From contig NZ_CYSB01000040.1 of assembly GCF_001458255.1 (NCBI RefSeq), forward strand, positions 248,001-312,000: a stretch of DNA of 64,000 nt, given 5' to 3'. Shown one piece after another: positions 1 to 64,000 of this stretch. Under the pieces are notes generated by a model. The model had not been told where the DNA came from. It did not search any database and saw only the letters and a program-made list of their open reading frames with translations. Origin of the DNA: Thalassovita autumnalis. GTDB taxonomy: Bacteria; Pseudomonadota; Alphaproteobacteria; Rhodobacterales; Rhodobacteraceae. The translations under genes were made by a program, and so were the position numbers. Position 1 is the stretch's first letter. Each line of letters opens with the position of its first letter.

Positions 1-1
1 C

Positions 2-3000
2 ACCAGCAAACTGATCCTGCCTGAAGACCAGATCAAATATGTCAGCGTGCCCGTAGGCAAAGCGCCTGCCACTGAACATGAGAGTCTGGCCCATGCGGCG
101 ATTGAGGGCACAACCCCCTATGCGCTGGCGGATCTTGCGATTGACTGGCAGTTGAACGGCCCGGTTCTGGAGGTTGCCGCCGTTGCGCGCGAAACCCTGG
201 CCGAGGCCGAAGCCTTCGCCCATGAACATCAGTTCAACCCGGTGAGTTTTGTTGCCCAGCCCGCAGGCCCCTACCCGGGCGAGCCTTTCTTTGGCGGCAC
301 CCATGCGGCAACCGAATTGTTTGGTGGCCGGGTTGAGCCGGATGAAGACGCGGTTGCCGTCATTGGCCCAGCCAAGTTTCCAGCGCCGGAACCTGAGGTC
401 AGCGAACCGGTCCCGGAACCCGAGGTGATTGCCGCGCCCGCGCTGGAAACCATTGCGCCCCCCGCCATTGACGAAACGCCTGCGGAGGGCGCGGTGGAAG
501 CGCCGCAGCCTGAGGTCACACCAGCACCTGTTGCAGAGCAGCCCGCGCCGCCTGTGCCAGAACCGGCAGCTGAATCAACACCTGAGCCGATTGAAGCAAT
601 CACAGCCCCTGCGGTGGAGGTGATTGATCAGCCTGTCGATTACGCGCAGATGGCCGCCAGCATAGAAGATGAGTTGAGCCCGGCCATCCCGCTGACCCCG
701 GAAGAACTGGAATTGATCGAAGCCGCCGAAGCGCGCGGCAACGTCGAAGGCCCGGAAGACACCGCTGAGATCCCAAGCGATCTGGAAGAGTTGCAACATG
801 ACCTCTTCGCCGCGCCTCAGGCTGAGGTGCCCGCAGAGCCTACACTTCCAAATCCTGAGGATATTCTGGCGGTAGACGCCCCTGCCACTGCAGGCAATCC
901 AGTGGAAGCCACTCCGGACACGTTGCCGCCAATGTTTGGCAGCAGCCGGGCCAAGGCGGCGCAGGCTGAAACACCCGCAGGGGAAGAGGCACCAAAGCCC
1001 GAGGCCAACAGCGCCCTCTCCTTCGCCAGTGTGCGCGCCCGCCGCGGCGCCACTGACGAAGACACAGGCAAAGCCGCGCCGCGCCTTGATGGGGCCAGCC
1101 GCACCAGCCCAGAGGTCAACGGTGTGCGCAAGCTGACGCTGCGCCCGGACAAGGCCGCAGCCACGCCCGCAGAGACAGGCACAGATGAGGCAGGCACCGG
1201 CGCGCCAGCCCTGGACGTCGATGTCAACGCCCCAACAGTGCCCCCGATCAGCGATGAGGCCGCACCGGCAGTGAACGGGGCCGCCCCATCTGGCGGCGAC
1301 ATCAGTGAAGACGCCGAAGCGCAGCTCTTGGATGCTGCGGCCAGCCTGACACCCGCGATCGAAGAGACCGAGATCCCTCCCGCCCCTGCCGAGACCGACG
1401 CGCCAGAGGCTGCGGTGGAGGTGCCTGCGCCGGGCAAAGCCCCTTCGCGCCGCGCGAAGCGGCAGCAGGAGGCGCGTAAAGAAAAGCAGCAGATGACCGT
1501 CTTTGGCGCACGTAAGAGTGAGCAAGAGGTTGTTGTTGGCGGCAAGCCACGTTTCCTGGGGCTGATCCTGACCGCGCTGTTGCTGCTGTTCCTGGTCGGC
1601 ATGGCCGCCTGGGCCTCATTGGGCGAAGAAGGCATCGCCGGTCTGTTCCGCAGTTCAGAGCCTACTACCACCGCTGAGGTGCTACAGGCCGAAGCAGAGC
1701 AAGAGGCCGCCCCGGCTGAAGATCTCGCCGCGGCAACGGCCCCAGCAGCGGCAGCTGACCAGCCCGTCGCAACGCCTGCCCCCCAAGAGGCAGAAACCAC
1801 GCTGGCAGAGGTCGACCTGCCTGCGGTCGAAGGTACGGCGGTAGAAGCGGCCCCCGATACATCCGAAGTCGCTTCGCTGTCGCCCGAACTGCAATACGAA
1901 CCCGAAGCGCCCGCCGCCCCTGATGCGGCCACCAGCGCGCTGACTGATCCCGCTCTGGTCGAAGGGGATGAGGCGTTGACCGCGCTTGATCCCGAACTAC
2001 AGGCGGAACCCGAAATTACGGAAACGGCCCCCGCCCCTGAGCTGAGCACTGCGGAACGCTATGCTGTCTCGGGCGTCTGGCAGGATGCGCCGGCCCAGCC
2101 CTCCGCCCCGGCAACGGCGGGTCTGGGTGACCTCTATATCGCATCGATTGACCCGGCTGTGCCCTCCTTTGACGCTGTGGCGCTGCCGGATGAGGCGCGG
2201 GTGCAATCAGACACCACCCCGCCACAACAAAATTCCCCCGCCGCTGCGGGCACTGAATTTACCTTTGACCAGCGCGGTCTTGTCACGGCCAGCCCTGAGG
2301 GCACGATGACCCCGGATGGCATCCTGATCTTCTCAGGCCGCCCGCCGGTCCTGCCGAACAGCTTTCCCGCCCGCACCGTTGTTGCGCCTGAAGGCATCAG
2401 CGAGGCGGAACTGCTGCGCCGCTCAAAAATCCGGCCCAAGGCACGGCCGGAAGACCTGATCGAATCCAACGAACGCAGCGTTCTTGGCGGCCGCACCCGC
2501 ACCGAATTGGCGCAGCTGCGCCCCAAAGCACGCCCGGACAACCTGCGCACCGCTGCAAACAGCACCGATGACGGCGACCGCCTAGCCCTGCTGAACAGCG
2601 CGTCTGCGCCGCTCGTGGACCTGTCGGGCGAAACCCGCGATGCGATCAACGAAGCGGTGGCCCAATCGGTTGGTGCCACATCGCTGCGCCCGATGGCGCG
2701 TCCCAGCAATCTGAATACATCAAACACCGAAAGCGTGCAGGTGGCCGCCGCCGTGCGTGTACAGCCGCAGCTGCCAACCTCGGCTTCAGTCGCGCGGCAG
2801 GCGACGGTGAAAAACCAGCTGAACCTGAGGAAAATCAACCTGATCGGGGTTTCTGGCCAGCCCAGCAACCGCAGCGCCCTCGTCCGATTGGCGTCGGGCC
2901 GGTACAAGAAGGTGAGCGTGGGCGATCGTCTGGACGGCGGGCGCGTGGCCTCCATCAGCGAAGGCGAGCTGCGCTACACCAAATCTGGACGTACCATCAC

Positions 3001-3022
3001 CCTGAAAATGCCGCGCGGCTAA
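2..3022 (+). CDS. Ala/Pro/Glu-rich membrane protein with PilP-like C-terminus (5' partial)
   Basis: The frame is open to the left window edge, so the start is missing; a GTG at 47 is in frame but codons upstream of it look coding. At least 1006 residues are visible. The first ~110 residues look folded and may resemble a PilM-type pilus domain (inference). Residues ~120-510 are low-complexity Ala/Pro/Glu. One membrane segment lies near 517-541, after a basic stretch. A second disordered region follows, then three RPxARPxxL repeats near 810, 839 and 894. The last ~60 residues (LIGVSGQPSNRSALVRL, then VGDRLDGGRV) resemble the beta domain of type IV pilus protein PilP. Such proteins in Rhodobacteraceae are sometimes mislabelled translation initiation factor 2. 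The role is probably envelope or pilus-like assembly, and is unproven. Confidence 0.7.
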   Translation, partial: TSKLILPEDQIKYVSVPVGKAPATEHESLAHAAIEGTTPYALADLAIDWQLNGPVLEVAAVARETLAEAEAFAHEHQFNPVSFVAQPAGPYPGEPFFGGTHAATELFGGRVEPDEDAVAVIGPAKFPAPEPEVSEPVPEPEVIAAPALETIAPPAIDETPAEGAVEAPQPEVTPAPVAEQPAPPVPEPAAESTPEPIEAITAPAVEVIDQPVDYAQMAASIEDELSPAIPLTPEELELIEAAEARGNVEGPEDTAEIPSDLEELQHDLFAAPQAEVPAEPTLPNPEDILAVDAPATAGNPVEATPDTLPPMFGSSRAKAAQAETPAGEEAPKPEANSALSFASVRARRGATDEDTGKAAPRLDGASRTSPEVNGVRKLTLRPDKAAATPAETGTDEAGTGAPALDVDVNAPTVPPISDEAAPAVNGAAPSGGDISEDAEAQLLDAAASLTPAIEETEIPPAPAETDAPEAAVEVPAPGKAPSRRAKRQQEARKEKQQMTVFGARKSEQEVVVGGKPRFLGLILTALLLLFLVGMAAWASLGEEGIAGLFRSSEPTTTAEVLQAEAEQEAAPAEDLAAATAPAAAADQPVATPAPQEAETTLAEVDLPAVEGTAVEAAPDTSEVASLSPELQYEPEAPAAPDAATSALTDPALVEGDEALTALDPELQAEPEITETAPAPELSTAERYAVSGVWQDAPAQPSAPATAGLGDLYIASIDPAVPSFDAVALPDEARVQSDTTPPQQNSPAAAGTEFTFDQRGLVTASPEGTMTPDGILIFSGRPPVLPNSFPARTVVAPEGISEAELLRRSKIRPKARPEDLIESNERSVLGGRTRTELAQLRPKARPDNLRTAANSTDDGDRLALLNSASAPLVDLSGETRDAINEAVAQSVGATSLRPMARPSNLNTSNTESVQVAAAVRVQPQLPTSASVARQATVKNQLNLRKINLIGVSGQPSNRSALVRLASGRYKKVSVGDRLDGGRVASISEGELRYTKSGRTITLKMPRG

Positions 3023-3030
3023 GCCCGCCC

Positions 3031-3402
3031 TTACGCCTCAGTATTGAGCGGCACCTTGCGATGGGCACTGCCCCAGGCGTGTAGCGCCATCACCACCTCG
3101 CGCAGAGCTTGCCCCTTCTCGGTCAGGGAATACTCGACCTTCGGCGGCACAACGGCGTAAACCTCCCGGTGCAGGATCCCGTCGGCTTCCAACTCGCGCA
3201 GCTGCTTGGTCAGGCTGCGCTGCGTCACATTCCCCACCCGGCGCAGCATTTCGTTAAAGCGCAGGGTCTCATCCAGCAGATGGTAGATGATCAGCCCTTT
3301 CCACTTGCCCGCAATCTGTTCCAGCGCCGCCTCAACCGGGCATCCGTCATTACAGCCATAGTCGGCAAATCGCTGGGTGCTCTGCTGTTCTACAGTATCC
3401 AT
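3031..3402 (-). CDS. HxlR-family transcriptional regulator
   Basis: This is a 123-residue winged-helix regulator of the HxlR family. The signature is a Cys-containing N-terminus (YGCNDGCPVE), then LEQIAGKWKGLIIYHLL, FNEMLRRVGNVTQRSLTKQLRELEADGI, and a C-terminal wing ending in LREVVMAL. Several HxlR proteins sense quinones, aldehydes or oxidants through the N-terminal Cys. An ATG six codons further upstream (3420) is possible, but it overlaps the inverted repeat at 3406-3432 that looks like the operator, so I prefer 3402. It is divergent from the quinone-oxidoreductase-type gene at 3497 and probably represses it. Confidence 0.85.
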   Translation of the reverse strand: MDTVEQQSTQRFADYGCNDGCPVEAALEQIAGKWKGLIIYHLLDETLRFNEMLRRVGNVTQRSLTKQLRELEADGILHREVYAVVPPKVEYSLTEKGQALREVVMALHAWGSAHRKVPLNTEA

Positions 3403-3405
3403 ATT

Positions 3406-3432
3406 GTACCTATAGGCCAAAATAGTGCGTAC
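3406..3432. promoter_or_regulatory. Candidate HxlR operator
   Basis: The half-sites GTACCTAT (3406-3413) and ATAGTGCGTAC (3422-3432) form an imperfect inverted repeat between the divergent hxlR-type gene and the oxidoreductase gene. GTAC/ATAG half-sites of this kind are typical HxlR targets. The assignment is by pattern and position only. Confidence 0.4.
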
Positions 3433-3496
3433 TTGTTCGCATTGTGTCTACTCCTTCATATGGCAGGTGAATCAGCTTTGTCAAAAGGAGAGCCCC

Positions 3497-4516
3497 ATGA
3501 AAGCGATCGGCTATACCACTGCAGGCCCAATCGATGCACCGCAGCCCCTGCAGGATTTCACCGCCCCCCGGCCCGAGGCAACGGGCCATGATCTACTGGT
3601 CAAGATTCAGGCGATCTCGGTCAATCCGGTTGACTATAAGATCCGCCAAAGCCGCGCACCGGAGGGGGACAGTCCCGCCATTCTAGGTTGGGACGCTGTG
3701 GGTGAGGTGGTTGCGACCGGCGAACTGGTCACCAGCTACCAGCCCGGCGATACCGTCTGGTATGCCGGCGCTATTGATCGCCCCGGCACCAACGCCGAAT
3801 ATCATCTGGTGGATGAACGCATCACCGGCCGCGCGCCGAGCTCAATCCCCGCGGCCGAAGCGGCCGCCCTGCCCCTGACCACCCTGACGGCGCATGAGAT
3901 GTTGTTCGACCGGCTGCGGGTCACTGATCCGGTGCCCGGTGCGGCGCCGGCTGTAGTAATCGTCGGCGGCGCAGGCGGTGTTGGCTCCATCGCGATCCAG
4001 CTGTTGCGGGCGCTGACAGATCTGACGGTGATCGCAACCGCCTCACGGCCGGAAACGCAGGAGTGGGTGAAATCCCTCGGCGCCCATCACGTGTTGGATC
4101 ATCACCAGGCACTGGCGCCACAGATCGCTGCCTTGGGGATTGGCGCCCCGGGCTATGTCTTCTCTACCAATCAGACCCATGCCTATATCGAACAGGCCGC
4201 TGAGTTTCTGGCACCGCAGGGTCGCTTTGGCCTGATCGATGACCCTGAGCATCTGGACGTCCGCCCCTTCAAGCTCAAGTCGATCTCCACTCATTGGGAG
4301 TTGATGTACACCCGGTCACTTTTCGGCACAGCGGACATCACCCGCCAGCGGGATATTCTGAACGATGTTGCCGGGCTGATTGACAGCGGCAAGGTGAGGT
4401 CCACCGCGACCGAGGCGATGGGCGAGATCAACGCCGCCAACCTGATCCGCGCCCATAAGCTGCTGGAGACCAACACCGCCAAAGGCAAAATCGTGCTGGA
4501 GGGGTTTGGCACCTGA
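3497..4516 (+). CDS. Zinc-type alcohol dehydrogenase-like / NADPH:quinone oxidoreductase
   Basis: This 339-residue medium-chain dehydrogenase/reductase belongs to the ZADH/quinone oxidoreductase branch. The GroES-like N-terminus (MKAIGYTTAG, then VDYKIR) is followed by a Rossmann motif VIVGGAGGVGSIAIQLL near residue 153. The structural zinc Cys cluster of true alcohol dehydrogenases is absent, as expected for this branch. The start at 3497 is set by the AAAGGAG ribosome site at 3484-3490; the longer frame has no such site. It probably reduces quinones or reactive carbonyls with NAD(P)H in the cytoplasm. The divergent HxlR gene suggests induction by electrophiles or quinones. Confidence 0.85.
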   Translation: MKAIGYTTAGPIDAPQPLQDFTAPRPEATGHDLLVKIQAISVNPVDYKIRQSRAPEGDSPAILGWDAVGEVVATGELVTSYQPGDTVWYAGAIDRPGTNAEYHLVDERITGRAPSSIPAAEAAALPLTTLTAHEMLFDRLRVTDPVPGAAPAVVIVGGAGGVGSIAIQLLRALTDLTVIATASRPETQEWVKSLGAHHVLDHHQALAPQIAALGIGAPGYVFSTNQTHAYIEQAAEFLAPQGRFGLIDDPEHLDVRPFKLKSISTHWELMYTRSLFGTADITRQRDILNDVAGLIDSGKVRSTATEAMGEINAANLIRAHKLLETNTAKGKIVLEGFGT

Positions 4517-4540
4517 CGCCCAACGGCTGAAACGAAAAAA

Positions 4541-4572
4541 CCCAGCCGCACGAGGAAAGCCGTGCGGCTGGG
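4541..4572 (-). terminator. Intrinsic terminator of hpd
   Basis: A perfect 12-bp stem (CCCAGCCGCACG at 4541-4552, CGTGCGGCTGGG at 4561-4572) is followed by a T-run when read on the minus strand (A-run 4535-4540 on plus). It lies ~100 nt past the hpd stop. The plus strand lacks a T-run after the hairpin. Confidence 0.8.
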
Positions 4573-4675
4573 CCGATGCCAGGGGTGGAGCCCCGGCAGA
4601 AAGATGGGCTGGGCAGTTGACCTGCCGCGCGCCCTCCCCGTCTGACCGTCTGATGCGGTCTTCACCGGCAAGGGC

Positions 4676-5773
4676 TTACTCAGCCGCTTGGATTTCGCCG
4701 TTTTCGATCTGCTCACGCTCAATCGATTCAAACAGCGCTTTGAAGTTGCCTTCGCCGAAGCCATCGTCGCCTTTGCGCTGGATAAACTCGAAGAAGATCG
4801 GACCGATCACAGTTTTGGAGAAGATCTGCAGCAGGATTTTGGTCTCACCGCCATCCACAACACCTTCGCCATCGATCAGGATGCCGTGTTTCTTCATGCG
4901 CTCGATCGGCTCTTCATGGCCAACCACACGTTCGTGGCTCAGGTCATAGTAAGCGTTCGGCGGTGCCGGCATGAACTTGATGCCATTTTCCGAGATTGCA
5001 TCGGTCGAGGCGTAGATGTCTTCGGTGCCTACAGCGATGTGCTGGATGCCTTCGCCTTTGTACTTCTTCAGATAGGCCACGATCTGACCAGTTTCACCGC
5101 GGTCTTCGTTGATCGGAATGCGGATCCGGCCACAGGGCGAGGTCAGAGCGCGGCTGAGCAGACCGGTGTATTTGCCTTCGATGTCGAAGAAACGGATTTC
5201 ACGGAAGTTGAACAGATCGCCGTAGAACTTGAACCACTTGTCCATGTTGCCTTTGAACACGTTGTGGGTCAGGTGATCGAGGTAGTAGAAGCCCACACCT
5301 TCCGGCTTGGAGGTGCCCAGCCAGTCGAAATCGGCGTTATAGGGCGACTGGTCGTGGCTTTCGTCGGTGAAATAGATCAGCGAACCACCGATGCCTTTGA
5401 TCGCGGGCCAGGCCAGGGTCTTGTCATCCGCGTCATAGGGTTCAGCACCCATTTTGACGGCGTGGTCATAGGCATGCTGCGCATCCACAACGCGCCAGCC
5501 CATCGACGGGGCACAGGGGCCGTGTTCTTCGACAAAGCGGCTGGCGAAGCTGCCCGGTTCATCATTCAGGATATAGGTCACATCCCCCTGCTGCCACAGT
5601 TCGATGTTCTTGGTCTTGTGTTTGGCGACCTTGACGTAGCCCATCTTGGCGAACAGCTCACGCAGTTCTTCCGCATTGGGGTGGGCGAATTCTACGAATT
5701 CGAAACCGTCGGTACCGGCGGGGTTTTCGGGGCTGATTACGGCCTTGGGGGCCATGTGCGGGAACGGACCCAT
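4676..5773 (-). CDS. hpd: 4-hydroxyphenylpyruvate dioxygenase
   Basis: This cytosolic Fe(II) enzyme converts 4-hydroxyphenylpyruvate to homogentisate in tyrosine catabolism. The protein has 365 residues, the usual length. Two vicinal-oxygen-chelate halves are visible, and the iron ligands can be placed by motif as H167 (YLDHLTHN), H245 (GIQHIAV) and E329 (FFEFIQRKGDDGFGEGNF). The C-terminal gate helix (FKALFESIEREQ) is present. The start is supported by AGGAGG just upstream. The gene is divergent from an Lrp/AsnC regulator at 5925, a common pairing in alphaproteobacteria, so control by that regulator is likely. Confidence 0.96.
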   Translation of the reverse strand: MGPFPHMAPKAVISPENPAGTDGFEFVEFAHPNAEELRELFAKMGYVKVAKHKTKNIELWQQGDVTYILNDEPGSFASRFVEEHGPCAPSMGWRVVDAQHAYDHAVKMGAEPYDADDKTLAWPAIKGIGGSLIYFTDESHDQSPYNADFDWLGTSKPEGVGFYYLDHLTHNVFKGNMDKWFKFYGDLFNFREIRFFDIEGKYTGLLSRALTSPCGRIRIPINEDRGETGQIVAYLKKYKGEGIQHIAVGTEDIYASTDAISENGIKFMPAPPNAYYDLSHERVVGHEEPIERMKKHGILIDGEGVVDGGETKILLQIFSKTVIGPIFFEFIQRKGDDGFGEGNFKALFESIEREQIENGEIQAAE

Positions 5774-5898
5774 GGGTGCCTCCTGAGTGTTGGTTACTTG
5801 CTATGTTAAGCATGCCGCAAAAGATGTGGGAATTTTGCGCATTTTACGCTGGCGAAAGCGGTTGTCATGCGGGATCTACGCACTATCTAGGTGGAAAA

Positions 5899-5911
5899 CG
5901 TCAATTTGACG
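5899..5911. promoter_or_regulatory. Perfect palindrome upstream of the Lrp-type gene
   Basis: CGTCAATTTGACG is a perfect 6-1-6 palindrome in the hpd/lrp intergenic region, ending just before the GAGAGG ribosome site of the Lrp-type gene. It is a candidate operator for autoregulation and hpd control. Confidence 0.4.
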
Positions 5912-5924
5912 CACGAGAGGCATC

Positions 5925-6380
5925 ATGCTGGATGACACCGACAAACGGCTGCTGGCCGCGCTGCAACAAAACAGCCATCTGACGACTCAGGAACTGTCAG
6001 ACATGCTGAACCTTTCGGCCTCGCAGGCCGGGCGGCGACGCCAACGGCTGGAGGCTGAGGGCTATATCCGCAACTACACGGCCCGGTTGGATCCGGCGCG
6101 GCTGGGTCTGAGTGTGCAGGCCTTTGTGCAGGTGCAACTTGGCACCCATGGACCGGATCAAAGCCAAAGCTTTGCCCGTCTGGTGAACTTGCGTCCCGAA
6201 ATCACCAGCGCCTGGACGCTCACCGGCGATGCCGACTACCTGCTGCGGGTCTATTGCGAAGATCTTTCCGCCCTCAACAGCCTGATCCATGAGGTGCTGC
6301 TGCGCCACGAAGCGGTCAGCCGGGTGCAGAGCCAGATTGTGATGGATCAGTTCAAGCAAGACGCGCCGCTGCCAACCTGA
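5925..6380 (+). CDS. Lrp/AsnC-family transcriptional regulator
   Basis: The protein has 151 residues with the classic Lrp layout. The N-terminal helix-turn-helix (MLDDTDKRLLAALQQNSHLT, then LSASQAGRRRQRLEAEGYI) is followed by the RAM ligand-binding domain (VQVQLGTHG, AWTLTGDADYLLRV, VSRVQSQIVMDQFK). The divergent neighbour hpd suggests it senses an aromatic amino acid or keto acid and controls tyrosine degradation. The ligand is inferred from context. GAGAGG precedes the ATG. Confidence 0.9.
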   Translation: MLDDTDKRLLAALQQNSHLTTQELSDMLNLSASQAGRRRQRLEAEGYIRNYTARLDPARLGLSVQAFVQVQLGTHGPDQSQSFARLVNLRPEITSAWTLTGDADYLLRVYCEDLSALNSLIHEVLLRHEAVSRVQSQIVMDQFKQDAPLPT

Positions 6381-6445
6381 CATAGTGGGCCCCACAGCTA
6401 CCTGACCCCAACTGCCTGCTAAGGCGCAAAAAATCGCCGGAGACC

Positions 6446-8317
6446 ATGCAAGAGTTTCTCTTTTCCGCTTCTATCTATCTGATCGCCGCCGTGATCGCCG
6501 TGCCGCTGGCCGCGCGTTTGGGGCTGGGATCTGTTCTGGGCTACCTCAGCGCCGGGATCGTGATTGGCCCCGTTCTGGGGCTGGTCGGCTCTGAAACGCA
6601 GGATCTGCAACACTTCGCTGAATTTGGCGTGGTGATGATGCTGTTCCTGATCGGCTTGGAATTGGACCCAAGGGCGCTCTGGGCGATGCGGCACCGGCTG
6701 ATCGGGTTAGGTGGTTTGCAAATCACCCTAACGATGGCCGCGATGACTGCGCTGTCGATGGCATTGGGGCTGGAATGGAAACCTGCGCTGGCGGTTGGGA
6801 TGATCTTCGCGCTCTCCTCCACCGCGATTGTGCTTCAAACCCTGTCCGAGAAGGGGCTGATGCAGACAAACGGCGGGCGTTCCACCTTCTCGGTCTTGCT
6901 GACACAGGATATCGCGGTGATCCCGATGCTGGCGCTTTTGCCGCTATTGGCGATGTCACCCTCGGGGCCAACACCCGGGGGCGGCAGCGACGGCCATGCA
7001 GGCGCACCGGGTGGCATGTCACTGGTTGAGGGGCTACCGGGTTGGGGCGTCACACTGGTAACCCTTGGCGCCGTCGCGGCGGTCATTCTGGCGGGTATCT
7101 TCCTGACCAGACCGCTGTTTGCCTTCATCCACCATGCCCGGTTGCGGGAAATGTACACGGCCCTGGCCCTGCTGATCGTGCTGGGGATCGCTGCCATCAT
7201 GACTGCTGTGGGCCTTTCGCCTGCGCTTGGCACGTTCCTCGCCGGCGTTGTGCTGGCCAACTCGGAATTCCGTCATGAGCTGGAAAGCGACATCGAACCC
7301 TTCAAGGGGCTGCTGCTGGGACTGTTCTTCATCACGGTTGGGGCGGGTATCGATTTCAACACCTTCTTCAGCGCACCGATGGATCTGATTGGCCTGACGC
7401 TGACCGTTCTGCTGATCAAAGGCGCGATCCTTTACCTGCTGAGCCATATCTTCAACATCAAAGGCCGGGCGCGGTGGCTGTTCACCCTGTCACTGGCGCA
7501 GGCTGGTGAGTTTGGCTTTGTCCTGCTGTCGTTTTCCCGCCAACAGAACGTGCTGCCGGGACAGCTGACCGATACGCTGTCACTGGTGGTGGCCCTGTCG
7601 ATGCTGGCAACCCCGCTGCTGTTCATCATCTATGACCTTCTGTCCAAGACGATGAAGGACAGCGACACCTTCGAAGAAGATGAGATCGACGAACACGGCC
7701 CTGTCATCATTGCAGGCATTGGCCGTTTTGGTCAGATCGTGAACCGTCTGGTGCAATCCAGCGGCTTCAAAACTGTGGTTCTGGACAATGACATGGGCAC
7801 CATCCAGCTGATGCGCCAGTTTGGCTTCAAAGGCTTCTTTGGCGATCCCTCCCGGCCTGAGCTGCTGCATGCCGCCGGTCTGAAAGAGGCCAGCGTTCTG
7901 GCCGTCACTTTGGATGATCGCGCTGCCGCCACACGGCTGGTTGGCTTCGCCCGCCGCGAACGCCCTGATCTGCACATCATTGCCCGCGCCCGCGACCGCA
8001 CCCATGTTTTTGAACTCTACCAGGCCGGGGCCAATGACATCGTGCGCGAAACCTTCGACAGCAGTCTGCGCGCCGGACGTTACGTGTTGGAGAACATCGG
8101 CCTCAGCGAATATGAGGCCGCTGAGGCCGAACGGGTCTTTTTCCAGCACGACCGGATGGCGATCCGCGAATTGGCGCAGGTCTGGGATCCCAACACGCCC
8201 TCGGCGCAGAACAAGGCCTATGTGGCCCGCGCCCGTGAGTTGGAGAAAGAACTGGAAATGGCCCTGTCGACCCAGCTGGAAACCCGGCGCGAAGACAAAG
8301 ACAGAGACGAAGCATAA
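6446..8317 (+). CDS. Kef-type monovalent cation:proton antiporter (CPA2) with TrkA-N domain
   Basis: This 623-residue inner-membrane transporter has two parts. Residues ~1-390 form about twelve hydrophobic segments of the Na+/H+ exchanger fold, including GAGIDFN and the conserved LAQAGEFGFVLLSF. From ~417 a TrkA-N/RCK nucleotide-binding domain begins (PVIIAGIGRFGQIVNRL; GDPSRPELLHAAGL). Members export K+ in exchange for protons, usually gated by NAD(H) or glutathione adducts, and protect against electrophiles. No KefF/KefG ancillary reductase is adjacent. A Gly-rich insertion (PTPGGGSDGHAGAPGG) sits in one loop. A GGAG site precedes the ATG. Confidence 0.92.
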   Translation: MQEFLFSASIYLIAAVIAVPLAARLGLGSVLGYLSAGIVIGPVLGLVGSETQDLQHFAEFGVVMMLFLIGLELDPRALWAMRHRLIGLGGLQITLTMAAMTALSMALGLEWKPALAVGMIFALSSTAIVLQTLSEKGLMQTNGGRSTFSVLLTQDIAVIPMLALLPLLAMSPSGPTPGGGSDGHAGAPGGMSLVEGLPGWGVTLVTLGAVAAVILAGIFLTRPLFAFIHHARLREMYTALALLIVLGIAAIMTAVGLSPALGTFLAGVVLANSEFRHELESDIEPFKGLLLGLFFITVGAGIDFNTFFSAPMDLIGLTLTVLLIKGAILYLLSHIFNIKGRARWLFTLSLAQAGEFGFVLLSFSRQQNVLPGQLTDTLSLVVALSMLATPLLFIIYDLLSKTMKDSDTFEEDEIDEHGPVIIAGIGRFGQIVNRLVQSSGFKTVVLDNDMGTIQLMRQFGFKGFFGDPSRPELLHAAGLKEASVLAVTLDDRAAATRLVGFARRERPDLHIIARARDRTHVFELYQAGANDIVRETFDSSLRAGRYVLENIGLSEYEAAEAERVFFQHDRMAIRELAQVWDPNTPSAQNKAYVARARELEKELEMALSTQLETRREDKDRDEA

Positions 8318-8322
8318 AAAAC

Positions 8323-8346
8323 AAAGGGGGCCAAGCAGCCCCCTTT
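8323..8346. terminator. Bidirectional terminator between the antiporter gene and cobT
   Basis: The stem AAAGGGGGC/GCCCCCTTT has a 6-nt loop, with TTTTT after it on plus and an A-rich stretch before it. It separates two convergent genes. Confidence 0.8.
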
Positions 8347-8386
8347 TTGATGCGTGTTATGTGCGGACTTATGCTGGACCAGGCCG

Positions 8387-9400
8387 TTAGCCGTCAGACA
8401 CCCCAGCCTCGGCAAAGGTGGCCATGCCTGAATGACAGGCAATCGCGCCCTGCAGCACACCAATCGCCAATGCCGCACCGGACCCTTCGCCCAGGCGCAG
8501 ACCAAGCGCCAGCAATGGGTCCTTGCCCAGCTGCTCCAACAATTTGCCATGGGCCGCTTCGGCGCTCACATGACCAGCAACAGCGTGATCCAACGCCTTG
8601 GCGTTCACCGCTTTCAAGGTTGCAGCGGCAGCACAGCAGATGAACCCATCCAGCAGCACCGGAATACGCTCAACCCGCGCCCGCGCCATTGCGCCTGCCA
8701 TCGCGGCCAGCTCACGCCCGCCAAGACGGCGCAGCATTTCCAGCCCATCCCCCTGCCCGCCATGAAGCGCCACGGCTTCTGCGACAACGCGGGTTTTGTT
8801 TTCAAGCCCGGCGTCATCAACCCCGGTGCCCCGCCCGGTCCAATCCGCAGCCTCACCGCCATAAAGCGCATTACAGATCGCTGCGGCGGAGGTGGAATTG
8901 CCGATGCCCATTTCGCCGGTGATCAACAGATCGGCGTTCGGGTTCACAGCGTTCCAACCGGTTTGAAGCGCCTCAAGCAGCTCAGCCTCACTCATCGCGG
9001 GTGCCTGGGTGAAATCGGCGGTTGGTGTCTCCAGCGACAGCGCATGCACCGCCATCTGGGCGCCAAACGTGCGCGACAGCTGATTGATCGCCGCACCACC
9101 ATGCTGGAAGTTCAAAACCATCTGTTCGGTCACTTCCGCAGGGAAGGCCGAGACCCCCTGCGCCATTACGCCGTGGTTGCCCGCAAAGATCAAAACCTGC
9201 GGAAAACGCAGCTTGGGCTTGGCATTGCCCTGCCAGCTGGCAAACCAAATGGCCAGATCCTCCAGACGGCCCAAAGCACCCGGTGGTTTGGTCAACTGCC
9301 CGTTGCGCGCACTGGCGGCAACCTGTGCCGAGAGGTCCGCAGACGCGGCGGTTGACAGAATTTGACGAAACTCGTCAAGTGATTGAAAACTTTGACTCAT
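8387..9400 (-). CDS. cobT: Nicotinate-nucleotide--dimethylbenzimidazole phosphoribosyltransferase
   Basis: CobT makes alpha-ribazole phosphate from nicotinate mononucleotide and 5,6-dimethylbenzimidazole for the lower ligand of cobalamin. The 337-residue protein has the family motifs [33 protein letters not shown] and, near the C-terminus, [15 protein letters not shown], which holds the catalytic Glu. I start at ATG 9400 ([12 protein letters not shown]); the upstream in-frame extension lacks family character. It is divergent from cobS across only 71 nt, consistent with a shared promoter region for nucleotide-loop assembly. Confidence 0.95.
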
Positions 9401-9471
9401 GACTTCCCCAAGCCCTTCTCTCATCCTTGCCTGAGTGTTTACCCGAATGTTAACCGTGGGCAAGCAGCAGA

Positions 9472-10239
9472 ATGAGACTTCAAATGTATGAAAACGACAA
9501 ACGCCGATATGAATACCGTGATATTGCGGTGTCTCTCGCCCTGCTGACAAGGCTACCTATACCTTTGAAGGGGGAAAGTTTTATCAGGGGTGCACATGCG
9601 GCCTGGGCCTACCCACTCGTAGGTGTTGTGCTTGGTTTCATTCTGGCAACCTTATCGGGAGTTTTGCTGTGGCTGGGCCTCGAATCTGGCGCCGTGGCCT
9701 TGGTGATTCTCGCCACCTCCGTCGTGCTGACTGGCGCCATGCACGAAGATGGTCTGGCCGATTGTGCCGACGGCTTCTGGGGCGGCTGGGAGAAGGACCG
9801 GCGGCTGGAGATCATGAAGGACAGTCAGATCGGCAGCTACGGGGTGATCGCGCTGGTTCTGTCCCTGGCGGCCCGCTGGTGGGCGCTGAGCCTGTTGCTG
9901 GATCAAGGCGCCTACGCCGCGCTGATCGCGGTTCCTGTGGTCAGCCGCGCTGCGATGCCCGCTGTGATGGCGGCGCTGCCCCACGCCCGCGCCACGGGGC
10001 TCAGCCATGCCCAAGGTCGCCCAGACGCAACCGTGGCCGCCAGCGCCGCCGGCATCGGCTTTGTGATCGCCGTGCTGATGCTGGGCTGGTCTGCCTTTAC
10101 GGTGGCGATCCTGGCCGCGCTGACCATCGCAGCTGTGATCGCGATCGCGCGGGCCAAGATTGGCGGGCAAACCGGCGATGTGCTGGGGGCGACGCAACAA
10201 CTGGTCGAGATTGTGCTGCTGATCGCGCTTTTCGGCTAA
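9472..10239 (+). CDS. cobS: Adenosylcobinamide-GDP ribazoletransferase (cobalamin synthase)
   Basis: This 255-residue integral membrane enzyme joins adenosylcobinamide-GDP to alpha-ribazole, the last step of cobalamin assembly. The diagnostic motif [17 protein letters not shown] is followed by [14 protein letters not shown], with multiple hydrophobic helices on both sides and a terminal [12 protein letters not shown]. An alternative ATG at 9484 would shorten the protein by four residues. It stands opposite cobT. No cobalamin riboswitch is seen in the 71-nt gap. Confidence 0.95.
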
Positions 10240-10256
10240 TCTCGTAACCGCATCAA

Positions 10257-10284
10257 AAAACCGCGCCGGTTAGGGCGCGGTTTT
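10257..10284. terminator. Bidirectional terminator between cobS and carD
   Basis: AAAACCGCGCC, loop GGTTAG, GGCGCGGTTTT. The symmetrical A and T tracts allow termination of both convergent genes. Confidence 0.85.
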
Positions 10285-10314
10285 CTGTAATCCGTCACTG
10301 ATGACATCGCAGGT

Positions 10315-10824
10315 TTAGGCTGCGCGCGACACCAGAACTTCGTCCACTTTCTTGGCGGCGGCCACTTCGTCGCTGCCCGATACGGCGGCAACTTCGCGGG
10401 TCAGACGCTCCAGCGCAGCTTCATAAAGCTGACGCTCGGAATAGCTCTGCTCGCGCTGATCGTCGGTGCGGTGCAGGTCACGCACCACTTCGGCAATCGC
10501 AATCAAATCGCCCGAATTGATCTTCTGTTCATATTCCTGGGCGCGGCGCGACCACATCGCCCGCTTGACCTTGGCTTTGCCCTTCAGGGTTTTCATCGCC
10601 TGCGACACCACATCCGGGCTCGACAGCGAACGCATCCCGATTTCGGTGGCCTTATTGGTCGGCACGCGCAGGGTCATCTTGTCTTTCTCAAAGGAAATCA
10701 CAAAGAGCTCCAGCTTGATGCCGGCAATCTCTTGTTCCTCGATCGAGACGATCTGACCAACGCCATGCGCCGGGTAAACCACGTAATCGTTCGGGCTGAA
10801 TTCAGACTTCTTCGCTTTGCTCAT
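10315..10824 (-). CDS. carD: CarD/CdnL-family RNA polymerase-binding regulator
   Basis: The 169-residue protein begins with the CarD/TRCF RNA-polymerase-interaction fold (FSPNDYVVYPAHGVGQIVSIEEQEIAG) and continues with the helical DNA-contact domain (KGKAKVKRAMWSRRAQEYEQKINSGDLIAIAEVVRDLH). CarD/CdnL proteins bind the RNA polymerase beta subunit and stabilise open complexes at rRNA and growth-related promoters. ATG 10824 has a strong GGAGAAGG site. A 21-codon upstream extension is unlikely to be translated. The conserved order helicase - S4 - fdxA - carD is typical of alphaproteobacteria. A ~300-nt gap separates it from fdxA. Confidence 0.93.
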   Translation of the reverse strand: MSKAKKSEFSPNDYVVYPAHGVGQIVSIEEQEIAGIKLELFVISFEKDKMTLRVPTNKATEIGMRSLSSPDVVSQAMKTLKGKAKVKRAMWSRRAQEYEQKINSGDLIAIAEVVRDLHRTDDQREQSYSERQLYEAALERLTREVAAVSGSDEVAAAKKVDEVLVSRAA

Positions 10825-11126
10825 GCAATCCTTCTCCGCAAGGACCGCCCAACACCCGGCGACAAAAAGACCGGGCGAGGTACGCAAATACGCTCGTCAG
10901 TCAGTGATTGTCACAAAGGTTCCATCCGCTGGTTTGCAAAAGGCGCGGATAAACGTCAGGCAGTCTTCGTCATGTCCTTGTCATATAGCACATTTTGGGG
11001 CGTCTCGAAAGCACCCCAAAAGAGACGAAAGGGGAATCTAGGGCAGAATCCCTGCCGATTCTCCTATTTTTTACCTTTTGGACCAGTTTTCTGCCCGAAT
11101 CGGGCGAATCACTGATTCCCCATAGA
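10825..11126 (-). other. 302-nt gap between fdxA and carD with two mutually exclusive hairpins
   Basis: No gene is seen here. At 10993-11027 two perfect pairings interleave: TTTTGGGG (10993-11000) with CCCCAAAA (11014-11021), and CGTCTC (11001-11006) with GAGACG (11022-11027). They cannot both form as simple hairpins, so an RNA from either strand would be bistable or a tight pseudoknot. On minus this lies in the possible carD 5' leader. The small palindrome GCCCGATTCGGGC is also present just after fdxA. Confidence 0.4.
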
Positions 11127-11465
11127 TCAGCTGCCCTCACCCGGCGCTTCGGAGAAATACTTCTCCAGCTTGTTGGGCTCGCCGTCTTTCTCCTCGGCGC
11201 CCGGCAGCGGATCCTTTTTCTCCAGGATCACCGGCCACAGCTCCGAGTATTTGCGGTTAAACTCGACCCACTTTTCCATTTCCGGCTCAGTGTCGGGGCG
11301 AATAGCGTCTGCTGGGCACTCGGGCTCACAAACGCCGCAGTCGATGCATTCATCGGGGTGGATGACCAGAGTGTTCTCACCCTCATAGAAACAGTCAACC
11401 GGACACACTTCGACGCAGTCGGTGTATTTGCAGGCAATGCAATTGTCGGTGACGACATAGGTCAT
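11127..11465 (-). CDS. fdxA: Seven-iron ferredoxin FdxA
   Basis: This 112-residue ferredoxin carries one [3Fe-4S] and one [4Fe-4S] cluster. The N-terminal ligand pattern is [21 protein letters not shown] and the second motif is [16 protein letters not shown]. The C-terminal tail ([15 protein letters not shown]) is characteristic of FdxA rather than of short 2[4Fe-4S] ferredoxins. It is a soluble electron carrier whose partners are not evident here. It lies 39 nt downstream of the S4-domain gene on the same strand and is probably cotranscribed with it. Confidence 0.94.
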
Positions 11466-11504
11466 GGCAGTCTCTCTGGCTTTTGGCTTGGCGACTTAGC
11501 TAAT

Positions 11505-11903
11505 TCACTGAGCCGGATCATTCAAGCCTCGCTGGCGATCAAGGTCGATCATTCGCCGGTCGCGTTTTGTGGGGCGTCCTTTGCCTTCAAAACGGGGGCC
11601 GCGTGGAACCTTCTCCTGCGGTTCCGTCAAATCTGTGTACAGTGTTTGGGCCTCTGGGGCCGGGCCACGGCGTTCGCCGATGGCTTCAATTCGCACAACG
11701 CGAATCTGGTTCCCTTGGGGAAAGGTCAAAACATCCCCGGGCTTTACCGAATGCGCAGGCTTTGCAGCCTTGTCCGAGTTGACCCGCACATGTCCTGCCG
11801 AAACCATCTTCGAGGCCAGCCCGCGCGTCTTGTAAAAACGCGCGTGCCAGAGCCACTTGTCAAGCCGTTGCTTCGGCCCGTGTTGCGAAGCGGTTTCGGT
11901 CAA
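11505..11903 (-). CDS. S4-domain RNA-binding protein (Hsp15-like)
   Basis: The protein has ~132 residues with an N-terminal S4 domain: QRLDKWLWHARFYKTRGLASKM, GHVRVN, then KPAHSVKPGDVLTF. Hsp15-type proteins bind the 50S subunit carrying stalled nascent chains, or structured RNA. No in-frame ATG exists. A TTG at 11903 has an AGAGG site six nt upstream, and another TTG at 11936 has a weaker site; I prefer 11903. The Lys/Arg-rich C-terminus (RFEGKGRPTKRDRRMIDLDRQ) fits RNA binding. It follows the helicase gene by ~55 nt. Confidence 0.88.
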   Translation of the reverse strand: MTETASQHGPKQRLDKWLWHARFYKTRGLASKMVSAGHVRVNSDKAAKPAHSVKPGDVLTFPQGNQIRVVRIEAIGERRGPAPEAQTLYTDLTEPQEKVPRGPRFEGKGRPTKRDRRMIDLDRQRGLNDPAQ

Positions 11904-11958
11904 AAGACACCTCTGCGGGACAACCCCAATTCTCAAGGCTCATCAAAAGCCAGAGCGA

Positions 11959-14772
11959 TCAGCCCTTTTTCAGTCCCATCAGCGCTGCTGCGAAGGGGTT
12001 ATCAGGATCGATCGCCTTTTCCTTCTTCGGCGGACGGGCCTCATAGGATTTGGCGCCTTTCGGGCCACCACGGCCCTTGCCGTCGCCACGGGGTTTACCA
12101 CCCTTGCCGCGCGGCTTGCCGCCGCCCTTGCGCTCACCACGGTCGCCGCCACGTTCGTTGCGGTCCCCACGGCCACGGCCACGGTTGCCACCCTGATTGC
12201 GGCGTCCGCCCCAAGCGAAGGTAAAGAACACCTCCATCTCAGGCTCAGCGGCCTCATCAGACGTGGCCTCTTCCGCAACAGCCTCTGCTGCAGCCTCCTC
12301 AACGGGGGCCTCTTCTGCAGGGGTTTCTGCCACCTCAGCGGCCTCAGCCGGGGCTTCAGCAGATGCATCGGCGGCCACTGCAACAGGCGCAGCTTTCACT
12401 TTCACACGCTCACCGCGTTCGGCGGTGTAGCCCAGACCCTGCATCAGGTCTGCAAACTGCTCCAGCGTCATACCGGTGATCGACAGCATGTCCGCTTTGG
12501 CCTCAAAGCCGCCACGGCTGTCTTCGACGCGCAGCATATCTGCCAGGCGTTCCAGCATGTCGATGCGGATCGAACGTTCGCCAGCAGCGCGGTAGCCCGC
12601 CATTGCGTCATAGCCTTCGGCAGCGCCTTTGTCGGTCGGTACAGTGACCAGGCCGGGCGGAGGTGCTTCGGGAAAGATATCGAGCCCTTTGGCCAGTGCC
12701 CAAAGCACCAGACGCAGACGGGTCGGCGCCGGTTTCAGCATCAGCGGCATGAAGATGGTGAACTGACCAAAACGCACGCCGTGTTTGCGCAGCGCGCCGC
12801 GGGCATCCTGATCCAGTGCCTTCACATCATCCGCCACCTGAGCGCGTGGGATCACACCAAGGTTTTCGACCATCTGGAAGGCAAAGCCACGGGCCAGCCC
12901 GTTCAGCTCTTCGTCTCGGCCCAGCGCCAGAAGCGGCTCAAACAGGGCGGCAATTTTGCGATCAATGAAATGCTGCAGGCGACGTTCAACCTTCTGTGCC
13001 ACATCGGCACCAGCTTCGTCGTCAACAAAAGCAGTCACAACCGGCTTCAGCGGATCAGCGCCCGCCACCAGCTTGCCCACCGCCTCGGTGCCCCACATCA
13101 GGCCACCCTGCTCAGTGAAATCAATTTCGGTATCGGGTGCATTGTAGAAGCGATCAGCGCGCAGCGAAAAATGCGGCGCCAGTGCCTGCAAGCTGGCCTG
13201 ACGCAGCGTCTTGGCCTCCTGACCGCTTGCGTCTTTATCCTGACGGAAACGGAACCCTTCCAAACGACCGACGAATTCGCCTTCGACGGTCACTTCACCC
13301 TTATCATTTACTTCGGCCAAAAGGGCCTCCTTCTGCTTGAGCCGGCGCAAAAGCACGGATGTGCGCCGGTCCACAAATCTTTGGGTCAGACGCTCGTGCA
13401 GCGCATCCGACAATCGGTCTTCTACAGCGCGAGTCTCGCCGCGCCAATGACTTTCGTCATCTACCCAACCGGAACGTTGTGCGACATAAGTCCACGTGCG
13501 GATAAATGAGAGACGTTTCGACAATGTGTCAATGTCGCCATCTGTCCTGTCGATCCGTTGCACTTGCCGGGCCAACCAGTCATTTGGCACCCTGCCCTTT
13601 TCATGCAGGTAGCCAAAAACGGTTTCCAGAAGCTGCGCATGTTCGGCGTGGCTGATGCCCCGGAAATCCGGCACGCGGCAGACATCCCACAGCAGTTTCA
13701 CCGACGGCCCGTCACTGGCACGGGCGGCAATCTCGGCCACCTGCGACAGCGCTTTCAGCGCCAAGAGGTCATCGGCATCGCGCGAACGGATCAGCATTTC
13801 ATGATCCGGTGCCGCCTCAAGCGAGCGGATCAGCGCATCCGGCGTGCCAAACTGCAGCCGCGCGTTGCGCCAATGCAGCTTGCGCACCGGGGCAAACCGG
13901 TGATCCATGATCGCCTGCGCCACACCTTCATCCAGCGGCTCGGCCTCTCCTGTCACGCCAAAGGTGCCGTCCGACATGCCGCGCCCGGCCCGGCCCGCGA
14001 TCTGGGCCAGTTCGTTTGGCATCAACATGCGCATCCGACGACCGTCGAATTTCACGGTTGAGGAAAAGGCAACATGGTTGATGTCCAGGTTCAGGCCCAT
14101 CCCGATGGCATCTGTGGCCACCAGATAGTCCACGTCCCCGTTCTGGTAGAGTTCGACCTGCGCATTGCGGGTGCGTGGGCTGAGCGCCCCCATCACCACC
14201 GCAGCGCCGCCTTTCTGACGGCGGATCAGTTCGGCGAAGGCATATACATCGTCAACCGAAAACCCAACAACTGCGGAGCGGGGTTTCATGCGCGAGATTT
14301 TGCGTGACCCGGTGTATTCCAGCTGGCTCATCCGTTCGCGCCGCATGAACTGCACACCCGGAACCAGCGCAGCAATCGCCGGCCGCATGGAATCAGAGCC
14401 AAGGAAGATGGTTTCCTGCAAGCCCCGTGAGCGCAGCAAACGGTCTGTGAAAACATGACCCCGTTCAGGATCAGCACAGAGCTGAATTTCGTCGACGGCC
14501 AGGAAATCACAGCCCATGCCCTCTGGCATCGCCTCAACCGTGCAGACCCAATATTGCGCCCGGTCGGGCACGATCCGCTCTTCGCCGGTGACCAGCGCCA
14601 CAACCGAAGGCCCCCGTGCAGCTACGATCTTGTCATAGACCTCACGCGCCAACAAACGCAGCGGCAGCCCGATCACACCTGTGCGATAGGCCAGCATCCG
14701 TTCGATGGCGTAGTGGGTTTTACCGGTGTTGGTCGGCCCAAGGACCGCCGTTATCCGGGAATTCTGGGGCAT
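11959..14772 (-). CDS. Suv3-type ATP-dependent RNA helicase with Arg/Gly-rich tail
   Basis: This 937-residue superfamily 2 helicase is of the Suv3/mitochondrial degradosome type conserved in alphaproteobacteria. Motif I is VLGPTNTGKTHYA near residue 10, motif II is AVDEIQLCADPERG near 92, and later motifs include TDAIGMGLNLD and QIAGRAGRG. Residues ~795-855 are Glu/Ala-rich. Residues ~860-920 are Arg/Gly-rich with many RG and RGG steps, typical of RNA-binding or phase-separating tails. Its likely role is unwinding structured RNA for decay. The next gene is an S4 RNA-binding protein, which suggests a shared RNA role. An AGGGA site precedes the ATG. Confidence 0.92.
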   Translation of the reverse strand: MPQNSRITAVLGPTNTGKTHYAIERMLAYRTGVIGLPLRLLAREVYDKIVAARGPSVVALVTGEERIVPDRAQYWVCTVEAMPEGMGCDFLAVDEIQLCADPERGHVFTDRLLRSRGLQETIFLGSDSMRPAIAALVPGVQFMRRERMSQLEYTGSRKISRMKPRSAVVGFSVDDVYAFAELIRRQKGGAAVVMGALSPRTRNAQVELYQNGDVDYLVATDAIGMGLNLDINHVAFSSTVKFDGRRMRMLMPNELAQIAGRAGRGMSDGTFGVTGEAEPLDEGVAQAIMDHRFAPVRKLHWRNARLQFGTPDALIRSLEAAPDHEMLIRSRDADDLLALKALSQVAEIAARASDGPSVKLLWDVCRVPDFRGISHAEHAQLLETVFGYLHEKGRVPNDWLARQVQRIDRTDGDIDTLSKRLSFIRTWTYVAQRSGWVDDESHWRGETRAVEDRLSDALHERLTQRFVDRRTSVLLRRLKQKEALLAEVNDKGEVTVEGEFVGRLEGFRFRQDKDASGQEAKTLRQASLQALAPHFSLRADRFYNAPDTEIDFTEQGGLMWGTEAVGKLVAGADPLKPVVTAFVDDEAGADVAQKVERRLQHFIDRKIAALFEPLLALGRDEELNGLARGFAFQMVENLGVIPRAQVADDVKALDQDARGALRKHGVRFGQFTIFMPLMLKPAPTRLRLVLWALAKGLDIFPEAPPPGLVTVPTDKGAAEGYDAMAGYRAAGERSIRIDMLERLADMLRVEDSRGGFEAKADMLSITGMTLEQFADLMQGLGYTAERGERVKVKAAPVAVAADASAEAPAEAAEVAETPAEEAPVEEAAAEAVAEEATSDEAAEPEMEVFFTFAWGGRRNQGGNRGRGRGDRNERGGDRGERKGGGKPRGKGGKPRGDGKGRGGPKGAKSYEARPPKKEKAIDPDNPFAAALMGLKKG

Positions 14773-14790
14773 GATCTGTCCCTGACGTCT

Positions 14791-15351
14791 TTACAGGCTT
14801 TGCCCTTGCACCAGAGGTGCGAGGCGTTCAACGGCTTCCGTTGCTTCCTCGTAATGCGGGTGAATGGTCAGCACAAGCCGATAGGCCTCCAGCGCCAGCT
14901 CATGCTCTTCAAGTTGCTCAAGGGTCACGGCCAAACCGAACAGTGACTCGTAATGATTCGGGTTGAGCACCAGCACCTGCTGCAGGTCCGAAAGGGCCAG
15001 ACCGGGGCGATCCATGTGATGCCACAGCTGCGCCCTGAGCGCCCAGCCTTCGGCAAACTGCGGCGCATGGTCGGTCAGTGCGGTCAGGTGATCGGCAGCC
15101 GCGTCAAACTCACCGCGTTCAAGCGCCTCTTTCCCCCTTTTTAACAACAGGTTCATCGAGGCAGAGCCGGATTTGGACCACTCCAATTGCAGCTCCCGGC
15201 TCAGCTTGGTGGCCTCCACAGGATCGGCCTGTTGCAGCCGCTCCAGCAGATCTGCAACAGCGGCATCCTCGCCTTTGACGGGTGACGTAAACAGCACTAA
15301 CGTCATGATTGCCGCGACGATAGGCTTGGGGCTGATTAGAACTACGCTCAT
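14791..15351 (-). CDS. TPR-repeat protein, probably exported
   Basis: The 186-residue protein has a hydrophobic N-terminal segment (residues ~9-25) ending near SPVKG, consistent with a signal peptide. At least three tetratricopeptide-like helical pairs follow (GEFDAAADHLTALTDHAPQ; GLALSDLQQVLVLNPNH; HELALEAYRLVLTIHPHYEEA). It is presumably a periplasmic protein-interaction scaffold, and its partner is unknown. It lies 18 nt upstream of the helicase gene on the same strand and is probably first in that operon. Confidence 0.8.
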   Translation of the reverse strand: MSVVLISPKPIVAAIMTLVLFTSPVKGEDAAVADLLERLQQADPVEATKLSRELQLEWSKSGSASMNLLLKRGKEALERGEFDAAADHLTALTDHAPQFAEGWALRAQLWHHMDRPGLALSDLQQVLVLNPNHYESLFGLAVTLEQLEEHELALEAYRLVLTIHPHYEEATEAVERLAPLVQGQSL

Positions 15352-15460
15352 AGTGAGACAAGTTTAGACCGAAGCCGGGATTTGAACAGCCCCGGTGGAC
15401 AAAGAATGGATCACAACATCCGGAACAGATTGCCGGATCCCAAAGCAGAGGAACACTTCC

Positions 15461-15751
15461 ATGACCGATAAAGTTGCAGCAGCCGTCGAGGCCCTGAACG
15501 AAAAAATGGCAGGCGCTGACTTCTCCGGTTCGGCCAAGTTTGTCATCGAAGGCGAAGCTTCGATCGTTGTTGACGGCGACGGCGCGCGTGCCAGCGACGA
15601 AGACACCGACGTTACCCTGACCGCAGATGCCGAAACCTTTGAGGCGATGCTGACCGGTGAAATGAACCCGACCTCCGCCTTCATGAGCGGCAAACTGACC
15701 ATCGACGGTGACATGGGTCAGGCCATGGCGCTGGCCAGCGCCTTTGCCTAA
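15461..15751 (+). CDS. SCP2 sterol-binding domain protein
   Basis: This 96-residue single-domain SCP2-like protein is recognisable from VEALNEKMAGADFSGSAKFVIEG, ASIVVDGDGA, and FMSGKLTIDGDMGQAMALASAF. The SCP2 fold binds lipids or fatty acyl-CoA in a hydrophobic tunnel. The start at 15461 has an AGAGGA site; the in-frame extension upstream does not look like family sequence. A lysophospholipase-type hydrolase begins 33 nt downstream, so a lipid-related unit is plausible. Confidence 0.88.
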   Translation: MTDKVAAAVEALNEKMAGADFSGSAKFVIEGEASIVVDGDGARASDEDTDVTLTADAETFEAMLTGEMNPTSAFMSGKLTIDGDMGQAMALASAFA

Positions 15752-15783
15752 CCGCAGCTAAACGTCAACGGAAAGCGACCCAA

Positions 15784-16755
15784 ATGGAACACGCCCCCTT
15801 CTTTGCCGAGATCGTCCAAGACTTCCCCAAGGCGGATGCCTGGTGGGTCACGGCAGAAGATGGGGTGCGCATCCGGGTCGCGGCCTGGCGTCCTGAGACA
15901 GCAGAGCCCGCCAAAGGCACTGTTCTGCTGTTTCCGGGACGCACCGAATATATTGAGAAATACGCCCCAACGGCGGGCGATTTCGCCAAAGCGGGCCTTG
16001 CCACACTGGCCATAGACTGGCGCGGACAGGGCATTGCGGACCGGCTGTTGGACAACCGGCTGATCGGCCATGTCGATAAGTTTCTGGATTTCCAGCACGA
16101 CGTTCAGGCCGCGCTAAAGGCCGCGCGGGATCTGGACCTGCCGGAACCCTATTTCCTGCACGGGCATTCCATGGGTGGCTGCATTGGCCTGCGCGCCCTG
16201 CACGAAGGCCTGCCTGTTCAGGCCGCGTCCTTCTCGGGCCCGATGTGGGGCATTCTGATTGCTGCGCCGCTGCGCCCGGTGGCCTGGTCCGTTGGCTGGC
16301 TGAGCCGCCTTATTGGGTTTTCCGGCAAACTGGCCCCCAACACCAGCCTGACGCCCTATGTGCTGGAGGGCGACTTTGCCGACAACACGCTGACCCGGGA
16401 TCGCAGCATGTGGGATCTGATGGCAGCGCAACTCAACGCACATCCCGACTTGGCGCTTGGTGGACCCAGCATCAACTGGCTTTATGAGGCGCTGTCAGAA
16501 ATGCGCACCCTGTCGCAGATGCCCTCCCCCCGTCAGCCCTGCCTGACCTATCTGGGCGACAATGAACGCATCGTTGATCCCCAACGGATCAAGGACCGTA
16601 TGGCTGCCTGGCCAAACGGTGAGCTGAGGATCGTCACCAACGGTGAACACGAAGTGCTGATGGAAAACATAGAGCGGCGGACCCAATTCGCCGCCGAGAT
16701 TGCATCGCATTATCTGGCCACGGTGGCCGACGGCACAGCCGAAGCCGCCGAATAA
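15784..16755 (+). CDS. Alpha/beta hydrolase, lysophospholipase (PldB-like)
   Basis: This 323-residue serine hydrolase has the nucleophile elbow GHSMGG inside YFLHGHSMGGCIGLRAL, the oxyanion stretch LLFPGRTEYIEKY, an Asp region (LTYLGDNERIVDP) and a terminal His (NGEHEVLMEN). The layout matches the monoacylglycerol lipase/lysophospholipase L2 group. The probable substrates are lysophospholipids or monoglycerides. It follows the SCP2-like gene closely and is probably cotranscribed with it. Confidence 0.86.
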   Translation: MEHAPFFAEIVQDFPKADAWWVTAEDGVRIRVAAWRPETAEPAKGTVLLFPGRTEYIEKYAPTAGDFAKAGLATLAIDWRGQGIADRLLDNRLIGHVDKFLDFQHDVQAALKAARDLDLPEPYFLHGHSMGGCIGLRALHEGLPVQAASFSGPMWGILIAAPLRPVAWSVGWLSRLIGFSGKLAPNTSLTPYVLEGDFADNTLTRDRSMWDLMAAQLNAHPDLALGGPSINWLYEALSEMRTLSQMPSPRQPCLTYLGDNERIVDPQRIKDRMAAWPNGELRIVTNGEHEVLMENIERRTQFAAEIASHYLATVADGTAEAAE

Positions 16756-16868
16756 AGCCGAACGACCCCACCGCACCGCGCATTTTCCACCATGGAGGGC
16801 ACCACGCCCCTTGAGGCATGTCGACCTGCGGCATATGTCTGTCCTTAACAGACCAAAAGAGGTGCCCC

Positions 16869-18689
16869 ATGTTTCAACTGCCCTTCCCGCTTCGCGATGT
16901 GACCGCCGACACCGGCGCCAAGGATCTGGGGGACCTGCCCGAGTGGGATCTGACCGATCTCTACACCAGCCCCGATGCCCCTGAACTGCAGGCTGATCTG
17001 GACTGGCTGGAACAGGAATGCGCCGCCTTTGCCGCCGATTACGAAGGCAAACTGGCCGATCTGGACGCCGCTGGTCTGCTGGAATGTGTGCAGCGCAACG
17101 AAAAGATCTCGACCAAAGCGGGCCGCGTCATGTCCTATGCAGGGCTGCGCTATTACCAGATGACCGTCGATGCAGACCGCGCCAAGTTCATGTCGGACTG
17201 TCAGGAAGCGATCACCAATTTCACCACGCCGCTGGTGTTCTACTCGCTGGAACTGAACCGGATCGATGATGATAAACTGGCCGCCATGCAGGCCGAAAAC
17301 GCCGATCTGGCACGCTATAAGCCGGTGTTCGATCGTACTCGCGCGATGAAACCTTATCAGCTGTCTGATGAGCTTGAAAAGTTCCTGCACGATCTGTCGG
17401 TCACCGCTGATGCCTGGGAAAAGCTGTTCGACGAAACCATTGCCGGCCTCGGCTTTGAGGTGGATGGTGAGCCCTACAATATCGAAGGCACCCTGAACTT
17501 CCTGACCGAACAGGACCGCAGCAAACGCGAAGCGGCCGCACGGGAGCTGGCCACCGTCTTTGGCGCCAACATCAAAACCTTCGCCCGGGTGCACAACACG
17601 CTGGCCAAGGAAAAAGAGGTCGTGGACCGCTGGCGCACAATGCCCACCGCCCAGACCGCCCGCCACTTGTCCAACGATGTGGAGCCTGAGGTGGTTGAGG
17701 CGCTGCGCGACGCTGTGGTCAAAGCCTACCCCAAGCTGAGCCACCGCTATTACGAGCTGAAGCGCAAATGGCTGGGTCTGGACCGCATGCAGGTCTGGGA
17801 CCGCAACGCGCCGCTGCCGATGGAAAGCACCAAGGTTGTTGACTGGGAAGCCGCCACAAATACCGTGATGGAGGCCTATAACGCCTTTGACCCGCGAATG
17901 GGTGAGATCGCCGATCCCTTCTTCACCAAGGGCTGGATTGATGCGGGCGTGAAACCGGGAAAAGCCCCCGGCGCCTTTGCCCACCCCACCGTGACCGAGG
18001 TGCACCCCTATGTGATGCTGAACTACCTTGGCAAACCGCGCGATGTGATGACCCTGGCGCATGAGCTGGGTCACGGCGTGCATCAGGTGTTGGCGGCGGA
18101 ACAGGGCGAAATGTTGTCTTCCACCCCGCTGACCCTTGCCGAAACCGCCTCTGTCTTTGGGGAAATGCTGACCTTCCGTAAAATGCTGGAGAAGGCCGAA
18201 ACCAAAGAAGAGCGCAAGATCCTGCTGGCCGGTAAGGTTGAGGATATGATCAACACCGTGGTGCGCCAGATCGCGTTCTACGACTTTGAATGTAAACTGC
18301 ACGCTGCACGGCGCGAAGGTGAACTGACCCCGGATGACATCAACGATCTGTGGATGTCGGTGCAGGCCGAAAGCCTGGGCGATTCTTTTGACTTCATGGA
18401 AGGCTACGAAACCTTCTGGGCCTATATCCCGCACTTCGTGCATTCGCCCTTCTACGTCTACGCCTATGCCTTTGGCGACGGCTTGGTGAACGCGCTTTAC
18501 GCGGTCTATGAGGAAAACCCCGAAGGCTTCCAGGACAAGTATTTTGACCTGCTGAAAGCAGGTGGGTCCAAGCACCACAAGGAACTGCTGGCCCCCTTTG
18601 GTCTGGACGCCAGTGATCCAACCTTCTGGGACAAGGGCCTCAGCATGATTTCCGGCATGATTGATGAGCTGGAAGCGATGGAGGACTGA
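16869..18689 (+). CDS. pepF: Oligoendopeptidase F family (M3B) metallopeptidase
   Basis: This 606-residue cytosolic zinc peptidase has the HExxH site in MTLAHELGHGVHQVLAAEQG, with the downstream Glu region in TPLTLAETASVFGEML. The N-terminal helical domain and C-terminal YVYAYAFGDGLVNALY are typical of M3B enzymes, which hydrolyse peptides of roughly 5-20 residues. ATG 16869 follows an AGAGGT site. Cofactor and catalytic residues appear intact, and a terminator follows directly. Confidence 0.93.
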   Translation: MFQLPFPLRDVTADTGAKDLGDLPEWDLTDLYTSPDAPELQADLDWLEQECAAFAADYEGKLADLDAAGLLECVQRNEKISTKAGRVMSYAGLRYYQMTVDADRAKFMSDCQEAITNFTTPLVFYSLELNRIDDDKLAAMQAENADLARYKPVFDRTRAMKPYQLSDELEKFLHDLSVTADAWEKLFDETIAGLGFEVDGEPYNIEGTLNFLTEQDRSKREAAARELATVFGANIKTFARVHNTLAKEKEVVDRWRTMPTAQTARHLSNDVEPEVVEALRDAVVKAYPKLSHRYYELKRKWLGLDRMQVWDRNAPLPMESTKVVDWEAATNTVMEAYNAFDPRMGEIADPFFTKGWIDAGVKPGKAPGAFAHPTVTEVHPYVMLNYLGKPRDVMTLAHELGHGVHQVLAAEQGEMLSSTPLTLAETASVFGEMLTFRKMLEKAETKEERKILLAGKVEDMINTVVRQIAFYDFECKLHAARREGELTPDDINDLWMSVQAESLGDSFDFMEGYETFWAYIPHFVHSPFYVYAYAFGDGLVNALYAVYEENPEGFQDKYFDLLKAGGSKHHKELLAPFGLDASDPTFWDKGLSMISGMIDELEAMED

Positions 18690-18710
18690 TCCCCGATCCG
18701 CACCTTAATG

Positions 18711-18745
18711 ACAGGCCGCCTTGGGACACCTTGGCGGCCTGTTTT
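18711..18745 (+). terminator. Intrinsic terminator after pepF
   Basis: ACAGGCCGCC (18711-18720) pairs with GGCGGCCTGT (18733-18742), followed by TTT. Confidence 0.75.
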
Positions 18746-18781
18746 AGTGGACGGGGGCGCCTGCACCTGCCGTCGCGCAGT

Positions 18782-18809
18782 GAGTATTTTTGGATCATTG
18801 AAAGGCGGG
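18782..18809. repeat. Intergenic repeat, copy 1
   Basis: GAGTATTTTTGGATCATTGA followed by AAGGCGGG. A near-identical element occurs at 23289-23314. Both copies lie shortly after the 3' end of a gene. Confidence 0.5.
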
Positions 18810-18965
18810 AGTGAGTCTGGCTGAACCGGGCGCAATGCCGCTAGGCCGGGTCATCTGTAACATTGCCACCTTGCGGCTAACGTCCTGTCACAGCACCGTG
18901 AGGGCTGTAGCGCGGGGCTGAAACCTCCTCCACATTGGGATCAACCGAACCGGAGGAGACTGAAG

Positions 18966-19433
18966 ATGCCCAGCCAACTGACCCGTCGCCACATCCTGCT
19001 GACCCTGCCCGCCGCAGCCGCCGCGCTGAGCCTGCCCAGCCTTGCCAGCGCCGCGACGCCGAAGATCTACACCGAAGACGGCATTGCCGTGGATGGATCG
19101 GATGTGGTGGCCTATTTCACTGACAAAAAGCCGGTGATGGGGCGCGCAGACATCACCCATGACTGGATGGGCGCCACCTGGCGGTTTGCATCTGAGGAAA
19201 ATCGCGCCGCCTTCGCCGCCGACCCCGAGGCCTATGCGCCGCAGTTTGGCGGCTATTGCGCCTATGCGGTTGCCAATGGCGCCACCGCCCCCACTGTGCC
19301 CGAGGCCTGGCGCATTGTGGATGGCAAACTGTACCTGAACTTCTCCAAAGGGGTGCAGAAGCGCTGGCTTGAAGATGTGCCGGGCAACATCGCCAAAGCC
19401 AACGCAAACTGGCCCGCGGTATTGGACCGTTAA
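18966..19433 (+). CDS. Exported YHS-domain protein
   Basis: The 155-residue protein has an N-terminus with twin Arg and a hydrophobic Ala/Leu stretch ending in ASA near residue 31 (LTRRHILLTLPAAAAALS), so export by Tat or Sec is likely. The mature part is a YHS domain: YTEDGIAVDGSDVVAYF, WRFASEENRAAFAADPEAYAPQFGGYCAYAVANG. YHS domains are small Cys-containing modules linked to metal binding, though only one Cys is visible here. It converges on the ABC-F gene with a 4-nt 3' overlap. Confidence 0.85.
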   Translation: MPSQLTRRHILLTLPAAAAALSLPSLASAATPKIYTEDGIAVDGSDVVAYFTDKKPVMGRADITHDWMGATWRFASEENRAAFAADPEAYAPQFGGYCAYAVANGATAPTVPEAWRIVDGKLYLNFSKGVQKRWLEDVPGNIAKANANWPAVLDR

Positions 19434-20962
19434 ACCTCCACCTGCATCTGGCTGGAAAAGAAGCCTTCGGGGGCTGCCACCTCCTGCAGATGAGCGGTGG
19501 AGCCGCGCGGCGTGATCTGCCAGAACCGGGTGCCGGTGTTGCGCACAAAGGCGCGGTCATGACTGACGATCAGGGCTGTGGTGCCCTCGGCCTGCAGTTC
19601 GGCCTCCAAGGCTTCCTGTCCTTCAATGTCCAGGTGGTTGGTCGGCTCATCCAGAACGTAGAAGTTCGGCTGTTTCAGGCGCAACAGCAACATCGCCAGC
19701 CGCGCCCGCTGTCCACCTGACAAGTTAGACAGGGGGCGGTCCTGCATCTGATGGGCCATGCCGGCGCCAGCTAGCACCATCCGGGCAGACCGATCGCCGA
19801 TGTCGGAACTGCCCGCCACCGCCTCCATCGGGGTTTTGAAGGATGCAAGCTGGCTAAGATCCTGCGTGGAGACACCCGGCACCGCCGAAGGCACCCCCCG
19901 GATCTGCGCATCCTGCCCGGTCAATGCCGCGATCACCCGTTTGACCAGCGTCGTTTTCCCAGACCCGTTGCCACCCAGCAAAACCACCCGGTCACCCCGG
20001 TTGATCCACAGCTGCGGGACCTTGAACAAAAGCGCCCCATCGGGCCGCAAAACCTCACAAGGGTCCAGCGTGACCAAGGCCTTGTTATGGGTGCTGGAGC
20101 TGTCGAGGCGGATCCGCCCGGCGCTACGGTCCTGTTGGGCGGGGCGCGCTGCCTCTTCCAGCCTGTCCGCCCGGGCGGTCAGCTGTTTGGTCTTGGTCAG
20201 CAAGAGGTCCGAGCCTGAGTTGATGCCGGTGTTTTTCAGCTTCGCCGCCTGACGCCGCAACTGGCCCGCTTTGGCCATGTCATTTTCAAACTGGCGCGCC
20301 TGGGCCGCGTCATGTTCCACCAGCGCAGCGCGCGCGGCGCCATAGGGCAGCGCATATTGCGGGGATCCATCTGTGCGCAGGAACAGGCTGCGATTGCAGG
20401 TCGCTTCCAGAAAGGCGCGGTCATGGCTGACGATCACACAGGCCACCTGCCGGGCCACTGTGGCCAGCCAGTCCTGTAGGATGCCGATCCGTTGCAGATC
20501 CAGATGGTTGGTCGGCTCATCCATCAGCAAGACATCGGGCTCTGCGATCCAGGCCCGCGCCAGCAGCGCCACCCGTTGCCAGCCGCCGGACAGCGTGGTC
20601 ATCGGCTGGTGCCACAACTCAAAAGGCACCTGCAGATCAGCCAAAACCACATCCACCCGCCAGCTTTCATGTTCGGCCAGATCAGTGTCCAGCGCCCCCA
20701 GCACCACGTCATAAAGGCTGAGGGACAACAGATCGTCAGGCACATGCTGCGGCACTAGGGCTGGGCGCAGGCCACGGGCGGCGGTGCGCTCCCCCTCGGT
20801 GGGGTCCAACGTACCCGACAGCAACGACAGCAAGGTGGATTTACCGCGCCCGTTGGCGGCGATTACACCCAGGCGGTCACCTTTGTTCAGCGTGACAGAG
20901 AGGTCGCGAAACAGAGGATCCGCGAAAATGACAGCGGTTTTGTTCAGGGAAATCAGGGACAT
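19430..20962 (-). CDS. ABC-F family ATPase
   Basis: This 510-residue soluble protein has two ABC cassettes and no membrane domain. Walker A motifs are ANGRGKST and GGNGSGKTT; signature motifs are TLSGGW and NLSGGQRARLA; Walker B is VLLMDEPTNHLDL and FYVLDEPTNHLDI. The linker between the cassettes is basic and helical (residues ~230-285), as in ribosome-acting ABC-F proteins. These bind the ribosomal E site and relieve stalling or antibiotic block. The first cassette reads GRGKST where GxGKST is usual, which is tolerated. It has a structured leader with a 23-codon upstream ORF (20963-21146), so translation-linked control is likely. Confidence 0.9.
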   Translation of the reverse strand: MSLISLNKTAVIFADPLFRDLSVTLNKGDRLGVIAANGRGKSTLLSLLSGTLDPTEGERTAARGLRPALVPQHVPDDLLSLSLYDVVLGALDTDLAEHESWRVDVVLADLQVPFELWHQPMTTLSGGWQRVALLARAWIAEPDVLLMDEPTNHLDLQRIGILQDWLATVARQVACVIVSHDRAFLEATCNRSLFLRTDGSPQYALPYGAARAALVEHDAAQARQFENDMAKAGQLRRQAAKLKNTGINSGSDLLLTKTKQLTARADRLEEAARPAQQDRSAGRIRLDSSSTHNKALVTLDPCEVLRPDGALLFKVPQLWINRGDRVVLLGGNGSGKTTLVKRVIAALTGQDAQIRGVPSAVPGVSTQDLSQLASFKTPMEAVAGSSDIGDRSARMVLAGAGMAHQMQDRPLSNLSGGQRARLAMLLLRLKQPNFYVLDEPTNHLDIEGQEALEAELQAEGTTALIVSHDRAFVRNTGTRFWQITPRGSTAHLQEVAAPEGFFSSQMQVEV

Positions 20963-21106
20963 TTGCTCAGTCTTTCATGCACAGGGTGGCAGCGCATCGG
21001 CTGCCGATTAGGGCAAATCGAAAGACATGGCGCCGGCTAGGTTGGTCAGTGATCCGGCGGAATGCTGTCTCTGATCAGCCCTGCAAACGGATCTGCAGGG
21101 CACCCA
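20960..21106 (-). promoter_or_regulatory. Candidate translational attenuator of the ABC-F gene
   Basis: In minus-strand RNA order: hairpin 1 lies inside the end of the small ORF (CCCTGCA 21079-21085 with TGCAGGG 21094-21100). Hairpin 2 is CGCCGG (21031-21036) with CCGGCG (21054-21059). Hairpin 3 is GGCAGC (20988-20993) with GCTGCC (21000-21005). Two further interleaved pairings are GAAAGAC (21020-21026) with GTCTTTC (20970-20976), and GCAAAT (21013-21018) with ATTTGC (20961-20966). The latter covers the first two bases of the ABC-F start codon. They are mutually exclusive or form a pseudoknot. Confidence 0.5.
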
Positions 21107-21146
21107 CCGGTCCGCGGGTTCGATCGTGATAACGTTTGATATGCAT
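21075..21146 (-). CDS. 23-residue leader peptide upstream of the ABC-F gene
   Basis: An ATG preceded by a strong GGGAGGG ribosome site opens a 23-codon frame, 113 nt upstream of the ABC-F start on the same strand. The peptide begins MHIKRYHDRTRG and ends QIRLQG; it is basic, with no membrane segment. Its last third overlaps a perfect 7-bp hairpin that a translating ribosome would open. Small leader ORFs are known regulators of antibiotic-resistance ABC-F genes (msr and vmlR type). That it acts so here is inference. Confidence 0.5.
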   Translation of the reverse strand: MHIKRYHDRTRGPVGALQIRLQG

Positions 21147-21241
21147 CCGACCCTCCCTCATTGACTGGTCTGGTTTTACAAGAACTAACGCGACGCTAGC
21201 GGGCCTCAACCCAAGGGTCAAGCCGCAGCGAAACGGTGGCG

Positions 21242-21514
21242 TCACTTCAGCTGACTGTCTTTGGAGCCGCGGCGATTGATGCCGCCGCGCTGCTGGAAGG
21301 CGCCATCACGTTCTTCCTGACAATCGATGCACAGTTTCACCCCGGGGCGCGCCAGACGGCGGGCTTCGGGGATTTCCTCTTCGCACTCAGCACAATGGGT
21401 CAGGCTATCCCCCTGAGGCTCCGCCCGAGAGGCCCTCATGCGGGCCAGCTCATCCTTGATCGAGGCTTCGATCTGTTCTTCCACTGCGCCATCACGCGCC
21501 CAACCACCAGCCAT
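21242..21514 (-). CDS. Short DksA/TraR-type C4 zinc-finger protein
   Basis: The 90-residue protein has the motif CAECEEEIPEARRLARPGVKLCIDC, a C-x2-C...C-x2-C zinc finger of the DksA/TraR family, after a short N-terminal helix (EEQIEASIKDELARMRAS). It lacks the long coiled coil of full-length DksA, resembling short YbiI/TraR-like members that can enter the RNA polymerase secondary channel. It is a single gene between the ABC-F leader and a small membrane protein. Confidence 0.85.
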   Translation of the reverse strand: MAGGWARDGAVEEQIEASIKDELARMRASRAEPQGDSLTHCAECEEEIPEARRLARPGVKLCIDCQEERDGAFQQRGGINRRGSKDSQLK

Positions 21515-21604
21515 GGCCCCTCCTTAACACTGGGATTTATATGGCCCGGCTCAGCGCGAATGCAAATCAGCCGGATGCGGCGGATCAGACCAGCCCGGCC
21601 CCGC

Positions 21605-21922
21605 TCAGTCCAATTCGGTCCAAGGCCAAGGTTTGTCTTCGCTATCCGCCGTGATGTAGCGGGTCGCCTTGGCAAACCAGATACCGATATCGGTGCCAAA
21701 TCCGGCAATCCGTTCATTGCGCCGTTTGCCATTGGTCAACAGGATCCCCGCCTGCAGCAGCGCCAGAACCCCGATCACGGTTGAGGCAAAGCCCATCATC
21801 ACCCAGATCACGACGGAATACAGGATCCGCGCGCCCGGGCTTTCCACCACCACCAGCGATCGCGGTTCGGGCCGTGGTTCACGGTCCGGCATGACCTCAT
21901 CAAATTCGTTAGGATCCGCCAT
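21605..21922 (-). CDS. DUF4389-type small membrane protein
   Basis: The 105-residue protein has an acidic/Pro N-terminus, one hydrophobic segment (ILYSVVIWVMMGFASTVIGV) running into a second (LALLQAGILLTNG), then KRRNERIAGFGTDIGIW and DSEDKPWPW. This pattern matches the DUF4389 family as I know it. The function is unknown; the location is the inner membrane. It lies ~90 nt upstream of the DksA/TraR-type gene on the same strand. Confidence 0.7.
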   Translation of the reverse strand: MADPNEFDEVMPDREPRPEPRSLVVVESPGARILYSVVIWVMMGFASTVIGVLALLQAGILLTNGKRRNERIAGFGTDIGIWFAKATRYITADSEDKPWPWTELD

Positions 21923-22078
21923 GATCTTCCCTCAATCTCTCTGTCTTACATCTCTGTCTCAGACCAACGCCGCCCCGGCGCTGTTGCTTCGGCGCTATCA
22001 TAACGTGAAGCCTACGCAAGGTAACCCTTGGTGTCACGCAGGCCTGTGCCTACCCTGCCGCGCAAACGGGAGGGATCA

Positions 22079-23256
22079 ATGTTTAAATGGATTAAAAGGC
22101 TGTTCATCACAGCCCTCGTCTTGGCGGTGCTTGCATTTGCAGGCTTTGTCACCTTTGCACCAGCCTATGTGGCCAAACAAAGAAACGGTGTCATCGCCCA
22201 TGATCCCTACCCGGTCTCAGACGCGGCAGCCGAACTGCATGCCAGCCTGCTGGTGGGCGACTGGCATGCCGATCCGCTGCTGGGAAACGCGACCTGACAG
22301 AACGTGGCACCTATGGTCAGGTCGACCTGCCCCGCCTGCGCGAAGGCAACGTGGGCATGCAGGTCTTTACCGCCGTGACAAAATCGCCTTCGGGCCAAAA
22401 TTACGAACAGAACTCCGCCGAAGCGTTTGACAACATCACCCTTCTTGCGGTGGGTCAGCTGTGGCCGATGCGGACCTGGGACAGCCTGCTGCAGCGGGCG
22501 ATCTATCAGGCTGACAAGCTGGCTGGCTTTGAGGCCAAGGCACCGGATCACCTGAAAATCGTCCGGTCCTTGGCAGATCTGGAGGAGGTGATTGCCGCAC
22601 GCCAGAACGGATCGCAGGTGACCGCCGGCATCCTTGGCATCGAAGGCGCACATGCGCTGGAAGGCGACATTGCCAATATGGATGCGCTGGAGGATGCGGG
22701 ATACCGGCTGATCGGGCTGCACCACTTCTTTGACAACGAGCTTGGCGGATCGCTGCATGGGATCAGCAACGCTGGCCTCAACGAATTTGGCACTGCCGTT
22801 GTGAGTGAGGCCGCCAAACGTGGTATGGTGATTGACGTCGCCCATTCCAGCCCTGCCGTGGCCCGCGACGTGCTGGCGCTGGTTGAACAACCGATTGTGG
22901 TCAGCCACTCGGGCTTGCACGGCTATTGCCCGGTCAAACGCAACTACCAGGACAGCCTGATGAAAGCGATTGCCGACAAGGGGGGTGTCATCGGCATGGG
23001 CTATTGGACCGGCGCCGCCTGTGATGACATCACGCCAGCCGGCATTGCCAAGATGATCAAGGCCGCTGTGGAGACACTGGGGGAAGATCACGTGTCACTG
23101 GGTTCGGACTTTGACGGTTCGGTCGAGACTGCTTTTGACACGTCGGAGCTGGCCGCACTGACCCACGCATTGATGCTGGAAGGTCTGAGCGAGCCGCAGA
23201 TCCGCAAAGTGATGGGGGACAACATGCTGCGGGTGCTGCGCGCCAGTCTGAAGTGA
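22079..23256 (+). pseudogene. Membrane dipeptidase (renal dipeptidase family), frameshifted
   Basis: Two frames together make one ~392-residue dipeptidase. The first (22079-22297) has a membrane anchor (FKWIKRLFITALVLAVLAFAG) and the metal-binding start GDWHADPLL, then runs to a stop. The second continues from ~22285 as RDLTERGTYGQVDLPRLREG through IEGAHALEGD, IDVAHSS, VSHSGLHG and SLGSDFDG to 23256. Restoring one T in CTGCTG-GGAAACGC gives LLWKRDL, which fits the family's HADxLLW motif. A GGGAGG site precedes ATG 22079. This is either a genuine recent pseudogene or a one-base sequencing error; the rest of the gene looks intact. Confidence 0.8.
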
Positions 23257-23288
23257 GCGCAAGCGGCTAGGCTGCACGCCTCCGGCGG

Positions 23289-23314
23289 GAGTATTTGGAG
23301 ATCATTGAAAGGGG
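23289..23314. repeat. Intergenic repeat, copy 2
   Basis: GAGTATTTGGAGATCATTGA followed by AAGGGG, similar to 18782-18809 apart from two small indels. It is placed just after the dipeptidase 3' end and runs into the terminator. Confidence 0.5.
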
Positions 23315-23340
23315 CGCCATCATCAGCGGCGCCCCTTCTT
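23309..23340. terminator. Bidirectional terminator
   Basis: AAGGGGCGCC (23309-23318) pairs with GGCGCCCCTT (23328-23337) between the convergent dipeptidase and Gfo/Idh/MocA genes. Confidence 0.75.
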
Positions 23341-23343
23341 CAT

Positions 23344-24312
23344 TCAGACAGTGGCGAGGATTTGATCCAGCATCGCCTGGGTGCCGCGGGCCTGTTCCAG
23401 CGTCCAAGGGTATGCCGCCCCCTGCCGGATGGAACGACCAAAGTTCTGCACCTGCAGCACATATTGGTTCACGCCGGCAAAACGTTCCACCGTGGTGCTG
23501 CCATCCGGGCGTTTGATATGCAGCTCCGCCTGATCGAACACATTGGCGTTAAACGGGCAGGTCAGGGTCAGCAAAGCCTCCGTGCCATGAAAATGTACCT
23601 CTTGCCGGTTCGCCATGCGGATGGAGGTGAAACCCTGATAGGTAAAGCCGGGAAAATCAAAGCCGACATCGGCAAAGACATCAACGCCATAATCCATCTG
23701 AACCCGCGCATGGCTCAGGCGTTGTGGTTCTTGCCCTGTGGCCCAACGGGCGGAGCCGAGGGTGTAGACACCAATGTCACGCAGGCCACCACCGCCCTTT
23801 TCCGCCTGATTGCGGATGTTGCCCTGATCCAGATTGCGGAAGGTGAAAGCCGCGTTGACATGACACAGCTCCCCCAATGTGCCATCTGCGATCAATTCTT
23901 TCGCACGCTGCCACTGCGGGTGATGCACGATCATATAAGCCTCAGCCGCCAGCAGACCGGTTTGATCCCGCACCGCGATCAGCCGGTCAATCTGGGCCAC
24001 ATCCATGCCCACGGGCTTTTCACATAGGACGTGTTTGCCGGCCTCCAACGCCTTGATAGCCCAATCCACATGCAGGTGGTTTGGCAGCGGGATGTAAACC
24101 GCATCGATGTTGGGATCGCCCAGCAGGTCGTCATAGCTGTTGTGATGGGTGATCCCCGGCGCAAAAGCGGCGAATTCAGCGAATTTTTCCGCACTGGAGG
24201 TCGCAAGCGCTGCAAGCTCCGCCCCTTCGGCAGCATGAATGGCCGGGGCCATATGTTGGCGGGCAAAACGGGCCGCGCCCAGAATGCCCCAGCGGACAGG
24301 TTGATCAGTCAT
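23344..24312 (-). CDS. Gfo/Idh/MocA-family NAD(P)-dependent oxidoreductase
   Basis: The 322-residue protein has an N-terminal Rossmann fold (RWGILGAARFARQHMAPAI), the conserved EKPVGMDVAQ containing the family's EKP signature, and a C-terminal beta-sheet substrate domain with GGGLRDIGVYTLG. Members oxidise or reduce sugars, inositols or trans-dihydrodiols. The substrate cannot be read from the sequence. No sugar transporter is nearby. It lies 64 nt downstream of the capsule-type gene on the same strand. Confidence 0.88.
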   Translation of the reverse strand: MTDQPVRWGILGAARFARQHMAPAIHAAEGAELAALATSSAEKFAEFAAFAPGITHHNSYDDLLGDPNIDAVYIPLPNHLHVDWAIKALEAGKHVLCEKPVGMDVAQIDRLIAVRDQTGLLAAEAYMIVHHPQWQRAKELIADGTLGELCHVNAAFTFRNLDQGNIRNQAEKGGGGLRDIGVYTLGSARWATGQEPQRLSHARVQMDYGVDVFADVGFDFPGFTYQGFTSIRMANRQEVHFHGTEALLTLTCPFNANVFDQAELHIKRPDGSTTVERFAGVNQYVLQVQNFGRSIRQGAAYPWTLEQARGTQAMLDQILATV

Positions 24313-24376
24313 GTTAGCGCTCCCGTGGATTTTGCCGCGACTTTACGAGCCGCAGCACCCGGAGGCAAGTTGACGA

Positions 24377-25318
24377 TCAGGCGGCGCGCTGGGGCAACTG
24401 CTGCATGGCGTGCTCCACACGTTCCACAGCTTTGTCTTTCCACCCCTTGCCGGTCAGATCCAGACAGTTCTGGCGCAGGAACCAGAAGAGATATTCAGCG
24501 TTGGGCCAGTCCTTTTGGCGCGCCTCAACGGCCAGAGCTGGAAAATCGGCAAGATCCGTGACCGTCAGCACATTGTGATGGAACCCAACGGGTGAGAAGA
24601 CCAGCGAGGGCACCTCATGCAGCATCGCCTCAAAACTCACGCTGGAGCCAAGGCTGCAGCAGAGCGATGCGCCATTCAGCACGTCATGCACATTGGCCTC
24701 CACCAGTTGCAGCGCTGGTGTATCCTGTGCCATTTCGCGCAGCTCATGCCAAACGGCCCCGGACTGGCCCTCCGGATGGGCTTTGACCACAAGGCGGTCG
24801 CCCGGCAGATGCTGCAACAGGGCCTGCACCATCTGTAGATCACTGATGTCGCCAGCTTCGGATGCCTGTTCCGGGCCAAGGAAAACCGCGACATGGCCCT
24901 GACCGAAATCCTGTGTCAGATCAGGCTGCGGGCGTTTGGACTGGCGTTGTGTGACCAGGCGGCGCTGCTGGCGCTCAAAGAAAGCGCGCGCGCGATGGGC
25001 GGGCACTGTGATGGGATCAAAGGATGCAGCCGCAATGGCGCTGGCCTCACCGGTGCCCAACGGATCCATGTACCAGAAATCGCGCAGGGGGCCCGGTGCC
25101 GTATTCAACACATTCGGCAGATCGATCTGGCCCTCATGCACGATATGGAACAGGTCCCCCGCATAGTCAGATTTCACATCTGAGATCGGATCGACCCGGA
25201 ATGAGACCTGCCAGCCAGACCGCTGTAGCGCACGGCAGAGGTCGCCATAAAATCCGGCGGCCTGTGGATGGGCCAAGCCAGCTTGGGAAGGGGGCAAATG
25301 GATGAGACAGCGGCTCAT
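24377..25318 (-). CDS. Capsule polysaccharide synthesis/export-like protein
   Basis: The 313-residue protein has a GT-B-like C-terminal half: RLVVKAHPEGQSG followed by LNGASLCCSLGSSVSFEAMLHEVPSLVFSP. This resembles the KAHP and S-SVGFEA signature of KpsS/KpsC-type capsule glycosyltransferases. It would act in the cytoplasm on an activated sugar. No other capsule or glycan genes are adjacent, so it is an orphan here. Function is inferred from these motifs alone. Confidence 0.6.
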   Translation of the reverse strand: MSRCLIHLPPSQAGLAHPQAAGFYGDLCRALQRSGWQVSFRVDPISDVKSDYAGDLFHIVHEGQIDLPNVLNTAPGPLRDFWYMDPLGTGEASAIAAASFDPITVPAHRARAFFERQQRRLVTQRQSKRPQPDLTQDFGQGHVAVFLGPEQASEAGDISDLQMVQALLQHLPGDRLVVKAHPEGQSGAVWHELREMAQDTPALQLVEANVHDVLNGASLCCSLGSSVSFEAMLHEVPSLVFSPVGFHHNVLTVTDLADFPALAVEARQKDWPNAEYLFWFLRQNCLDLTGKGWKDKAVERVEHAMQQLPQRAA

Positions 25319-25630
25319 GAAAAGGGTCCTCGATCACGACGCCAAAAGCGATGCAATCCAAGGTTGATTTCGGGAAGTGATACCTCTTCCACCCGATCCG
25401 TCCTGACCACGGCCACTCGCACGTCTTCGTCTATTTAATTCTGGATGCAAAATATAAAGCCCCCTGTATTCATTCAATGATACAGAAGGATAGCTAACCC
25501 AAAGCATGCCCCTGCTCCCTTCGGAAGCGCATGGCAAATCCTAGACTTTGCAATCAAAAAAGAAGCCCCTCACCCGTATAAGGGCAAGAGGCACTACTCA
25601 AGGTTTAGCTTCACACACGTCGCGGCAGAG
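25319..25630. other. 312-nt gap between the capsule-type gene and rpoH
   Basis: No convincing gene is seen. The right part holds the rpoH terminator. The rest is comparatively AT-rich (around 25430-25500) and could carry the promoter of the minus-strand capsule-type gene. Confidence 0.5.
25554..25592 (-). terminator. Terminator of rpoH
   Basis: GCCCCTCACCC (25565-25575) pairs imperfectly with GGGCAAGAGGC (25582-25592). Read on minus, it is followed by a TTCTTTTTTG tract. Confidence 0.7.
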
Positions 25631-26527
25631 TTACGCCAGCGCCAGCATACCGCGTTCTGCAGCCAGATCGCGCATCCGCTTCTGCAATTTCTCAAAAGCG
25701 CGCACTTCAATCTGGCGGATCCGTTCCCGGCTGACGTCATATTGGCCCGACAGATCTTCCAGCGTCACGGTCTCATCCGACAGGCGGCGTTGCACCAGAA
25801 TATCGCGCTCACGCTCATTCAGCACATCCATCGCTTGTGACAGCAACTCACGGCGCGCTTCCAACTCATCACGTTCCGCGTAGTCACCGGCCTGGTCGGC
25901 ATCTTCATCTTCCAGCCAGTCCTGCCATTCCATGGTGCCTTCGCTTTCGGCACCCACCTGTGCATTCAGCGAGGCATCGCCACCGGACATCCGGCGGTTC
26001 ATCGAGATCACCTCATCCTCGGTCACGCCCAGATCGTTGGCGATCTGTTTGACGTTCTCGGGACGCAGGTCGCCCTCTTCCAGGGCGCCGATGCGGGCCT
26101 TGGCTTTGCGCAGATTAAAGAACAGTTTCTTCTGTGCCGAGGTGGTGCCGAGTTTCACTAGCGACCACGAGCGCAGGATGTATTCCTGGATCGAGGCACG
26201 GATCCACCACATGGCATAGGTCGCCAGACGGAAGCCTTTTTCCGGGTCAAAGCGTTTCACAGCCTGCATTAGGCCAACGTTGGCTTCGGAAATCACCTCA
26301 CCCTGAGGCAGGCCGTAGCCGCGATAGCCCATTGCAATCTTTGCTGCCAGACGCAGGTGAGAGGTCACCATCTTGTGGGCCGCGGCGCTGTCCTGCTCCT
26401 CTACCCAGCGTTTTGCCAGCATGTATTCCTCTTCCGGCTCCAGCATTGGAAATTTCCGGATTTCCTGCATGTAACGGTTCAGCCCGCCTTCGGGGGTCGG
26501 TGCCGGGAGGTTTGCGTAGTTGCCCAT
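25631..26527 (-). CDS. rpoH: RNA polymerase heat-shock sigma factor (sigma-32)
   Basis: This 298-residue group 3 sigma factor has region 2 motifs LVTSHLRLAAKIAMGYRGYG-like (TSHLRLAAKIAMGYRGYG), EANVGLMQAVKRFDPEKGFR and YAMWWIRASIQEYILRSWS, and region 4 ERERDILVQRRLSDE with DVSRERIRQIEVRAFEKL. The RpoH-box region (QKKLFFNLRKAK) is present, which identifies RpoH. ATG 26527 has an AGGGA site; an upstream TTG is weaker. It directs heat-shock transcription. Alphaproteobacteria often carry several rpoH copies, so this may be one of two. Confidence 0.95.
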   Translation of the reverse strand: MGNYANLPAPTPEGGLNRYMQEIRKFPMLEPEEEYMLAKRWVEEQDSAAAHKMVTSHLRLAAKIAMGYRGYGLPQGEVISEANVGLMQAVKRFDPEKGFRLATYAMWWIRASIQEYILRSWSLVKLGTTSAQKKLFFNLRKAKARIGALEEGDLRPENVKQIANDLGVTEDEVISMNRRMSGGDASLNAQVGAESEGTMEWQDWLEDEDADQAGDYAERDELEARRELLSQAMDVLNERERDILVQRRLSDETVTLEDLSGQYDVSRERIRQIEVRAFEKLQKRMRDLAAERGMLALA

Positions 26528-26719
26528 TGTTCCCTGTTCCAAGTTTAATGTTTAAGAGCTTAACATCCAGTTAAGAACGCTGTTAGCGCCTTTCAAGAGC
26601 CGCTCTTGGAAAAATCTCATCTGCTGTACGTAATATTGGCGCACAATCGCCCGGGGGAAACCCCTGCTACAGTGCGCTCACGCGCATGTGCTGTTTGTGA
26701 CAGTCCGCGCGCACCACCG

Positions 26720-26756
26720 CAAAACAAAAGAGCCGCCATAAATGCATGGCGGCTCT
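26720..26756 (-). terminator. Terminator of rluD
   Basis: AGAGCCGCCAT (26729-26739) pairs perfectly with ATGGCGGCTCT (26746-26756). On minus it is followed by TTTTGTTTTG. Confidence 0.8.
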
Positions 26757-26781
26757 GCAAGAATGTTTGGATCAGCACGCC

Positions 26782-27819
26782 TCAGCCTTTGGGGCCGACC
26801 CGCATTGCCTCAATCAGCTTGGTCATGTCGCTGGGCAGAGGGGCCTCAAACCGCATCTCGTCGCCGGTAACCGGATGGACAAACCCCAGAACCGCCGCAT
26901 GCAGGGCCTGACGCGGGAAGTCCTTGGCGGCATTCACACCGCGGATACCCAATGTCTTCTCCGACAGTTTGCGCCGCCCGCCATAGGTTTGATCGCCAAT
27001 CAGCGAATGACCGGCATGGGCCATATGAACGCGGATCTGATGGGTCCGGCCGGTTTCCAGCCAGCATTCCACCAGCGCGGCCACTTCAGGGCTACCAAAG
27101 GCCTCAACAATACGCACGCGGGTCACGGCGTGGCGCCCGCCCTCAAACAGCACCGCCTGACGCTGGCGATCGGTTTTGTGTCGTGCCAGCTGGGTGGTGA
27201 TCTTCATGATATTGCCGGTTTCAAAGTTCACCCCTTTGACCCCGCGCACACGTGGATCATTGGCATCCGGCACGCCGTAACACACCGCCTGATAATAGCG
27301 TTCCACCGTGTGTTTTTCGAATTGCGCGGCTAGACCGTGGTGCGCCTTGTCGGATTTCGCAACGACCAGCAAGCCGCTGGTGTCCTTATCAATCCGGTGC
27401 ACGATCCCCGGACGTTTTGATCCGCCCACCCCCGACAGCGTATCACCGCAATGATGCAGCAGCGCGTTCACCAAGGTGCCCGATGGTGTGCCGGGCGCCG
27501 GATGCACCACCATGCCCACCGGTTTGTTGATGACGATCAGGTCGTCATCTTCATAGATCACATCCAGCGCAATCTCTTCCGGGCCGATGTGGCTTTCCTC
27601 CGCCTGCGGGACGGTGATCTCAATCACGTCGCCTTCGGCCACACGCCCCTTGGGATCAGTCAGGGCTTCGCCGCCGCGTGAGACCATGCCATCCGCCATC
27701 AGTTTCGCCAACCGCGTGCGGGACAGCGCAGCTTCGGCTGGCACATCGCGCGAAAGCGCCTTATCAAGGCGTTTGGGCGGATCCGCCTGAATGGTGACGG
27801 AAAGCTGCGTGAGCGACAT
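26782..27819 (-). CDS. rluD: 23S rRNA pseudouridine synthase, RluD type
   Basis: This 345-residue RluA-family enzyme has an N-terminal S4 domain (RLDKALSRDVP, LSRTRLAKLMADGMV) and a catalytic domain with the HRIDKDTSGLLVVAK motif, whose Asp is the nucleophile, plus LETGRTHQIRVHMAHAGHSLIGDQTYGG. It modifies uridines in helix 69 of 23S rRNA in the RluD subgroup. ATG 27819 overlaps the start codon of the divergent DUF6476-like gene (CATG at 27817-27820), so each promoter must lie inside the other gene's coding region. Confidence 0.93.
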   Translation of the reverse strand: MSLTQLSVTIQADPPKRLDKALSRDVPAEAALSRTRLAKLMADGMVSRGGEALTDPKGRVAEGDVIEITVPQAEESHIGPEEIALDVIYEDDDLIVINKPVGMVVHPAPGTPSGTLVNALLHHCGDTLSGVGGSKRPGIVHRIDKDTSGLLVVAKSDKAHHGLAAQFEKHTVERYYQAVCYGVPDANDPRVRGVKGVNFETGNIMKITTQLARHKTDRQRQAVLFEGGRHAVTRVRIVEAFGSPEVAALVECWLETGRTHQIRVHMAHAGHSLIGDQTYGGRRKLSEKTLGIRGVNAAKDFPRQALHAAVLGFVHPVTGDEMRFEAPLPSDMTKLIEAMRVGPKG

Positions 27820-28153
27820 GGATAACTCCCAAGAGCCAGAGACCGAAGAGACACCCGCAGCCGAGCTGCCGGCGGAGCTGAAATTCCTGCGCCTGTTGGT
27901 GACAGGGCTGACAGGGACGATGATTGTCGGGCTTTTAGTGCTGATCGCGGTGATTGTCATCCGCTTCAACGACAAATCGCTGGAATTCCCTGAAACGCTG
28001 GTTCTGCCCGATGGTGTGACGGCTGAGGCCTACACCCAGACCAAACGCTGGCAGGCGGTGGTGACCGAAGATGACCAGGTGCTGATCTACAGCCGCGCCA
28101 CGGGTGAGCTGTCACAGGTGATTGAGCTGCATCAGGGCGAGACTGCGAAGTAA
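27818..28153 (+). CDS. DUF6476-like single-pass membrane protein
   Basis: The 111-residue protein has an acidic N-terminus, one strong membrane helix (LLVTGLTGTMIVGLLVLIAV) and a C-terminal domain with LPDGVTAEAYTQTKRWQAVV and VLIYSRATGELSQVIEL. It resembles small Rhodobacteraceae membrane proteins placed beside rluD. The function is unknown. An earlier ATG at 27791 would extend into rluD; I prefer 27818. The start codons of the two divergent genes overlap by two bases. Confidence 0.75.
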   Translation: MDNSQEPETEETPAAELPAELKFLRLLVTGLTGTMIVGLLVLIAVIVIRFNDKSLEFPETLVLPDGVTAEAYTQTKRWQAVVTEDDQVLIYSRATGELSQVIELHQGETAK

Positions 28154-28180
28154 GACACTCTAGCGCGGGCGTCAGCCCGT

Positions 28181-28308
28181 GCCGCGCCTGACCTTCCCCC
28201 CGGGAAGGCGCATTTGCGATGTCTTTTACTATACAGCAAGGCGTCCCTTGTGGAGAACCAATCCGAGCCACCCCTGTTTTCAAGCGCCTCCCCAAGGTCA
28301 GGCACGGC
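28181..28308. repeat. Inverted 15-bp repeats flanking ~98 nt (MITE-like)
   Basis: GCCGCGCCTGACCTT (28181-28195) and AAGGTCAGGCACGGC (28294-28308) are inverted copies with one mismatch. Just inside the left arm is a perfect hairpin CCTTCCC/GGGAAGG (28192-28208). There is no ORF. Possibly a miniature element remnant or a long-range RNA stem. Confidence 0.35.
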
Positions 28309-28325
28309 CCAAACTGGAAGCAAAA

Positions 28326-28356
28326 AACGCCCGCCGATTGGCAGGCGTTCGTTTTT
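28326..28356. terminator. Bidirectional terminator
   Basis: AACGCCCGCC (28326-28335) pairs with GGCAGGCGTT (28340-28349), one mismatch. GTTTTT follows on plus and AAAAAA precedes, so it can also serve the minus-strand gene ending at 28373. Confidence 0.7.
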
Positions 28357-28372
28357 GTAGCTCAGTAAATCC

Positions 28373-29974
28373 TCAGGGTATGTAATCCACCGGCGCGAAG
28401 CTTTCGGCGCGGGCGCGTTCCCAGCGTTTCATGTAGCCGCCCCCCACATCTTCGTTCCGCAGCAGGAAGCCCTCGGGCAGATAGGGATAGACCTCATCCC
28501 CGGTTTTCATGTCCGCGTCTTTTTCTCGGATCAGCAGGTGGTGCGGCAGGAACTGACTTGGATGATCCAACCCGGCAGCGCCGGTCATTTCAGCCAGCGC
28601 ATGCATGGTGTTGTTGTGGAAGCGGTAGACCCGTTCGGACTTGATCGGCACATTGAGGGCGCGCTGGCGCAGCGGATCCTGCGTGGCGACCCCCACAGGG
28701 CAATGGTTGGTGTGGCAGGCCTGCGCCTGAATGCACCCGATGGAAAACATATAGCCCCGCGCCGAGTTCGCCCAATCCGCCCCGAGCGCGATGATACGCG
28801 CCAGATCAAAGGCCGAGGTGATCTTGCCCGAAGCGCCGATTTTCAGACGGTGCCGCAGGTTCACCCCACGCATTGTGTTGTGAACGAAGGTCAGACCTTC
28901 GGTCAGGGGCATGCCCAGATGGTCGGCAAATTCCACCGGCGCCGCACCGGTGCCGCCCTCTTTGCCGTCCACAACAATAAAGTCAGGCACGATATCCGTT
29001 TCCAGCATCGCCTTAACCAGACACATGAACTCCCGCCGGTGACCGATACACATTTTCAGCCCCACCGGCTTGCCGCCTGACAGTTCCTTCAGTCGGGCAA
29101 TGAACTGGCACAGCTCAATCGGTGTCTCAAACTCCGGATGGCGCGCGGGCGATACACAGTCCTGCCCCATCGGCACATCCCGCGCTTCGGCAATCTCAGG
29201 GGTGATCTTGGCCGCAGGCAGAACCCCGCCGTGGCCCGGCTTGGCACCCTGGCTCAGCTTCACCTCAATCATCTTCACCTGCGGGTTTGACGTCACCTTG
29301 GTGAATTTTTCAGGATCAAACCGGCCCTCAGGGGTACGACAGCCAAAATAGCCCGAACCGATCTGGTAGATCAGATCGCCCCCACCTTCTTTGTGGTAGC
29401 GGCTGATACCGCCCTCACCGGTGGTATGGGCAAAGCCACCCTTTTTGGCCCCGGTGTTCAGCGCCAGAATCGCATTGGCCGACAGCGCCCCGTAACTCAT
29501 GCCGGAGATATTGTAGATCGAGGCCTCATAGGGCTGTTTACATTCAGGACCGCCAACGGTGATGCGGAAATCGTGATCTTCGATATCCTTGGGTGCCACC
29601 GAATGGGTGATCCACTGATAGCCCGAGTCGTATACGCGCTGCCGGGTGCCAAAGGGCCGCTTGTCCTCCACCCCTTTGGCGCGCTGATAAATCAGCGACC
29701 GGGCATCGCGGGAAAACGGTTCCTCATCCTGATCGCTTTCGATCAGATATTGACGGATTTCCGGGCGGATCCCTTCAAACAGGAACCGCATATGGCCGAT
29801 CACCGGATAGTTCCGCAGGATCGCATGGCGCGGTTGCACCAAATCGCGGATGCCTAAGATCGTGAAGGCCGAGAAGATAAGAAAAGGGATTAAAAACCAT
29901 GAGTTAAAAGCAGCTGCCAGCAATGACAGCGCGGTCAATGCCGTAACGATCAAGAAGATCAGGTAGCGTCCCAT
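28373..29974 (-). CDS. FMN-binding glutamate synthase-like protein
   Basis: The 533-residue protein has two N-terminal hydrophobic segments (residues ~4-45) and a GltS-type TIM-barrel: NISGMSYGALSANAILALN, KPGHGGVLPAAKIT, FIVVDGKEGGTGAAPVEF, and the iron-sulfur motif CIQAQACHTNHCPVG. It lacks the amidotransferase and GXGXG domains of full glutamate synthase, like the stand-alone membrane-anchored family. It binds FMN and a [3Fe-4S] cluster by homology. Its true substrate is not established. A structured region lies 5' of it (30108-30183). Confidence 0.88.
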   Translation of the reverse strand: MGRYLIFLIVTALTALSLLAAAFNSWFLIPFLIFSAFTILGIRDLVQPRHAILRNYPVIGHMRFLFEGIRPEIRQYLIESDQDEEPFSRDARSLIYQRAKGVEDKRPFGTRQRVYDSGYQWITHSVAPKDIEDHDFRITVGGPECKQPYEASIYNISGMSYGALSANAILALNTGAKKGGFAHTTGEGGISRYHKEGGGDLIYQIGSGYFGCRTPEGRFDPEKFTKVTSNPQVKMIEVKLSQGAKPGHGGVLPAAKITPEIAEARDVPMGQDCVSPARHPEFETPIELCQFIARLKELSGGKPVGLKMCIGHRREFMCLVKAMLETDIVPDFIVVDGKEGGTGAAPVEFADHLGMPLTEGLTFVHNTMRGVNLRHRLKIGASGKITSAFDLARIIALGADWANSARGYMFSIGCIQAQACHTNHCPVGVATQDPLRQRALNVPIKSERVYRFHNNTMHALAEMTGAAGLDHPSQFLPHHLLIREKDADMKTGDEVYPYLPEGFLLRNEDVGGGYMKRWERARAESFAPVDYIP

Positions 29975-30107
29975 CGCAGATGTCCTTTGTTAGACGGGTC
30001 CGAAGTTCGGACAGCGCATTGCGACAGGTCTGCAAAATGCGGGCCATCCCAAAGGGTTGACCCGTTGCCTGGCCCTGGGGCTGGCAGGTCGTGCGGATGA
30101 TGCATCG

Positions 30108-30183
30108 CCTGGTCCCTCCCCCAATGACGCTCTCCGTTCGGGTCAGGTTATCCCGTCAGGACCTAGGCCGAAAGTCCTGTTTT
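30108..30183. ncRNA. Candidate structured RNA between the GltS-like gene and the iron permease gene
   Basis: Nested helices: P1 CCTGGTCC (30108-30115) with GGACCTAGG (30159-30167, one bulge), and P2 TGACG (30125-30129) with CGTCA (30154-30158). Inside is CCG-TT-CGG (30134-30141) or GGG/CCC. An alternative hairpin CAGGAC (30157-30162) with GTCCTG (30174-30179), followed by TTTT, competes with P1 and P2 on plus. Either strand could carry it: on minus it precedes the GltS-like gene; on plus no gene follows directly. I cannot assign a known class. Confidence 0.3.
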
Positions 30184-30234
30184 GCCCAAAATTTGGGCAC
30201 AGTTTCGTGAGCTTTTTGCAGCCGCTGCGTGGGG

Positions 30235-31893
30235 TTAACGGTTGGCGCGTGCCAACAATACCACCGCAGAGAGGCCTACCAGAACCACAAGGATCGCAGC
30301 AGGCGAAGCGTCGCCCAGATTTTCCAAAGACGCCTGTTCGTGCACACGTGTGGCCAGGGTGTCAAAGTTGAACGGGCGCAACAGCAGCGTGGCCGGCAGT
30401 TCTTTCACCGCGTCCACAAACACCAGCAGCAAGGCAGACCCGACGGAGCCACGGATCAGCGGCGCATAAATCTGCCGCAACACCTGCCCCTTGCTGCGCC
30501 CCAGCGACCGCGCCGCCATCGGCAGGCTGGGCGAAACCCGCCCCATCGCCGCATCCGCCGCCCCTTGCGCAATGGCAAAGAACCGCACCCCATAGGCAAA
30601 GATCAGTGCCACCGATGATCCGGTGAGGATCAGGCCAATATCGACACCTGTCGCACCCTCGATCAAATCGGCCAGCCAATTGTCAAACAGCGCCAGCGGG
30701 ATCAGGATACCAACCCCCAGAACAGCGCCGGGGGCCGCGTAGCCAATTGTGGTGATCGGCAGCAGCAGGCGCGGCAGCTGCCGCCCGGACAGGCGCACGC
30801 CGTAAACCATGAAGACCGCCGCCAGAACCGTCAGCACCGCCGCGATGCCGCCAACGTAAACGGTGTTCCCCAAGGCAGTGTACAGCGCCGGATCCTGCCA
30901 CACCTCAGCGTTTTTCAGCGCGTGGTGCAGGATCACCCCAACCGGCAGCACAAATCCAATCGCAAAGGGAATGGCACAGGCCACCATGGCCGCCACTGCC
31001 GGCAGGCCCGACAGTTTGACCGGCTCCACCGCACGGTGGCGGCCTGTCATGGCAAAAAAGCGCGTCTTGCGACGGCTGACCTTTTCCATGGTCACCAGAA
31101 AGATCACCAAGACCAAAACCACCGAAGCCAGCTGCGCCGCGCCGCCTGCATTATTGCTCTCGAGCCAAACGGTGAAGATCCCGGTGGTCAGCGTCTGCAC
31201 CGCGAAATAATCCACGGTGCCAAAGTCATTCACCGTTTCCATCATCGCAATCGCCATACCCGCCGCGATGGCAGGCCGCGCCAGCGGCAGTCCAACTCGC
31301 AAGAACCGGCCCAAGGCGCCAGACCCCAGGGACCGCGCCACCTCTTCCGTCGCGGCGGATTGTTCGCGAAACGCTTGTCGCGCCAGCAGATAGACATAAG
31401 GGTAGAGCGCCGCCGACAGCACAATCACCGCCGCACCAAAGCTGCGGATTTCCGGGAACCAGTAATCGCGCGATGTTTTCCACCCCATTATGCTGCGCAG
31501 CCAGGTTTGAACCGGCCCGGCGTATTCCAGCAGATCAACCAGCGCATAGGCACCCACATAGGCCGGGATCGCCAGCGGCAGCAGCAACAACCACTCCAGC
31601 CAACGCGACATTGGAAAGCGGTAACGCGCGATCAGCCAGGCCGCACAGGTCCCAACTGTTCCAGCGAGAATCCCCACCGACAACATCAGTAAAACGGTGG
31701 TGCGCATGTAGCGCGGCAAGGTGGTGGACAGCAGGTGCGGCCAGATATTGTCTGTCGGATTAAAGGCAATCCAGATTACGGCCACGATCGGCATCAGCAC
31801 CAGCGCGGCAATCAAGGCTGCGCCGATGGACCAGGGGCTCCACCGCGTCAGGATGGATTTGCGAACTGTAGCGGGGGCCGATGTATCACTCAT
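30235..31893 (-). CDS. Ferric-iron-type ABC transporter permease (FbpB-like, fused two-domain)
   Basis: This 552-residue inner-membrane permease has two binding-protein-dependent transport domains and about twelve membrane helices. The EAA-loop regions are visible as EEVARSLGSGALGRFLRVGLPLARPAIAAG and, in the second half, MAARSLGRSKGQVLRQIYAPLIRGS. The layout fits FbpB/AfuB permeases for Fe3+ import. No ATPase or periplasmic binding protein is next to it in this window, so the partners are elsewhere or it has been separated from them. Confidence 0.86.
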   Translation of the reverse strand: MSDTSAPATVRKSILTRWSPWSIGAALIAALVLMPIVAVIWIAFNPTDNIWPHLLSTTLPRYMRTTVLLMLSVGILAGTVGTCAAWLIARYRFPMSRWLEWLLLLPLAIPAYVGAYALVDLLEYAGPVQTWLRSIMGWKTSRDYWFPEIRSFGAAVIVLSAALYPYVYLLARQAFREQSAATEEVARSLGSGALGRFLRVGLPLARPAIAAGMAIAMMETVNDFGTVDYFAVQTLTTGIFTVWLESNNAGGAAQLASVVLVLVIFLVTMEKVSRRKTRFFAMTGRHRAVEPVKLSGLPAVAAMVACAIPFAIGFVLPVGVILHHALKNAEVWQDPALYTALGNTVYVGGIAAVLTVLAAVFMVYGVRLSGRQLPRLLLPITTIGYAAPGAVLGVGILIPLALFDNWLADLIEGATGVDIGLILTGSSVALIFAYGVRFFAIAQGAADAAMGRVSPSLPMAARSLGRSKGQVLRQIYAPLIRGSVGSALLLVFVDAVKELPATLLLRPFNFDTLATRVHEQASLENLGDASPAAILVVLVGLSAVVLLARANR

Positions 31894-31989
31894 AGCTGCT
31901 CCATGCCTGAAAGCGGTTTAACTGTCCAGAAAAGACCTTATAGTGCTGAAAACAAGCCATTCCATCCTTGCCGCTATTCTGGAAATTCG

Positions 31990-32868
31990 ATGCAAGTTGT
32001 CCTGCACGCCGGTGCGCATAACACTGATGATGATCGCCTGGTCCGCTGCCTGCTGAAAAACCGTGACAGTTTCTTCAAACGAGGCATCGCCGTGCCACGG
32101 CCTACAGCCTACCGGCGTTTAATCCGCGATGTGTTGCAAGCAATGGAAAAGGGTCCGCTGGCGCCTGACGCCCGCGAAACCCTGCTGGAAGAAATCCTGG
32201 ATGGCGCGGATCATCCCGAACGTATCCTGTTTTCCAACGAACACTTCTTCTCGGTCCCCAAGGTGGCGATCAACAAGGGTGTCATCTACCCCGGCGCCGA
32301 ACGCAAATTGACGCGCTTTTGTGAGATTTTTGAGCGTGATGAGGTGGAGTTATTTCTGGCCATCCGCAATCCGGCGACCTTCTTTCCCGCGGTTTATGCG
32401 CAATCACCCACTGACGACTTTCTGGATTTCATGGGCGGCGCGGATCCGCGTGATGTCCGTTGGAGTGAGCTGATCACCCGCCTGCGCGAAGCGGTGCCGC
32501 AGGCGCAGATCCACGTCTGGTGCAATGAGGACAGCCCGCTGTTGTGGGCGCAGCTGGTGCGGGAAATGGCCGCGCTGGAACATAATGAGAAGATCATCGG
32601 CGGCTTCGATCTCTTGTCTGAGATCATGAACAAAGAAGGCATGAAGCGCTTCCGCGGGTACCTCAAAGAGCATCCCAATATGAATGAGATGCAAAAACGC
32701 CGCGTGATCGCCGCCTTCCTGGATAAATTCGCATTAGAGGATGAGCTGGAAGAAGAAGTCGACCTGCCCGGTTGGACCGAAGACATGGTTGATAGCCTCA
32801 CTGAGCTTTACGACGAAGACGTCTTCCAAATCTCCCGCCTCCCCGGCGTTACTATGATTGAGCCCTAG
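31990..32868 (+). CDS. Sulfotransferase-like protein with degenerate P-loop
   Basis: The 292-residue protein opens MQVVLHAGAHNTDDDRLVRCLL, resembling the LHIGxxKTGTT phosphosulfate loop of PAPS-dependent sulfotransferases but with TDDD instead of TGTT. FLAIRNPATFFPAVY resembles the second (3'-phosphate) motif R-x-P-x2-x2-S. The C-terminal half is helical and acidic (EDELEEEVDLPGWTEDMVDS). Whether it still binds PAPS is doubtful. It is divergent from the permease gene across 96 nt. The upstream in-frame extension is not supported by a ribosome site. Confidence 0.55.
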   Translation: MQVVLHAGAHNTDDDRLVRCLLKNRDSFFKRGIAVPRPTAYRRLIRDVLQAMEKGPLAPDARETLLEEILDGADHPERILFSNEHFFSVPKVAINKGVIYPGAERKLTRFCEIFERDEVELFLAIRNPATFFPAVYAQSPTDDFLDFMGGADPRDVRWSELITRLREAVPQAQIHVWCNEDSPLLWAQLVREMAALEHNEKIIGGFDLLSEIMNKEGMKRFRGYLKEHPNMNEMQKRRVIAAFLDKFALEDELEEEVDLPGWTEDMVDSLTELYDEDVFQISRLPGVTMIEP

Positions 32869-32974
32869 CGCTTCGTCCGGACCAGCCTCCAATCGTCAAT
32901 TAGAATTTGAAAAACTGCTCTATCGCGCAGTCCCGGAACCGCGTTCCGTGCTTAGCTTTTGCTTACAATTTTTA

Positions 32975-32990
32975 TAGACCAAATGGTCCA
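32975..32990. promoter_or_regulatory. Palindromic operator candidate, site 1
   Basis: TAGACCAAATGGTCCA has a perfect GACC-N4-GGTC core, like TetR-family (NemR-type) boxes. It lies in the AT-rich 5' region of the gene at 33111. Confidence 0.4.
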
Positions 32991-33031
32991 AAAAATTCTT
33001 CTTTACCGTTGACCGCTCCGCATCCATCCCT

Positions 33032-33053
33032 ATTTAGTCCATACGGACGAAAT
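33032..33053. promoter_or_regulatory. Palindromic operator candidate, site 2
   Basis: ATTT-A-GTCC-ATAC-GGAC-G-AAAT is an almost perfect 22-bp palindrome with the same GTCC-N4-GGAC spacing as site 1, 58 nt before the ATG at 33111. Confidence 0.4.
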
Positions 33054-33110
33054 AAAATCACCCTCGGACTAGGTTGATGCACCGGGGCTATTTGACTGGA
33101 GACTTTGAAG

Positions 33111-33791
33111 ATGAGCACAAAATACGGCGGCGTTGACCGCAGCCATGACCGTTCTTTGGGTCCAAAACTGACCTTTGCCCTGCTGCACGGCACGATCGTG
33201 GCGATCTGTTTCTGGTTGGCTTTTGGGGGTTTGGACTGGGCCGATCCGACCCGCGCCAAAATTCTGGCGCTGGCAGCGGCGCTCTATTTCCTTCGCCACA
33301 TGATCACCCTGTTTGTCCTGCTCCAGCGCCGCGTAGAGCTGTCCGAAGGATTGGGCCTGACCCTCTTCATCGCAGTGTTTGAACTTGGCTTTCTGCTGCT
33401 CGGCGCAGGTGCTTTGTCGGGGGAGGCCACACCGCTCAGCCTGTGGGACGGGTTGGGACTGGCACTGTTACTGCTGGGCTCATACCTGAACACCGGCTCG
33501 GAACTGCAGCGGCGCGCGTGGAAGAAACGCCCCTCGTCCAAAGGCAAGTGCTACACTGGCGGCCTGTTCGCCTATTCCATGCATATCAACTACTTAGGTG
33601 ACAGCATTCTGTTCACCGGCTGGGCCTTGCTGACCGCGTCACTCTGGGCGTTTTCGATCCCGGCGCTGATGACCTTCATGTTCATCTTTTACCACATCCC
33701 ACCACTCGACGCTTATCTGGCAGACCGTTACGGCGATCCGTTCAAGGCTTATGCGGCCAAAACGGCCAAGTTCCTGCCTTTTGTGTATTAA
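33111..33791 (+). CDS. DUF1295/isoprenylcysteine methyltransferase-like membrane protein
   Basis: The 226-residue integral membrane protein has about six hydrophobic helices. The C-terminal region (GGLFAYSMHINYLGDSILFTGWALL ... YLADRYGDPFKAYAAKTAKFLPFVY) matches the steroid 5-alpha-reductase/ICMT-like superfamily, where the YGDPFxxY and NY-GD motifs bind NADPH or S-adenosylmethionine. The substrate is unknown. ATG 33111 sits 9 nt after CTGGAG. Two palindromes upstream point to control by a TetR-type repressor that is not encoded next door. Confidence 0.75.
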   Translation: MSTKYGGVDRSHDRSLGPKLTFALLHGTIVAICFWLAFGGLDWADPTRAKILALAAALYFLRHMITLFVLLQRRVELSEGLGLTLFIAVFELGFLLLGAGALSGEATPLSLWDGLGLALLLLGSYLNTGSELQRRAWKKRPSSKGKCYTGGLFAYSMHINYLGDSILFTGWALLTASLWAFSIPALMTFMFIFYHIPPLDAYLADRYGDPFKAYAAKTAKFLPFVY

Positions 33792-33834
33792 GCCCTGCAG
33801 CAGGGGGGAAGAAATTGCCGCCCCGCAAGACAAC

Positions 33835-33864
33835 AAAAAACCCGGCCCTACCAGGCCGGGTTTT
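33835..33864. terminator. Bidirectional terminator
   Basis: AAAAAACCCGGCC - loop - GGCCGGGTTTT, between the plus-strand membrane-protein gene and the minus-strand GapR-like gene. Confidence 0.85.
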
Positions 33865-33887
33865 CTAATGAACCAAAGTGGCGGACC

Positions 33888-34175
33888 TTAGGACATGCCC
33901 AGCGCTTCTTTGTACATTTCCATCACCGCCTCTTCCTCGGCGATGTCGTCTTTGTCACGCTTGCGCAGCGCGATCAGCTTGCGCATGACCTTGGTGTCAT
34001 AACCGCGGCCTTTGGCTTCGGCCATCACCTCTTTCTGGTGGTCGGCGATGTCTTTCTTTTCCATTTCCAGACGCTCAAACCGTTCGATGAACTGGCGCAG
34101 TTCATCCGCGGTGACGCGGTAGCTGGAATCTTTGTCCTGTTTGTAATCTTCGTCTTCCATGGCGCTCATCTCCAT
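33888..34175 (-). CDS. DUF2312 / GapR-family nucleoid-associated protein
   Basis: The 95-residue helical protein has the DUF2312 signature: ADELRQFIERFERLEMEKKDIADHQKEVMAEAKGRGYDTKVMRKLIALRKRDK. Caulobacter GapR, of this family, binds overtwisted AT-rich DNA ahead of replication and transcription forks and helps topoisomerases. Length and the coiled-coil dimer region fit. Internal ATGs two and five codons downstream are alternative starts; AGGGG precedes 34175. Confidence 0.88.
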   Translation of the reverse strand: MEMSAMEDEDYKQDKDSSYRVTADELRQFIERFERLEMEKKDIADHQKEVMAEAKGRGYDTKVMRKLIALRKRDKDDIAEEEAVMEMYKEALGMS

Positions 34176-34335
34176 TGAGTTTCCCCTTCCCTATCGCCCC
34201 TGTCCGCGCCCCGCAAGCCCTTCGCAAAGCGACGTCGGAGCGCTTGCGAATTTGCGCCACATTGCAACGGCGCGGCGGATCGGTTAGGCCTCGGCCTCAG
34301 AGATCGTGAAAGAGCCAGAGAGTAGGACCAAAACG

Positions 34336-34551
34336 ATGGAATGGTTGATTTGGATTGGGGCCGCAATGTCGGTGGCGGGTCTGTTTGGTCTGTTCTACTG
34401 TATCTTTAAAGTGGCCGGCGCCAAAAAGGCGGGCCTGAGCGATGAAGAAATGCGCGAAGCCGTCAAAAAAGTGGTGCCGCTGAACATGGGCGCGCTGTTC
34501 CTGTCGGTCTTTGGCCTGATGATGGTTGTGATGGGCATTTTCCTCGGCTGA
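34336..34551 (+). CDS. Small two-helix membrane protein
   Basis: The 71-residue protein has two hydrophobic helices (WLIWIGAAMSVAGLFGLFYC and MGALFLSVFGLMMVVMGIFL) around a charged loop (AKKAGLSDEEMREAVKKV). I do not recognise a named family. ATG 34336 is preferred to an in-frame GTG at 34306. It is divergent from the GapR-like gene and convergent with the FadJ-like gene. Confidence 0.65.
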   Translation: MEWLIWIGAAMSVAGLFGLFYCIFKVAGAKKAGLSDEEMREAVKKVVPLNMGALFLSVFGLMMVVMGIFLG

Positions 34552-34594
34552 TCAGACCGCGGATTGGGGTTGGCCAGCCCGCCACAAGGCGCGG

Positions 34595-36685
34595 TCAGGC
34601 TGGCAGCACCACCCGGTTGCGCCCGATGCCATTGAGATCCGAAAAAGTCTGACCGTTTTTGACCATCGCTGCCAAGGCAGGGTCAGGGTCAAATAGGGCT
34701 GGCACCTCCTCAGCGCGGTGACGCAGGATCTGTAGGATCGCAAACATGCCGTGTTGTTCTGCGCTGTGCATCGGTCCGCCCTGACGGCGTGGCCATGCCT
34801 GCGACAGCACCATCAGTGCATCAATATCTGAAGGCCGCACCGCCGCCCCTGCCCGCAGCAGCTTGGCCCCCTGATTGGCCAATGCCGCAAGGGTCACCTC
34901 AACAATTTCGGCAGGTTTCGGCGGTGTGCGCCAGGGCTGCGCGTCATTTAACAGCGTACTCAGTTCTGGATCAGGCCGGGGCGTCTGCGGATCAGGCCAC
35001 AGGTAGAACCCACGCCCGCCGTGACGGCCAAGCCGCCCGTCCTGCTGCATCAGTTGCAACAATGTGGCGTGGGTCACAGGCAAGGATGCCGCCACCAGCG
35101 CCAGACGACGGGACAGAACATCCAGCCCAACCCGGTCCATCGCGGCAAAAACGCCGTAGGGCAGCCCATAATCAATCAGCGCCTGGTCCACGGCATAGGG
35201 GCTGATGCCCTGCAGCAGGAAATACCAACCCACTTCGCGCAGGGCCGCCAGCATCGGCTCGGCCATGCTGCTGGGATGACCGCCGTTCCGCAGGCGCAAC
35301 CGGCCAAGGCCGGTGATGAACTCGGCCACCGTTACCAGCGTTTCTGCGGAGGTCTGAGGCCCTGTGATCAGCTCTACCAGTTCGCCGCGCAACACAGGGG
35401 CGTGGAAGTGAAGGCCAAGGAAGTTTTCTGGCGCGGCCTGCCCCTTGGCCAGATTCGCCATCGGCAATAGCGCTGAGTGACTGGCCCGGATGGCATCGCG
35501 GGGCAGCACTTGATCAAGGGCCTGAAACACCTGCTGTTTGGCTTCGACACTTTCACCCACAGTTTCAAGAACCAAATCGGCCGCGGCCAGATCCTGCAGC
35601 TGGGCGGTGACCTGTATCTGGGCCAGTGCAGCCGCCGGATCGCCGCGCCCGGCCAGTGTTTGACAGGCCTTTTCCACCCGCGCCTCAGCCTCCGCCACGG
35701 CGGCGGCGTTGCGTTCATAGATCGTGACAGCTGTGCCGCGTGTCGCCGCGATCGCCGCGATGGCGCAGGCATTGGCGGATCCACCAACCAGCCCAAGGTG
35801 ACGGATCGGGCGCGGTTTGGCCTCAGCCCGTTCCGGGAAGTGCTGAATGCGGCGGCGTGCTAGATAGGCATGGCGCAGTCCGGCAGCATAGTCCGACTGA
35901 CGGCAATCCTCAGCCAGCGTTTCCTCCAACGCCAGACCTGCAGCGAGCGGCAGCAATTGACTGGCCTCCACACATTCAATCAGCTTGGTTTCCGAAGGGG
36001 CCACTTTGCCATGGTACTGGCCGCGCGCCGACTGCAGCGCCGCTTGGGTCGCGATCGGGTCGGCTGCGGATACCCGCGCATACCGCGCGCGGTCCCATTG
36101 ATCGGGATGGTTGGCCAGCTGTTTTGCCAGCTCTACGGCCTGCGCCTCAAGGACGGCATCATCAGCCACGACCTCAGCAAAGCCGTCCATCACGGTTGAG
36201 CTGACAGCGAACATCCCCTCACCCAGCAAAATCCTGAGTGCCGATGAGGCCGGCAGGATATTTGGCAGGCGTTGCGTTGCACCGCCCAAAGGCAGCAGCC
36301 CCATGGCCATCGCCGGAAATCCCACATGGGTATCTGCAGAGGCCACCCGCGCATGTGCCGCCAGCGCCAGATCCACGGCGCCGCCAAGCACCCTGCCCCT
36401 AAGGGCCGCCACAATCGGTTTGGGAAATTCAGCCAGAAGCGAGGTCAGCTGCATCAGGCCCGGCTCTTGCACGGGGCGGCCCAACTCACCGATGTCCAGA
36501 CCGGCTGAGAAGGCGGCGCCCACAGAGGTCAGAACCACCGCTGAAACCTCATCCTCATCCGCCAACGCGCTGAAACGAGCAATCAGCGCCGCGCGTAAAT
36601 CCGGCGACAGGGTGTTTTGCGGTCCGTTTTCCATCCGCAGTATTGCAATGCCGTCCTGCACCTGCAGGCTAACCTGTTCTGCCAC
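34595..36685 (-). CDS. FadB/FadJ-like multifunctional beta-oxidation protein with eroded active sites
   Basis: The 696-residue protein pairs an N-terminal crotonase domain with a 3-hydroxyacyl-CoA dehydrogenase domain. A GTG start at 36685 follows AAGGAGG. The oxyanion loop AAFSAGLDIGEL is present. The two catalytic Glu positions of hydratases, spaced 20 apart, read D105 (GGAVD) and A125 (GFPA). The NAD-binding GxGxxG reads GGSANA (301-306). The dehydrogenase His (GLHFHAP, H426) and Glu (ELVELI, E438) remain. It may be a pseudoenzyme, an acyl-CoA binding protein or an isomerase. No thiolase partner is adjacent; thiolase is at 53.3 kb. Confidence 0.82.
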   Translation of the reverse strand: MAEQVSLQVQDGIAILRMENGPQNTLSPDLRAALIARFSALADEDEVSAVVLTSVGAAFSAGLDIGELGRPVQEPGLMQLTSLLAEFPKPIVAALRGRVLGGAVDLALAAHARVASADTHVGFPAMAMGLLPLGGATQRLPNILPASSALRILLGEGMFAVSSTVMDGFAEVVADDAVLEAQAVELAKQLANHPDQWDRARYARVSAADPIATQAALQSARGQYHGKVAPSETKLIECVEASQLLPLAAGLALEETLAEDCRQSDYAAGLRHAYLARRRIQHFPERAEAKPRPIRHLGLVGGSANACAIAAIAATRGTAVTIYERNAAAVAEAEARVEKACQTLAGRGDPAAALAQIQVTAQLQDLAAADLVLETVGESVEAKQQVFQALDQVLPRDAIRASHSALLPMANLAKGQAAPENFLGLHFHAPVLRGELVELITGPQTSAETLVTVAEFITGLGRLRLRNGGHPSSMAEPMLAALREVGWYFLLQGISPYAVDQALIDYGLPYGVFAAMDRVGLDVLSRRLALVAASLPVTHATLLQLMQQDGRLGRHGGRGFYLWPDPQTPRPDPELSTLLNDAQPWRTPPKPAEIVEVTLAALANQGAKLLRAGAAVRPSDIDALMVLSQAWPRRQGGPMHSAEQHGMFAILQILRHRAEEVPALFDPDPALAAMVKNGQTFSDLNGIGRNRVVLPA

Positions 36686-36810
36686 CTTGCCTCCTTGCGT
36701 GGCCAATTCACGCCCCTTGGATGATTTACTGTGCCAAGGGTGGCAGGGAAAAAGCAAGCCCCGCCTTGAGGTTGCGTCACGCTTGCTTTGGGCGTCGTCC
36801 GGCCAGAAAC

Positions 36811-37053
36811 TCAGACCGGCATATTGTCAAAATAGCCTTCCAGCGGATCCTCATCCGCCGCAGAAGTCGCCTGAGAGGCGGCATTCGTCTTCGCTGTCTC
36901 ACCAGCTGCGGCACTCACGGCCGCTTCGAGACGGGCAACCAGGCCACGTAGGTCCTGCGTGATATCCATCACTGCATCCCGCAGATCCTCTGGTCGCTGC
37001 TGCAGGAGCTGCCGCTCAATCTCCGCCAGCAGTTCTTGCATTTTCTGTTTCAT
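36811..37053 (-). CDS. Small coiled-coil protein of unknown function
   Basis: The 80-residue protein has a heptad-rich first half (KMQELLAEIERQLLQQRPEDLRDAVMDITQDLRGLVARLEAAV), an Ala/Thr-rich linker and an acidic end (DEDPLEGYFDNMPV). No family is recognised. It sits 38 nt downstream of the DksA/TraR gene on the same strand, so cotranscription is likely. Confidence 0.6.
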   Translation of the reverse strand: MKQKMQELLAEIERQLLQQRPEDLRDAVMDITQDLRGLVARLEAAVSAAAGETAKTNAASQATSAADEDPLEGYFDNMPV

Positions 37054-37091
37054 AACCTTCCTCCCATGTAAGACGTCACCCTACCCGGCTT

Positions 37092-37418
37092 TCAGCCTTG
37101 TTTCGCCGCACAGGACGCACAGAACGGGGTGGCGGGCAGCAGGTTCAATCGGTCCTCCGCCACTTCGGTGCCGCATTGCACGCAGTAGCCATATTCGCCC
37201 TCCCGCATGCGCTGTAGCGCGGCGCGGATACGGCGGATCTCCTCCTGACCGGCCTGCCCCAACCCCTCCAGCACCTCTTCGCCCTCGCGTTCGACCGCAG
37301 CGTCTTCCCAGTCCTTGGAGTGCGGACTGTCCAACTCGGCCTCAATCCCATGCAAGCGGCTGTCAAGCTCCTGCAGGCGGTCCAGCAACTGTCCACGTCG
37401 GATATCCAGCGCAATCAT
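37092..37418 (-). CDS. DksA/TraR-family zinc-finger protein
   Basis: The 108-residue protein has an N-terminal helical hairpin (LLDRLQELDSRLHGIEAELDS ... VLEGLGQAGQEEIRRIRAAL) and the C4 zinc finger CVQCGTEVAEDRLNLLPATPFCASC. DksA-like proteins enter the RNA polymerase secondary channel and modulate initiation, sometimes with ppGpp. It is the second DksA/TraR-type gene in the window (see 21242). It is divergent from the persulfide operon, separated by a 152-nt promoter region. Confidence 0.88.
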   Translation of the reverse strand: MIALDIRRGQLLDRLQELDSRLHGIEAELDSPHSKDWEDAAVEREGEEVLEGLGQAGQEEIRRIRAALQRMREGEYGYCVQCGTEVAEDRLNLLPATPFCASCAAKQG

Positions 37419-37515
37419 GGCGTTCCCTCCTTAACGAAACAAAGAAAGTTTGGCATAATTTCAGGGTCTAGCGCCTTGATGCATGTCAACCCTGCACGGA
37501 AACCCAACAAGGGGG

Positions 37516-37543
37516 TTGAAACGTATTCGAATATTGTTATATG
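37516..37543 (+). promoter_or_regulatory. Sigma-70 promoter with palindromic spacer for the persulfide operon
   Basis: The -35 TTGAAA (37516-37521), a 16-nt spacer and the -10 TATATG (37538-37543) stand ~28 nt before the MBL gene. The spacer contains the perfect palindrome TATTCGAATA (37524-37533), placed where an ArsR-type repressor such as SqrR or BigR would block polymerase. The ATTC/GAAT halves resemble the SqrR site but lack its 8-nt gap. Confidence 0.5.
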
Positions 37544-37570
37544 TTTTTCACAAATTCAGAGGATACACCC

Positions 37571-38434
37571 ATGACCCCGCTCGTAACCGCCTTTTTCGAT
37601 AACGCCACCAACACCATTTCTTATGTGGTGCAGGACCCTGCGGGCAAAGCCGCGGCAATCGTCGATTCCGTTTTGGATTTTGATTATTCCTCCGGCCGCA
37701 CGGACACCGCATCGGCAGATGAAGTCATCGCCTATGTTCAAAAAGAAGGGCTGGAGGTTCAGTGGCTGCTGGAAACCCATGTCCACGCCGATCACCTGAG
37801 CGCTGCCCCCTACCTGCAAGAGAAGCTGGGTGGAAAAATCGGCATCGGTGACCAGATCAAGATCGTGCAGGACACCTTTGGCAAAGTGTTCAATGAAGGC
37901 ACCGAGTTCCAGCGCGACGGCAGCCAGTTTGACAAGCTGTTCGTTGAAGGTGACAGCATCCATATCGGCCAGATGCGTCTGGACGTCCTGCATACGCCCG
38001 GCCACACCCCGGCCTGTCTGACCTATGTGGTGGGCGATGCGGCCTTTGTTGGCGACACTCTGTTCATGCCTGACTTTGGCACTGCGCGCTGCGACTTCCC
38101 CGGTGGCTCATCCGAGATGCTGTTCCAATCGATCCAGAAGATCCTGACCCTGCCGGATGAGACCCGCATATTTGTTGGTCACGACTATAAGGCACCCGGT
38201 CGCGAAGATTATGCCTGGGAAACCACGGTCGGCGAACAGAAAGCCAAAAACGTGCACATCGGTGCTGGCACCGCGCAGGACGACTTTGTCAAAATGCGCG
38301 ATGAGCGGGATGCGCAACTGGCGATGCCTAAGCTGATCATCCCCTCCCTACAGGTGAACATGCGTGCGGGCCAGATGCCCGAACCGGATGAAGAGGGTGA
38401 CGTCTTCCTCAAGGTGCCGGTCAACAAGCTCTGA
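37571..38434 (+). CDS. MBL-fold hydrolase, persulfide dioxygenase type (Blh/ETHE1-like)
   Basis: The 287-residue metallo-beta-lactamase-fold protein has the metal motif ETHVHADHLSAAPYL near residues 69-74, VLHTPGHTPACLTYV and VGDTLFMPDFGTARCDFPGGS, ending with IFVGHDYKAPGR. This is the ETHE1/Blh persulfide dioxygenase arrangement: glutathione persulfide to sulfite in sulfide detoxification. ATG 37571 follows AGAGGA. It leads an operon with two YeeE/YedE halves and a DUF442 sulfurtransferase, as in BigR-regulated blh loci. Confidence 0.9.
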   Translation: MTPLVTAFFDNATNTISYVVQDPAGKAAAIVDSVLDFDYSSGRTDTASADEVIAYVQKEGLEVQWLLETHVHADHLSAAPYLQEKLGGKIGIGDQIKIVQDTFGKVFNEGTEFQRDGSQFDKLFVEGDSIHIGQMRLDVLHTPGHTPACLTYVVGDAAFVGDTLFMPDFGTARCDFPGGSSEMLFQSIQKILTLPDETRIFVGHDYKAPGREDYAWETTVGEQKAKNVHIGAGTAQDDFVKMRDERDAQLAMPKLIIPSLQVNMRAGQMPEPDEEGDVFLKVPVNKL

Positions 38435-38534
38435 TCCCGCCTACCACATTTACTAAGCTCTTCCTGCCTGCGCCCACATGCGAACTGCGGCGCAGGAAAG
38501 GTAAACTATGACAACATCCAGGAAAGGAAACGCG

Positions 38535-38972
38535 ATGTTGAGTGCAATCCCCGCAGACTGGCTCTGGGGCCTGGCAGGCGGTCTGCTGATCGGCCTTGGT
38601 GGCGCCGTCTACCTCTTGGCCAACGGGCGCATTATGGGCGCCAGCGGCATCATCGGTGGTCTTGTTGACCGCTCAGGCTGGTCCACATGGGCAGAACGGG
38701 TTGTGTTTTTGACCGGTGTCTTTGTGCTGCCGATCCTTTTGCTGCCCCTGACCGGTCCGGTTGACACCCATATCACCGACAATTGGATCGTGATCATCGC
38801 TGCGGGTCTGCTGGTTGGCATTGGTACCCGTCTGGCCAACGGCTGCACCTCGGGCCACGGGGTCTGCGGTATCTCACGCCTGTCGCTGCGCGGCATGGTG
38901 GCCACTGTTTTCTACATCATGGCAGGCGGGCTGACCGTCATCCTGTTCCGCCACATTCTGGGGGTGATCTGA
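38535..38972 (+). CDS. YeeE/YedE sulfur transporter, first half (PmpA-like)
   Basis: The 145-residue membrane protein has four hydrophobic helices and the family signatures GGLLIGLGGAVYLLANGRIMGASGI and RLANGCTSGHGVCGISRLS, whose conserved Cys is thought to relay thiosulfate or persulfide through the membrane. An in-frame ATG at 38508 with an equally good AGGAAAGG site would add nine residues; the same ribosome-site string is repeated before both ATGs. Its stop overlaps the next start by one base (TGATG), showing translational coupling. Confidence 0.88.
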   Translation: MLSAIPADWLWGLAGGLLIGLGGAVYLLANGRIMGASGIIGGLVDRSGWSTWAERVVFLTGVFVLPILLLPLTGPVDTHITDNWIVIIAAGLLVGIGTRLANGCTSGHGVCGISRLSLRGMVATVFYIMAGGLTVILFRHILGVI

Positions 38973-39403
38973 TGCGACTGTTCTATGCCTTTATCGCAGG
39001 TGGCCTGTTTGGCACCGGCTTGTTTCTGTCCGGTATGACCGACACATCCAAAGTGCAGGGTTGGCTGGATATCTTCGGCAACTGGGATCCCACGCTGGCC
39101 TTTGTCATGGGGGGTGCGATCATCCCTATGGCCATTGCCTGGCTGCTGGTGCCAGGGCGCAAACCTCTGGCCGGTGGTGAGTTTCCCGCCCCGCCAGCGC
39201 CCCGTCTGGGCCGCAACCTGGTGCTGGGATCGATCCTGTTTGGTGCAGGTTGGGGGCTGGCGGGGCTGTGCCCCGGACCATCGATTGCCTCGCTGTCGTA
39301 TGGCGGTGCCGGCCATTGGGTCTTTGTCGCAGCGATGATCGCCGGCATGGCAGTAGCACCCGGCGTGCGGGTGACACTGGACAGGGCGGTTCCCGCAGAA
39401 TAA
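38972..39403 (+). CDS. YeeE/YedE sulfur transporter, second half (PmpB-like)
   Basis: The 143-residue membrane protein pairs with the preceding half. Motifs are FIAGGLFGTGLFLSGMTDTSKVQGWLDIFGNWDP and GAGWGLAGLCPGPSIASLSYGG, with the second conserved Cys. Together the two halves reproduce the pseudo-symmetric single-chain YeeE fold. The coupled TGATG junction indicates equimolar synthesis. It is likely to import thiosulfate or another sulfane-sulfur compound for the MBL and DUF442 enzymes beside it. Confidence 0.9.
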   Translation: MRLFYAFIAGGLFGTGLFLSGMTDTSKVQGWLDIFGNWDPTLAFVMGGAIIPMAIAWLLVPGRKPLAGGEFPAPPAPRLGRNLVLGSILFGAGWGLAGLCPGPSIASLSYGGAGHWVFVAAMIAGMAVAPGVRVTLDRAVPAE

Positions 39404-39413
39404 GGCTGAGTAC

Positions 39414-39827
39414 ATGGATATTCGTCAGATTACACCCCGCTACTCCGTCTCGCCGCAGATCAACCCCGAAGATTTTGCCGCCATCAAGGCGGCAGGCTTC
39501 ACCAAGGTGATCTGCAACCGTCCAGATGTTGAAAATCCGCCCAGCCATCAGGCCGATGCAATGGCCGCCGCCGCCGCGGCCGCGGGCATCCAGTTTGAAG
39601 TGCTGGAGCTGACCCATCAGACGATGACGCCCGACAACGTGGTGAAGCAGTTTGAGATGGTTGATGCGGCGGACGGCCCTGTTCTGGCCTATTGCGCCTC
39701 GGGCACCCGCTGCACGGTAATCTGGGCACTCAGCCAGGCTGGCAAAGCCTCCGCTGATGAGATCCTAGGCACTGCCGCGCAGGCTGGCTACATGCTGGAA
39801 CAACTGCGGCCGCATCTGGAAGGCTGA
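39414..39827 (+). CDS. TIGR01244/DUF442 sulfurtransferase
   Basis: The 137-residue protein has a protein-tyrosine-phosphatase-like fold with the active-site loop YCASGTRCTVIW (Cys followed by Arg), plus the family opening MDIRQITPRYSVSPQI and ICNRPDVENPP. Members are fused to or neighbours of persulfide dioxygenases and transfer sulfane sulfur. In some alphaproteobacteria this domain is part of Blh; here it is a separate gene at the end of the operon. Confidence 0.88.
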   Translation: MDIRQITPRYSVSPQINPEDFAAIKAAGFTKVICNRPDVENPPSHQADAMAAAAAAAGIQFEVLELTHQTMTPDNVVKQFEMVDAADGPVLAYCASGTRCTVIWALSQAGKASADEILGTAAQAGYMLEQLRPHLEG

Positions 39828-39850
39828 ACCGCGGGTAACACAAAACAGTT

Positions 39851-39883
39851 AATGCCGGGCATGTTTCATTGCCCGGCATTTTC
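39851..39883 (+). terminator. Terminator of the persulfide operon
   Basis: AATGCCGGGCA (39851-39861) pairs perfectly with TGCCCGGCATT (39870-39880), followed by TTCT. Confidence 0.75.
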
Positions 39884-40002
39884 TATGCCCTTTCTTTGGG
39901 CCCAGAGCTGAGAGCAGCGCCCGACACTGGGTGGGCGCAATAGACGCCACTCTTGCGCGCGACGTTGTAACAAAGCGCAGCGCTTCAGCCAGTCACAACT
40001 CC

Positions 40003-40038
40003 GAAAAAGCGCCCTCCCGTGAGGAGGGTCGGGCGCTG
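40003..40038 (-). terminator. Terminator of the histidine-kinase operon
   Basis: AGCGCCC/GGGCGCT arms at ~40008-40038 enclose an inner CTCC/GGAG hairpin. Read on minus, a TTTTTC tract follows. Confidence 0.7.
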
Positions 40039-40087
40039 CTCAAGTAAGAAGTCCTCGCGAACCAACACTTACTCTAAGCGGCACCTA

Positions 40088-42772
40088 TCATTCTGCCGCC
40101 TGACGCATCCGCATCGGCAGGGTCACCCGAAATGAGGCACCGCCCTGCCCCGGCAGATAGGTGATCGCACCGCCAAGGCGCGACATGATCTCACGGCAAA
40201 TCGCCAGCCCCAGCCCCGCGCCGCCCGCTTTCTGGTCGCTCACTCGGGCGAATTTCTCAAAGATCAGATCCTGCTTGTCACGCGGCACCCCGGATCCATT
40301 GTCAGTGAAATCCACCACCAGATAGTTGTCCCGTTGGGCCACGCGAATGGTCAACTCGGGCCGGGGGGCATCGCAGTATTTCTTGGCATTTGCGATCAGG
40401 TTGATGAAGACCTGCGACAGCCGGTCCAGATCGGTTTCCATCTCCACATCCAGATCCAGACCGCGCCGATGAATGCGCAGCCCGGCCCCGCTGACCCCGG
40501 TAGAGGCCGTCGCGTGATCCAACAAAGCGGTCAGTGATCCGCGTTGAATGTTGAGGTTCACCTGACCGTTTTCCAGCACCGACAGATCCAGCAGATCGTC
40601 CAGCAGGCGGGTCAGGCGGATCGCCTCCTGATGGATGATATTGGCGTATTTGGTCAGCTGCTCCTGCCCCAGTTCCTCGGCATCGCGCAGGATTTCCGAA
40701 AACGACCTGATCGAAGTCATCGGCGTGCGCAGCTCATGACTGATCTGGCTGAGGAAGGCATCTTTCTGCACCGACAGCTGGGTCAGCTTGTCATTAGCCG
40801 CCCGCAGCTGTCTGGCGGTGCGGGTCAGTTCGGCTGATTTCGCCTCCAGCTGGCTTTGATGTTCCATCATCTGGGCGGTTTCATCGGCCACTGCCAGCAG
40901 ATCCTCAACCGAAACCGTGGCCCGCCCCATGATCTGAGAAACCATCGCATGTGCCGTCGCCGCACCAACCGAGCCCGACATCTCGCGTTCCAGCATTTGC
41001 AGAAATTCTGGCGTCGGATCAGGCAGATAGCCCGCAAGCCCCTGTGCCGTCGCAGCCCGCTGGAACAGCGATTGCGCCTCCACTGGGCCCAAGATCCGCT
41101 GCGCCATGACCATCAGATCTTCGGCCTGCGCCACGCCGCCGGACCAGCCTTGCGGATTGCCGGTGTGCTGGAACACATTCACAAACTGCGCGCCCTGCAA
41201 ACGTTCCAGCGGCTGCGGGAAGGTTAGCAACGACAAGAGGATGAACACGGCGGTGTTCAGGGTCATCGACCACATCACCGAATGCACCAGCGGATCCAGC
41301 CCGGTGATCCCAAACAGCGCCTCAGGGCGCAGCCAGGAATTGCCAAACAGCCCTGCCTCAAATACCGTTTCTGGCAGGAAAACACCCGGACCGAAGCTGG
41401 GCAGGAACAGGGTGAAGGCCCAGATGGCAAAGCCGACGGTCAGTCCAGCCAAGGCGCCCACACGGTTGGCTCCGCGCCAGAAAATCCCACCCATCAGCGC
41501 CGGCAGGAACTGCGCCACCCCAGCAAAAGAGATCAGGCCGATGGCCGCCAGCGCCTCCCCACCACCGGAGAACCGGTAATACAGATAGCCAAGTGCCAGC
41601 ACCCCGGCGATTGAAAGGCGACGCGCCAGCAGGACCACATGGCGGACATCGCCGGAAATCATCGCGCCACCTTCGGCAAGGCGCAGCCAGATCGGCATCA
41701 CGATATGGTTCGACACCATCGTTGACAGCGCAATCGCCGCCACGATCACCATCGAAGTGGCTGAGGAAAACCCGCCCAGGAACGAGAGCATCGCCAGCCC
41801 CTCCTGCCCCTGGCTCAGCGGCAGCGTCAGGACAAACTGATCGGGGTTGGCGCCTTCAGGCATCAGGTCCAGACCGACCACCGCAATGGGCACCACAAAA
41901 AGGCTCATCAACATCAGATAGGCCGGGAAGGCCCAGCTGGCGGTGCGCAGGTGGTTTTCGTCCTCATTTTCAACCACCAGCACCTGAAACATCCGCGGCA
42001 GGGTGAGGAAGGCCGCCGCCGACAGCAGCGTCAGCGCCGCCCAGCGCCCATCCGGCACCTGCCAGGTGCCAATGGCCGAGGCATCGATCCGGTCCAGCGT
42101 TGCCGACAGCCCACCGCCAATACCCCAGACCACGAAGATCCCCACCGCAACCAGTGCAAACAGCTTGACCACTGCCTCCAGCGCGATGGCCATGACCACC
42201 CCGTGGTGGCGTTCGTTGGCATCCAGATTTCGGGTCCCGAACAACACGGTAAACAGGGCCAGCCCAGCGGCGATCCAAAGGGCTGTAGCGTCATGATCGC
42301 CCAGTTGGCCCGCCTCATCCGCATTGGCCGAAAAACTGGCGAAGGACAGCGTAACTGACTGAAGTTGCAGCGCAATATAAGGCGTGGTCCCGATCACAGC
42401 GATCAGGGTCACAAAGACCGCCAGCAAGGGCGACTTGCCATAACGGGAGGAAATGAGGTCAGCGATTGAGGTGATGCGCTGGGTGCGTCCGATCCGCACC
42501 AGCTTGCGCAGGCCCCACCACCAGCCAATCATCACCAGTGTTGGCCCGATGTAGATGGTCAGAAACTCCAACCCGGAGCGCGCAGCAAAGCCAACGGCGC
42601 CATAAAACGTCCAGGCGGTGCAGTAGATCGACAGCGACAATGTGTAAACAAAAGGCGAGCGCAGCCATTTCGCCCGCCCCCTGAGTGCAGCCCGTTCGGC
42701 CATGAAGGCCACCAGAAACAACAGCGCCACATAGCCAAGGCACACCGCGATGAGGATATTCAATGTTCCCAT
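40088..42772 (-). CDS. Sensor histidine kinase with sodium:solute symporter (SSS) domain, CrbS-like
   Basis: In this 894-residue protein residues ~1-480 form about thirteen membrane helices of the SSS transporter fold (FVYTLSLSIYCTAWTFYGAVG, SIADLISSRYG). A coiled coil (~640-675) leads to the HisKA domain with SHELRTPMTSIRSFSEIL (His near 680), then HATPase boxes NLIANAKKY (~791), DNGSGVPRD (~830) and GGAGLGLAI (~852). CrbS-type kinases couple a transporter-like sensor to control of acetate metabolism. Unlike many CrbS proteins there is no C-terminal receiver. Its start overlaps the preceding stop by one base (TGATG). Confidence 0.92.
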   Translation of the reverse strand: MGTLNILIAVCLGYVALLFLVAFMAERAALRGRAKWLRSPFVYTLSLSIYCTAWTFYGAVGFAARSGLEFLTIYIGPTLVMIGWWWGLRKLVRIGRTQRITSIADLISSRYGKSPLLAVFVTLIAVIGTTPYIALQLQSVTLSFASFSANADEAGQLGDHDATALWIAAGLALFTVLFGTRNLDANERHHGVVMAIALEAVVKLFALVAVGIFVVWGIGGGLSATLDRIDASAIGTWQVPDGRWAALTLLSAAAFLTLPRMFQVLVVENEDENHLRTASWAFPAYLMLMSLFVVPIAVVGLDLMPEGANPDQFVLTLPLSQGQEGLAMLSFLGGFSSATSMVIVAAIALSTMVSNHIVMPIWLRLAEGGAMISGDVRHVVLLARRLSIAGVLALGYLYYRFSGGGEALAAIGLISFAGVAQFLPALMGGIFWRGANRVGALAGLTVGFAIWAFTLFLPSFGPGVFLPETVFEAGLFGNSWLRPEALFGITGLDPLVHSVMWSMTLNTAVFILLSLLTFPQPLERLQGAQFVNVFQHTGNPQGWSGGVAQAEDLMVMAQRILGPVEAQSLFQRAATAQGLAGYLPDPTPEFLQMLEREMSGSVGAATAHAMVSQIMGRATVSVEDLLAVADETAQMMEHQSQLEAKSAELTRTARQLRAANDKLTQLSVQKDAFLSQISHELRTPMTSIRSFSEILRDAEELGQEQLTKYANIIHQEAIRLTRLLDDLLDLSVLENGQVNLNIQRGSLTALLDHATASTGVSGAGLRIHRRGLDLDVEMETDLDRLSQVFINLIANAKKYCDAPRPELTIRVAQRDNYLVVDFTDNGSGVPRDKQDLIFEKFARVSDQKAGGAGLGLAICREIMSRLGGAITYLPGQGGASFRVTLPMRMRQAAE

Positions 42773-43050
42773 CAGCGCGGGCCCTCCTGCGGGTTTGATC
42801 GCTCACTTTCGGCTTTGCCGTCCAGCCAGATGGACAGCACAGCCGCCAGGCAGGCCAGCACGAACCAGACTGAGAAAATATAGAGCATCGCCCGTGAGGT
42901 TGAGACGGGCGCGCCGCCTTCGCGGGTCCAGAGCAGCGGGATCGCCCACAGCGCAGCGCCCAGAAACGGCATCAACCGCGCCCCATCCATCAAACGCCGC
43001 AAGCGATAGCTGCGCCGTTCCAAAAACAGGGGCGATTGCTTGCGGCTCAT
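42772..43050 (-). CDS. Small two-helix membrane protein between receiver and kinase
   Basis: The 92-residue protein has two hydrophobic segments (LMPFLGAALWAIPLLW and AMLYIFSVWFVLACLAAVLSIWL) flanked by basic N-terminal (SRKQSPLFLERRSYRLRRL) and charged C-terminal residues. No family is assigned. It overlaps the receiver gene by four bases and touches the kinase gene by one, so all three are translationally coupled. By position it could be a small subunit of the SSS sensor, as DUF4212 proteins are for some SSS transporters (inference only). Confidence 0.75.
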   Translation of the reverse strand: MSRKQSPLFLERRSYRLRRLMDGARLMPFLGAALWAIPLLWTREGGAPVSTSRAMLYIFSVWFVLACLAAVLSIWLDGKAESERSNPQEGPR

Positions 43051-43415
43051 TGCGGCACCAGTTCGCGCAGGGCCTCCAGAACTTCGGCGTTAGAGAAGGG
43101 CTTGGTCATAAACCGACTGGCCCCGATCCGCTCGGCCAGATCGCGGTCTTTGCTCTGGCCACGCGCGGTCAGCATCAACACCGGCAGATCCCGTGTTGCC
43201 TCGCCTTCGCGCAGTTCCGTCAGAATGTCATAACCGGATTTTCCCGGCAGCATGACATCCAGAATCACCAAATCGGGGCTCTTGTCGCGCACCACATCCA
43301 CAGCATCATGGCCGTTTGAATGGGTCGCAACAGTCCAGCCGTCACGCGATAATATGAAAGAAATCGCCTCGATGATGTTTGGCTCATCTTCGATGACAAG
43401 GACATGTTTGCCCAT
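43047..43415 (-). CDS. Single-domain response regulator (receiver only)
   Basis: The 122-residue receiver domain has the acidic pocket (VLVIEDEPN), the phospho-acceptor D53 in LVILDVMLPGKSG, the switch residue T83 in VLMLTARG and K105 in FMTKPF. There is no output domain, so it must signal to a protein partner or act in a phosphorelay. ATG 43415 begins MGKHVLVIEDEP; the upstream seven-codon extension is not needed. It is first in the three-gene operon with the SSS kinase. Confidence 0.93.
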   Translation of the reverse strand: MGKHVLVIEDEPNIIEAISFILSRDGWTVATHSNGHDAVDVVRDKSPDLVILDVMLPGKSGYDILTELREGEATRDLPVLMLTARGQSKDRDLAERIGASRFMTKPFSNAEVLEALRELVPQ

Positions 43416-43483
43416 GTATCGCCCCCCCTTGAGCACTCAATTTCAAAATTCCCTGACTGTTATTGCCACATTCAGGGGACAAG

Positions 43484-44794
43484 TCAAAACCCATCCGTCA
43501 GGATCGATGGCTCGCGCCGGCCAGCGCAGTCCTGCAATGGGCAGATCCGGCAGCTCACGCCAAGTGGCACCGCACGCTCCGCCCGCCGTGCGCCGGGGGC
43601 TTGTGATACGATCAGCATATGAGCGTGAAACAACGGATCTTCGCCAAACCTGGGCGGCGTTGCCGGCTCTGAAATCGCATAGGCCACAAAGGCCGCTTCG
43701 CCGCGCGGATCCTGTTCCACCACCTGCCGGATTGGCACCATGGGGCGTGAGAGCGCCTGAAACAGCGGCCATTTCGGACAGGCTGCGCCAAACCGCGGCA
43801 AGGCGAAACCTTCGATGGCTTTGCGGAAAATCAGCGTGCCCGAGGCATCGCAGCTGACCAATCCGATCGCAGGAATGCCGTCCGCTGCAGGCAGTTCAGC
43901 CATCCGCCGCATCGCGCGCGACAGGCTGACGCCAAAGATCTGCGCCACCGACGACGGGTCTGGACCATACTCGCGCACACAGGCAAGCACCTGGTCCAGC
44001 GGCATGTCACGGCCGTCTTCAATATAGCGTTCCAGATAGCTGCGCGCGAAACCGCGACCGGCGACAGATTGCAGAACATCGGCGCCTTGCAGGATGGTCT
44101 CGACCTCACTGCGTTTGCCATTTTCCAACTGCGCAAAGTGATAATTCGCATCCTTCAGGAAGGCCTCCAACTCCTCCTGAGGGGAGGCAAGACCGCCCTG
44201 TTCTTCCGCACCCTCATCCAGATAAGACACCAGCGCCTGCGCACTTTCCGCCAATCGCGCGGCGTCTTCGTTGACGTTTCGGTGGAACCGGTCACGCCAT
44301 TCCGGCTCCAACTCCGGGGTGTCGGCCAGAATCCCCGCGGTCGAGCGGATCGCCGTCACGGTGGAAATCACCTCATGTAGCGCGGCGGCAAGATAGGGGT
44401 CATGGGTCAGACGGTCGGTCAGGGTTTCCACTGTCCGTTCCAGCTCCAACACCCTGCGGTGGCGGCGGGTCAACAGCTCGGCCCAGCCCGGATAACGACC
44501 GGCAAAAGCCTCGGGCGTTTCTTCAACCGGGGCGGTGCTGGGATCGGCGGCGCGCGCTTCCCCAAGTGTGGCCAGCATCGCCGCTTCGGCCCCTTCGGAC
44601 AGGATCGAAGGTTCCACACCCAGCACTTCGGCCAGCGACAGGAGGAGTTTTCCGCCGATTCTGCGCCTGTTATGTTCGATCAGATTGAGATATGAGGCCG
44701 AAATACCGGCTTTTTGCGCCAATTCGGCCTGTCGCATTCCCTGCATGATCCGCCTTTCGCGGATCCTTGTCCCGGTAAGCTGCCCCTGCGGCAT
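43484..44794 (-). CDS. Short-chain fatty acyl-CoA regulator, XRE/DUF2083 type (ScfR/RamB-like)
   Basis: The 436-residue protein starts with an XRE helix-turn-helix (IRERRIMQGMRQAELAQKAGISASYLNLIEHNRRRI, residues ~10-50). A helical middle follows, then a C-terminal effector domain (~290-430) ending with conserved Cys residues in VSCRICPLQDCAGR. RamB, PccR and ScfR proteins of this family sense acyl-CoA and control acetate or propionate use. It is divergent from the ABC transporter-acs cluster, which it probably regulates. It also follows the SSS-kinase operon head-to-tail with 68 nt between. Confidence 0.9.
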   Translation of the reverse strand: MPQGQLTGTRIRERRIMQGMRQAELAQKAGISASYLNLIEHNRRRIGGKLLLSLAEVLGVEPSILSEGAEAAMLATLGEARAADPSTAPVEETPEAFAGRYPGWAELLTRRHRRVLELERTVETLTDRLTHDPYLAAALHEVISTVTAIRSTAGILADTPELEPEWRDRFHRNVNEDAARLAESAQALVSYLDEGAEEQGGLASPQEELEAFLKDANYHFAQLENGKRSEVETILQGADVLQSVAGRGFARSYLERYIEDGRDMPLDQVLACVREYGPDPSSVAQIFGVSLSRAMRRMAELPAADGIPAIGLVSCDASGTLIFRKAIEGFALPRFGAACPKWPLFQALSRPMVPIRQVVEQDPRGEAAFVAYAISEPATPPRFGEDPLFHAHMLIVSQAPGARRAERAVPLGVSCRICPLQDCAGRREPSILTDGF

Positions 44795-44821
44795 TTTCTT
44801 TTCCCATAAAAATCAAAGCGC

Positions 44822-44952
44822 TTCTGCAATGCAGAAAAATTTCTTTACAATGCATACCACAGCATTGTGCAAATATTTACAAAAAAAATGTTACGCAAAA
44901 AGCCATTGTTGCGAAATTTTCCAACCGCCCCCGATAATGAATTTGCACAAAT
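44822..44952. promoter_or_regulatory. Operator cluster in the XRE regulator / ABC transporter intergenic region
   Basis: There is a perfect palindrome TTCTGCA-A-TGCAGAA (44822-44836), an inverted repeat ACAATGC (44847-44853)/GCATTGT (44862-44868), and an inverted pair ATTGTGCAAAT (44865-44875) and ATTTGCACAAAT (44941-44952) spaced ~65 nt apart. The region is strongly AT-rich compared with its neighbours. TTTGCA-type sites suit RamB/PccR-like regulators. Confidence 0.5.
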
Positions 44953-45009
44953 GTGCGCGTGGGGACGCAAGAGGAGGCGTCGCCACACGTCTTGAAACGG
45001 GAGGAATTT

Positions 45010-46350
45010 ATGACCAAGACCAATATGTCTCGTCGTGGTGTGCTGAAGTCGGGGGCCGTTGCCGGTGCCGGGCTGGCAGTGCCGACGATCTTTACCGCGC
45101 AGTCCGCTGCCGCATATACAAACGAACCCACTGGCAGCTCGGTTACGCTGGGCTTCAACGTGCCGCAAACCGGCCCCTACGCTGACGAAGGTGCCGACGA
45201 ACTGCGCGCCTATCAGCTGGCGGTAGAACACCTGAATGGTACCGGTGCTGACAACGGCATGCTGGAAACCTTCTCGTCGAAGGCTCTGCAAGGCAACGGT
45301 ATCCTGGGCAAGAAGGTCGAATATGTGACCGGCGACACCCAGACCAAATCTGACGCCGCACGTGCATCGGCCCGTTCGATGATCGAAAAAGACGGCGCCG
45401 TCATGATCACCGGTGGCTCAAGCTCCGGTGTGGCTGTGGCTGTTCAGGCCCTGTGTCAGGAAGCTGGCGTCATCTTCATGGCCGGCCTTACCCACTCCAA
45501 CGACACCACCGGTAAGGACAAGAAGGCCAATGGCTTCCGCCACTTCTTCAACTCCTACATGTCCGGTGCGGCGCTGGCGCCGATCTTGGCCAACAACTAC
45601 GGCACCGACCGTAAAGCCTATCACCTGACCGCAGACTACAACTGGGGCTACACCACTGAAGAAGCGGTGAAAACCTCGACCGAAGCCATGGGTTGGGAAA
45701 CCGTTGCTGCGGTACGTACCCCGCTGACGCAGACGGACTTCTCGTCCTATATTGCGCCGGTTCTGCAGTCGGGCGCCGACGTTCTGGTTCTGAACCACTA
45801 CGGCGGTAACATGGTGAACTCGCTGACCAACGCGGTTCAGTTCGGCCTGCGCGACAAGCTGGTCAACAACAAGAACTTCGAAATTGTTGTTCCGCTCTAC
45901 TCGCGCCTGATGGCGAAGGGTGCAGGTGCCAACGTTAAAGGCATCTATGGTTCGACCAACTGGCACTGGTCGCTGCAGGACGAAGGCTCGCAAGCCTTTG
46001 TACGTTCCTTCGGCACCAAATACGGCTTCCCGCCGAGCCAGGCCGCGCACACCTGCTACGTTCAGACCCTGCTTTATGCTGATGCTGTTCAGCGCGCCGG
46101 TTCGTTCAACCCATGTGCTGTTGCTGAAGCTCTGGAAGACTTTGAGTTCGACGGCATGGGCAACGGTAAGACCCTGTATCGCGGGGCGGACCACCAGTGC
46201 TTCAAAGACGTGCTGGTTGTGAAAGGGAAAGAGAACCCGACTTCGGAATTCGACCTTCTGGAGATCGTGGAAGTGACCCCGACCGCTCAGGTGACCTACG
46301 ACGCCTCGATCTTCGGTGGCGAACTGGGCGCTTGCAACCCGGGCACCTAA
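45010..46350 (+). CDS. HAAT-family ABC transporter substrate-binding protein
   Basis: The 446-residue protein has a twin-arginine-like signal (MSRRGVLKSGAVAGAGLAVP, cleavage near AQSAAA). The mature part is a type I periplasmic binding protein of the branched-chain amino acid/amide/urea class (VTLGFNVPQTGPYADEGADELRAYQLAVEHLNG; GGSSSGVAVAVQALC; ADYNWGYTTEEAV). The ligand cannot be deduced. The link to acs and a fatty acyl-CoA regulator suggests a short-chain carboxylate or its amide. ATG 45010 follows GGGAGGAA. A strong hairpin after the stop may raise its level over the permease genes. Confidence 0.9.
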   Translation: MTKTNMSRRGVLKSGAVAGAGLAVPTIFTAQSAAAYTNEPTGSSVTLGFNVPQTGPYADEGADELRAYQLAVEHLNGTGADNGMLETFSSKALQGNGILGKKVEYVTGDTQTKSDAARASARSMIEKDGAVMITGGSSSGVAVAVQALCQEAGVIFMAGLTHSNDTTGKDKKANGFRHFFNSYMSGAALAPILANNYGTDRKAYHLTADYNWGYTTEEAVKTSTEAMGWETVAAVRTPLTQTDFSSYIAPVLQSGADVLVLNHYGGNMVNSLTNAVQFGLRDKLVNNKNFEIVVPLYSRLMAKGAGANVKGIYGSTNWHWSLQDEGSQAFVRSFGTKYGFPPSQAAHTCYVQTLLYADAVQRAGSFNPCAVAEALEDFEFDGMGNGKTLYRGADHQCFKDVLVVKGKENPTSEFDLLEIVEVTPTAQVTYDASIFGGELGACNPGT

Positions 46351-46359
46351 TCAAACCAA

Positions 46360-46393
46360 GCAGGCCGGCTGGCAGCAGTCTGAGCCGGCCTGC
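46360..46393 (+). other. Stable hairpin between the binding-protein gene and the first permease gene
   Basis: GCAGGCCGGCT (46360-46370) pairs perfectly with AGCCGGCCTGC (46383-46393), with no T-run. Such hairpins often protect binding-protein mRNA from 3' decay and give partial termination, so the binding protein exceeds the permeases. Confidence 0.55.
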
Positions 46394-46472
46394 AACACTT
46401 CTACATGGCGCGCCGCCTCCCGAAACCCTTTGGTGAATGGCGGCACCATGTTTTTCAACACAGGTGGGGACT

Positions 46473-47504
46473 ATGGACGCAATTATCCTGCAGATCCTGA
46501 ACGGGCTCGATAAGGGCTCTGCCTACGCGCTGATCGCGCTCGGGCTTACTCTGATTTTCGGCACGCTGGGAGTGGTGAACTTCGCCCACGGCGCGCTGTT
46601 CATGATCGGTGCTTTCTGCGCCGTTACACTTAACCGCATTCTGACGCTCAGCCATCAGGTTGTAGACCCGACGCGCACGGATTTTCTGGGCAACCCCATG
46701 AAGGTCGACGTGCCGTATGTCTTTGACATGTTCGGCGAAGCCGCCGGACAATCGATCATCGACTGGTCTGTGCCGCTTGCCATCCTCTTTGCCATCCCGG
46801 TGATGGTCCTGGTCGGCGTGATCATGGAACGCGGTCTGATCAAGTTTTTCTACAAGCGCCCCCATGCGGACCAGATCCTGGTGACCTTTGGTCTGGCGAT
46901 CGTGCTGCAGGAAATCATCAAATACTACTACGGCGCCAACCCGATCCCGACCCCGGCCCCCGAGGCCTTCAAAGGCTCGTTCGATTTCGGCGCAATGCTG
47001 GGCTTTGATCCAAACACCATCATCTACCCCTACTGGCGTCTGGTTTACTTCTGCTTTGCCGCTCTGATCATCGGTGCTGTCTTTGTCTTCCTGCAGTTCA
47101 CCACCTTCGGGATGGTTGTCCGCGCCGGTATGGCAGACCGCGAAACCGTTGGCCTTCTGGGCATCGACATCGACAAGCGCTTTACCATCATGTTTGGCCT
47201 TGCGGCCGCGGTCGCGGGTCTGGCGGGTGTGATGTATGCGCCGATCAACGCGCCGAACTATCACATGGGCATGGACTTCCTTGTGCTCAGCTTCGTTGTG
47301 GTTGTGGTCGGCGGCATGGGCTCCCTGCCCGGCGCTGTCGCCGCAGGCTTCCTGCTTGGCATTCTGGAAAGCTTTGCCTCCATGCGTGAGGTCATCGCCT
47401 TCATCCCCGGTATCAACCAGGTCATCATCTACCTGGTCGCCATTATCATTCTGTTGACACGTCCGCGGGGCCTGATGGGCCGCAAAGGCGTGATGGAGGA
47501 CTGA
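46473..47504 (+). CDS. HAAT ABC transporter permease LivH-type
   Basis: The 343-residue membrane protein begins MDAIILQILNGLDKGSAYALIALGLTLIFGTLGVVNFAHG, the canonical LivH opening, and has the cytoplasmic coupling loop MADRETVGLLGIDIDKRF and GGMGSLPGAVAAGFLLGILES. It is about 50 residues longer than E. coli LivH, mainly from an inserted segment (DPTRTDFLGNPMKVDVPYVFDMF) after the second helix, similar to other alphaproteobacterial members. The next gene begins 3 nt later. Confidence 0.92.
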   Translation: MDAIILQILNGLDKGSAYALIALGLTLIFGTLGVVNFAHGALFMIGAFCAVTLNRILTLSHQVVDPTRTDFLGNPMKVDVPYVFDMFGEAAGQSIIDWSVPLAILFAIPVMVLVGVIMERGLIKFFYKRPHADQILVTFGLAIVLQEIIKYYYGANPIPTPAPEAFKGSFDFGAMLGFDPNTIIYPYWRLVYFCFAALIIGAVFVFLQFTTFGMVVRAGMADRETVGLLGIDIDKRFTIMFGLAAAVAGLAGVMYAPINAPNYHMGMDFLVLSFVVVVVGGMGSLPGAVAAGFLLGILESFASMREVIAFIPGINQVIIYLVAIIILLTRPRGLMGRKGVMED

Positions 47505-47507
47505 TCC

Positions 47508-48728
47508 ATGTTTGGTCTCGATAAGAAAGACGCCACACTGCTCGTGGTCGTCGCCATCCTCGCCCTGTTTGCACCGTTCATCCTGAACCCCTTCCCCGAA
47601 GGCTCAGCCATGGCGCAGTTCAACGCAGGCTACCCTGACCTGATGCAGCGTTTCGTGATCTTTGGGATCTTCGCCATCGGCTTTAACATCCTGTTTGGCC
47701 TGACCGGCTACCTGTCCTTTGGCCACGCGGCCTTCCTGGGTGTGGGTTCCTACGCGGCGATCTGGATGATGAAACTACTGACGATGAACGTCATCCCGGC
47801 CATCATCGTTTCGGTGATCGTTGCGGGTCTGATCAGCTTCCTCGTGGGCTGGATCTCACTGCGCCGCTCGGGCATCTACTTCTCCATCCTGACGCTGGCC
47901 TTTGCCATGATGATGTATCAGCTGGCCTATTCGGACCTGTTTGGGCAGCTGTTCGGTGGTGTGCTGACCGGCGGTGAAACTGGCCTTCAGCCGAAGGTTA
48001 ATGATCCCCGCATTCTGGACGCGGCACTGGCCGAAGGCGCAACACCCAAAGCACATCTGTTTGGTCTGGAAATGGGCGCGAGTTACAAGCTGGCCGTCGG
48101 CAGCTGGGAGTTCACCTTCAACGCAGGCTACTACATCGCCGCCGTTGCAATGCTGGCTGCCTTCTACATGTCGATCCGCATCTTCCGCTCGCCCTTCGGG
48201 CTGATGCTGCGCTCGGTCAAGTCGAACCAGCAGCGCGTCAGCTACACCGGTCTGAACCCACGTCCCTACACGCTGGCGGCCTTCGTCATCTCGGGCATGT
48301 ATGCCGGTCTGGCTGGTGGCCTCTTGGTGGCAATGGACACTCAGGTGGGCGCGGAACGGATGTTCTGGACTGCCTCGGGTGAGGTTGTGATCATGACCAT
48401 TCTAGGCGGTGCTGGCACCTTGATCGGTCCTGTTCTGGGCTCGGGTCTGCTGAAGTACATGGAAAACATCCTGTCCAAGATCAACAAAGGCGTGCTGGAG
48501 GGCTGGTTCTCCTTCATGCCGGATGGGATGTCGGATTTCTTCATCGCGATCACCAACCTCTTTGTGGGCAAACAGTGGCACATCACCACCGGTGTGATCT
48601 TCATGCTGGTCATCATCTTCGTACCCGGTGGTCTGGTTGAACTGGGCAAACGCATCGGCAACCTGCTGACCCGCAAGAAACAACCCAACAATACCGACGG
48701 ATCGGCCAAGGCCGAGCCTGCAGAGTAA
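47508..48728 (+). CDS. HAAT ABC transporter permease LivM-type
   Basis: The 406-residue permease has the LivM core [33 protein letters not shown] and [19 protein letters not shown] followed by [25 protein letters not shown]. Around ten hydrophobic helices are visible. A periplasmic insertion ([19 protein letters not shown]) lies in the middle. GGAGGA overlaps the end of the LivH-type gene, so the two are coupled. Confidence 0.92.
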
Positions 48729-48738
48729 GGAGACAACA

Positions 48739-49494
48739 ATGGGTATCCTTGAAGTCAAAGGCGTCAACAAACGCTTCGGCGGCCTGCAGGCGCTGGGGGA
48801 CGTGAACCTGAGCGTGAAAGAAAACTCGGTTCATGCCATCATCGGCCCCAACGGGGCAGGCAAATCCACCCTGCTGAACTGTCTGGTGGGCAAGCTGATC
48901 CCCGACACCGGGTCGGTCATGTTCAACGGTCAGTCCGTGCTGGGGCGCAAGCCTTATGAGATCAACCAGATGGGCATCAGCCGCGTGTTCCAGACCCCTG
49001 AGATCTTTGGTGATCTTTCGGTGCTGGAAAACATGATGATCCCGATCTTTGCCAAGCGTGACGGGGCCTTCCGCATGCATGCGGTCAAAGACATGATGAG
49101 CGAAAAACAGGTGGTGGAAGCCGCTCAGCACATGCTGGAAGAAATGAACATGGCGGACAAACACGGCATGAACGCCGCCGCCATGTCGCGCGGGGACAAA
49201 CGCCGTCTGGAAATCGGCATGTGTCTGGCCCAGGAACCGCGCCTGTTGCTGCTGGATGAACCCACCGCCGGTATGGCGCGGGCAGACACCAACAACACCA
49301 TCGATCTGTTGAAACAGATCTCGGATGAGCGCGACATCACCATCGCCATCATCGAACACGACATGCATGTGGTGTTCTCTCTGGCCAACCGGATCACCGT
49401 TCTGGCGCAGGGCACCCCCCTGGTCGAAGACGATCCGGAAAACATCAAAGGCAACCCAAAGGTACGCGAAGCGTATCTGGGTGAGACCGCGTAA
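48739..49494 (+). CDS. HAAT ABC transporter ATP-binding protein LivG-type
   Basis: The 251-residue ATPase has Walker A GPNGAGKST, Q-loop RVFQTPEIF, an unusual signature region AMSRGDKRRLEIGMCLA, and Walker B LLLLDEPTAGMARADTN with the switch His in IEHDMHVVFSLA. The usual LSGGQ core reads MSRGDKR, as in some urea/amide LivG-type proteins. It energises import together with the LivF-type subunit. Confidence 0.93.
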   Translation: MGILEVKGVNKRFGGLQALGDVNLSVKENSVHAIIGPNGAGKSTLLNCLVGKLIPDTGSVMFNGQSVLGRKPYEINQMGISRVFQTPEIFGDLSVLENMMIPIFAKRDGAFRMHAVKDMMSEKQVVEAAQHMLEEMNMADKHGMNAAAMSRGDKRRLEIGMCLAQEPRLLLLDEPTAGMARADTNNTIDLLKQISDERDITIAIIEHDMHVVFSLANRITVLAQGTPLVEDDPENIKGNPKVREAYLGETA

Positions 49495-49505
49495 GGAGGC
49501 CGACC

Positions 49506-50261
49506 ATGAATGTGAAACCTGATTTTTCCAAAGGTCACAACCTTGCTGAAACCGCCCCCGCCTACCTGTCGGTGTGGGATCTGCATGCCTACTACGGTGA
49601 AAGCTACATCGTTCAGGGTGTCGACTTTAACGTCCACGAAGGTGAGATCCTCGCGCTTCTGGGCCGCAACGGCGCTGGCAAAACCTCCACCCTGCGGGCC
49701 ATCGCGCGGCTGGATGATCCTGAAATCCGCCGCGGTGAGGTTTGGCTGGACCACCAGCCGCTGCACCTGATGAAATCGCACGAAGCCGCCCGTGCCGGGA
49801 TCGGTCTGGTGCCCGAAGATCGCCGCATCATTCCCGGTCTGACGGTTGAGGAAAACCTGAAGCTGGCCCAGATCGCCCCGCCCATCGGCTGGTCGCTGGA
49901 ACGTCTTTATGAGTTGTTCCCGCGTCTGGGTGAACGCCGCCAGCAGGAAGGTGTCACGCTTTCTGGGGGCGAACAGCAGATGCTGGCCATCGCCCGCGCC
50001 CTGGCACGTGACATCAAGGTTTTGTTGCTGGATGAACCTTACGAAGGCCTTGCACCGGTGATTGTGGATGAGATCGAGCGCACGCTGCGCAAGATTAAGG
50101 AACAGGGGATCACCACGGTAATTGTTGAACAAAATGCCGTCCGTGCCCTTGAACTTGCCGACCGTTCCGTGATCCTTGATACCGGTAACGTGGTGTTTGA
50201 CGGATCCGCGGCTGAGGTCTTGCAGAACAAAGAACTGCGGGAGGAGTACCTCGCCATCTGA
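49506..50261 (+). CDS. HAAT ABC transporter ATP-binding protein LivF-type
   Basis: The 251-residue ATPase has Walker A GRNGAGKTST, Q-loop LVPEDRRIIPGLTVEENL (a LivF hallmark), signature LSGGEQQMLAIARAL, and Walker B LLLDEPYEGLAPVIVDE with VEQNAVRALELAD. The N-terminus carries ~15 extra residues (MNVKPDFSKGHNLAETAP) before the ABC core. It follows the LivG-type gene by 11 nt. Confidence 0.94.
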   Translation: MNVKPDFSKGHNLAETAPAYLSVWDLHAYYGESYIVQGVDFNVHEGEILALLGRNGAGKTSTLRAIARLDDPEIRRGEVWLDHQPLHLMKSHEAARAGIGLVPEDRRIIPGLTVEENLKLAQIAPPIGWSLERLYELFPRLGERRQQEGVTLSGGEQQMLAIARALARDIKVLLLDEPYEGLAPVIVDEIERTLRKIKEQGITTVIVEQNAVRALELADRSVILDTGNVVFDGSAAEVLQNKELREEYLAI

Positions 50262-50285
50262 TGTGGCCCGCAAACACTTCTGTTC

Positions 50286-50307
50286 GCCCGCCTCTCCTGA
50301 GGCGGGC
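50286..50307 (+). other. Hairpin between the LivF-type gene and acs
   Basis: GCCCGCCT (50286-50293) pairs with AGGCGGGC (50300-50307), with no T-run after it. It may tune expression between the transporter and acs. Confidence 0.4.
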
Positions 50308-50342
50308 TGACGCAATTTAGGGATCGAGGGAGGACCCCAAAA

Positions 50343-52289
50343 ATGACGGACGCCGTTTATCCGGTTCCAGAGGACTTTGCCGCCAAAGCCCATATCGACG
50401 CCGCCAAATATCAGGACATGTATGACGCTTCGGTCAAAGATCCTGAGGCCTTCTGGGCCGAACATGGCAAGCGGATTGACTGGATTGAACCTTTCACCAA
50501 GGTCAAAGACACCAACTTCAAGCTGGGCGAAGTCAGCATCAAATGGTTCGAAGATGGCGTGTTGAACGTCTCGGCCAACTGTATCGACCGCCACCTCGCC
50601 ACCCGGGGGGAGCAGACCGCGATCATCTGGGAACCAGATGAGCCGGACGCCGAAGCGCTGCACATCACCTATAATGAGCTGTCGGAGAAGGTGAACCGTT
50701 TCGCCAATGTCCTGCTCAGCCAGGGTGTGATGCGGGGCGACCGCGTGGTGATCTACCTGCCGATGATCCCCGAAGCGGCGTATGCCATGCTGGCCTGTGC
50801 CCGGATCGGTGCGATCCATTCAATCGTTTTTGCAGGTTTCAGCCCCGATGCGCTGGCCAACCGGATCAATGACTCTGAAGCAAAGCTGCTGATCACAGCC
50901 GACACCGCACCGCGTGGGGGCCGCCGCACGGCGCTGAAATCCAACGCGGATCAGGCGCTGTTGCATTGCTCGGACAAGGTGCGCTGCCTGGTGGTGAAAC
51001 ACACCGGCGATCAGACCACTTGGGTTGATGGCCGTGATGTCGACGTCAAAGCGCTGATGGAAACCGCCAGCCCTGACTGCCCGCCGCGCCCGATGAACGC
51101 CGAAGATCCGCTGTTCATCCTCTACACCTCGGGCTCCACCGGGAAACCCAAGGGGGTTGTGCATTCCTCCGGTGGCTATCTGGTCTATGCTGCGATGACC
51201 CATCAATACACCTTCGATTATCACGAAGGCGATGTGTACTGGTGTACTGCAGACGTCGGTTGGGTCACCGGCCACAGCTATATCGTCTATGGCCCGCTGG
51301 CCAACGGCGGCACCACGGTGATGTTCGAAGGTGTGCCCACCTACCCGGATGCGGGCCGGTTCTGGGCTGTGTGTGAAAAGCACAAGGTCAACCAGTTCTA
51401 CACCGCCCCCACCGCCATTCGTGCGCTGATGGGGCAGGGCAATGAGTTTGTTGAAAAATACGACCTCAGCGACCTGAAACTCTTGGGCACGGTGGGGGAA
51501 CCGATCAACCCCGAAGCGTGGAACTGGTACAATGAGGTTGTCGGCAAGGGCAGCCGCCCGATCGTTGACACCTGGTGGCAGACCGAAACCGGCGGTCACA
51601 TGCTGACCCCGCTGCCGGGCGCAACTGCGCTGAAACCGGGTTCGGCCACCAAACCGTTCTTTGGTGTGCAGCCGGTCCTGCTGGAAGCCACCACGGGCGA
51701 GGAGATCCACGAGACCGCAGCCGAAGGTGTGCTGGCGATCAAAGACAGCTGGCCCGGTCAGATGCGCTCGGTCTGGGGCGATCATGAGCGGTTTGAGAAG
51801 ACCTATTTTGCCGATTACAAAGGCTACTACTTCTCAGGCGACGGTTGCCGCCGTGACGCCGATGGCGACTACTGGATCACCGGCCGTGTGGATGATGTGA
51901 TCAACGTCTCCGGCCACCGGATGGGCACGGCTGAGGTCGAAAGCGCCCTGGTGGCCCATGCCAAAGTGGCCGAGGCCGCGGTGGTGGGCTACCCGCATGA
52001 CATCAAGGGGCAAGGCATCTACTGCTATGTCACGCTGATGAACGGCGAAGAGCCCAGCGAAGAGCTGCGCAAGGAGCTGCGCACCTGGGTGCGGACTGAG
52101 ATCGGCCCGATCGCAGCCCCTGACCTGATCCAGTGGGCCCCCGGCCTGCCGAAAACCCGTTCGGGCAAGATCATGCGCCGCATCCTGCGCAAGATCGCCG
52201 AAGATGACTTCGGCGCGCTTGGCGACACCTCGACCCTGGCGGATCCATCTGTGGTGGACGATCTGATCGAAAACCGCATGAACCGCTAA
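50343..52289 (+). CDS. acs: Acetyl-CoA synthetase (AMP-forming)
   Basis: This 648-residue enzyme converts acetate, ATP and CoA to acetyl-CoA through acetyl-AMP. The P-loop is [19 protein letters not shown], the acyl pocket [15 protein letters not shown] carries the Trp that limits acyl length to acetate or propionate, the hinge is [32 protein letters not shown], and the acetylatable Lys is in [15 protein letters not shown]. It lies 81 nt after the LivF-type gene with AGGGAGGA upstream, so it is probably both part of the transporter operon and a target of the XRE regulator. A strong terminator follows. Confidence 0.95.
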
Positions 52290-52312
52290 GCGGGTTCCCG
52301 AAACAGAACAAC

Positions 52313-52345
52313 AAGGCCCGGCTGTCATTGCCGGGCCTTTTTTGT
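52313..52345 (+). terminator. Terminator of the ABC transporter-acs operon
   Basis: AAGGCCCGG (52313-52321) pairs with CCGGGCCTT (52331-52339), followed by TTTTTTG. Confidence 0.88.
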
Positions 52346-52475
52346 TTTCGCTGATTTGACGTTTGTGACAAACCCGACACGTTTCTATGACAAGTGGGTC
52401 GCAACAAGACGCCCCTGCCCCGGCGAATCCGCCAAGTTTGGGGACAAAACAGACCTGAAGAGAAAGCCTGACCTG

Positions 52476-53279
52476 ATGTCGAAAATTCTGGTTATGACCG
52501 ATCTGCACCTCGTGGTGCCGCCTGAAACCATCATCGATCTCAGCCCGGCGGAACGTTTGGCCGAAGGATTGGCCCATGCCGCCAAGATGCACCCGGATGC
52601 CGACCATCTGGTTTTGACCGGCGATCTGACCAACGAGGGCACGCCCGCGCAATATGCAGTTCTGCAACCTCTGCTGGCGGATCTGCCCTGGCCCGCCACC
52701 ATGTTGATGGGCAATCACGATCTACGCGAACCGTTCCGCGCCAGTTTCCCCGACGCGCCGGTGACCGAGGATGGTTTCGTGCAAGCGGTGATCGATCTGC
52801 CCGATGTGCGCCTGATCACGCTGGACACTTTGGACACCGAAGCTGAGGTCCTGCATTCCGGCGTCCTCTGCCCGGCCCGCCTGAACTGGCTGAAGGCGGC
52901 GCTGGAAGGGGCGGAGGGCAAGCCCTGTCTGGTGTTCCTGCATCATCCGCCGTTTGACACCGGGTTTAACGGGATGGACGGCATCGGGCTGACCAATGCG
53001 CCCGAACTGCTGGCGCTGACCGCAGAGTACAATGTGCGCCACCTCTTTGCCGGGCATATCCACCGCACCATCACCGCCACTGTCGCCGGCCAGTCCATGA
53101 CCGTGTTCAAAAGCACCTGTCACCAGATGCCGATGCTTTTGGGGCAAGAAGGATTTGGCCATTCCGTACCGGAGCCGGGCGCCTATGGCATCATCCTCAC
53201 CCGGGGTGAGGATGTGATCGTCCACACCGAGGATTTCACCCTGCCAGAGATGGAAAACAAGGACTTTGAGGCGCATTAA
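52476..53279 (+). CDS. Metallophosphoesterase, CpdA (3',5'-cyclic-AMP phosphodiesterase) type
   Basis: The 267-residue calcineurin-like phosphoesterase has the five metal motifs in order: MTDLHLVV (D-x-H), LTGDLTNEG (G-D), MGNHDLREPF (G-N-H-D), FLHHPPFDTGF (H) and FAGHIHRTI (G-H-x-H). The class III cyclic nucleotide phosphodiesterases have this layout; the substrate is inferred. ATG 52476 is chosen because the 40-codon upstream extension is not family-like. It is convergent with the thiolase gene. Confidence 0.88.
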   Translation: MSKILVMTDLHLVVPPETIIDLSPAERLAEGLAHAAKMHPDADHLVLTGDLTNEGTPAQYAVLQPLLADLPWPATMLMGNHDLREPFRASFPDAPVTEDGFVQAVIDLPDVRLITLDTLDTEAEVLHSGVLCPARLNWLKAALEGAEGKPCLVFLHHPPFDTGFNGMDGIGLTNAPELLALTAEYNVRHLFAGHIHRTITATVAGQSMTVFKSTCHQMPMLLGQEGFGHSVPEPGAYGIILTRGEDVIVHTEDFTLPEMENKDFEAH

Positions 53280-53299
53280 GCACCTCAAAAGAGTTCTGT

Positions 53300-54460
53300 T
53301 TAGGTTTTGGCCACCTCAAGGATGGAAACATGGGCCGCCACCGCGGCACCGCCCATGTTGAACACCAGCCCCATATTGGCATCGGGATGCTGCATGCCGT
53401 CCGCTTGCCCTGTGACCTGACGCGCGACCATCGTGTGCATCGACACGCCCGTCGCGCCGATCGGGTGGCCCTTGGCCTTCAACCCGCCCGACAGGTTCAC
53501 CGGCAGGCGTCCCCCGGCCTGCACCACACCGTCGCGCAGCAGGCTCGCCCCCTGCCCGCGTGGCGCGAGGCCCATCGCCTCATAGATCAGCAACTCGGCA
53601 ATGGTGAAACAGTCATGCACCTCAGCGACATCCATATCGTTGACGGTGATGCCCGCCCGCTCATAGGCCAACGCCATCGCCCGGCTGGGCCCTTCAAAGC
53701 CCACCAGATCCCGCCCCGCCATCGGCAACAGGTCATTCACATGCGCAACCGAGCGGATCTTAACCGCCTTTTGCACATCCCCCAGCAGATCTTCCGCCAC
53801 CAAAACCACCGCAGCGGCACCGTCTGACACCAGCGAACAATCGGTCTTTTTCAACGGGGCCGCGATCATCGGGTTGCGGTCACTTTCGGTGGCGCAAAAC
53901 TCCAGGTCCAAAGGTTTCTGCAACTGCGCCAGCGGGTTGTTCACCGAATTTCCATGGTTCTTGGCGGCGATCTGGGCCAATGCCATCGATTGGTCGCCAT
54001 ATTCAGCGAAATAGGCTTTGGCAAATTCGGCAAAAACACCGGGGAAGGAAATACCTGCCTCGGTCCGCTGATAGGCCGCGCGCCCCAGCGCCTGCGTCAC
54101 CTCGGGGCCGGGCAGATGGGTCATCATCTCAGCCCCGACAACCAGCGCCACCTTGCATTCGCCCGCCAGGATCGCCTGACGTGCGGCGTGAATTGCGGCA
54201 GATCCTGTGGCACAGGCGTTTTCCACCCGCACCGCCGGTTTGAACCGCAGATCGGGATCGATTGACATCATCAGCGAGGAGGCAAAGCCATCATCCACCA
54301 TGCCCGCGTTGAAATGACCCAGCCACATGCCGTCCACCTCAGCCGCCGGGATCCCCGCATCCGCCAGCGCTTCACGCCCGGCCTCCACAATCAACTGTTC
54401 CAAACTCTGATCGCTCAGGCGGCCAAATTTGGTGTGCCCCCAGCCAACGATGTAAACCAT
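53300..54460 (-). CDS. Thiolase-family acyl-CoA acetyltransferase (SCP2-thiolase-like)
   Basis: The 386-residue protein has an N-terminal thiolase domain with the acyl-enzyme Cys in VENACATGSAAIHAARQAI, and a C-terminal domain with the HDCFTIAELL and GGLKAKGHPIGATGVSMH motifs. The last canonical Cys-x-Gly motif is replaced (FNMGGAAVAAHVS), as in SCP-x and archaeal thiolase-like proteins, so the direction and substrate are uncertain. It is divergent from the PAS-LuxR gene across 93 nt. Confidence 0.88.
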   Translation of the reverse strand: MVYIVGWGHTKFGRLSDQSLEQLIVEAGREALADAGIPAAEVDGMWLGHFNAGMVDDGFASSLMMSIDPDLRFKPAVRVENACATGSAAIHAARQAILAGECKVALVVGAEMMTHLPGPEVTQALGRAAYQRTEAGISFPGVFAEFAKAYFAEYGDQSMALAQIAAKNHGNSVNNPLAQLQKPLDLEFCATESDRNPMIAAPLKKTDCSLVSDGAAAVVLVAEDLLGDVQKAVKIRSVAHVNDLLPMAGRDLVGFEGPSRAMALAYERAGITVNDMDVAEVHDCFTIAELLIYEAMGLAPRGQGASLLRDGVVQAGGRLPVNLSGGLKAKGHPIGATGVSMHTMVARQVTGQADGMQHPDANMGLVFNMGGAAVAAHVSILEVAKT

Positions 54461-54553
54461 TTTGCATCCCTCCTATGCTTGCAGCAAAGAATGCAGCTGT
54501 CATTTCTGCGATCAATTGGTAGAAATACGCGCAATCTAGGGGAGAGGGGCATT

Positions 54554-55096
54554 ATGGATATCGCGGATCTGGGCTTTGAATTTGCCCCTATTGGCCTGTG
54601 TATGCTGGAAAACCGCGTGATCCGGGGCTGCAACCGCCAGTTTGCCGAAACCTTTGGCGGCAGCGTTGACAGTTTCACCGATGTGCCCTTTGCCGAGTTT
54701 TACGTCAGCCCCGAAGATTACGAAAACATCGGTGCACGTGGGTTGGCCGCCATGTCCGAAACCGGCCGCTATTCCGACGAGCGGGTGATGACCCGCCGGT
54801 CGGGCGAAATGTTCTGGTGCCGGGTGCGTGGTGTGTCGCTCACCCCCGAAGATCCGTTTCAGCGCGGCATCTGGTCGGTGACGGATCTTTCAGATGAACG
54901 CCCGATTGTAGAACTGACCCAGCGCGAACGCGAGGTGGCGATCCTGACCTGCCGCGGCCTGACCAGCAAAGAGATCGGTCTGGAGCTGGACCTGTCTTAT
55001 CGCACGGTTGAGGTCTATCGCGCCCGGCTGCTGGAAAAATTTCAGGCCCGCAAGCTGGCGGAATTGGTCGCAAAACTCTCGGGCATGCCGCTTTGA
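54554..55096 (+). CDS. PAS-LuxR-type transcriptional regulator
   Basis: The 180-residue protein has a PAS domain (residues ~1-115; FEFAPIGLCMLENRVIRGCNRQFAETFGG, MTRRSGEMFWCRVRGVSL) followed by a LuxR helix-turn-helix (LTQREREVAILTCRGLTSKEIGLELDLSYRTVEVYRARLLEKF). It has no receiver or autoinducer-binding domain. The strong GGAGAGGGG site fixes ATG 54554. The divergent thiolase gene is the likely target. The PAS ligand is unknown. Confidence 0.88.
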   Translation: MDIADLGFEFAPIGLCMLENRVIRGCNRQFAETFGGSVDSFTDVPFAEFYVSPEDYENIGARGLAAMSETGRYSDERVMTRRSGEMFWCRVRGVSLTPEDPFQRGIWSVTDLSDERPIVELTQREREVAILTCRGLTSKEIGLELDLSYRTVEVYRARLLEKFQARKLAELVAKLSGMPL

Positions 55097-55302
55097 TTCT
55101 GCGGCCCCGGCCCAGCAACAGAAGGGCCATAGCGTGTTCTGCGAAGCTTTTTTTGACAATTCCCCTCGAAATTTTCTGCACGAAACCCCATTTTGCCCCC
55201 CAGATGGGCGCTTTCCGCTTCGTCAAGGATGGCGTATAAGCCCTCCAGATGGGGATAGGGCGGATCCGTACATGCGCCCACCACAAACCGGTCGAGGGAA
55301 TG

Positions 55303-55815
55303 ATGACTAATAAGAAACACGACTCCGACGTCGAATTTATTCAGGCTCTGGCAGAGCTGCTGGCAGACAACGATCTGACTGAGCTGGAAGTGATGCGTGA
55401 ATATGGTGACAACGACAGCCTCAACGTTCGCGTGAGCCGCGCCAGCCAGACCGCCATTCAGGTCGCAGCCCCGGTCGCCGCAGCCCCTGTTGCTGCCGCA
55501 CCTGCCGCCGCCCCCGCCGCAGCCGCCCCGGCTGCCGCACCCGCCGCGGCCCCTGCCGCCGCAGAGGATCCCGCCAGCCATCCTGGCGCCGTGACCTCGC
55601 CCATGGTCGGCACCGTTTACCTTCAGGCAGAGCCCGGCGCCCCGTCCTTTGTCAGCGTTGGCAGCCAGGTCAGCGAAGGCCAGACCCTGCTGATCATCGA
55701 AGCGATGAAAACCATGAACCAGATCCCGGCCCCGAAATCGGGCACCGTGAAGCGTATTCTGGTCGAAGACGGCGGTGCCGTTGAGTTCGGCGCCCCTCTG
55801 GTCATCATCGAGTAA
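55303..55815 (+). CDS. accB: Acetyl-CoA carboxylase biotin carboxyl carrier protein
   Basis: The 170-residue carrier has an N-terminal helical region ([29 protein letters not shown]), a flexible Ala/Pro linker (~55-90) and a biotinyl domain with the biotinylated K136 in EAMKTMNQ and the thumb insertion [11 protein letters not shown]. It delivers carboxyl groups from AccC to the carboxyltransferase for malonyl-CoA synthesis. Two adjacent ATGs (55300, 55303) exist; spacing from GAGGGA favours the second. It lies 9 nt upstream of accC. Confidence 0.95.
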
Positions 55816-55824
55816 GGCCGCGCC

Positions 55825-57171
55825 ATGTTCGATAAAATCCTGATTGCGAACCGGGGGGAGATCGCGCTGCGCGTGATCCGCGCCTGCCGCGAGATGGGCA
55901 TCAAATCGGTAGCGGTCCACTCGACCGCGGATGCCGATGCCATGCACGTGCGCATGGCGGATGAATCCGTCTGCATCGGCCCGCCTTCCGGCACCGAAAG
56001 CTACCTGTCGATCCCGGCCATCATTGCCGCCTGTGAAGTCACTGGTGCGCAGGCGATCCACCCGGGCTACGGCTTCCTCTCTGAGAATGCGAACTTCGTA
56101 CAGATCGTTGAGGATCACGGGCTGACCTTTATCGGCCCGACCGCGGAACACATCCGCGTCATGGGTGACAAGATCACCGCCAAAGACACCATGAAAGAGC
56201 TGGGCGTTCCTTGCGTTCCCGGTTCTGACGGTGGCGTGCCTGATCTGGCCGCAGCGAAACGCATTGGTGACGAGATCGGCTATCCAGTGATCATCAAGGC
56301 AACCGCTGGTGGTGGTGGCCGTGGCATGAAAGTGGCGCAAACCGCCGCTGACATGGAAGAGGCGTTTATGACCGCACGTGCAGAGGGCAAAGCCGCCTTC
56401 GGCAACGATGAGGTCTATATCGAGAAATACCTCACCACCCCGCGCCACATTGAGATCCAGGTCTTTGGCGACGGCAAAGGCAAAGCGGTTCACCTGGGTG
56501 AGCGCGATTGCTCGCTGCAGCGCCGTCACCAGAAGGTGTTTGAAGAGGCCCCCGGCCCCTGCATCACCCCAGAAGAGCGTGCTGCGATCGGTAAGGTCTG
56601 TGCGGATGCGGTTGCCAAGATCAACTATATCGGCGCCGGCACCATTGAGTTCCTCTATGAAAACGGTGAGTTCTACTTCATTGAGATGAACACCCGTCTG
56701 CAGGTGGAACACCCGGTCACCGAGAGCATCTTTGGTGTTGATCTGGTGCGTGAACAGATCCGTGTAGCCGAAGGCATGCCCATGTCCTTCAGCCAGGAAG
56801 ATCTGGAAATCAACGGCCACTCGATCGAGGTGCGGATCAACGCAGAAAAGCTGCCGAACTTCGCCCCCTGCCCCGGCAAGATCACCCAGTTCCACGCCCC
56901 CGGCGGTCTGGGTGTGCGGATGGATTCGGCGCTTTATGACGGCTATTCGATCCCACCCTATTACGACAGCCTGATCGGCAAGCTGATCGTGCACGGTCGT
57001 GACCGTGCCGAGGCGCTGGCCCGTCTGGACCGTGCGCTGGGTGAATTGATCGTGGACGGTATCGACACCACGCTGCCGCTGTTCACAGCGCTGCTGCAGG
57101 AAGATGACATCCACACCGGCAACTACAACATCCACTGGCTGGAAAAGTGGTTGGACGCAAACATGGGCTAA
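55825..57171 (+). CDS. accC: Acetyl-CoA carboxylase biotin carboxylase subunit
   Basis: This 448-residue ATP-grasp enzyme carboxylates the biotin of AccB using bicarbonate. Motifs are [21 protein letters not shown], the Gly-rich ATP loop [35 protein letters not shown] and [18 protein letters not shown] with the metal-binding Glu and catalytic Arg. Its length matches the family. It is cotranscribed with accB, and aat follows 73 nt later. Confidence 0.97.
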
Positions 57172-57244
57172 GGCCCCGCCGGGGCCGCAGGCGATCCTGC
57201 GGCCCCGTTTCGGATCAAGGGGCGTTTTTCCAGAGGATAGGCGT

Positions 57245-57892
57245 TTGAAAGACGAGTTCACGCTCACCCCTCAGATCCTGCTTTCGGGCTATGCCCAGGG
57301 CATTTTCCCCATGGCAGAGAGTCGCGATGACCCCGAGGTGTTCTGGGTCGATCCGCGCCACCGTGGGATTTTCCCCCTCGACAGCTTCCACATTTCCAGA
57401 TCGCTGGCCCGCCGGCTGCGCAAAGAGGATTATGAGATCCGGATCAACGGCGATTTCGAAGCCGTGCTGAACGGCTGCGCGGATCGCGATGAAACCTGGA
57501 TCAACCCCACCATCCACGCGCTTTATATGTCGCTGAACGCCATGGACCGCGCCCATTCGCTGGAGGTCTGGATGGACGGTGAACTGGCGGGGGGCGTCTA
57601 CGGTGTCACGCTGGGCCGGGCCTTTTTTGGCGAGAGCATGTTCAGCTACCGCCGCGATGCCTCAAAGATTGCGTTGGCCTATCTGGTGGATCACCTGGTG
57701 CAGACCGGTTTCACCCTGTTTGACACCCAGTTCATCACGCCACACCTTGCCTCGCTTGGGGCGGTGGAGATCCCGCGCCAGGCCTATCAGGCGCTGCTGC
57801 GGGAGGCATTGCGTGAAGGCGCTTTTTTCAACGTTGAGGGTGTCGATCACTCAGCCGCAGGTGTGTTGCAGCGCAACGGCCAGACGTCATAA
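57245..57892 (+). CDS. aat: Leucyl/phenylalanyl-tRNA--protein transferase
   Basis: The 215-residue enzyme adds Leu or Phe to N-terminal Arg or Lys of proteins, marking them for ClpAP degradation by the N-degron pathway. Motifs are LLSGYAQGIFPMAESRDDPEVFWVDPRHRGIFPLD, WINPTIHALYMSLN and FFGESMFSYRRDASKIALAYL. The start is a TTG at 57245 with AGAGGA upstream; no in-frame ATG fits. It follows accC, a conserved order. Its 3' end overlaps the convergent DUF2155 gene by 46 nt. Confidence 0.93.
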   Translation: MKDEFTLTPQILLSGYAQGIFPMAESRDDPEVFWVDPRHRGIFPLDSFHISRSLARRLRKEDYEIRINGDFEAVLNGCADRDETWINPTIHALYMSLNAMDRAHSLEVWMDGELAGGVYGVTLGRAFFGESMFSYRRDASKIALAYLVDHLVQTGFTLFDTQFITPHLASLGAVEIPRQAYQALLREALREGAFFNVEGVDHSAAGVLQRNGQTS

Positions 57893-58212
57893 CGCGCATG
57901 ATCCAGCGCGTTCAGCGCCGGGGCTGAGGCCATCATCCAGCCACGAAACATCGGGGCCTCTTTGCCAATGCCCTGAATGGTGACAAAGGCGTAAGCATCC
58001 CCAGACGGGTTGCCCACCGGATAACGGCATTCCCCCAGAGACACCCGCAGATCGCCAAACACGGCCTCACCGCCATTTGGGATCTCCATATCCGTGGTTT
58101 CCCCGTTCACCTTGTCCAGCCCGCGCAGAACGCCACCGGTTCCCGGGCTAACCTCTTCTGCCACCGACGGCAGCGCCAGAAGCAATGAGAAGACTGCAGC
58201 GATGCGGATCAT
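57847..58212 (-). CDS. DUF2155 exported protein
   Basis: The 121-residue protein has a cleavable signal (MIRIAAVFSLLLALPSVAE). The mature domain matches DUF2155: LRGLDKVNGETTDMEIPNGGEAVFGDLRVSLGECRYP, GIGKEAPMFRGWMMASAPALNALDHARYDVWPLRC. The two Cys may form a disulfide. The function is unknown. The gene overlaps the mlaD-type gene by four bases (ATGA) and the convergent aat gene by 46 nt. Confidence 0.88.
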   Translation of the reverse strand: MIRIAAVFSLLLALPSVAEEVSPGTGGVLRGLDKVNGETTDMEIPNGGEAVFGDLRVSLGECRYPVGNPSGDAYAFVTIQGIGKEAPMFRGWMMASAPALNALDHARYDVWPLRCNTPAAE

Positions 58213-58655
58213 TCGTCGCCTCCGGACACAAACTTCATCAACAGCGAAATCAACGAGACGGAGCCTTGGGTGTCTTCGATTTCGGATCCCGGCTCAAAGT
58301 TGAAGGGGGATCCGCCCGGGACAATCTCTACAAAGTTGCCGCCCAGCAGCCCCTCGGAGCTGATCACAACGGCGCTGTCGTCAGGAATGTCGATCCCGTC
58401 TTTCAGCAGAAATTCAGTGTCCGCGCGGAAGGTCTGCGGGTTCAGGGCGATATCCGTGACGGTGCCGATCTTAACACCGGCCAAGCGCACGTCAGAACCA
58501 ACGCTGATCCCTTCCAGTGAACGGAACGACGCGCTGAGCGGATAGCCGTCAGACTGCACGGTAAACCCGGTGACCTGCCCTGCATAAAGGACAAAGCCCA
58601 CAGCGGCGGCCAAGACCGCGGCACCTACAGCAACTTCGGTGGGATTGGTGGACAT
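58209..58655 (-). CDS. mlaD: MlaD-family lipid-transport protein
   Basis: The 148-residue protein has an N-terminal membrane anchor (EVAVGAAVLAAAVGFVLYAG) and an MCE domain (YPLSASFRSLEGISVGSDVRLAGVKIGTVTDIAL ... LGGNFVEIVPGG). MlaD forms the periplasmic hexameric ring of the Mla phospholipid-trafficking ABC system. The other mla genes are not beside it. ATG 58655 begins MSTNPTEV. Position after the NDUFA12 gene and before DUF2155 is conserved in alphaproteobacteria. Confidence 0.9.
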   Translation of the reverse strand: MSTNPTEVAVGAAVLAAAVGFVLYAGQVTGFTVQSDGYPLSASFRSLEGISVGSDVRLAGVKIGTVTDIALNPQTFRADTEFLLKDGIDIPDDSAVVISSEGLLGGNFVEIVPGGSPFNFEPGSEIEDTQGSVSLISLLMKFVSGGDE

Positions 58656-58684
58656 AGGTGCCCCCTTACGCCTGCTCTTGCGCC

Positions 58685-59068
58685 TTATTCGGGCGACCAT
58701 GCCTCATAGTCGCGCCGCTCAGACGGCTCAGAGCGACGGATCGATCCGGCAGGAGCATAGGCCATCGCAGTACCGGTGAGGTTTTCCAGATGCGGCTTTT
58801 CCCAGTCCTTATGGACCAGCGGCTTATCAGTCGGCAGCTCATCAAAGGTGTGATGCAACCAGCCATGCCAGTCAGGGCTGATGCGGCTGGCCTCAACCTC
58901 ACCATTGTAGATAACCCAGCGACGTTTGCCGTCTTTGGAAGTGTAGAACACGTTGCCCTGATCGTCCTCGCCCACTTTCACGCCTTTGCGGGCAGTGTAG
59001 AGCTGGGTGTTGAGGGTCTGACCGTCCCACCAGGTGACGGCGCGCAGCAGGGTGTTCAGGATGCCCAT
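58685..59068 (-). CDS. NDUFA12-family NADH:ubiquinone oxidoreductase accessory subunit
   Basis: The 127-residue homologue of the mitochondrial complex I subunit NDUFA12 (B17.2) is found in alphaproteobacterial complex I. Motifs are [24 protein letters not shown] and [36 protein letters not shown]. It stabilises the hydrophilic arm. The start is ATG 59068; a long upstream in-frame extension overlaps the clpX terminator region and is unlikely. It lies 29 nt upstream of the mlaD-type gene. Confidence 0.93.
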
Positions 59069-59201
59069 TGAGTCTCTCCGCAATAAGTTACCGGAAGATA
59101 TGGACCATATGCCCCTCAAGGTCCAGTGGTGGGGGGCCTGTAGCAGTTGTTTTCCGGTCCCGTTAGGTGCATCAAGCCGCCACTCAAGGCCCAGACAAGC
59201 A

Positions 59202-59236
59202 AAAGCCCGCCACCGGAACCATCCGGGACGGGCTTT
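59202..59236 (-). terminator. Terminator of clpX
   Basis: AAAGCCCG (59202-59209) and CGGGCTTT (59229-59236) enclose an inner CCGGA/TCCGG stem. A T-tract follows on minus, ~20 nt after the clpX stop. Confidence 0.75.
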
Positions 59237-59255
59237 GGTAAAGCGAAACGTCAGA

Positions 59256-60518
59256 TCAGCTGGCGCTGGCTTCTTCTTTTTTCTCACCGTGGATCATCAG
59301 CGGCTGCGCGTCCGAGGTCACGGCCTCTTCGTTCACAACAACCTCTGTCACGCTGTCCTGACCCGGCAGGTCAAACATGGTGTCCAGCAGGATATCTTCG
59401 AGGATCGACCGCAGACCACGGGCGCCGGTTTTACGCTCAATCGCGCGTTTGGCGATGGCTGACAGAGCATCATCGGTGAACGACAGCTGCACCTCTTCCA
59501 GCTCGAACAGACGCTGGTACTGCTTGACCAAGGCGTTTTTCGGCTGGGTCAAAATGGTGACCAGCGCGTCCTGATCCAGATCTTCCAGTGTTGCCAGAAC
59601 CGGCAGACGGCCGACAAATTCCGGGATCAGGCCGAATTTCAGCAGATCTTCGGGTTCCAGATCCTTGAAGACCTCACCCACACCGCGTTCGTCGTTTTCA
59701 CGCACGTCCGCGCCAAAGCCCATGGCCGAGCCTTTGCCGCGCTGGCCAATGATCTTGTCCAGACCGGCGAATGCACCGCCACAGATGAACAGGATGTTCG
59801 TGGTGTCGACCTGCAGGAACTCCTGCTGCGGATGCTTACGGCCACCCTGAGGCGGAACCGAAGCCACGGTCCCTTCCATCAGCTTCAGCAGTGCCTGCTG
59901 CACGCCCTCACCCGAAACATCGCGGGTGATTGATGGGTTTTCCGACTTGCGGGTGATTTTATCCACTTCGTCGATGTAGACGATGCCACGCTGCGCGCGT
60001 TCCACATTGTATTCCGAGGCCTGCAACAGCTTCAGAATGATGTTTTCAACATCCTCACCCACATAGCCCGCTTCGGTCAGCGTGGTGGCATCTGCCATGG
60101 TGAAAGGCACATCCAGAATACGCGCAAGGGTCTGGGCCAGCAGCGTTTTACCGCAACCGGTTGGACCGATCAGCAGAATGTTCGATTTCGACAGTTCGAT
60201 ATCGCCCGATTTCTGCGCGTGGTTCAGACGTTTGTAGTGGTTGTGAACCGCCACCGACAGCACCCGCTTCGCCATCGCCTGACCGATCACGTAATCGTCC
60301 AGAACGTTGCAGATATCCATCGGGGTTGGCACCCCTTCCGAGGATTTCAGGCCCGCGCTCTTGGTCTCTTCCCGGATGATATCCATGCACAGCTCAACGC
60401 ATTCATCACAGATGAACACGGTTGGGCCGGCAATCAGCTTTCGCACCTCATGCTGGCTCTTGCCGCAGAAGGAGCAGTAAAGCGTGTTCTTGCTGTCGCC
60501 ACCGGTATTCGTCGCCAT
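59256..60518 (-). CDS. clpX: ATP-dependent Clp protease ATP-binding subunit ClpX
   Basis: This 420-residue AAA+ unfoldase has an N-terminal C4 zinc domain ([30 protein letters not shown]), Walker [16 protein letters not shown], Walker [12 protein letters not shown], the pore loop and IGF-like ClpP-docking region (around MGFGADVRE), and sensor-2 [12 protein letters not shown]. It feeds substrates to ClpP. A hairpin terminator separates it from clpP by 150 nt, so it may have its own promoter as well. Confidence 0.97.
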
Positions 60519-60624
60519 TTCGTCCCTTTCAGGCCTGAAGTCTCAGGTTACTCAGATGCTGCCGTCTGGCTGTCCTGCATCCCTTGGAGAGATAGCTTAA
60601 GACAGCCCTCAGGCAGCCACAATG

Positions 60625-60659
60625 CAAAAACGTCACACGGGCGCGTTAACGCCCGTGTG
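60625..60659 (-). terminator. Terminator or attenuator between clpP and clpX
   Basis: CACACGGGCG (60634-60643) pairs perfectly with CGCCCGTGTG (60650-60659). On minus, ACG then TTTTT follows. It lies right after the clpP stop and could limit read-through into clpX. Confidence 0.75.
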
Positions 60660-60667
60660 TCTTAGGT

Positions 60668-61303
60668 TCAGCTGTCGCCGTCGTCGCCGGTTTTAGCGCG
60701 GTTGGTGACAATCTCGTCAATCAGGCCCCATTCCTTGGCCTCTTCCGGCGACATGAAGTTGTCGCGTTCCAGACCGGCTTCAACCTCCTCATAGGTGCGG
60801 CCGGTGTGCTTGACGTAAATCTCATTCAGACGGGTTTTCAGCTTCTGGGTTTCCTGCGCGTGGATCATGATATCCGTCGCCTGACCCTGATAACCGCCCG
60901 AGGGCTGGTGCACCATCACGCGGGAGTTCGGCAGCGAGAAGCGCATGCCGGCCTCACCTGCGGTCAGCAGGAGCGAACCCATCGAGGCCGCCTGGCCAAT
61001 CACCAGGGTCGAAACCTTGGGTTTGATGTACTGCATGGTGTCGTAGATCGACAGACCCGAGGTCACAACGCCACCGGGTGAGTTGATATACATCGAGATT
61101 TCTTTAGACGGGTTCTCCGCCTCAAGGTGCAGCAGCTGGGCAACGATCAGCGAGGACATGCCGTCATGCACCGGACCGTTGAGGAAAATGATGCGCTCTT
61201 TCAGCAGGCGCGAGAAAATATCATAAGCCCGCTCCCCACGGCTGGTCTGCTCAACCACCATAGGCACCAGGGTATTCATGTAAGTATCAATCGGATCGTT
61301 CAT
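60668..61303 (-). CDS. clpP: ATP-dependent Clp protease proteolytic subunit
   Basis: The 211-residue serine protease subunit has the catalytic triad S107 ([11 protein letters not shown]), H132 (VMVHQPSGG) and D181 ([12 protein letters not shown]). The N-terminal axial loop and handle region are normal. It assembles into a tetradecamer working with ClpX, and with ClpA for Aat-generated N-degrons; aat is 3 kb away. It is upstream of clpX in the same direction. Confidence 0.97.
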
Positions 61304-61745
61304 AGTCGCCTGCCTGTTACTGTCAGAAGCACACTTATCAGCAAGGTGCTAATTGAGTCTTAGTCTTGCCCCCTCTGGCCTGCAAGGGGACCCCTCCGAA
61401 TTAATGGGGTGCGCCACCAATCCCATAACCCTTGGCGTCAACAACGACAAAGGCGGCACTGGCGGCGACAACCCGTTAACCTCAAAAGAGGTTTCAAGTT
61501 CCGTGCCAGCATCTGCGCCATCTTCTGACAGGCGGACATGAGCATATTTGCGACATATGCGACCACCCCACTCGCTTAGCGTCACTAAAATTTGTCGCCA
61601 TTTTACGCAAATGTGACGCATCGCGTATTGGCGCCCCACGGAAGGCTGATATTTTGCGACACCAAGTTGTCGCGATCCCGTTGCCCGAGGTCGCAGAGCG
61701 ACACAAAACATGGTACCATTCCAGCTCGGCACCAAAGGGGGAGAC
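61304..61745. other. 442-nt gap between clpP and the GlxA-family gene, with clustered GCGAC/GTCGC sites
   Basis: No supportable gene is seen. From 61548 the region contains TTGCGACA (61548-61555), TGCGAC (61558-61563), TTGTCGCC (61592-61599), TTGCGACA (61654-61661) facing TTGTCGCG (61667-61674), and GTCGC-AGA-GCGAC (61690-61702). The spacing suggests operators of the AraC-type regulator that begins at 61746, on top of its promoter. The clpP promoter must lie in the left part. Confidence 0.5.
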
Positions 61746-62753
61746 ATGCAGCAAGATCGATTTATCCAGCGTGCAGCTTCGGCCAATTTCCCAATGGAAT
61801 TTGAAGGCCCGCCAGAAGATTTCTATTTCCTGCTGGTCCCCAAAGCCACAATGCTGGCCGTCGCGGCTGCGATTGAACCCCTGCGGATCGCCAATCAGCT
61901 GACAAAACGGCAGCTCTATCGCTGGTACACGATGAGTGAGGATGGCCGCCCGATCACCTGTTCAAACGGCATGACGGTGACCCCGGATATGGCGCTGGAA
62001 CCGCTGCCAGCCAATTCCTACGGATTTGTCTGCTCTGGGGTTGAGCCACAGGATACGGTTACGGATGGCACGCTGAACTGGCTGCGCCGCGAAGATCGCT
62101 TTGGCCGCCGTTTGGGCAGCATCTGTTCGGGCGCCTTTGCACTGGCGCGGGCCGGCATCCTGAAAAACCGCCGCTTTACAATGCATTGGGAAAACCAGCC
62201 CGGCCTGATTGAGGAGTTTCCGGACCTGCAGCCCTCACCCAACCTCTATGAGGTGGACGGCCGTATCATGACCTGCGGCGGTGGCAACTCCGCTCTGGAT
62301 ATGATCCTGACCTTGATTGAACAGCGGCACGGTTCTGAGCTGGCGATCATGGTGGCGGATATGTGTATCCACATGCGCTCAGGCGCGCAGCGGGCCCCGC
62401 AACGCTCCGCCAACTCGGCCGCGATCGGCTGTCGCAACCGCAACCTACTGGCGGCGATCCAGATCATGGAACAGGAAATCGAAGAGCCGCTGTCGATGGA
62501 TGACATCGCCAACAAGCTTGGCGTTTCACGTCGTCAGGTGGAACGACTGTTCAAACGCTACCTGAACCAGAGCCCGATTTCCTATTATAACGACCTGAGA
62601 CTGTCGCGGGCCTATGGCATGTTGAATGAAACCGACCTGACCGTCACGGAAATCGCGGCTGCCACCGGCTTCCGCTCCTCCAGCCATATGGCGCGGGTGT
62701 TCCGGGAAAAATACGGCTCTTCCCCGAACGCACATCGGAAATCCTGGGCCTGA
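61746..62753 (+). CDS. GlxA-family (AraC-type) transcriptional regulator
   Basis: The 335-residue protein has an N-terminal DJ-1/PfpI-like amidotransferase-fold domain (DFYFLLVPKATMLAVAAAIEPLRIAN; GSICSGAFALARAGIL) with the Cys position retained in ICSGAF, and a C-terminal double helix-turn-helix of AraC type (MDDIANKLGVSRRQVERLFKRYLNQSP; TVTEIAAATGFRSSSHMARVFREKYGSSP). GbdR- and ArgR-type members control betaine, carnitine or arginine catabolism. The effector here is unknown. AGGGGGAG precedes ATG 61746. Confidence 0.9.
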   Translation: MQQDRFIQRAASANFPMEFEGPPEDFYFLLVPKATMLAVAAAIEPLRIANQLTKRQLYRWYTMSEDGRPITCSNGMTVTPDMALEPLPANSYGFVCSGVEPQDTVTDGTLNWLRREDRFGRRLGSICSGAFALARAGILKNRRFTMHWENQPGLIEEFPDLQPSPNLYEVDGRIMTCGGGNSALDMILTLIEQRHGSELAIMVADMCIHMRSGAQRAPQRSANSAAIGCRNRNLLAAIQIMEQEIEEPLSMDDIANKLGVSRRQVERLFKRYLNQSPISYYNDLRLSRAYGMLNETDLTVTEIAAATGFRSSSHMARVFREKYGSSPNAHRKSWA

Positions 62754-62756
62754 CCG

Positions 62757-63380
62757 CTACCAGACGTCCGGATCGATCCCCTGTTTGCGCAGCTTGGCAA
62801 ACTTATCCTGCAAGTAACGTTGGAAGCGCTGGGTCTCATAATGGCCTTCCGCCACAAACTCGAGCGAGCTGAGATAGTGGAAGGGTTTCAGATACCCCGG
62901 CATGCGGAAGCTTTCCGCCGCTGATAGACCGGTGGCGTCGGCATTGTCGCGGTGAAACAGCTGCGTTGTCGGCGTGAAGTTCACAAACCACTTGCCCGCC
63001 AGTCCACGTTCTTCCAGCGCCTCGCCGTCAAAATCCAGCACCTCACGGGATCCGAACATATCCAGCTGCACCACATCGAAATGTTCCTGGATGTAATCGG
63101 TGATTTCGGGGCGGGCAAAATTCACCGCATGCAGCTCACGGCAATAGGGGCAACCGCGTTGTTCCCAGAGAACCATCAGGCCGCGCCCGCTGTCTGCGGC
63201 GGTCTGCAGATCGTCCCCCAGTTCAAGAAAACTGTCCGTGAACCACGGCTGTTTGTGTAGGCCATCGTCCCCCAGTTCCAGCCCATCCGCGCCACCGGCG
63301 GCCCGGATCGAACCCGGCATCATCGCCCCTGCTACCAGGCTTCCGGCCGCACCACTCATTAGCTTGCGTCGTGTAATCAT
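62757..63380 (-). CDS. SoxW-like exported thioredoxin-family protein
   Basis: The 207-residue protein has a twin-arginine-like signal (MITRRKLMSGAAGSLVAGA). The mature part contains a thioredoxin-fold active site GCPYC in LWEQRGCPYCRELHAV and the cis-Pro region NFTPTTQLFHRD. SoxW/SoxS-type periplasmic thioredoxins keep the SoxYZ carrier reactive. It begins 90 nt after the soxF stop on the same strand, with a terminator between them. GGAGGA precedes ATG 63380. Confidence 0.85.
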   Translation of the reverse strand: MITRRKLMSGAAGSLVAGAMMPGSIRAAGGADGLELGDDGLHKQPWFTDSFLELGDDLQTAADSGRGLMVLWEQRGCPYCRELHAVNFARPEITDYIQEHFDVVQLDMFGSREVLDFDGEALEERGLAGKWFVNFTPTTQLFHRDNADATGLSAAESFRMPGYLKPFHYLSSLEFVAEGHYETQRFQRYLQDKFAKLRKQGIDPDVW

Positions 63381-63426
63381 AGCATCCTCCCAGTATGACA
63401 CTGTGCCACGACATCACCAAAACGCA

Positions 63427-63451
63427 AAACGGGGCGCAAAACGCCCCGTTT
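63427..63451 (-). terminator. Terminator of soxF
   Basis: AAACGGGGCG (63427-63436) pairs perfectly with CGCCCCGTTT (63442-63451). On minus it is followed by TGCGTTTTGG. Confidence 0.75.
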
Positions 63452-63470
63452 GGTCGCAATATTCTGACCT

Positions 63471-64000
63471 TTAGCCAAACATGTCCGAGGTGATCCCGGC
63501 ATACCAGCCGATGGATTCCTCATAGGTGGCTTTGCGCAGATCCGCATCCTCACCGGTTTGCGAAATGAACCCGTCCACCTTGGCAATCTTCTCATCCGTT
63601 GCCTCATAGGTGGCGCCCACTTTGACACCATCATCCGTGGCAATGAGCGACCAACAGGTGTTGGAGAATTTCGCCGGGAAGACCTTGGAGCCGGTCAATG
63701 CACCGCGCACCGCCATCGCCGCCACCTTGGCCTGCGAATTGGCCGAGAAGCCAGATTTCGGCATATCCCCCTGATTGGTCGCATCGCCCAGCACATGGAT
63801 GTTTTCATCCAGCCGGCTTTGCATGGTGTGACCTGAGACCGGGGCCCAGTTGCCCTCGGTGATGCCGGCCATTTCGCAGATCCGGCCTGCCTTCATTGCG
63901 GGGATCACGTTGCAGGCATCCACCTTGGTGACTTCGCCGTCGATGGTGACCGTCATCTCGTCAGCATTCACCTCAACATTGCCACCGCCGAAATCGGCGC
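63471..64000 (-). CDS. soxF: Sulfide dehydrogenase flavocytochrome c flavoprotein, SoxF/FccB (5' partial)
   Basis: The frame runs off the right window edge, so only the C-terminal ~176 residues are seen. Features are VDACNVIPAMKAGRICEMAGI, IHVLGDATNQGDMPKSGFSANSQAKVAAMAVRGAL (FAD-domain GD motif) and FSNTCWSLIATDDGVKVGATYE with the C-terminal Cys, followed by SIGWYAGITSDMFG. This is the ending of FccB/SoxF flavoproteins, which with a cytochrome c partner oxidise sulfide in the periplasm. An internal GTG at 63971 is not the real start. A sox cluster should continue to the right. Confidence 0.88.
   Translation of the reverse strand, partial: ADFGGGNVEVNADEMTVTIDGEVTKVDACNVIPAMKAGRICEMAGITEGNWAPVSGHTMQSRLDENIHVLGDATNQGDMPKSGFSANSQAKVAAMAVRGALTGSKVFPAKFSNTCWSLIATDDGVKVGATYEATDEKIAKVDGFISQTGEDADLRKATYEESIGWYAGITSDMFG

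Follow-up and report, generated by a model that had tools for sequence, protein, structure and literature searches.

Does a 23-codon open reading frame, lying upstream of an ABC-F gene in an alphaproteobacterial genome, control the translation of that gene? The question concerns the minus strand of the window, by which we mean the whole stretch of 64,000 nucleotides that was analysed, and a preliminary description of this stretch had taken the small frame and its interleaved RNA pairings for a candidate translational attenuator. Our survey supports this reading: absence of the leader and its pairings from relatives would have counted against it, and the leader, its hairpin and the competing helices are conserved there and covary. 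By comparison of sequences we consider it probable that the leader and its RNA arms form a translational attenuator, similar in architecture to those of erm and cplR and with an arrest-like motif of its own. The frame itself (21146-21075) and the GGGAGGG site in front of it (21157-21151) are present as they had been described. The features of the locus, all on the minus strand, are the following.

21151..21157, minus strand: GGGAGGG, the Shine-Dalgarno-like site of the leader, 4 nt before the leader ATG
21075..21146, minus strand: leader ORF of 23 codons, MHIKRYHDRTRGPVGALQIRLQG and stop, conserved in 47 of 47 ortholog-bearing genomes
21108..21113, minus strand: Gly-Pro codons of the GP(V/R) motif, 4 codons before arm 1, the presumed stall site
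21095..21101, minus strand: arm 1, GCCCTGC, the Ala-Leu codons (covariation, codon table)
21078..21084, minus strand: arm 2 as paired with arm 1, GCAGGGC (covariation)
21066..21082, minus strand: arm 2 as paired with arm 3, AGGGCUGAUCAGAGACA, spanning the leader stop (nascent fold, covariation)
21010..21027, minus strand: arm 3, UGUCUUUCGAUUUGCCCU, a switching strand (covariation, nascent fold)
20970..20976, minus strand: arm 4, GAAAGAC, a purine-rich stretch for ribosome binding, 8-14 nt upstream of the ABC-F ATG
19430..20962, minus strand: gene of an ABC-F protein of 510 aa with two ABC_tran stretches, presumably the regulated gene

The four arms give three competing helices, namely 1:2 within the leader, 2:3, and 3:4 over the ribosome-binding site of the ABC-F gene; in the numbering of ermC-type attenuators, 1:2 and 3:4 are the resting pairs and 2:3 the induced one. 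The hairpin recognised earlier over the last third of the leader is real and longer than the 7 bp then given, pairing GCCCTGCA (21101-21094) with TGCAGGGC (21085-21078), and is supported by the alignment. Helix 2:3 of the window is composed of AGGGC:GCCCU, GAUC:GAUU and AGAGACA:UGUCUUU (16 pairs), while the partner of arm 4 is GUCUUUC of arm 3 (21026-21020); the consensus of arm 3 is GRUCNGCCC. Two mutually exclusive pairings had also been proposed, which we identify as follows. That of 7 bp, GTCTTTC (21026-21020) with GAAAGAC (20976-20970), is kept in loci L002 and L003, and its counterpart at other loci is helix 3:4. That of 6 bp over the ABC-F start codon, ATTTGC (21018-21013) with GCAAAT (20966-20961), is not conserved, L002 having ACAAAT and L003 GAATTATG, and was rejected as a switch. 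In a search of Rfam no family reached its gathering score in the window, the leader region giving a snoRNA fragment at E 1.9, far below the gathering score.

The leader follows the ABC-F ortholog closely among genomes. Within a family sample of 394 genomes, about one per genus, the ortholog is patchy and was found in 45 (E 1e-70 or better), with the next ABC-F proteins of family members at about E 1e-52. All 47 genomes with an ortholog, i.e. these 45 and the same-genus genomes G002 and G007, carry the leader; 46 of the leaders were aligned and that of L111 was read by eye. No start codon was recognised by the script in L111 or in L117, the latter being the 3' part of a gene whose 5' end lies in L068. 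Among the best 80 of 517 named loci, which partly overlap with the 47 genomes, 72 possess the leader (71 by the strict search and L200 by eye); they belong to roseobacters, Roseibium, Pelagibius, Denitrobaculum, Kaistia and the Brucella/Ochrobactrum group, and the eight loci of these 80 in which it was not found are four of Kiloniella, one of an uncultured Rhodospirillales, and L215, L225 and L236. Of 15 further genomes of the class with an ABC-F match, eight have the leader (in G580 with QPV replacing GPV), and the other seven comprise six with distant ABC-F genes (33-41% identity; L152-L156 and L007), which show no such leader, and one whose upstream sequence is the same as in a Kiloniella.

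A covariance model of the leader (R1) gave 46 strong matches in the 394 family genomes, 45 of them before the ortholog and one, in G309, before a disrupted copy of the ABC-F gene. Since 44 of the 46 genomes had supplied training sequences, these match by construction; the two strong matches outside the training set are G342, which has the ortholog, and G309. Three weak matches (E 0.002-0.008), with no ABC-F gene in the 2.6-2.8 kb retrieved around each, are taken for chance. In 327 genomes of the class the model produced seven matches, all before an ABC-F gene, but passed over three leaders that were recognised by eye (G576, G671 and G580); weak leaders can be missed because the filters are strict and few candidates were scored per genome. 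No leader was seen before any other gene within these R1 genome searches. A search by hairpin pattern was unspecific, matching 175 of the 394 genomes; among 20 rows picked by eye from the matches listed, 16 were a leader with its ABC-F gene (that of L068 at a contig end), and L076, L077, L079 and L080 were not. As judged from the genomes searched, the leader is tied to one ABC-F lineage in several families of Alphaproteobacteria.

The product of this lineage is probably a ribosome-protection protein. The best NCBIfam model for the window protein is NF000355 (ribosomal-protection-like ABC-F), at 289.1 bits and below the cut-off of 380, and the same model is matched by all 16 scanned orthologs with E 1e-40 or better. 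None of the curated models of resistance ABC-Fs is passed by the window protein, with Vga, Sal, Msr, Lsa, OptrA and CplR far under cut-off. Against solved structures, a profile of 16 orthologs placed VmlR2 (8buu) at the top (260 bits), with EttA, Uup, YbiT and YheS close behind; the window protein searched as a single sequence placed YbiT at the top, and a fold search with a structure model (pTM 0.52) did not separate resistance from housekeeping ABC-Fs. Its closest named relative among the best 80 of 517 is that of Thalassobius sp. Cn5-15 (72%). A survey of ABC-F proteins, in the part concerned, takes an uneven distribution among members of a genus to hint at a resistance ABC-F (PMC6723617), and the scattered occurrence of the ortholog fits that hint.

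The leader peptide is variable except for G-P-(V/R)-x-A-(L/P). In the codon table of 46 leaders, Gly and Pro each occupy their position in 45, encoded by four different Gly codons and three different Pro codons; such synonymous variation indicates that the Gly-Pro constraint acts on the peptide. The following residue is V in 30, R in 13, A in 2 and F in 1, and is succeeded by any residue. The Ala codon is GCC in all 46 and the next one CTG in 41 or CCG in 5, these codons being held at the RNA level as arm 1 of the hairpin. Across 111 leaders the motif classes are GPR (57), GPV (45), GPD (3), GPA (2), GPT (2), SPV (1) and GTF (1), so that 102 have GPR or GPV. The remaining peptide falls into classes such as HDRTRGPV, RRLQHGPR, RPGPV and YGPV, with 7-21 codons upstream of the internal GP(V/R) motif. 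A start codon with an SD-like site was seen in 98 of the 111 by a loose scan in which CTG was also allowed, and the start position is uncertain in the QHGPR class. The distance between the Ala codon and the stop codon downstream of it ranges over 2-14 codons (111 leaders); in 41 of 111 it stands directly after Ala-Leu, ahead of arm 2, which is still kept there as noncoding RNA. The conserved part of the peptide is GP(V/R), 4 codons before arm 1, rather than the variable stop.

Two known types of stalling motif were compared with these peptides. The +X+ motif is a macrolide stalling motif; it was rejected as a common feature of the leaders, R.R being found in 27 of 111 and K.R in 5 of 111. A RAPP-like arrest identity was rejected as well, RAPP, RGPP and RAGP occurring in 0 of 111 leaders within the 16 residues up to Ala-Leu. 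Arg stands immediately before GP in 27 of 111.

A covariation analysis, suggested already with the preliminary description, supports the helices. In a swap test, the two arms of each sequence were set against arms from other homologs by their duplex energies, over 10,000 permutations. For each of 1:2, 2:3 and 3:4, 0 of 10,000 permutations were as good in the 46 sequences, and again 0 of 10,000 in 65 further non-identical sequences (81 before removal of 16 duplicates, from genera partly common to the first set). Arm combinations outside the model were no better than swapped ones: 1440 and 6538 of 10,000 for 2:4 and 4538 and 6440 for 1:3 (46 and 65 sequences, respectively), and 7815 for 1:4 (65-sequence set only). 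By the swap test, covariation is thus confined to the three helices of the model. A sequence's own arms were its best partners in 29 of 46 rows for 1:2, 1 of 46 for 2:3 and 6 of 46 for 3:4.

In helix 1:2, 94.6% of alignment cells are paired, compared with 86.3% for shuffled sequences and no more than 52% for arms slid out of register; 0 of 500 shuffles reach the covariation score, and 44 of 500 have as many pairs with both sides changed. The change from Leu to Pro (CTG to CCG) is accompanied by CAG to CGG in arm 2, giving UA in 41, CG in 5 and no unpaired case, and on a FastTree tree of the ABC-F proteins joint change of arms 1 and 2 is seen in 7 of 7 independent pairs (p 0.016 by a sign test); on this same tree 3:4 and 2:3 go in the right direction, with independent pairs too few for significance. 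For 2:3, 88.8% of cells are paired (at most 54% when slid) and 1 of 500 shuffles reaches the covariation score, the pairs changed on both sides being not above shuffles (320 of 500). A perfect 3:4 helix of at least 6 bp is present in 58 of 111 sequences (5.0% of shuffles) with 42 distinct helix sequences, and among those 58 the median distance from its end to the ABC-F ATG is 7 nt. Raw letter tables, restricted to rows with exactly the letters concerned (55, 53 and 43 rows), gave 26, 0 / 12, 17 for arm 2 by arm 3 (p 8e-7), 31, 6 / 3, 13 for arm 3 by arm 4 (p 1e-5), and 17, 3 / 12, 11 for the off-model arm 2 by arm 4 (p 0.03), the last of which gauges how much shared descent alone may contribute. 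Helix 2:3 is the least compelling of the three, because its arms lie near consensus and a swapped arm 2 pairs in 316 of 333 nascent control folds. The presence of the leader in 47 of 47 ortholog genomes, together with the covariation, excludes chance.

The way in which leaders were collected bears on some of these counts. The script sought (G[PT] or SP) x x A(L/P) over GCCC(T/C)G, plus an arm 2 complementary to arm 1, and this filter could make the Ala-Leu codon counts and helix 1:2 circular; arm 3 was located by its consensus motif, independently of arms 2 and 4. In the first set 46 of 46 sequences passed, each with exactly one such place. Among 19 sequences of the second set that the script missed, none was excluded for a non-complementary arm: L147 and L157 have GCCCCAC:GTGGGGC, L200 has GTCCTG:CAGGGC, and L146 has QPV replacing GPV, and in the other 15 the leader was not found on inspection. 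Alignment A2 excludes L116.

Folding was computed for several states of the RNA. Left free at full length, it forms 1:2 in 45 of 46 sequences, and 3:4 is favoured over 2:3 in 40 of 46 and 56 of 65; if only the RNA after arm 2 can fold, as with a ribosome at the leader end, 41 of 46 and 54 of 65 sequences form 3:4. When arm 1 is covered, the equilibrium fold of the full-length RNA goes over to 2:3 in 22 of 46 and 50 of 65 (72 of 111). The nascent RNA before arm 4 is made, where 2:3 was called formed at 4 or more expected pairs, is predicted to form 2:3 with arm 1 covered in 110 of 111 (46 of 46 and 64 of 65) and with arm 1 free in 68 of 111 (32 of 46 and 36 of 65); covering arm 1 thus raises 2:3 and is not its sole route. 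With shuffled spacers, nascent 2:3 was obtained in 138 of 333. The nascent RNA of the window gives 8.7 expected core pairs of 2:3 when covered and 4.8 when free. Its full-length equilibrium fold with arm 1 covered does not switch and stays 3:4, which implies that co-transcriptional timing must matter there, and from these folds we infer that the switch of the window would be kinetic and co-transcriptional. A simple switch of start accessibility at equilibrium failed as a candidate: mean accessibility of the ABC-F start region in 44 sequences was nearly unchanged (0.415-0.433 free and 0.438 with arm 1 covered), and the covered state lay above both others in 29 of 44.

Sequence and folding give the arrangement of erm-type attenuators, with 1:2 and 3:4 at rest, 2:3 on covering arm 1, and arm 4 at the ribosome-binding site. 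The traits of ABC-F leader attenuators are likewise present, i.e. a conserved, short, translated-looking uORF and mutually exclusive pairings of which one closes the SD/RBS. We infer the stall at GP(V/R), its trigger, the induction and the ABC-F feedback as follows. At rest, when leader translation is quick or the RNA is free, 1:2 and 3:4 would pair and the ABC-F ribosome-binding site would be shut. A ribosome-targeting drug, or other slow peptide-bond formation at Gly-Pro-(Val/Arg), would hold a ribosome at the motif, where it would cover arm 1, fixed 4 codons downstream. The freed arm 2 could then pair with arm 3 once the latter is made, so keeping it off arm 4, and the ABC-F gene would be translated; its protein presumably relieves the stall and thereby closes its own switch. 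The difficulty raised earlier, a gap of ~50 nt between the leader stop and the switching strands, is removed by helix 2:3, since the 3' side of the hairpin within the leader takes part in the switching.

The switching partner left unnamed in the preliminary description is arm 2, that is, the 3' arm of the hairpin with bases past the stop, pairing with arm 3.

Other readings of the locus differ in what the stall senses or where it acts. The leader could arrest ribosomes in the absence of any drug, with a self-arresting GP(V/R) acting as a homeostatic sensor that responds when the ABC-F factor, or else EF-P-like help, is lacking. This would agree with a GP(V/R) motif that is kept while the remaining peptide varies, with the SecM-type arrest core RAGP and the support of arrest by RGPP and RAPP in the account given by PMC12992588, and with the reduction by MsrD of its own expression via a leader stall as described in PMC10314930; however, none of the 111 leaders has RAPP, RGPP or RAGP, Arg directly precedes GP in the minority of leaders given above, and a gene present in only 45 of 394 genomes suits drug protection better than a housekeeping factor. 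We therefore regard a drug-free sensor as rather unlikely, though a serious alternative. It shares its RNA switch with the attenuator that we prefer and differs from it in the trigger.

Alternatively, the stall could decide whether transcription stops early in the interval from leader to gene, by an intrinsic or a Rho-dependent route, the pairing at the RBS being secondary. Known ABC-F leaders do end transcription, that of MsrD (PMC10314930) and in part that of CplR (PMC10201436) according to the sections concerned, and the need of the window's own switch for co-transcriptional timing would suit such a mechanism, as would a T8 right after arm 3 in L006 and a hairpin followed by at least 5 T in 6 of 111 sequences (loose scan). 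Yet no terminator-like site was found in the window between 20850 and 21350, so an intrinsic terminator between leader and ABC-F gene was rejected there; a run of at least 5 T occurs in only 12 of 111 sequences, and the position of arm 4 on the ABC-F ribosome-binding region is a requirement of a translational switch. Transcription attenuation accordingly seems improbable. That the leader is a small peptide gene with its own function, beside incidental helices, is harder still to reconcile with the data and in our opinion very improbable: it looks translated (98 of 111 by the loose scan), but its peptide is unconserved outside GP(V/R)xA(L/P), its end wanders relative to the Ala codon, and the noncoding arms covary.

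The translational attenuator that we favour has several known counterparts. The cplR leader of Clostridioides difficile, as presented in the relevant part of PMC10201436, likewise combines a short uORF with RNA folding by which the SD of a resistance gene of the ABC-F type is either masked or exposed, and is a case of translational attenuation. That uORF has three codons (MRI), belongs to a Gram-positive organism and works jointly with transcriptional attenuation, whereas here 7-21 codons precede GP(V/R), the window has no terminator-like site and the hosts are alphaproteobacteria. For msrD, a stall in the leader MsrDL also controls an ABC-F gene whose protein feeds back on the stall, as we propose here; this stall, in the description of PMC10314930, occurs at codon 6 with erythromycin-type macrolides and acts through an intrinsic transcription terminator, while our leader is longer and its switch lies at the ribosome-binding site. 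The regulated ABC-F leaders compared are Gram-positive and, where lengths are given in the passages of PMC10201436 and PMC10314930 concerned, of few codons. In ermC-type attenuators, to which the arms are likened, a leader stall alters mRNA structure and exposes a downstream SD (PMC10219788, in part); here the downstream gene encodes an ABC-F rather than a methyltransferase, the leader peptide is unrelated and the taxon different. SecM and RAPP-like arrest peptides are regulatory leaders too and resemble ours in a conserved core that contains Gly-Pro or Pro, but those known earlier precede protein-localization genes according to the portion of PMC12992588 used, in contrast to the ABC-F gene here. 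Related literature covers uORF4u (PMC10219788), context-specific inhibitors (PMC13410324), a Sinorhizobium uORF attenuator (PMC12218461), VmlR (PMC9226507), EttA (PMC11282234) and a topAI uORF (PMC12121999). In titles and abstract openings of openly licensed papers, no leader-controlled ABC-F gene in Alphaproteobacteria was reported among the matches listed.

More tentatively, and with somewhat less than even confidence, we suggest that GP(V/R) four codons before arm 1 may be a new, short and portable arrest motif that senses a ribosome-targeting compound or a lack of the ABC-F protein, with the ABC-F resetting the switch. If so, the locus would represent a self-limiting ribosome-protection circuit in a Gram-negative lineage of marine and soil alphaproteobacteria, with a motif unlike the macrolide and RAPP-like motifs checked. 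The peptide offers a handle, in that whatever stalls ribosomes at Gly-Pro-(Val/Arg) would tell what the ABC-F protects against, and the leader marks a group of genes in environmental Gram-negatives that probably protect ribosomes and are inducible. This leader is recognisable with a compact RNA model and itself points to one ABC-F lineage.

Several genes flank the leader, the short ORF with a GP(V/R) motif, and its ABC-F gene in the window:

21242-21514, minus strand: DksA/TraR-type zinc-finger gene, upstream of the leader on the same strand
21605-21922, minus strand: DUF4389 gene, likewise upstream and on the same strand
18966-19433, plus strand: YHS-domain (seleno)protein family gene, convergent (NF041384, 165 bits vs 70)

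The end of a DksA-type gene was also found upstream of the leader at two of the compared loci, L002 and L003.

In leaders with Gln-His-Gly-Pro-Arg at the motif (the QHGPR class; L084, L081 and others), a conserved CTG lies 6 nt past GGAGGG whereas the ATG lies 12 nt past it, and judging from this spacing translation of the leader may start at the CTG. In the Brucella/Ochrobactrum group (L223, L228 and L230), the leader peptide reads HHRQ(H/Y)GPDFALHK before its stop codon, and arm 2 is located approximately 150 nt upstream of the ATG. Helix 3:4, over the ABC-F ribosome-binding region, is present in all three, and its sequence is quite different there: two of them have ATTCTGCC and the third has TTCTGCC.

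In L006, T8 stands immediately 3' of arm 3, the partner strand of helix 2:3. From the sequence, this combination of helix and T8 looks like an intrinsic terminator in the single genome L006; such an arrangement would imply a logic opposite to that of the attenuator model, where formation of 2:3 opens the gene.

Inspection by eye of the DNA upstream of the Kiloniella ABC-F orthologs (L161, L169, L170 and L144) revealed no GP(V/R) leader. All four share a different block in the last ~120 nt 5' of the ABC-F start, with CTACCTTT and AAAGGTAG, which are mutually complementary in L144, L161 and L169 and slightly different in L170, and with GAGACA close to the ATG. The ABC-F gene may here be under another kind of regulator, represented by this block.

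In genome G309 (L128, about 450-1632), the leader MRITRRLQHGPRSAL, ending in a stop, precedes a disrupted ABC-F copy, probably a recent loss. One in-frame TGA each occurs in the ABC-F matches L100 (G327) and L146 (G580), and the L146 leader has Gln-Pro-Val instead of Gly-Pro-Val.
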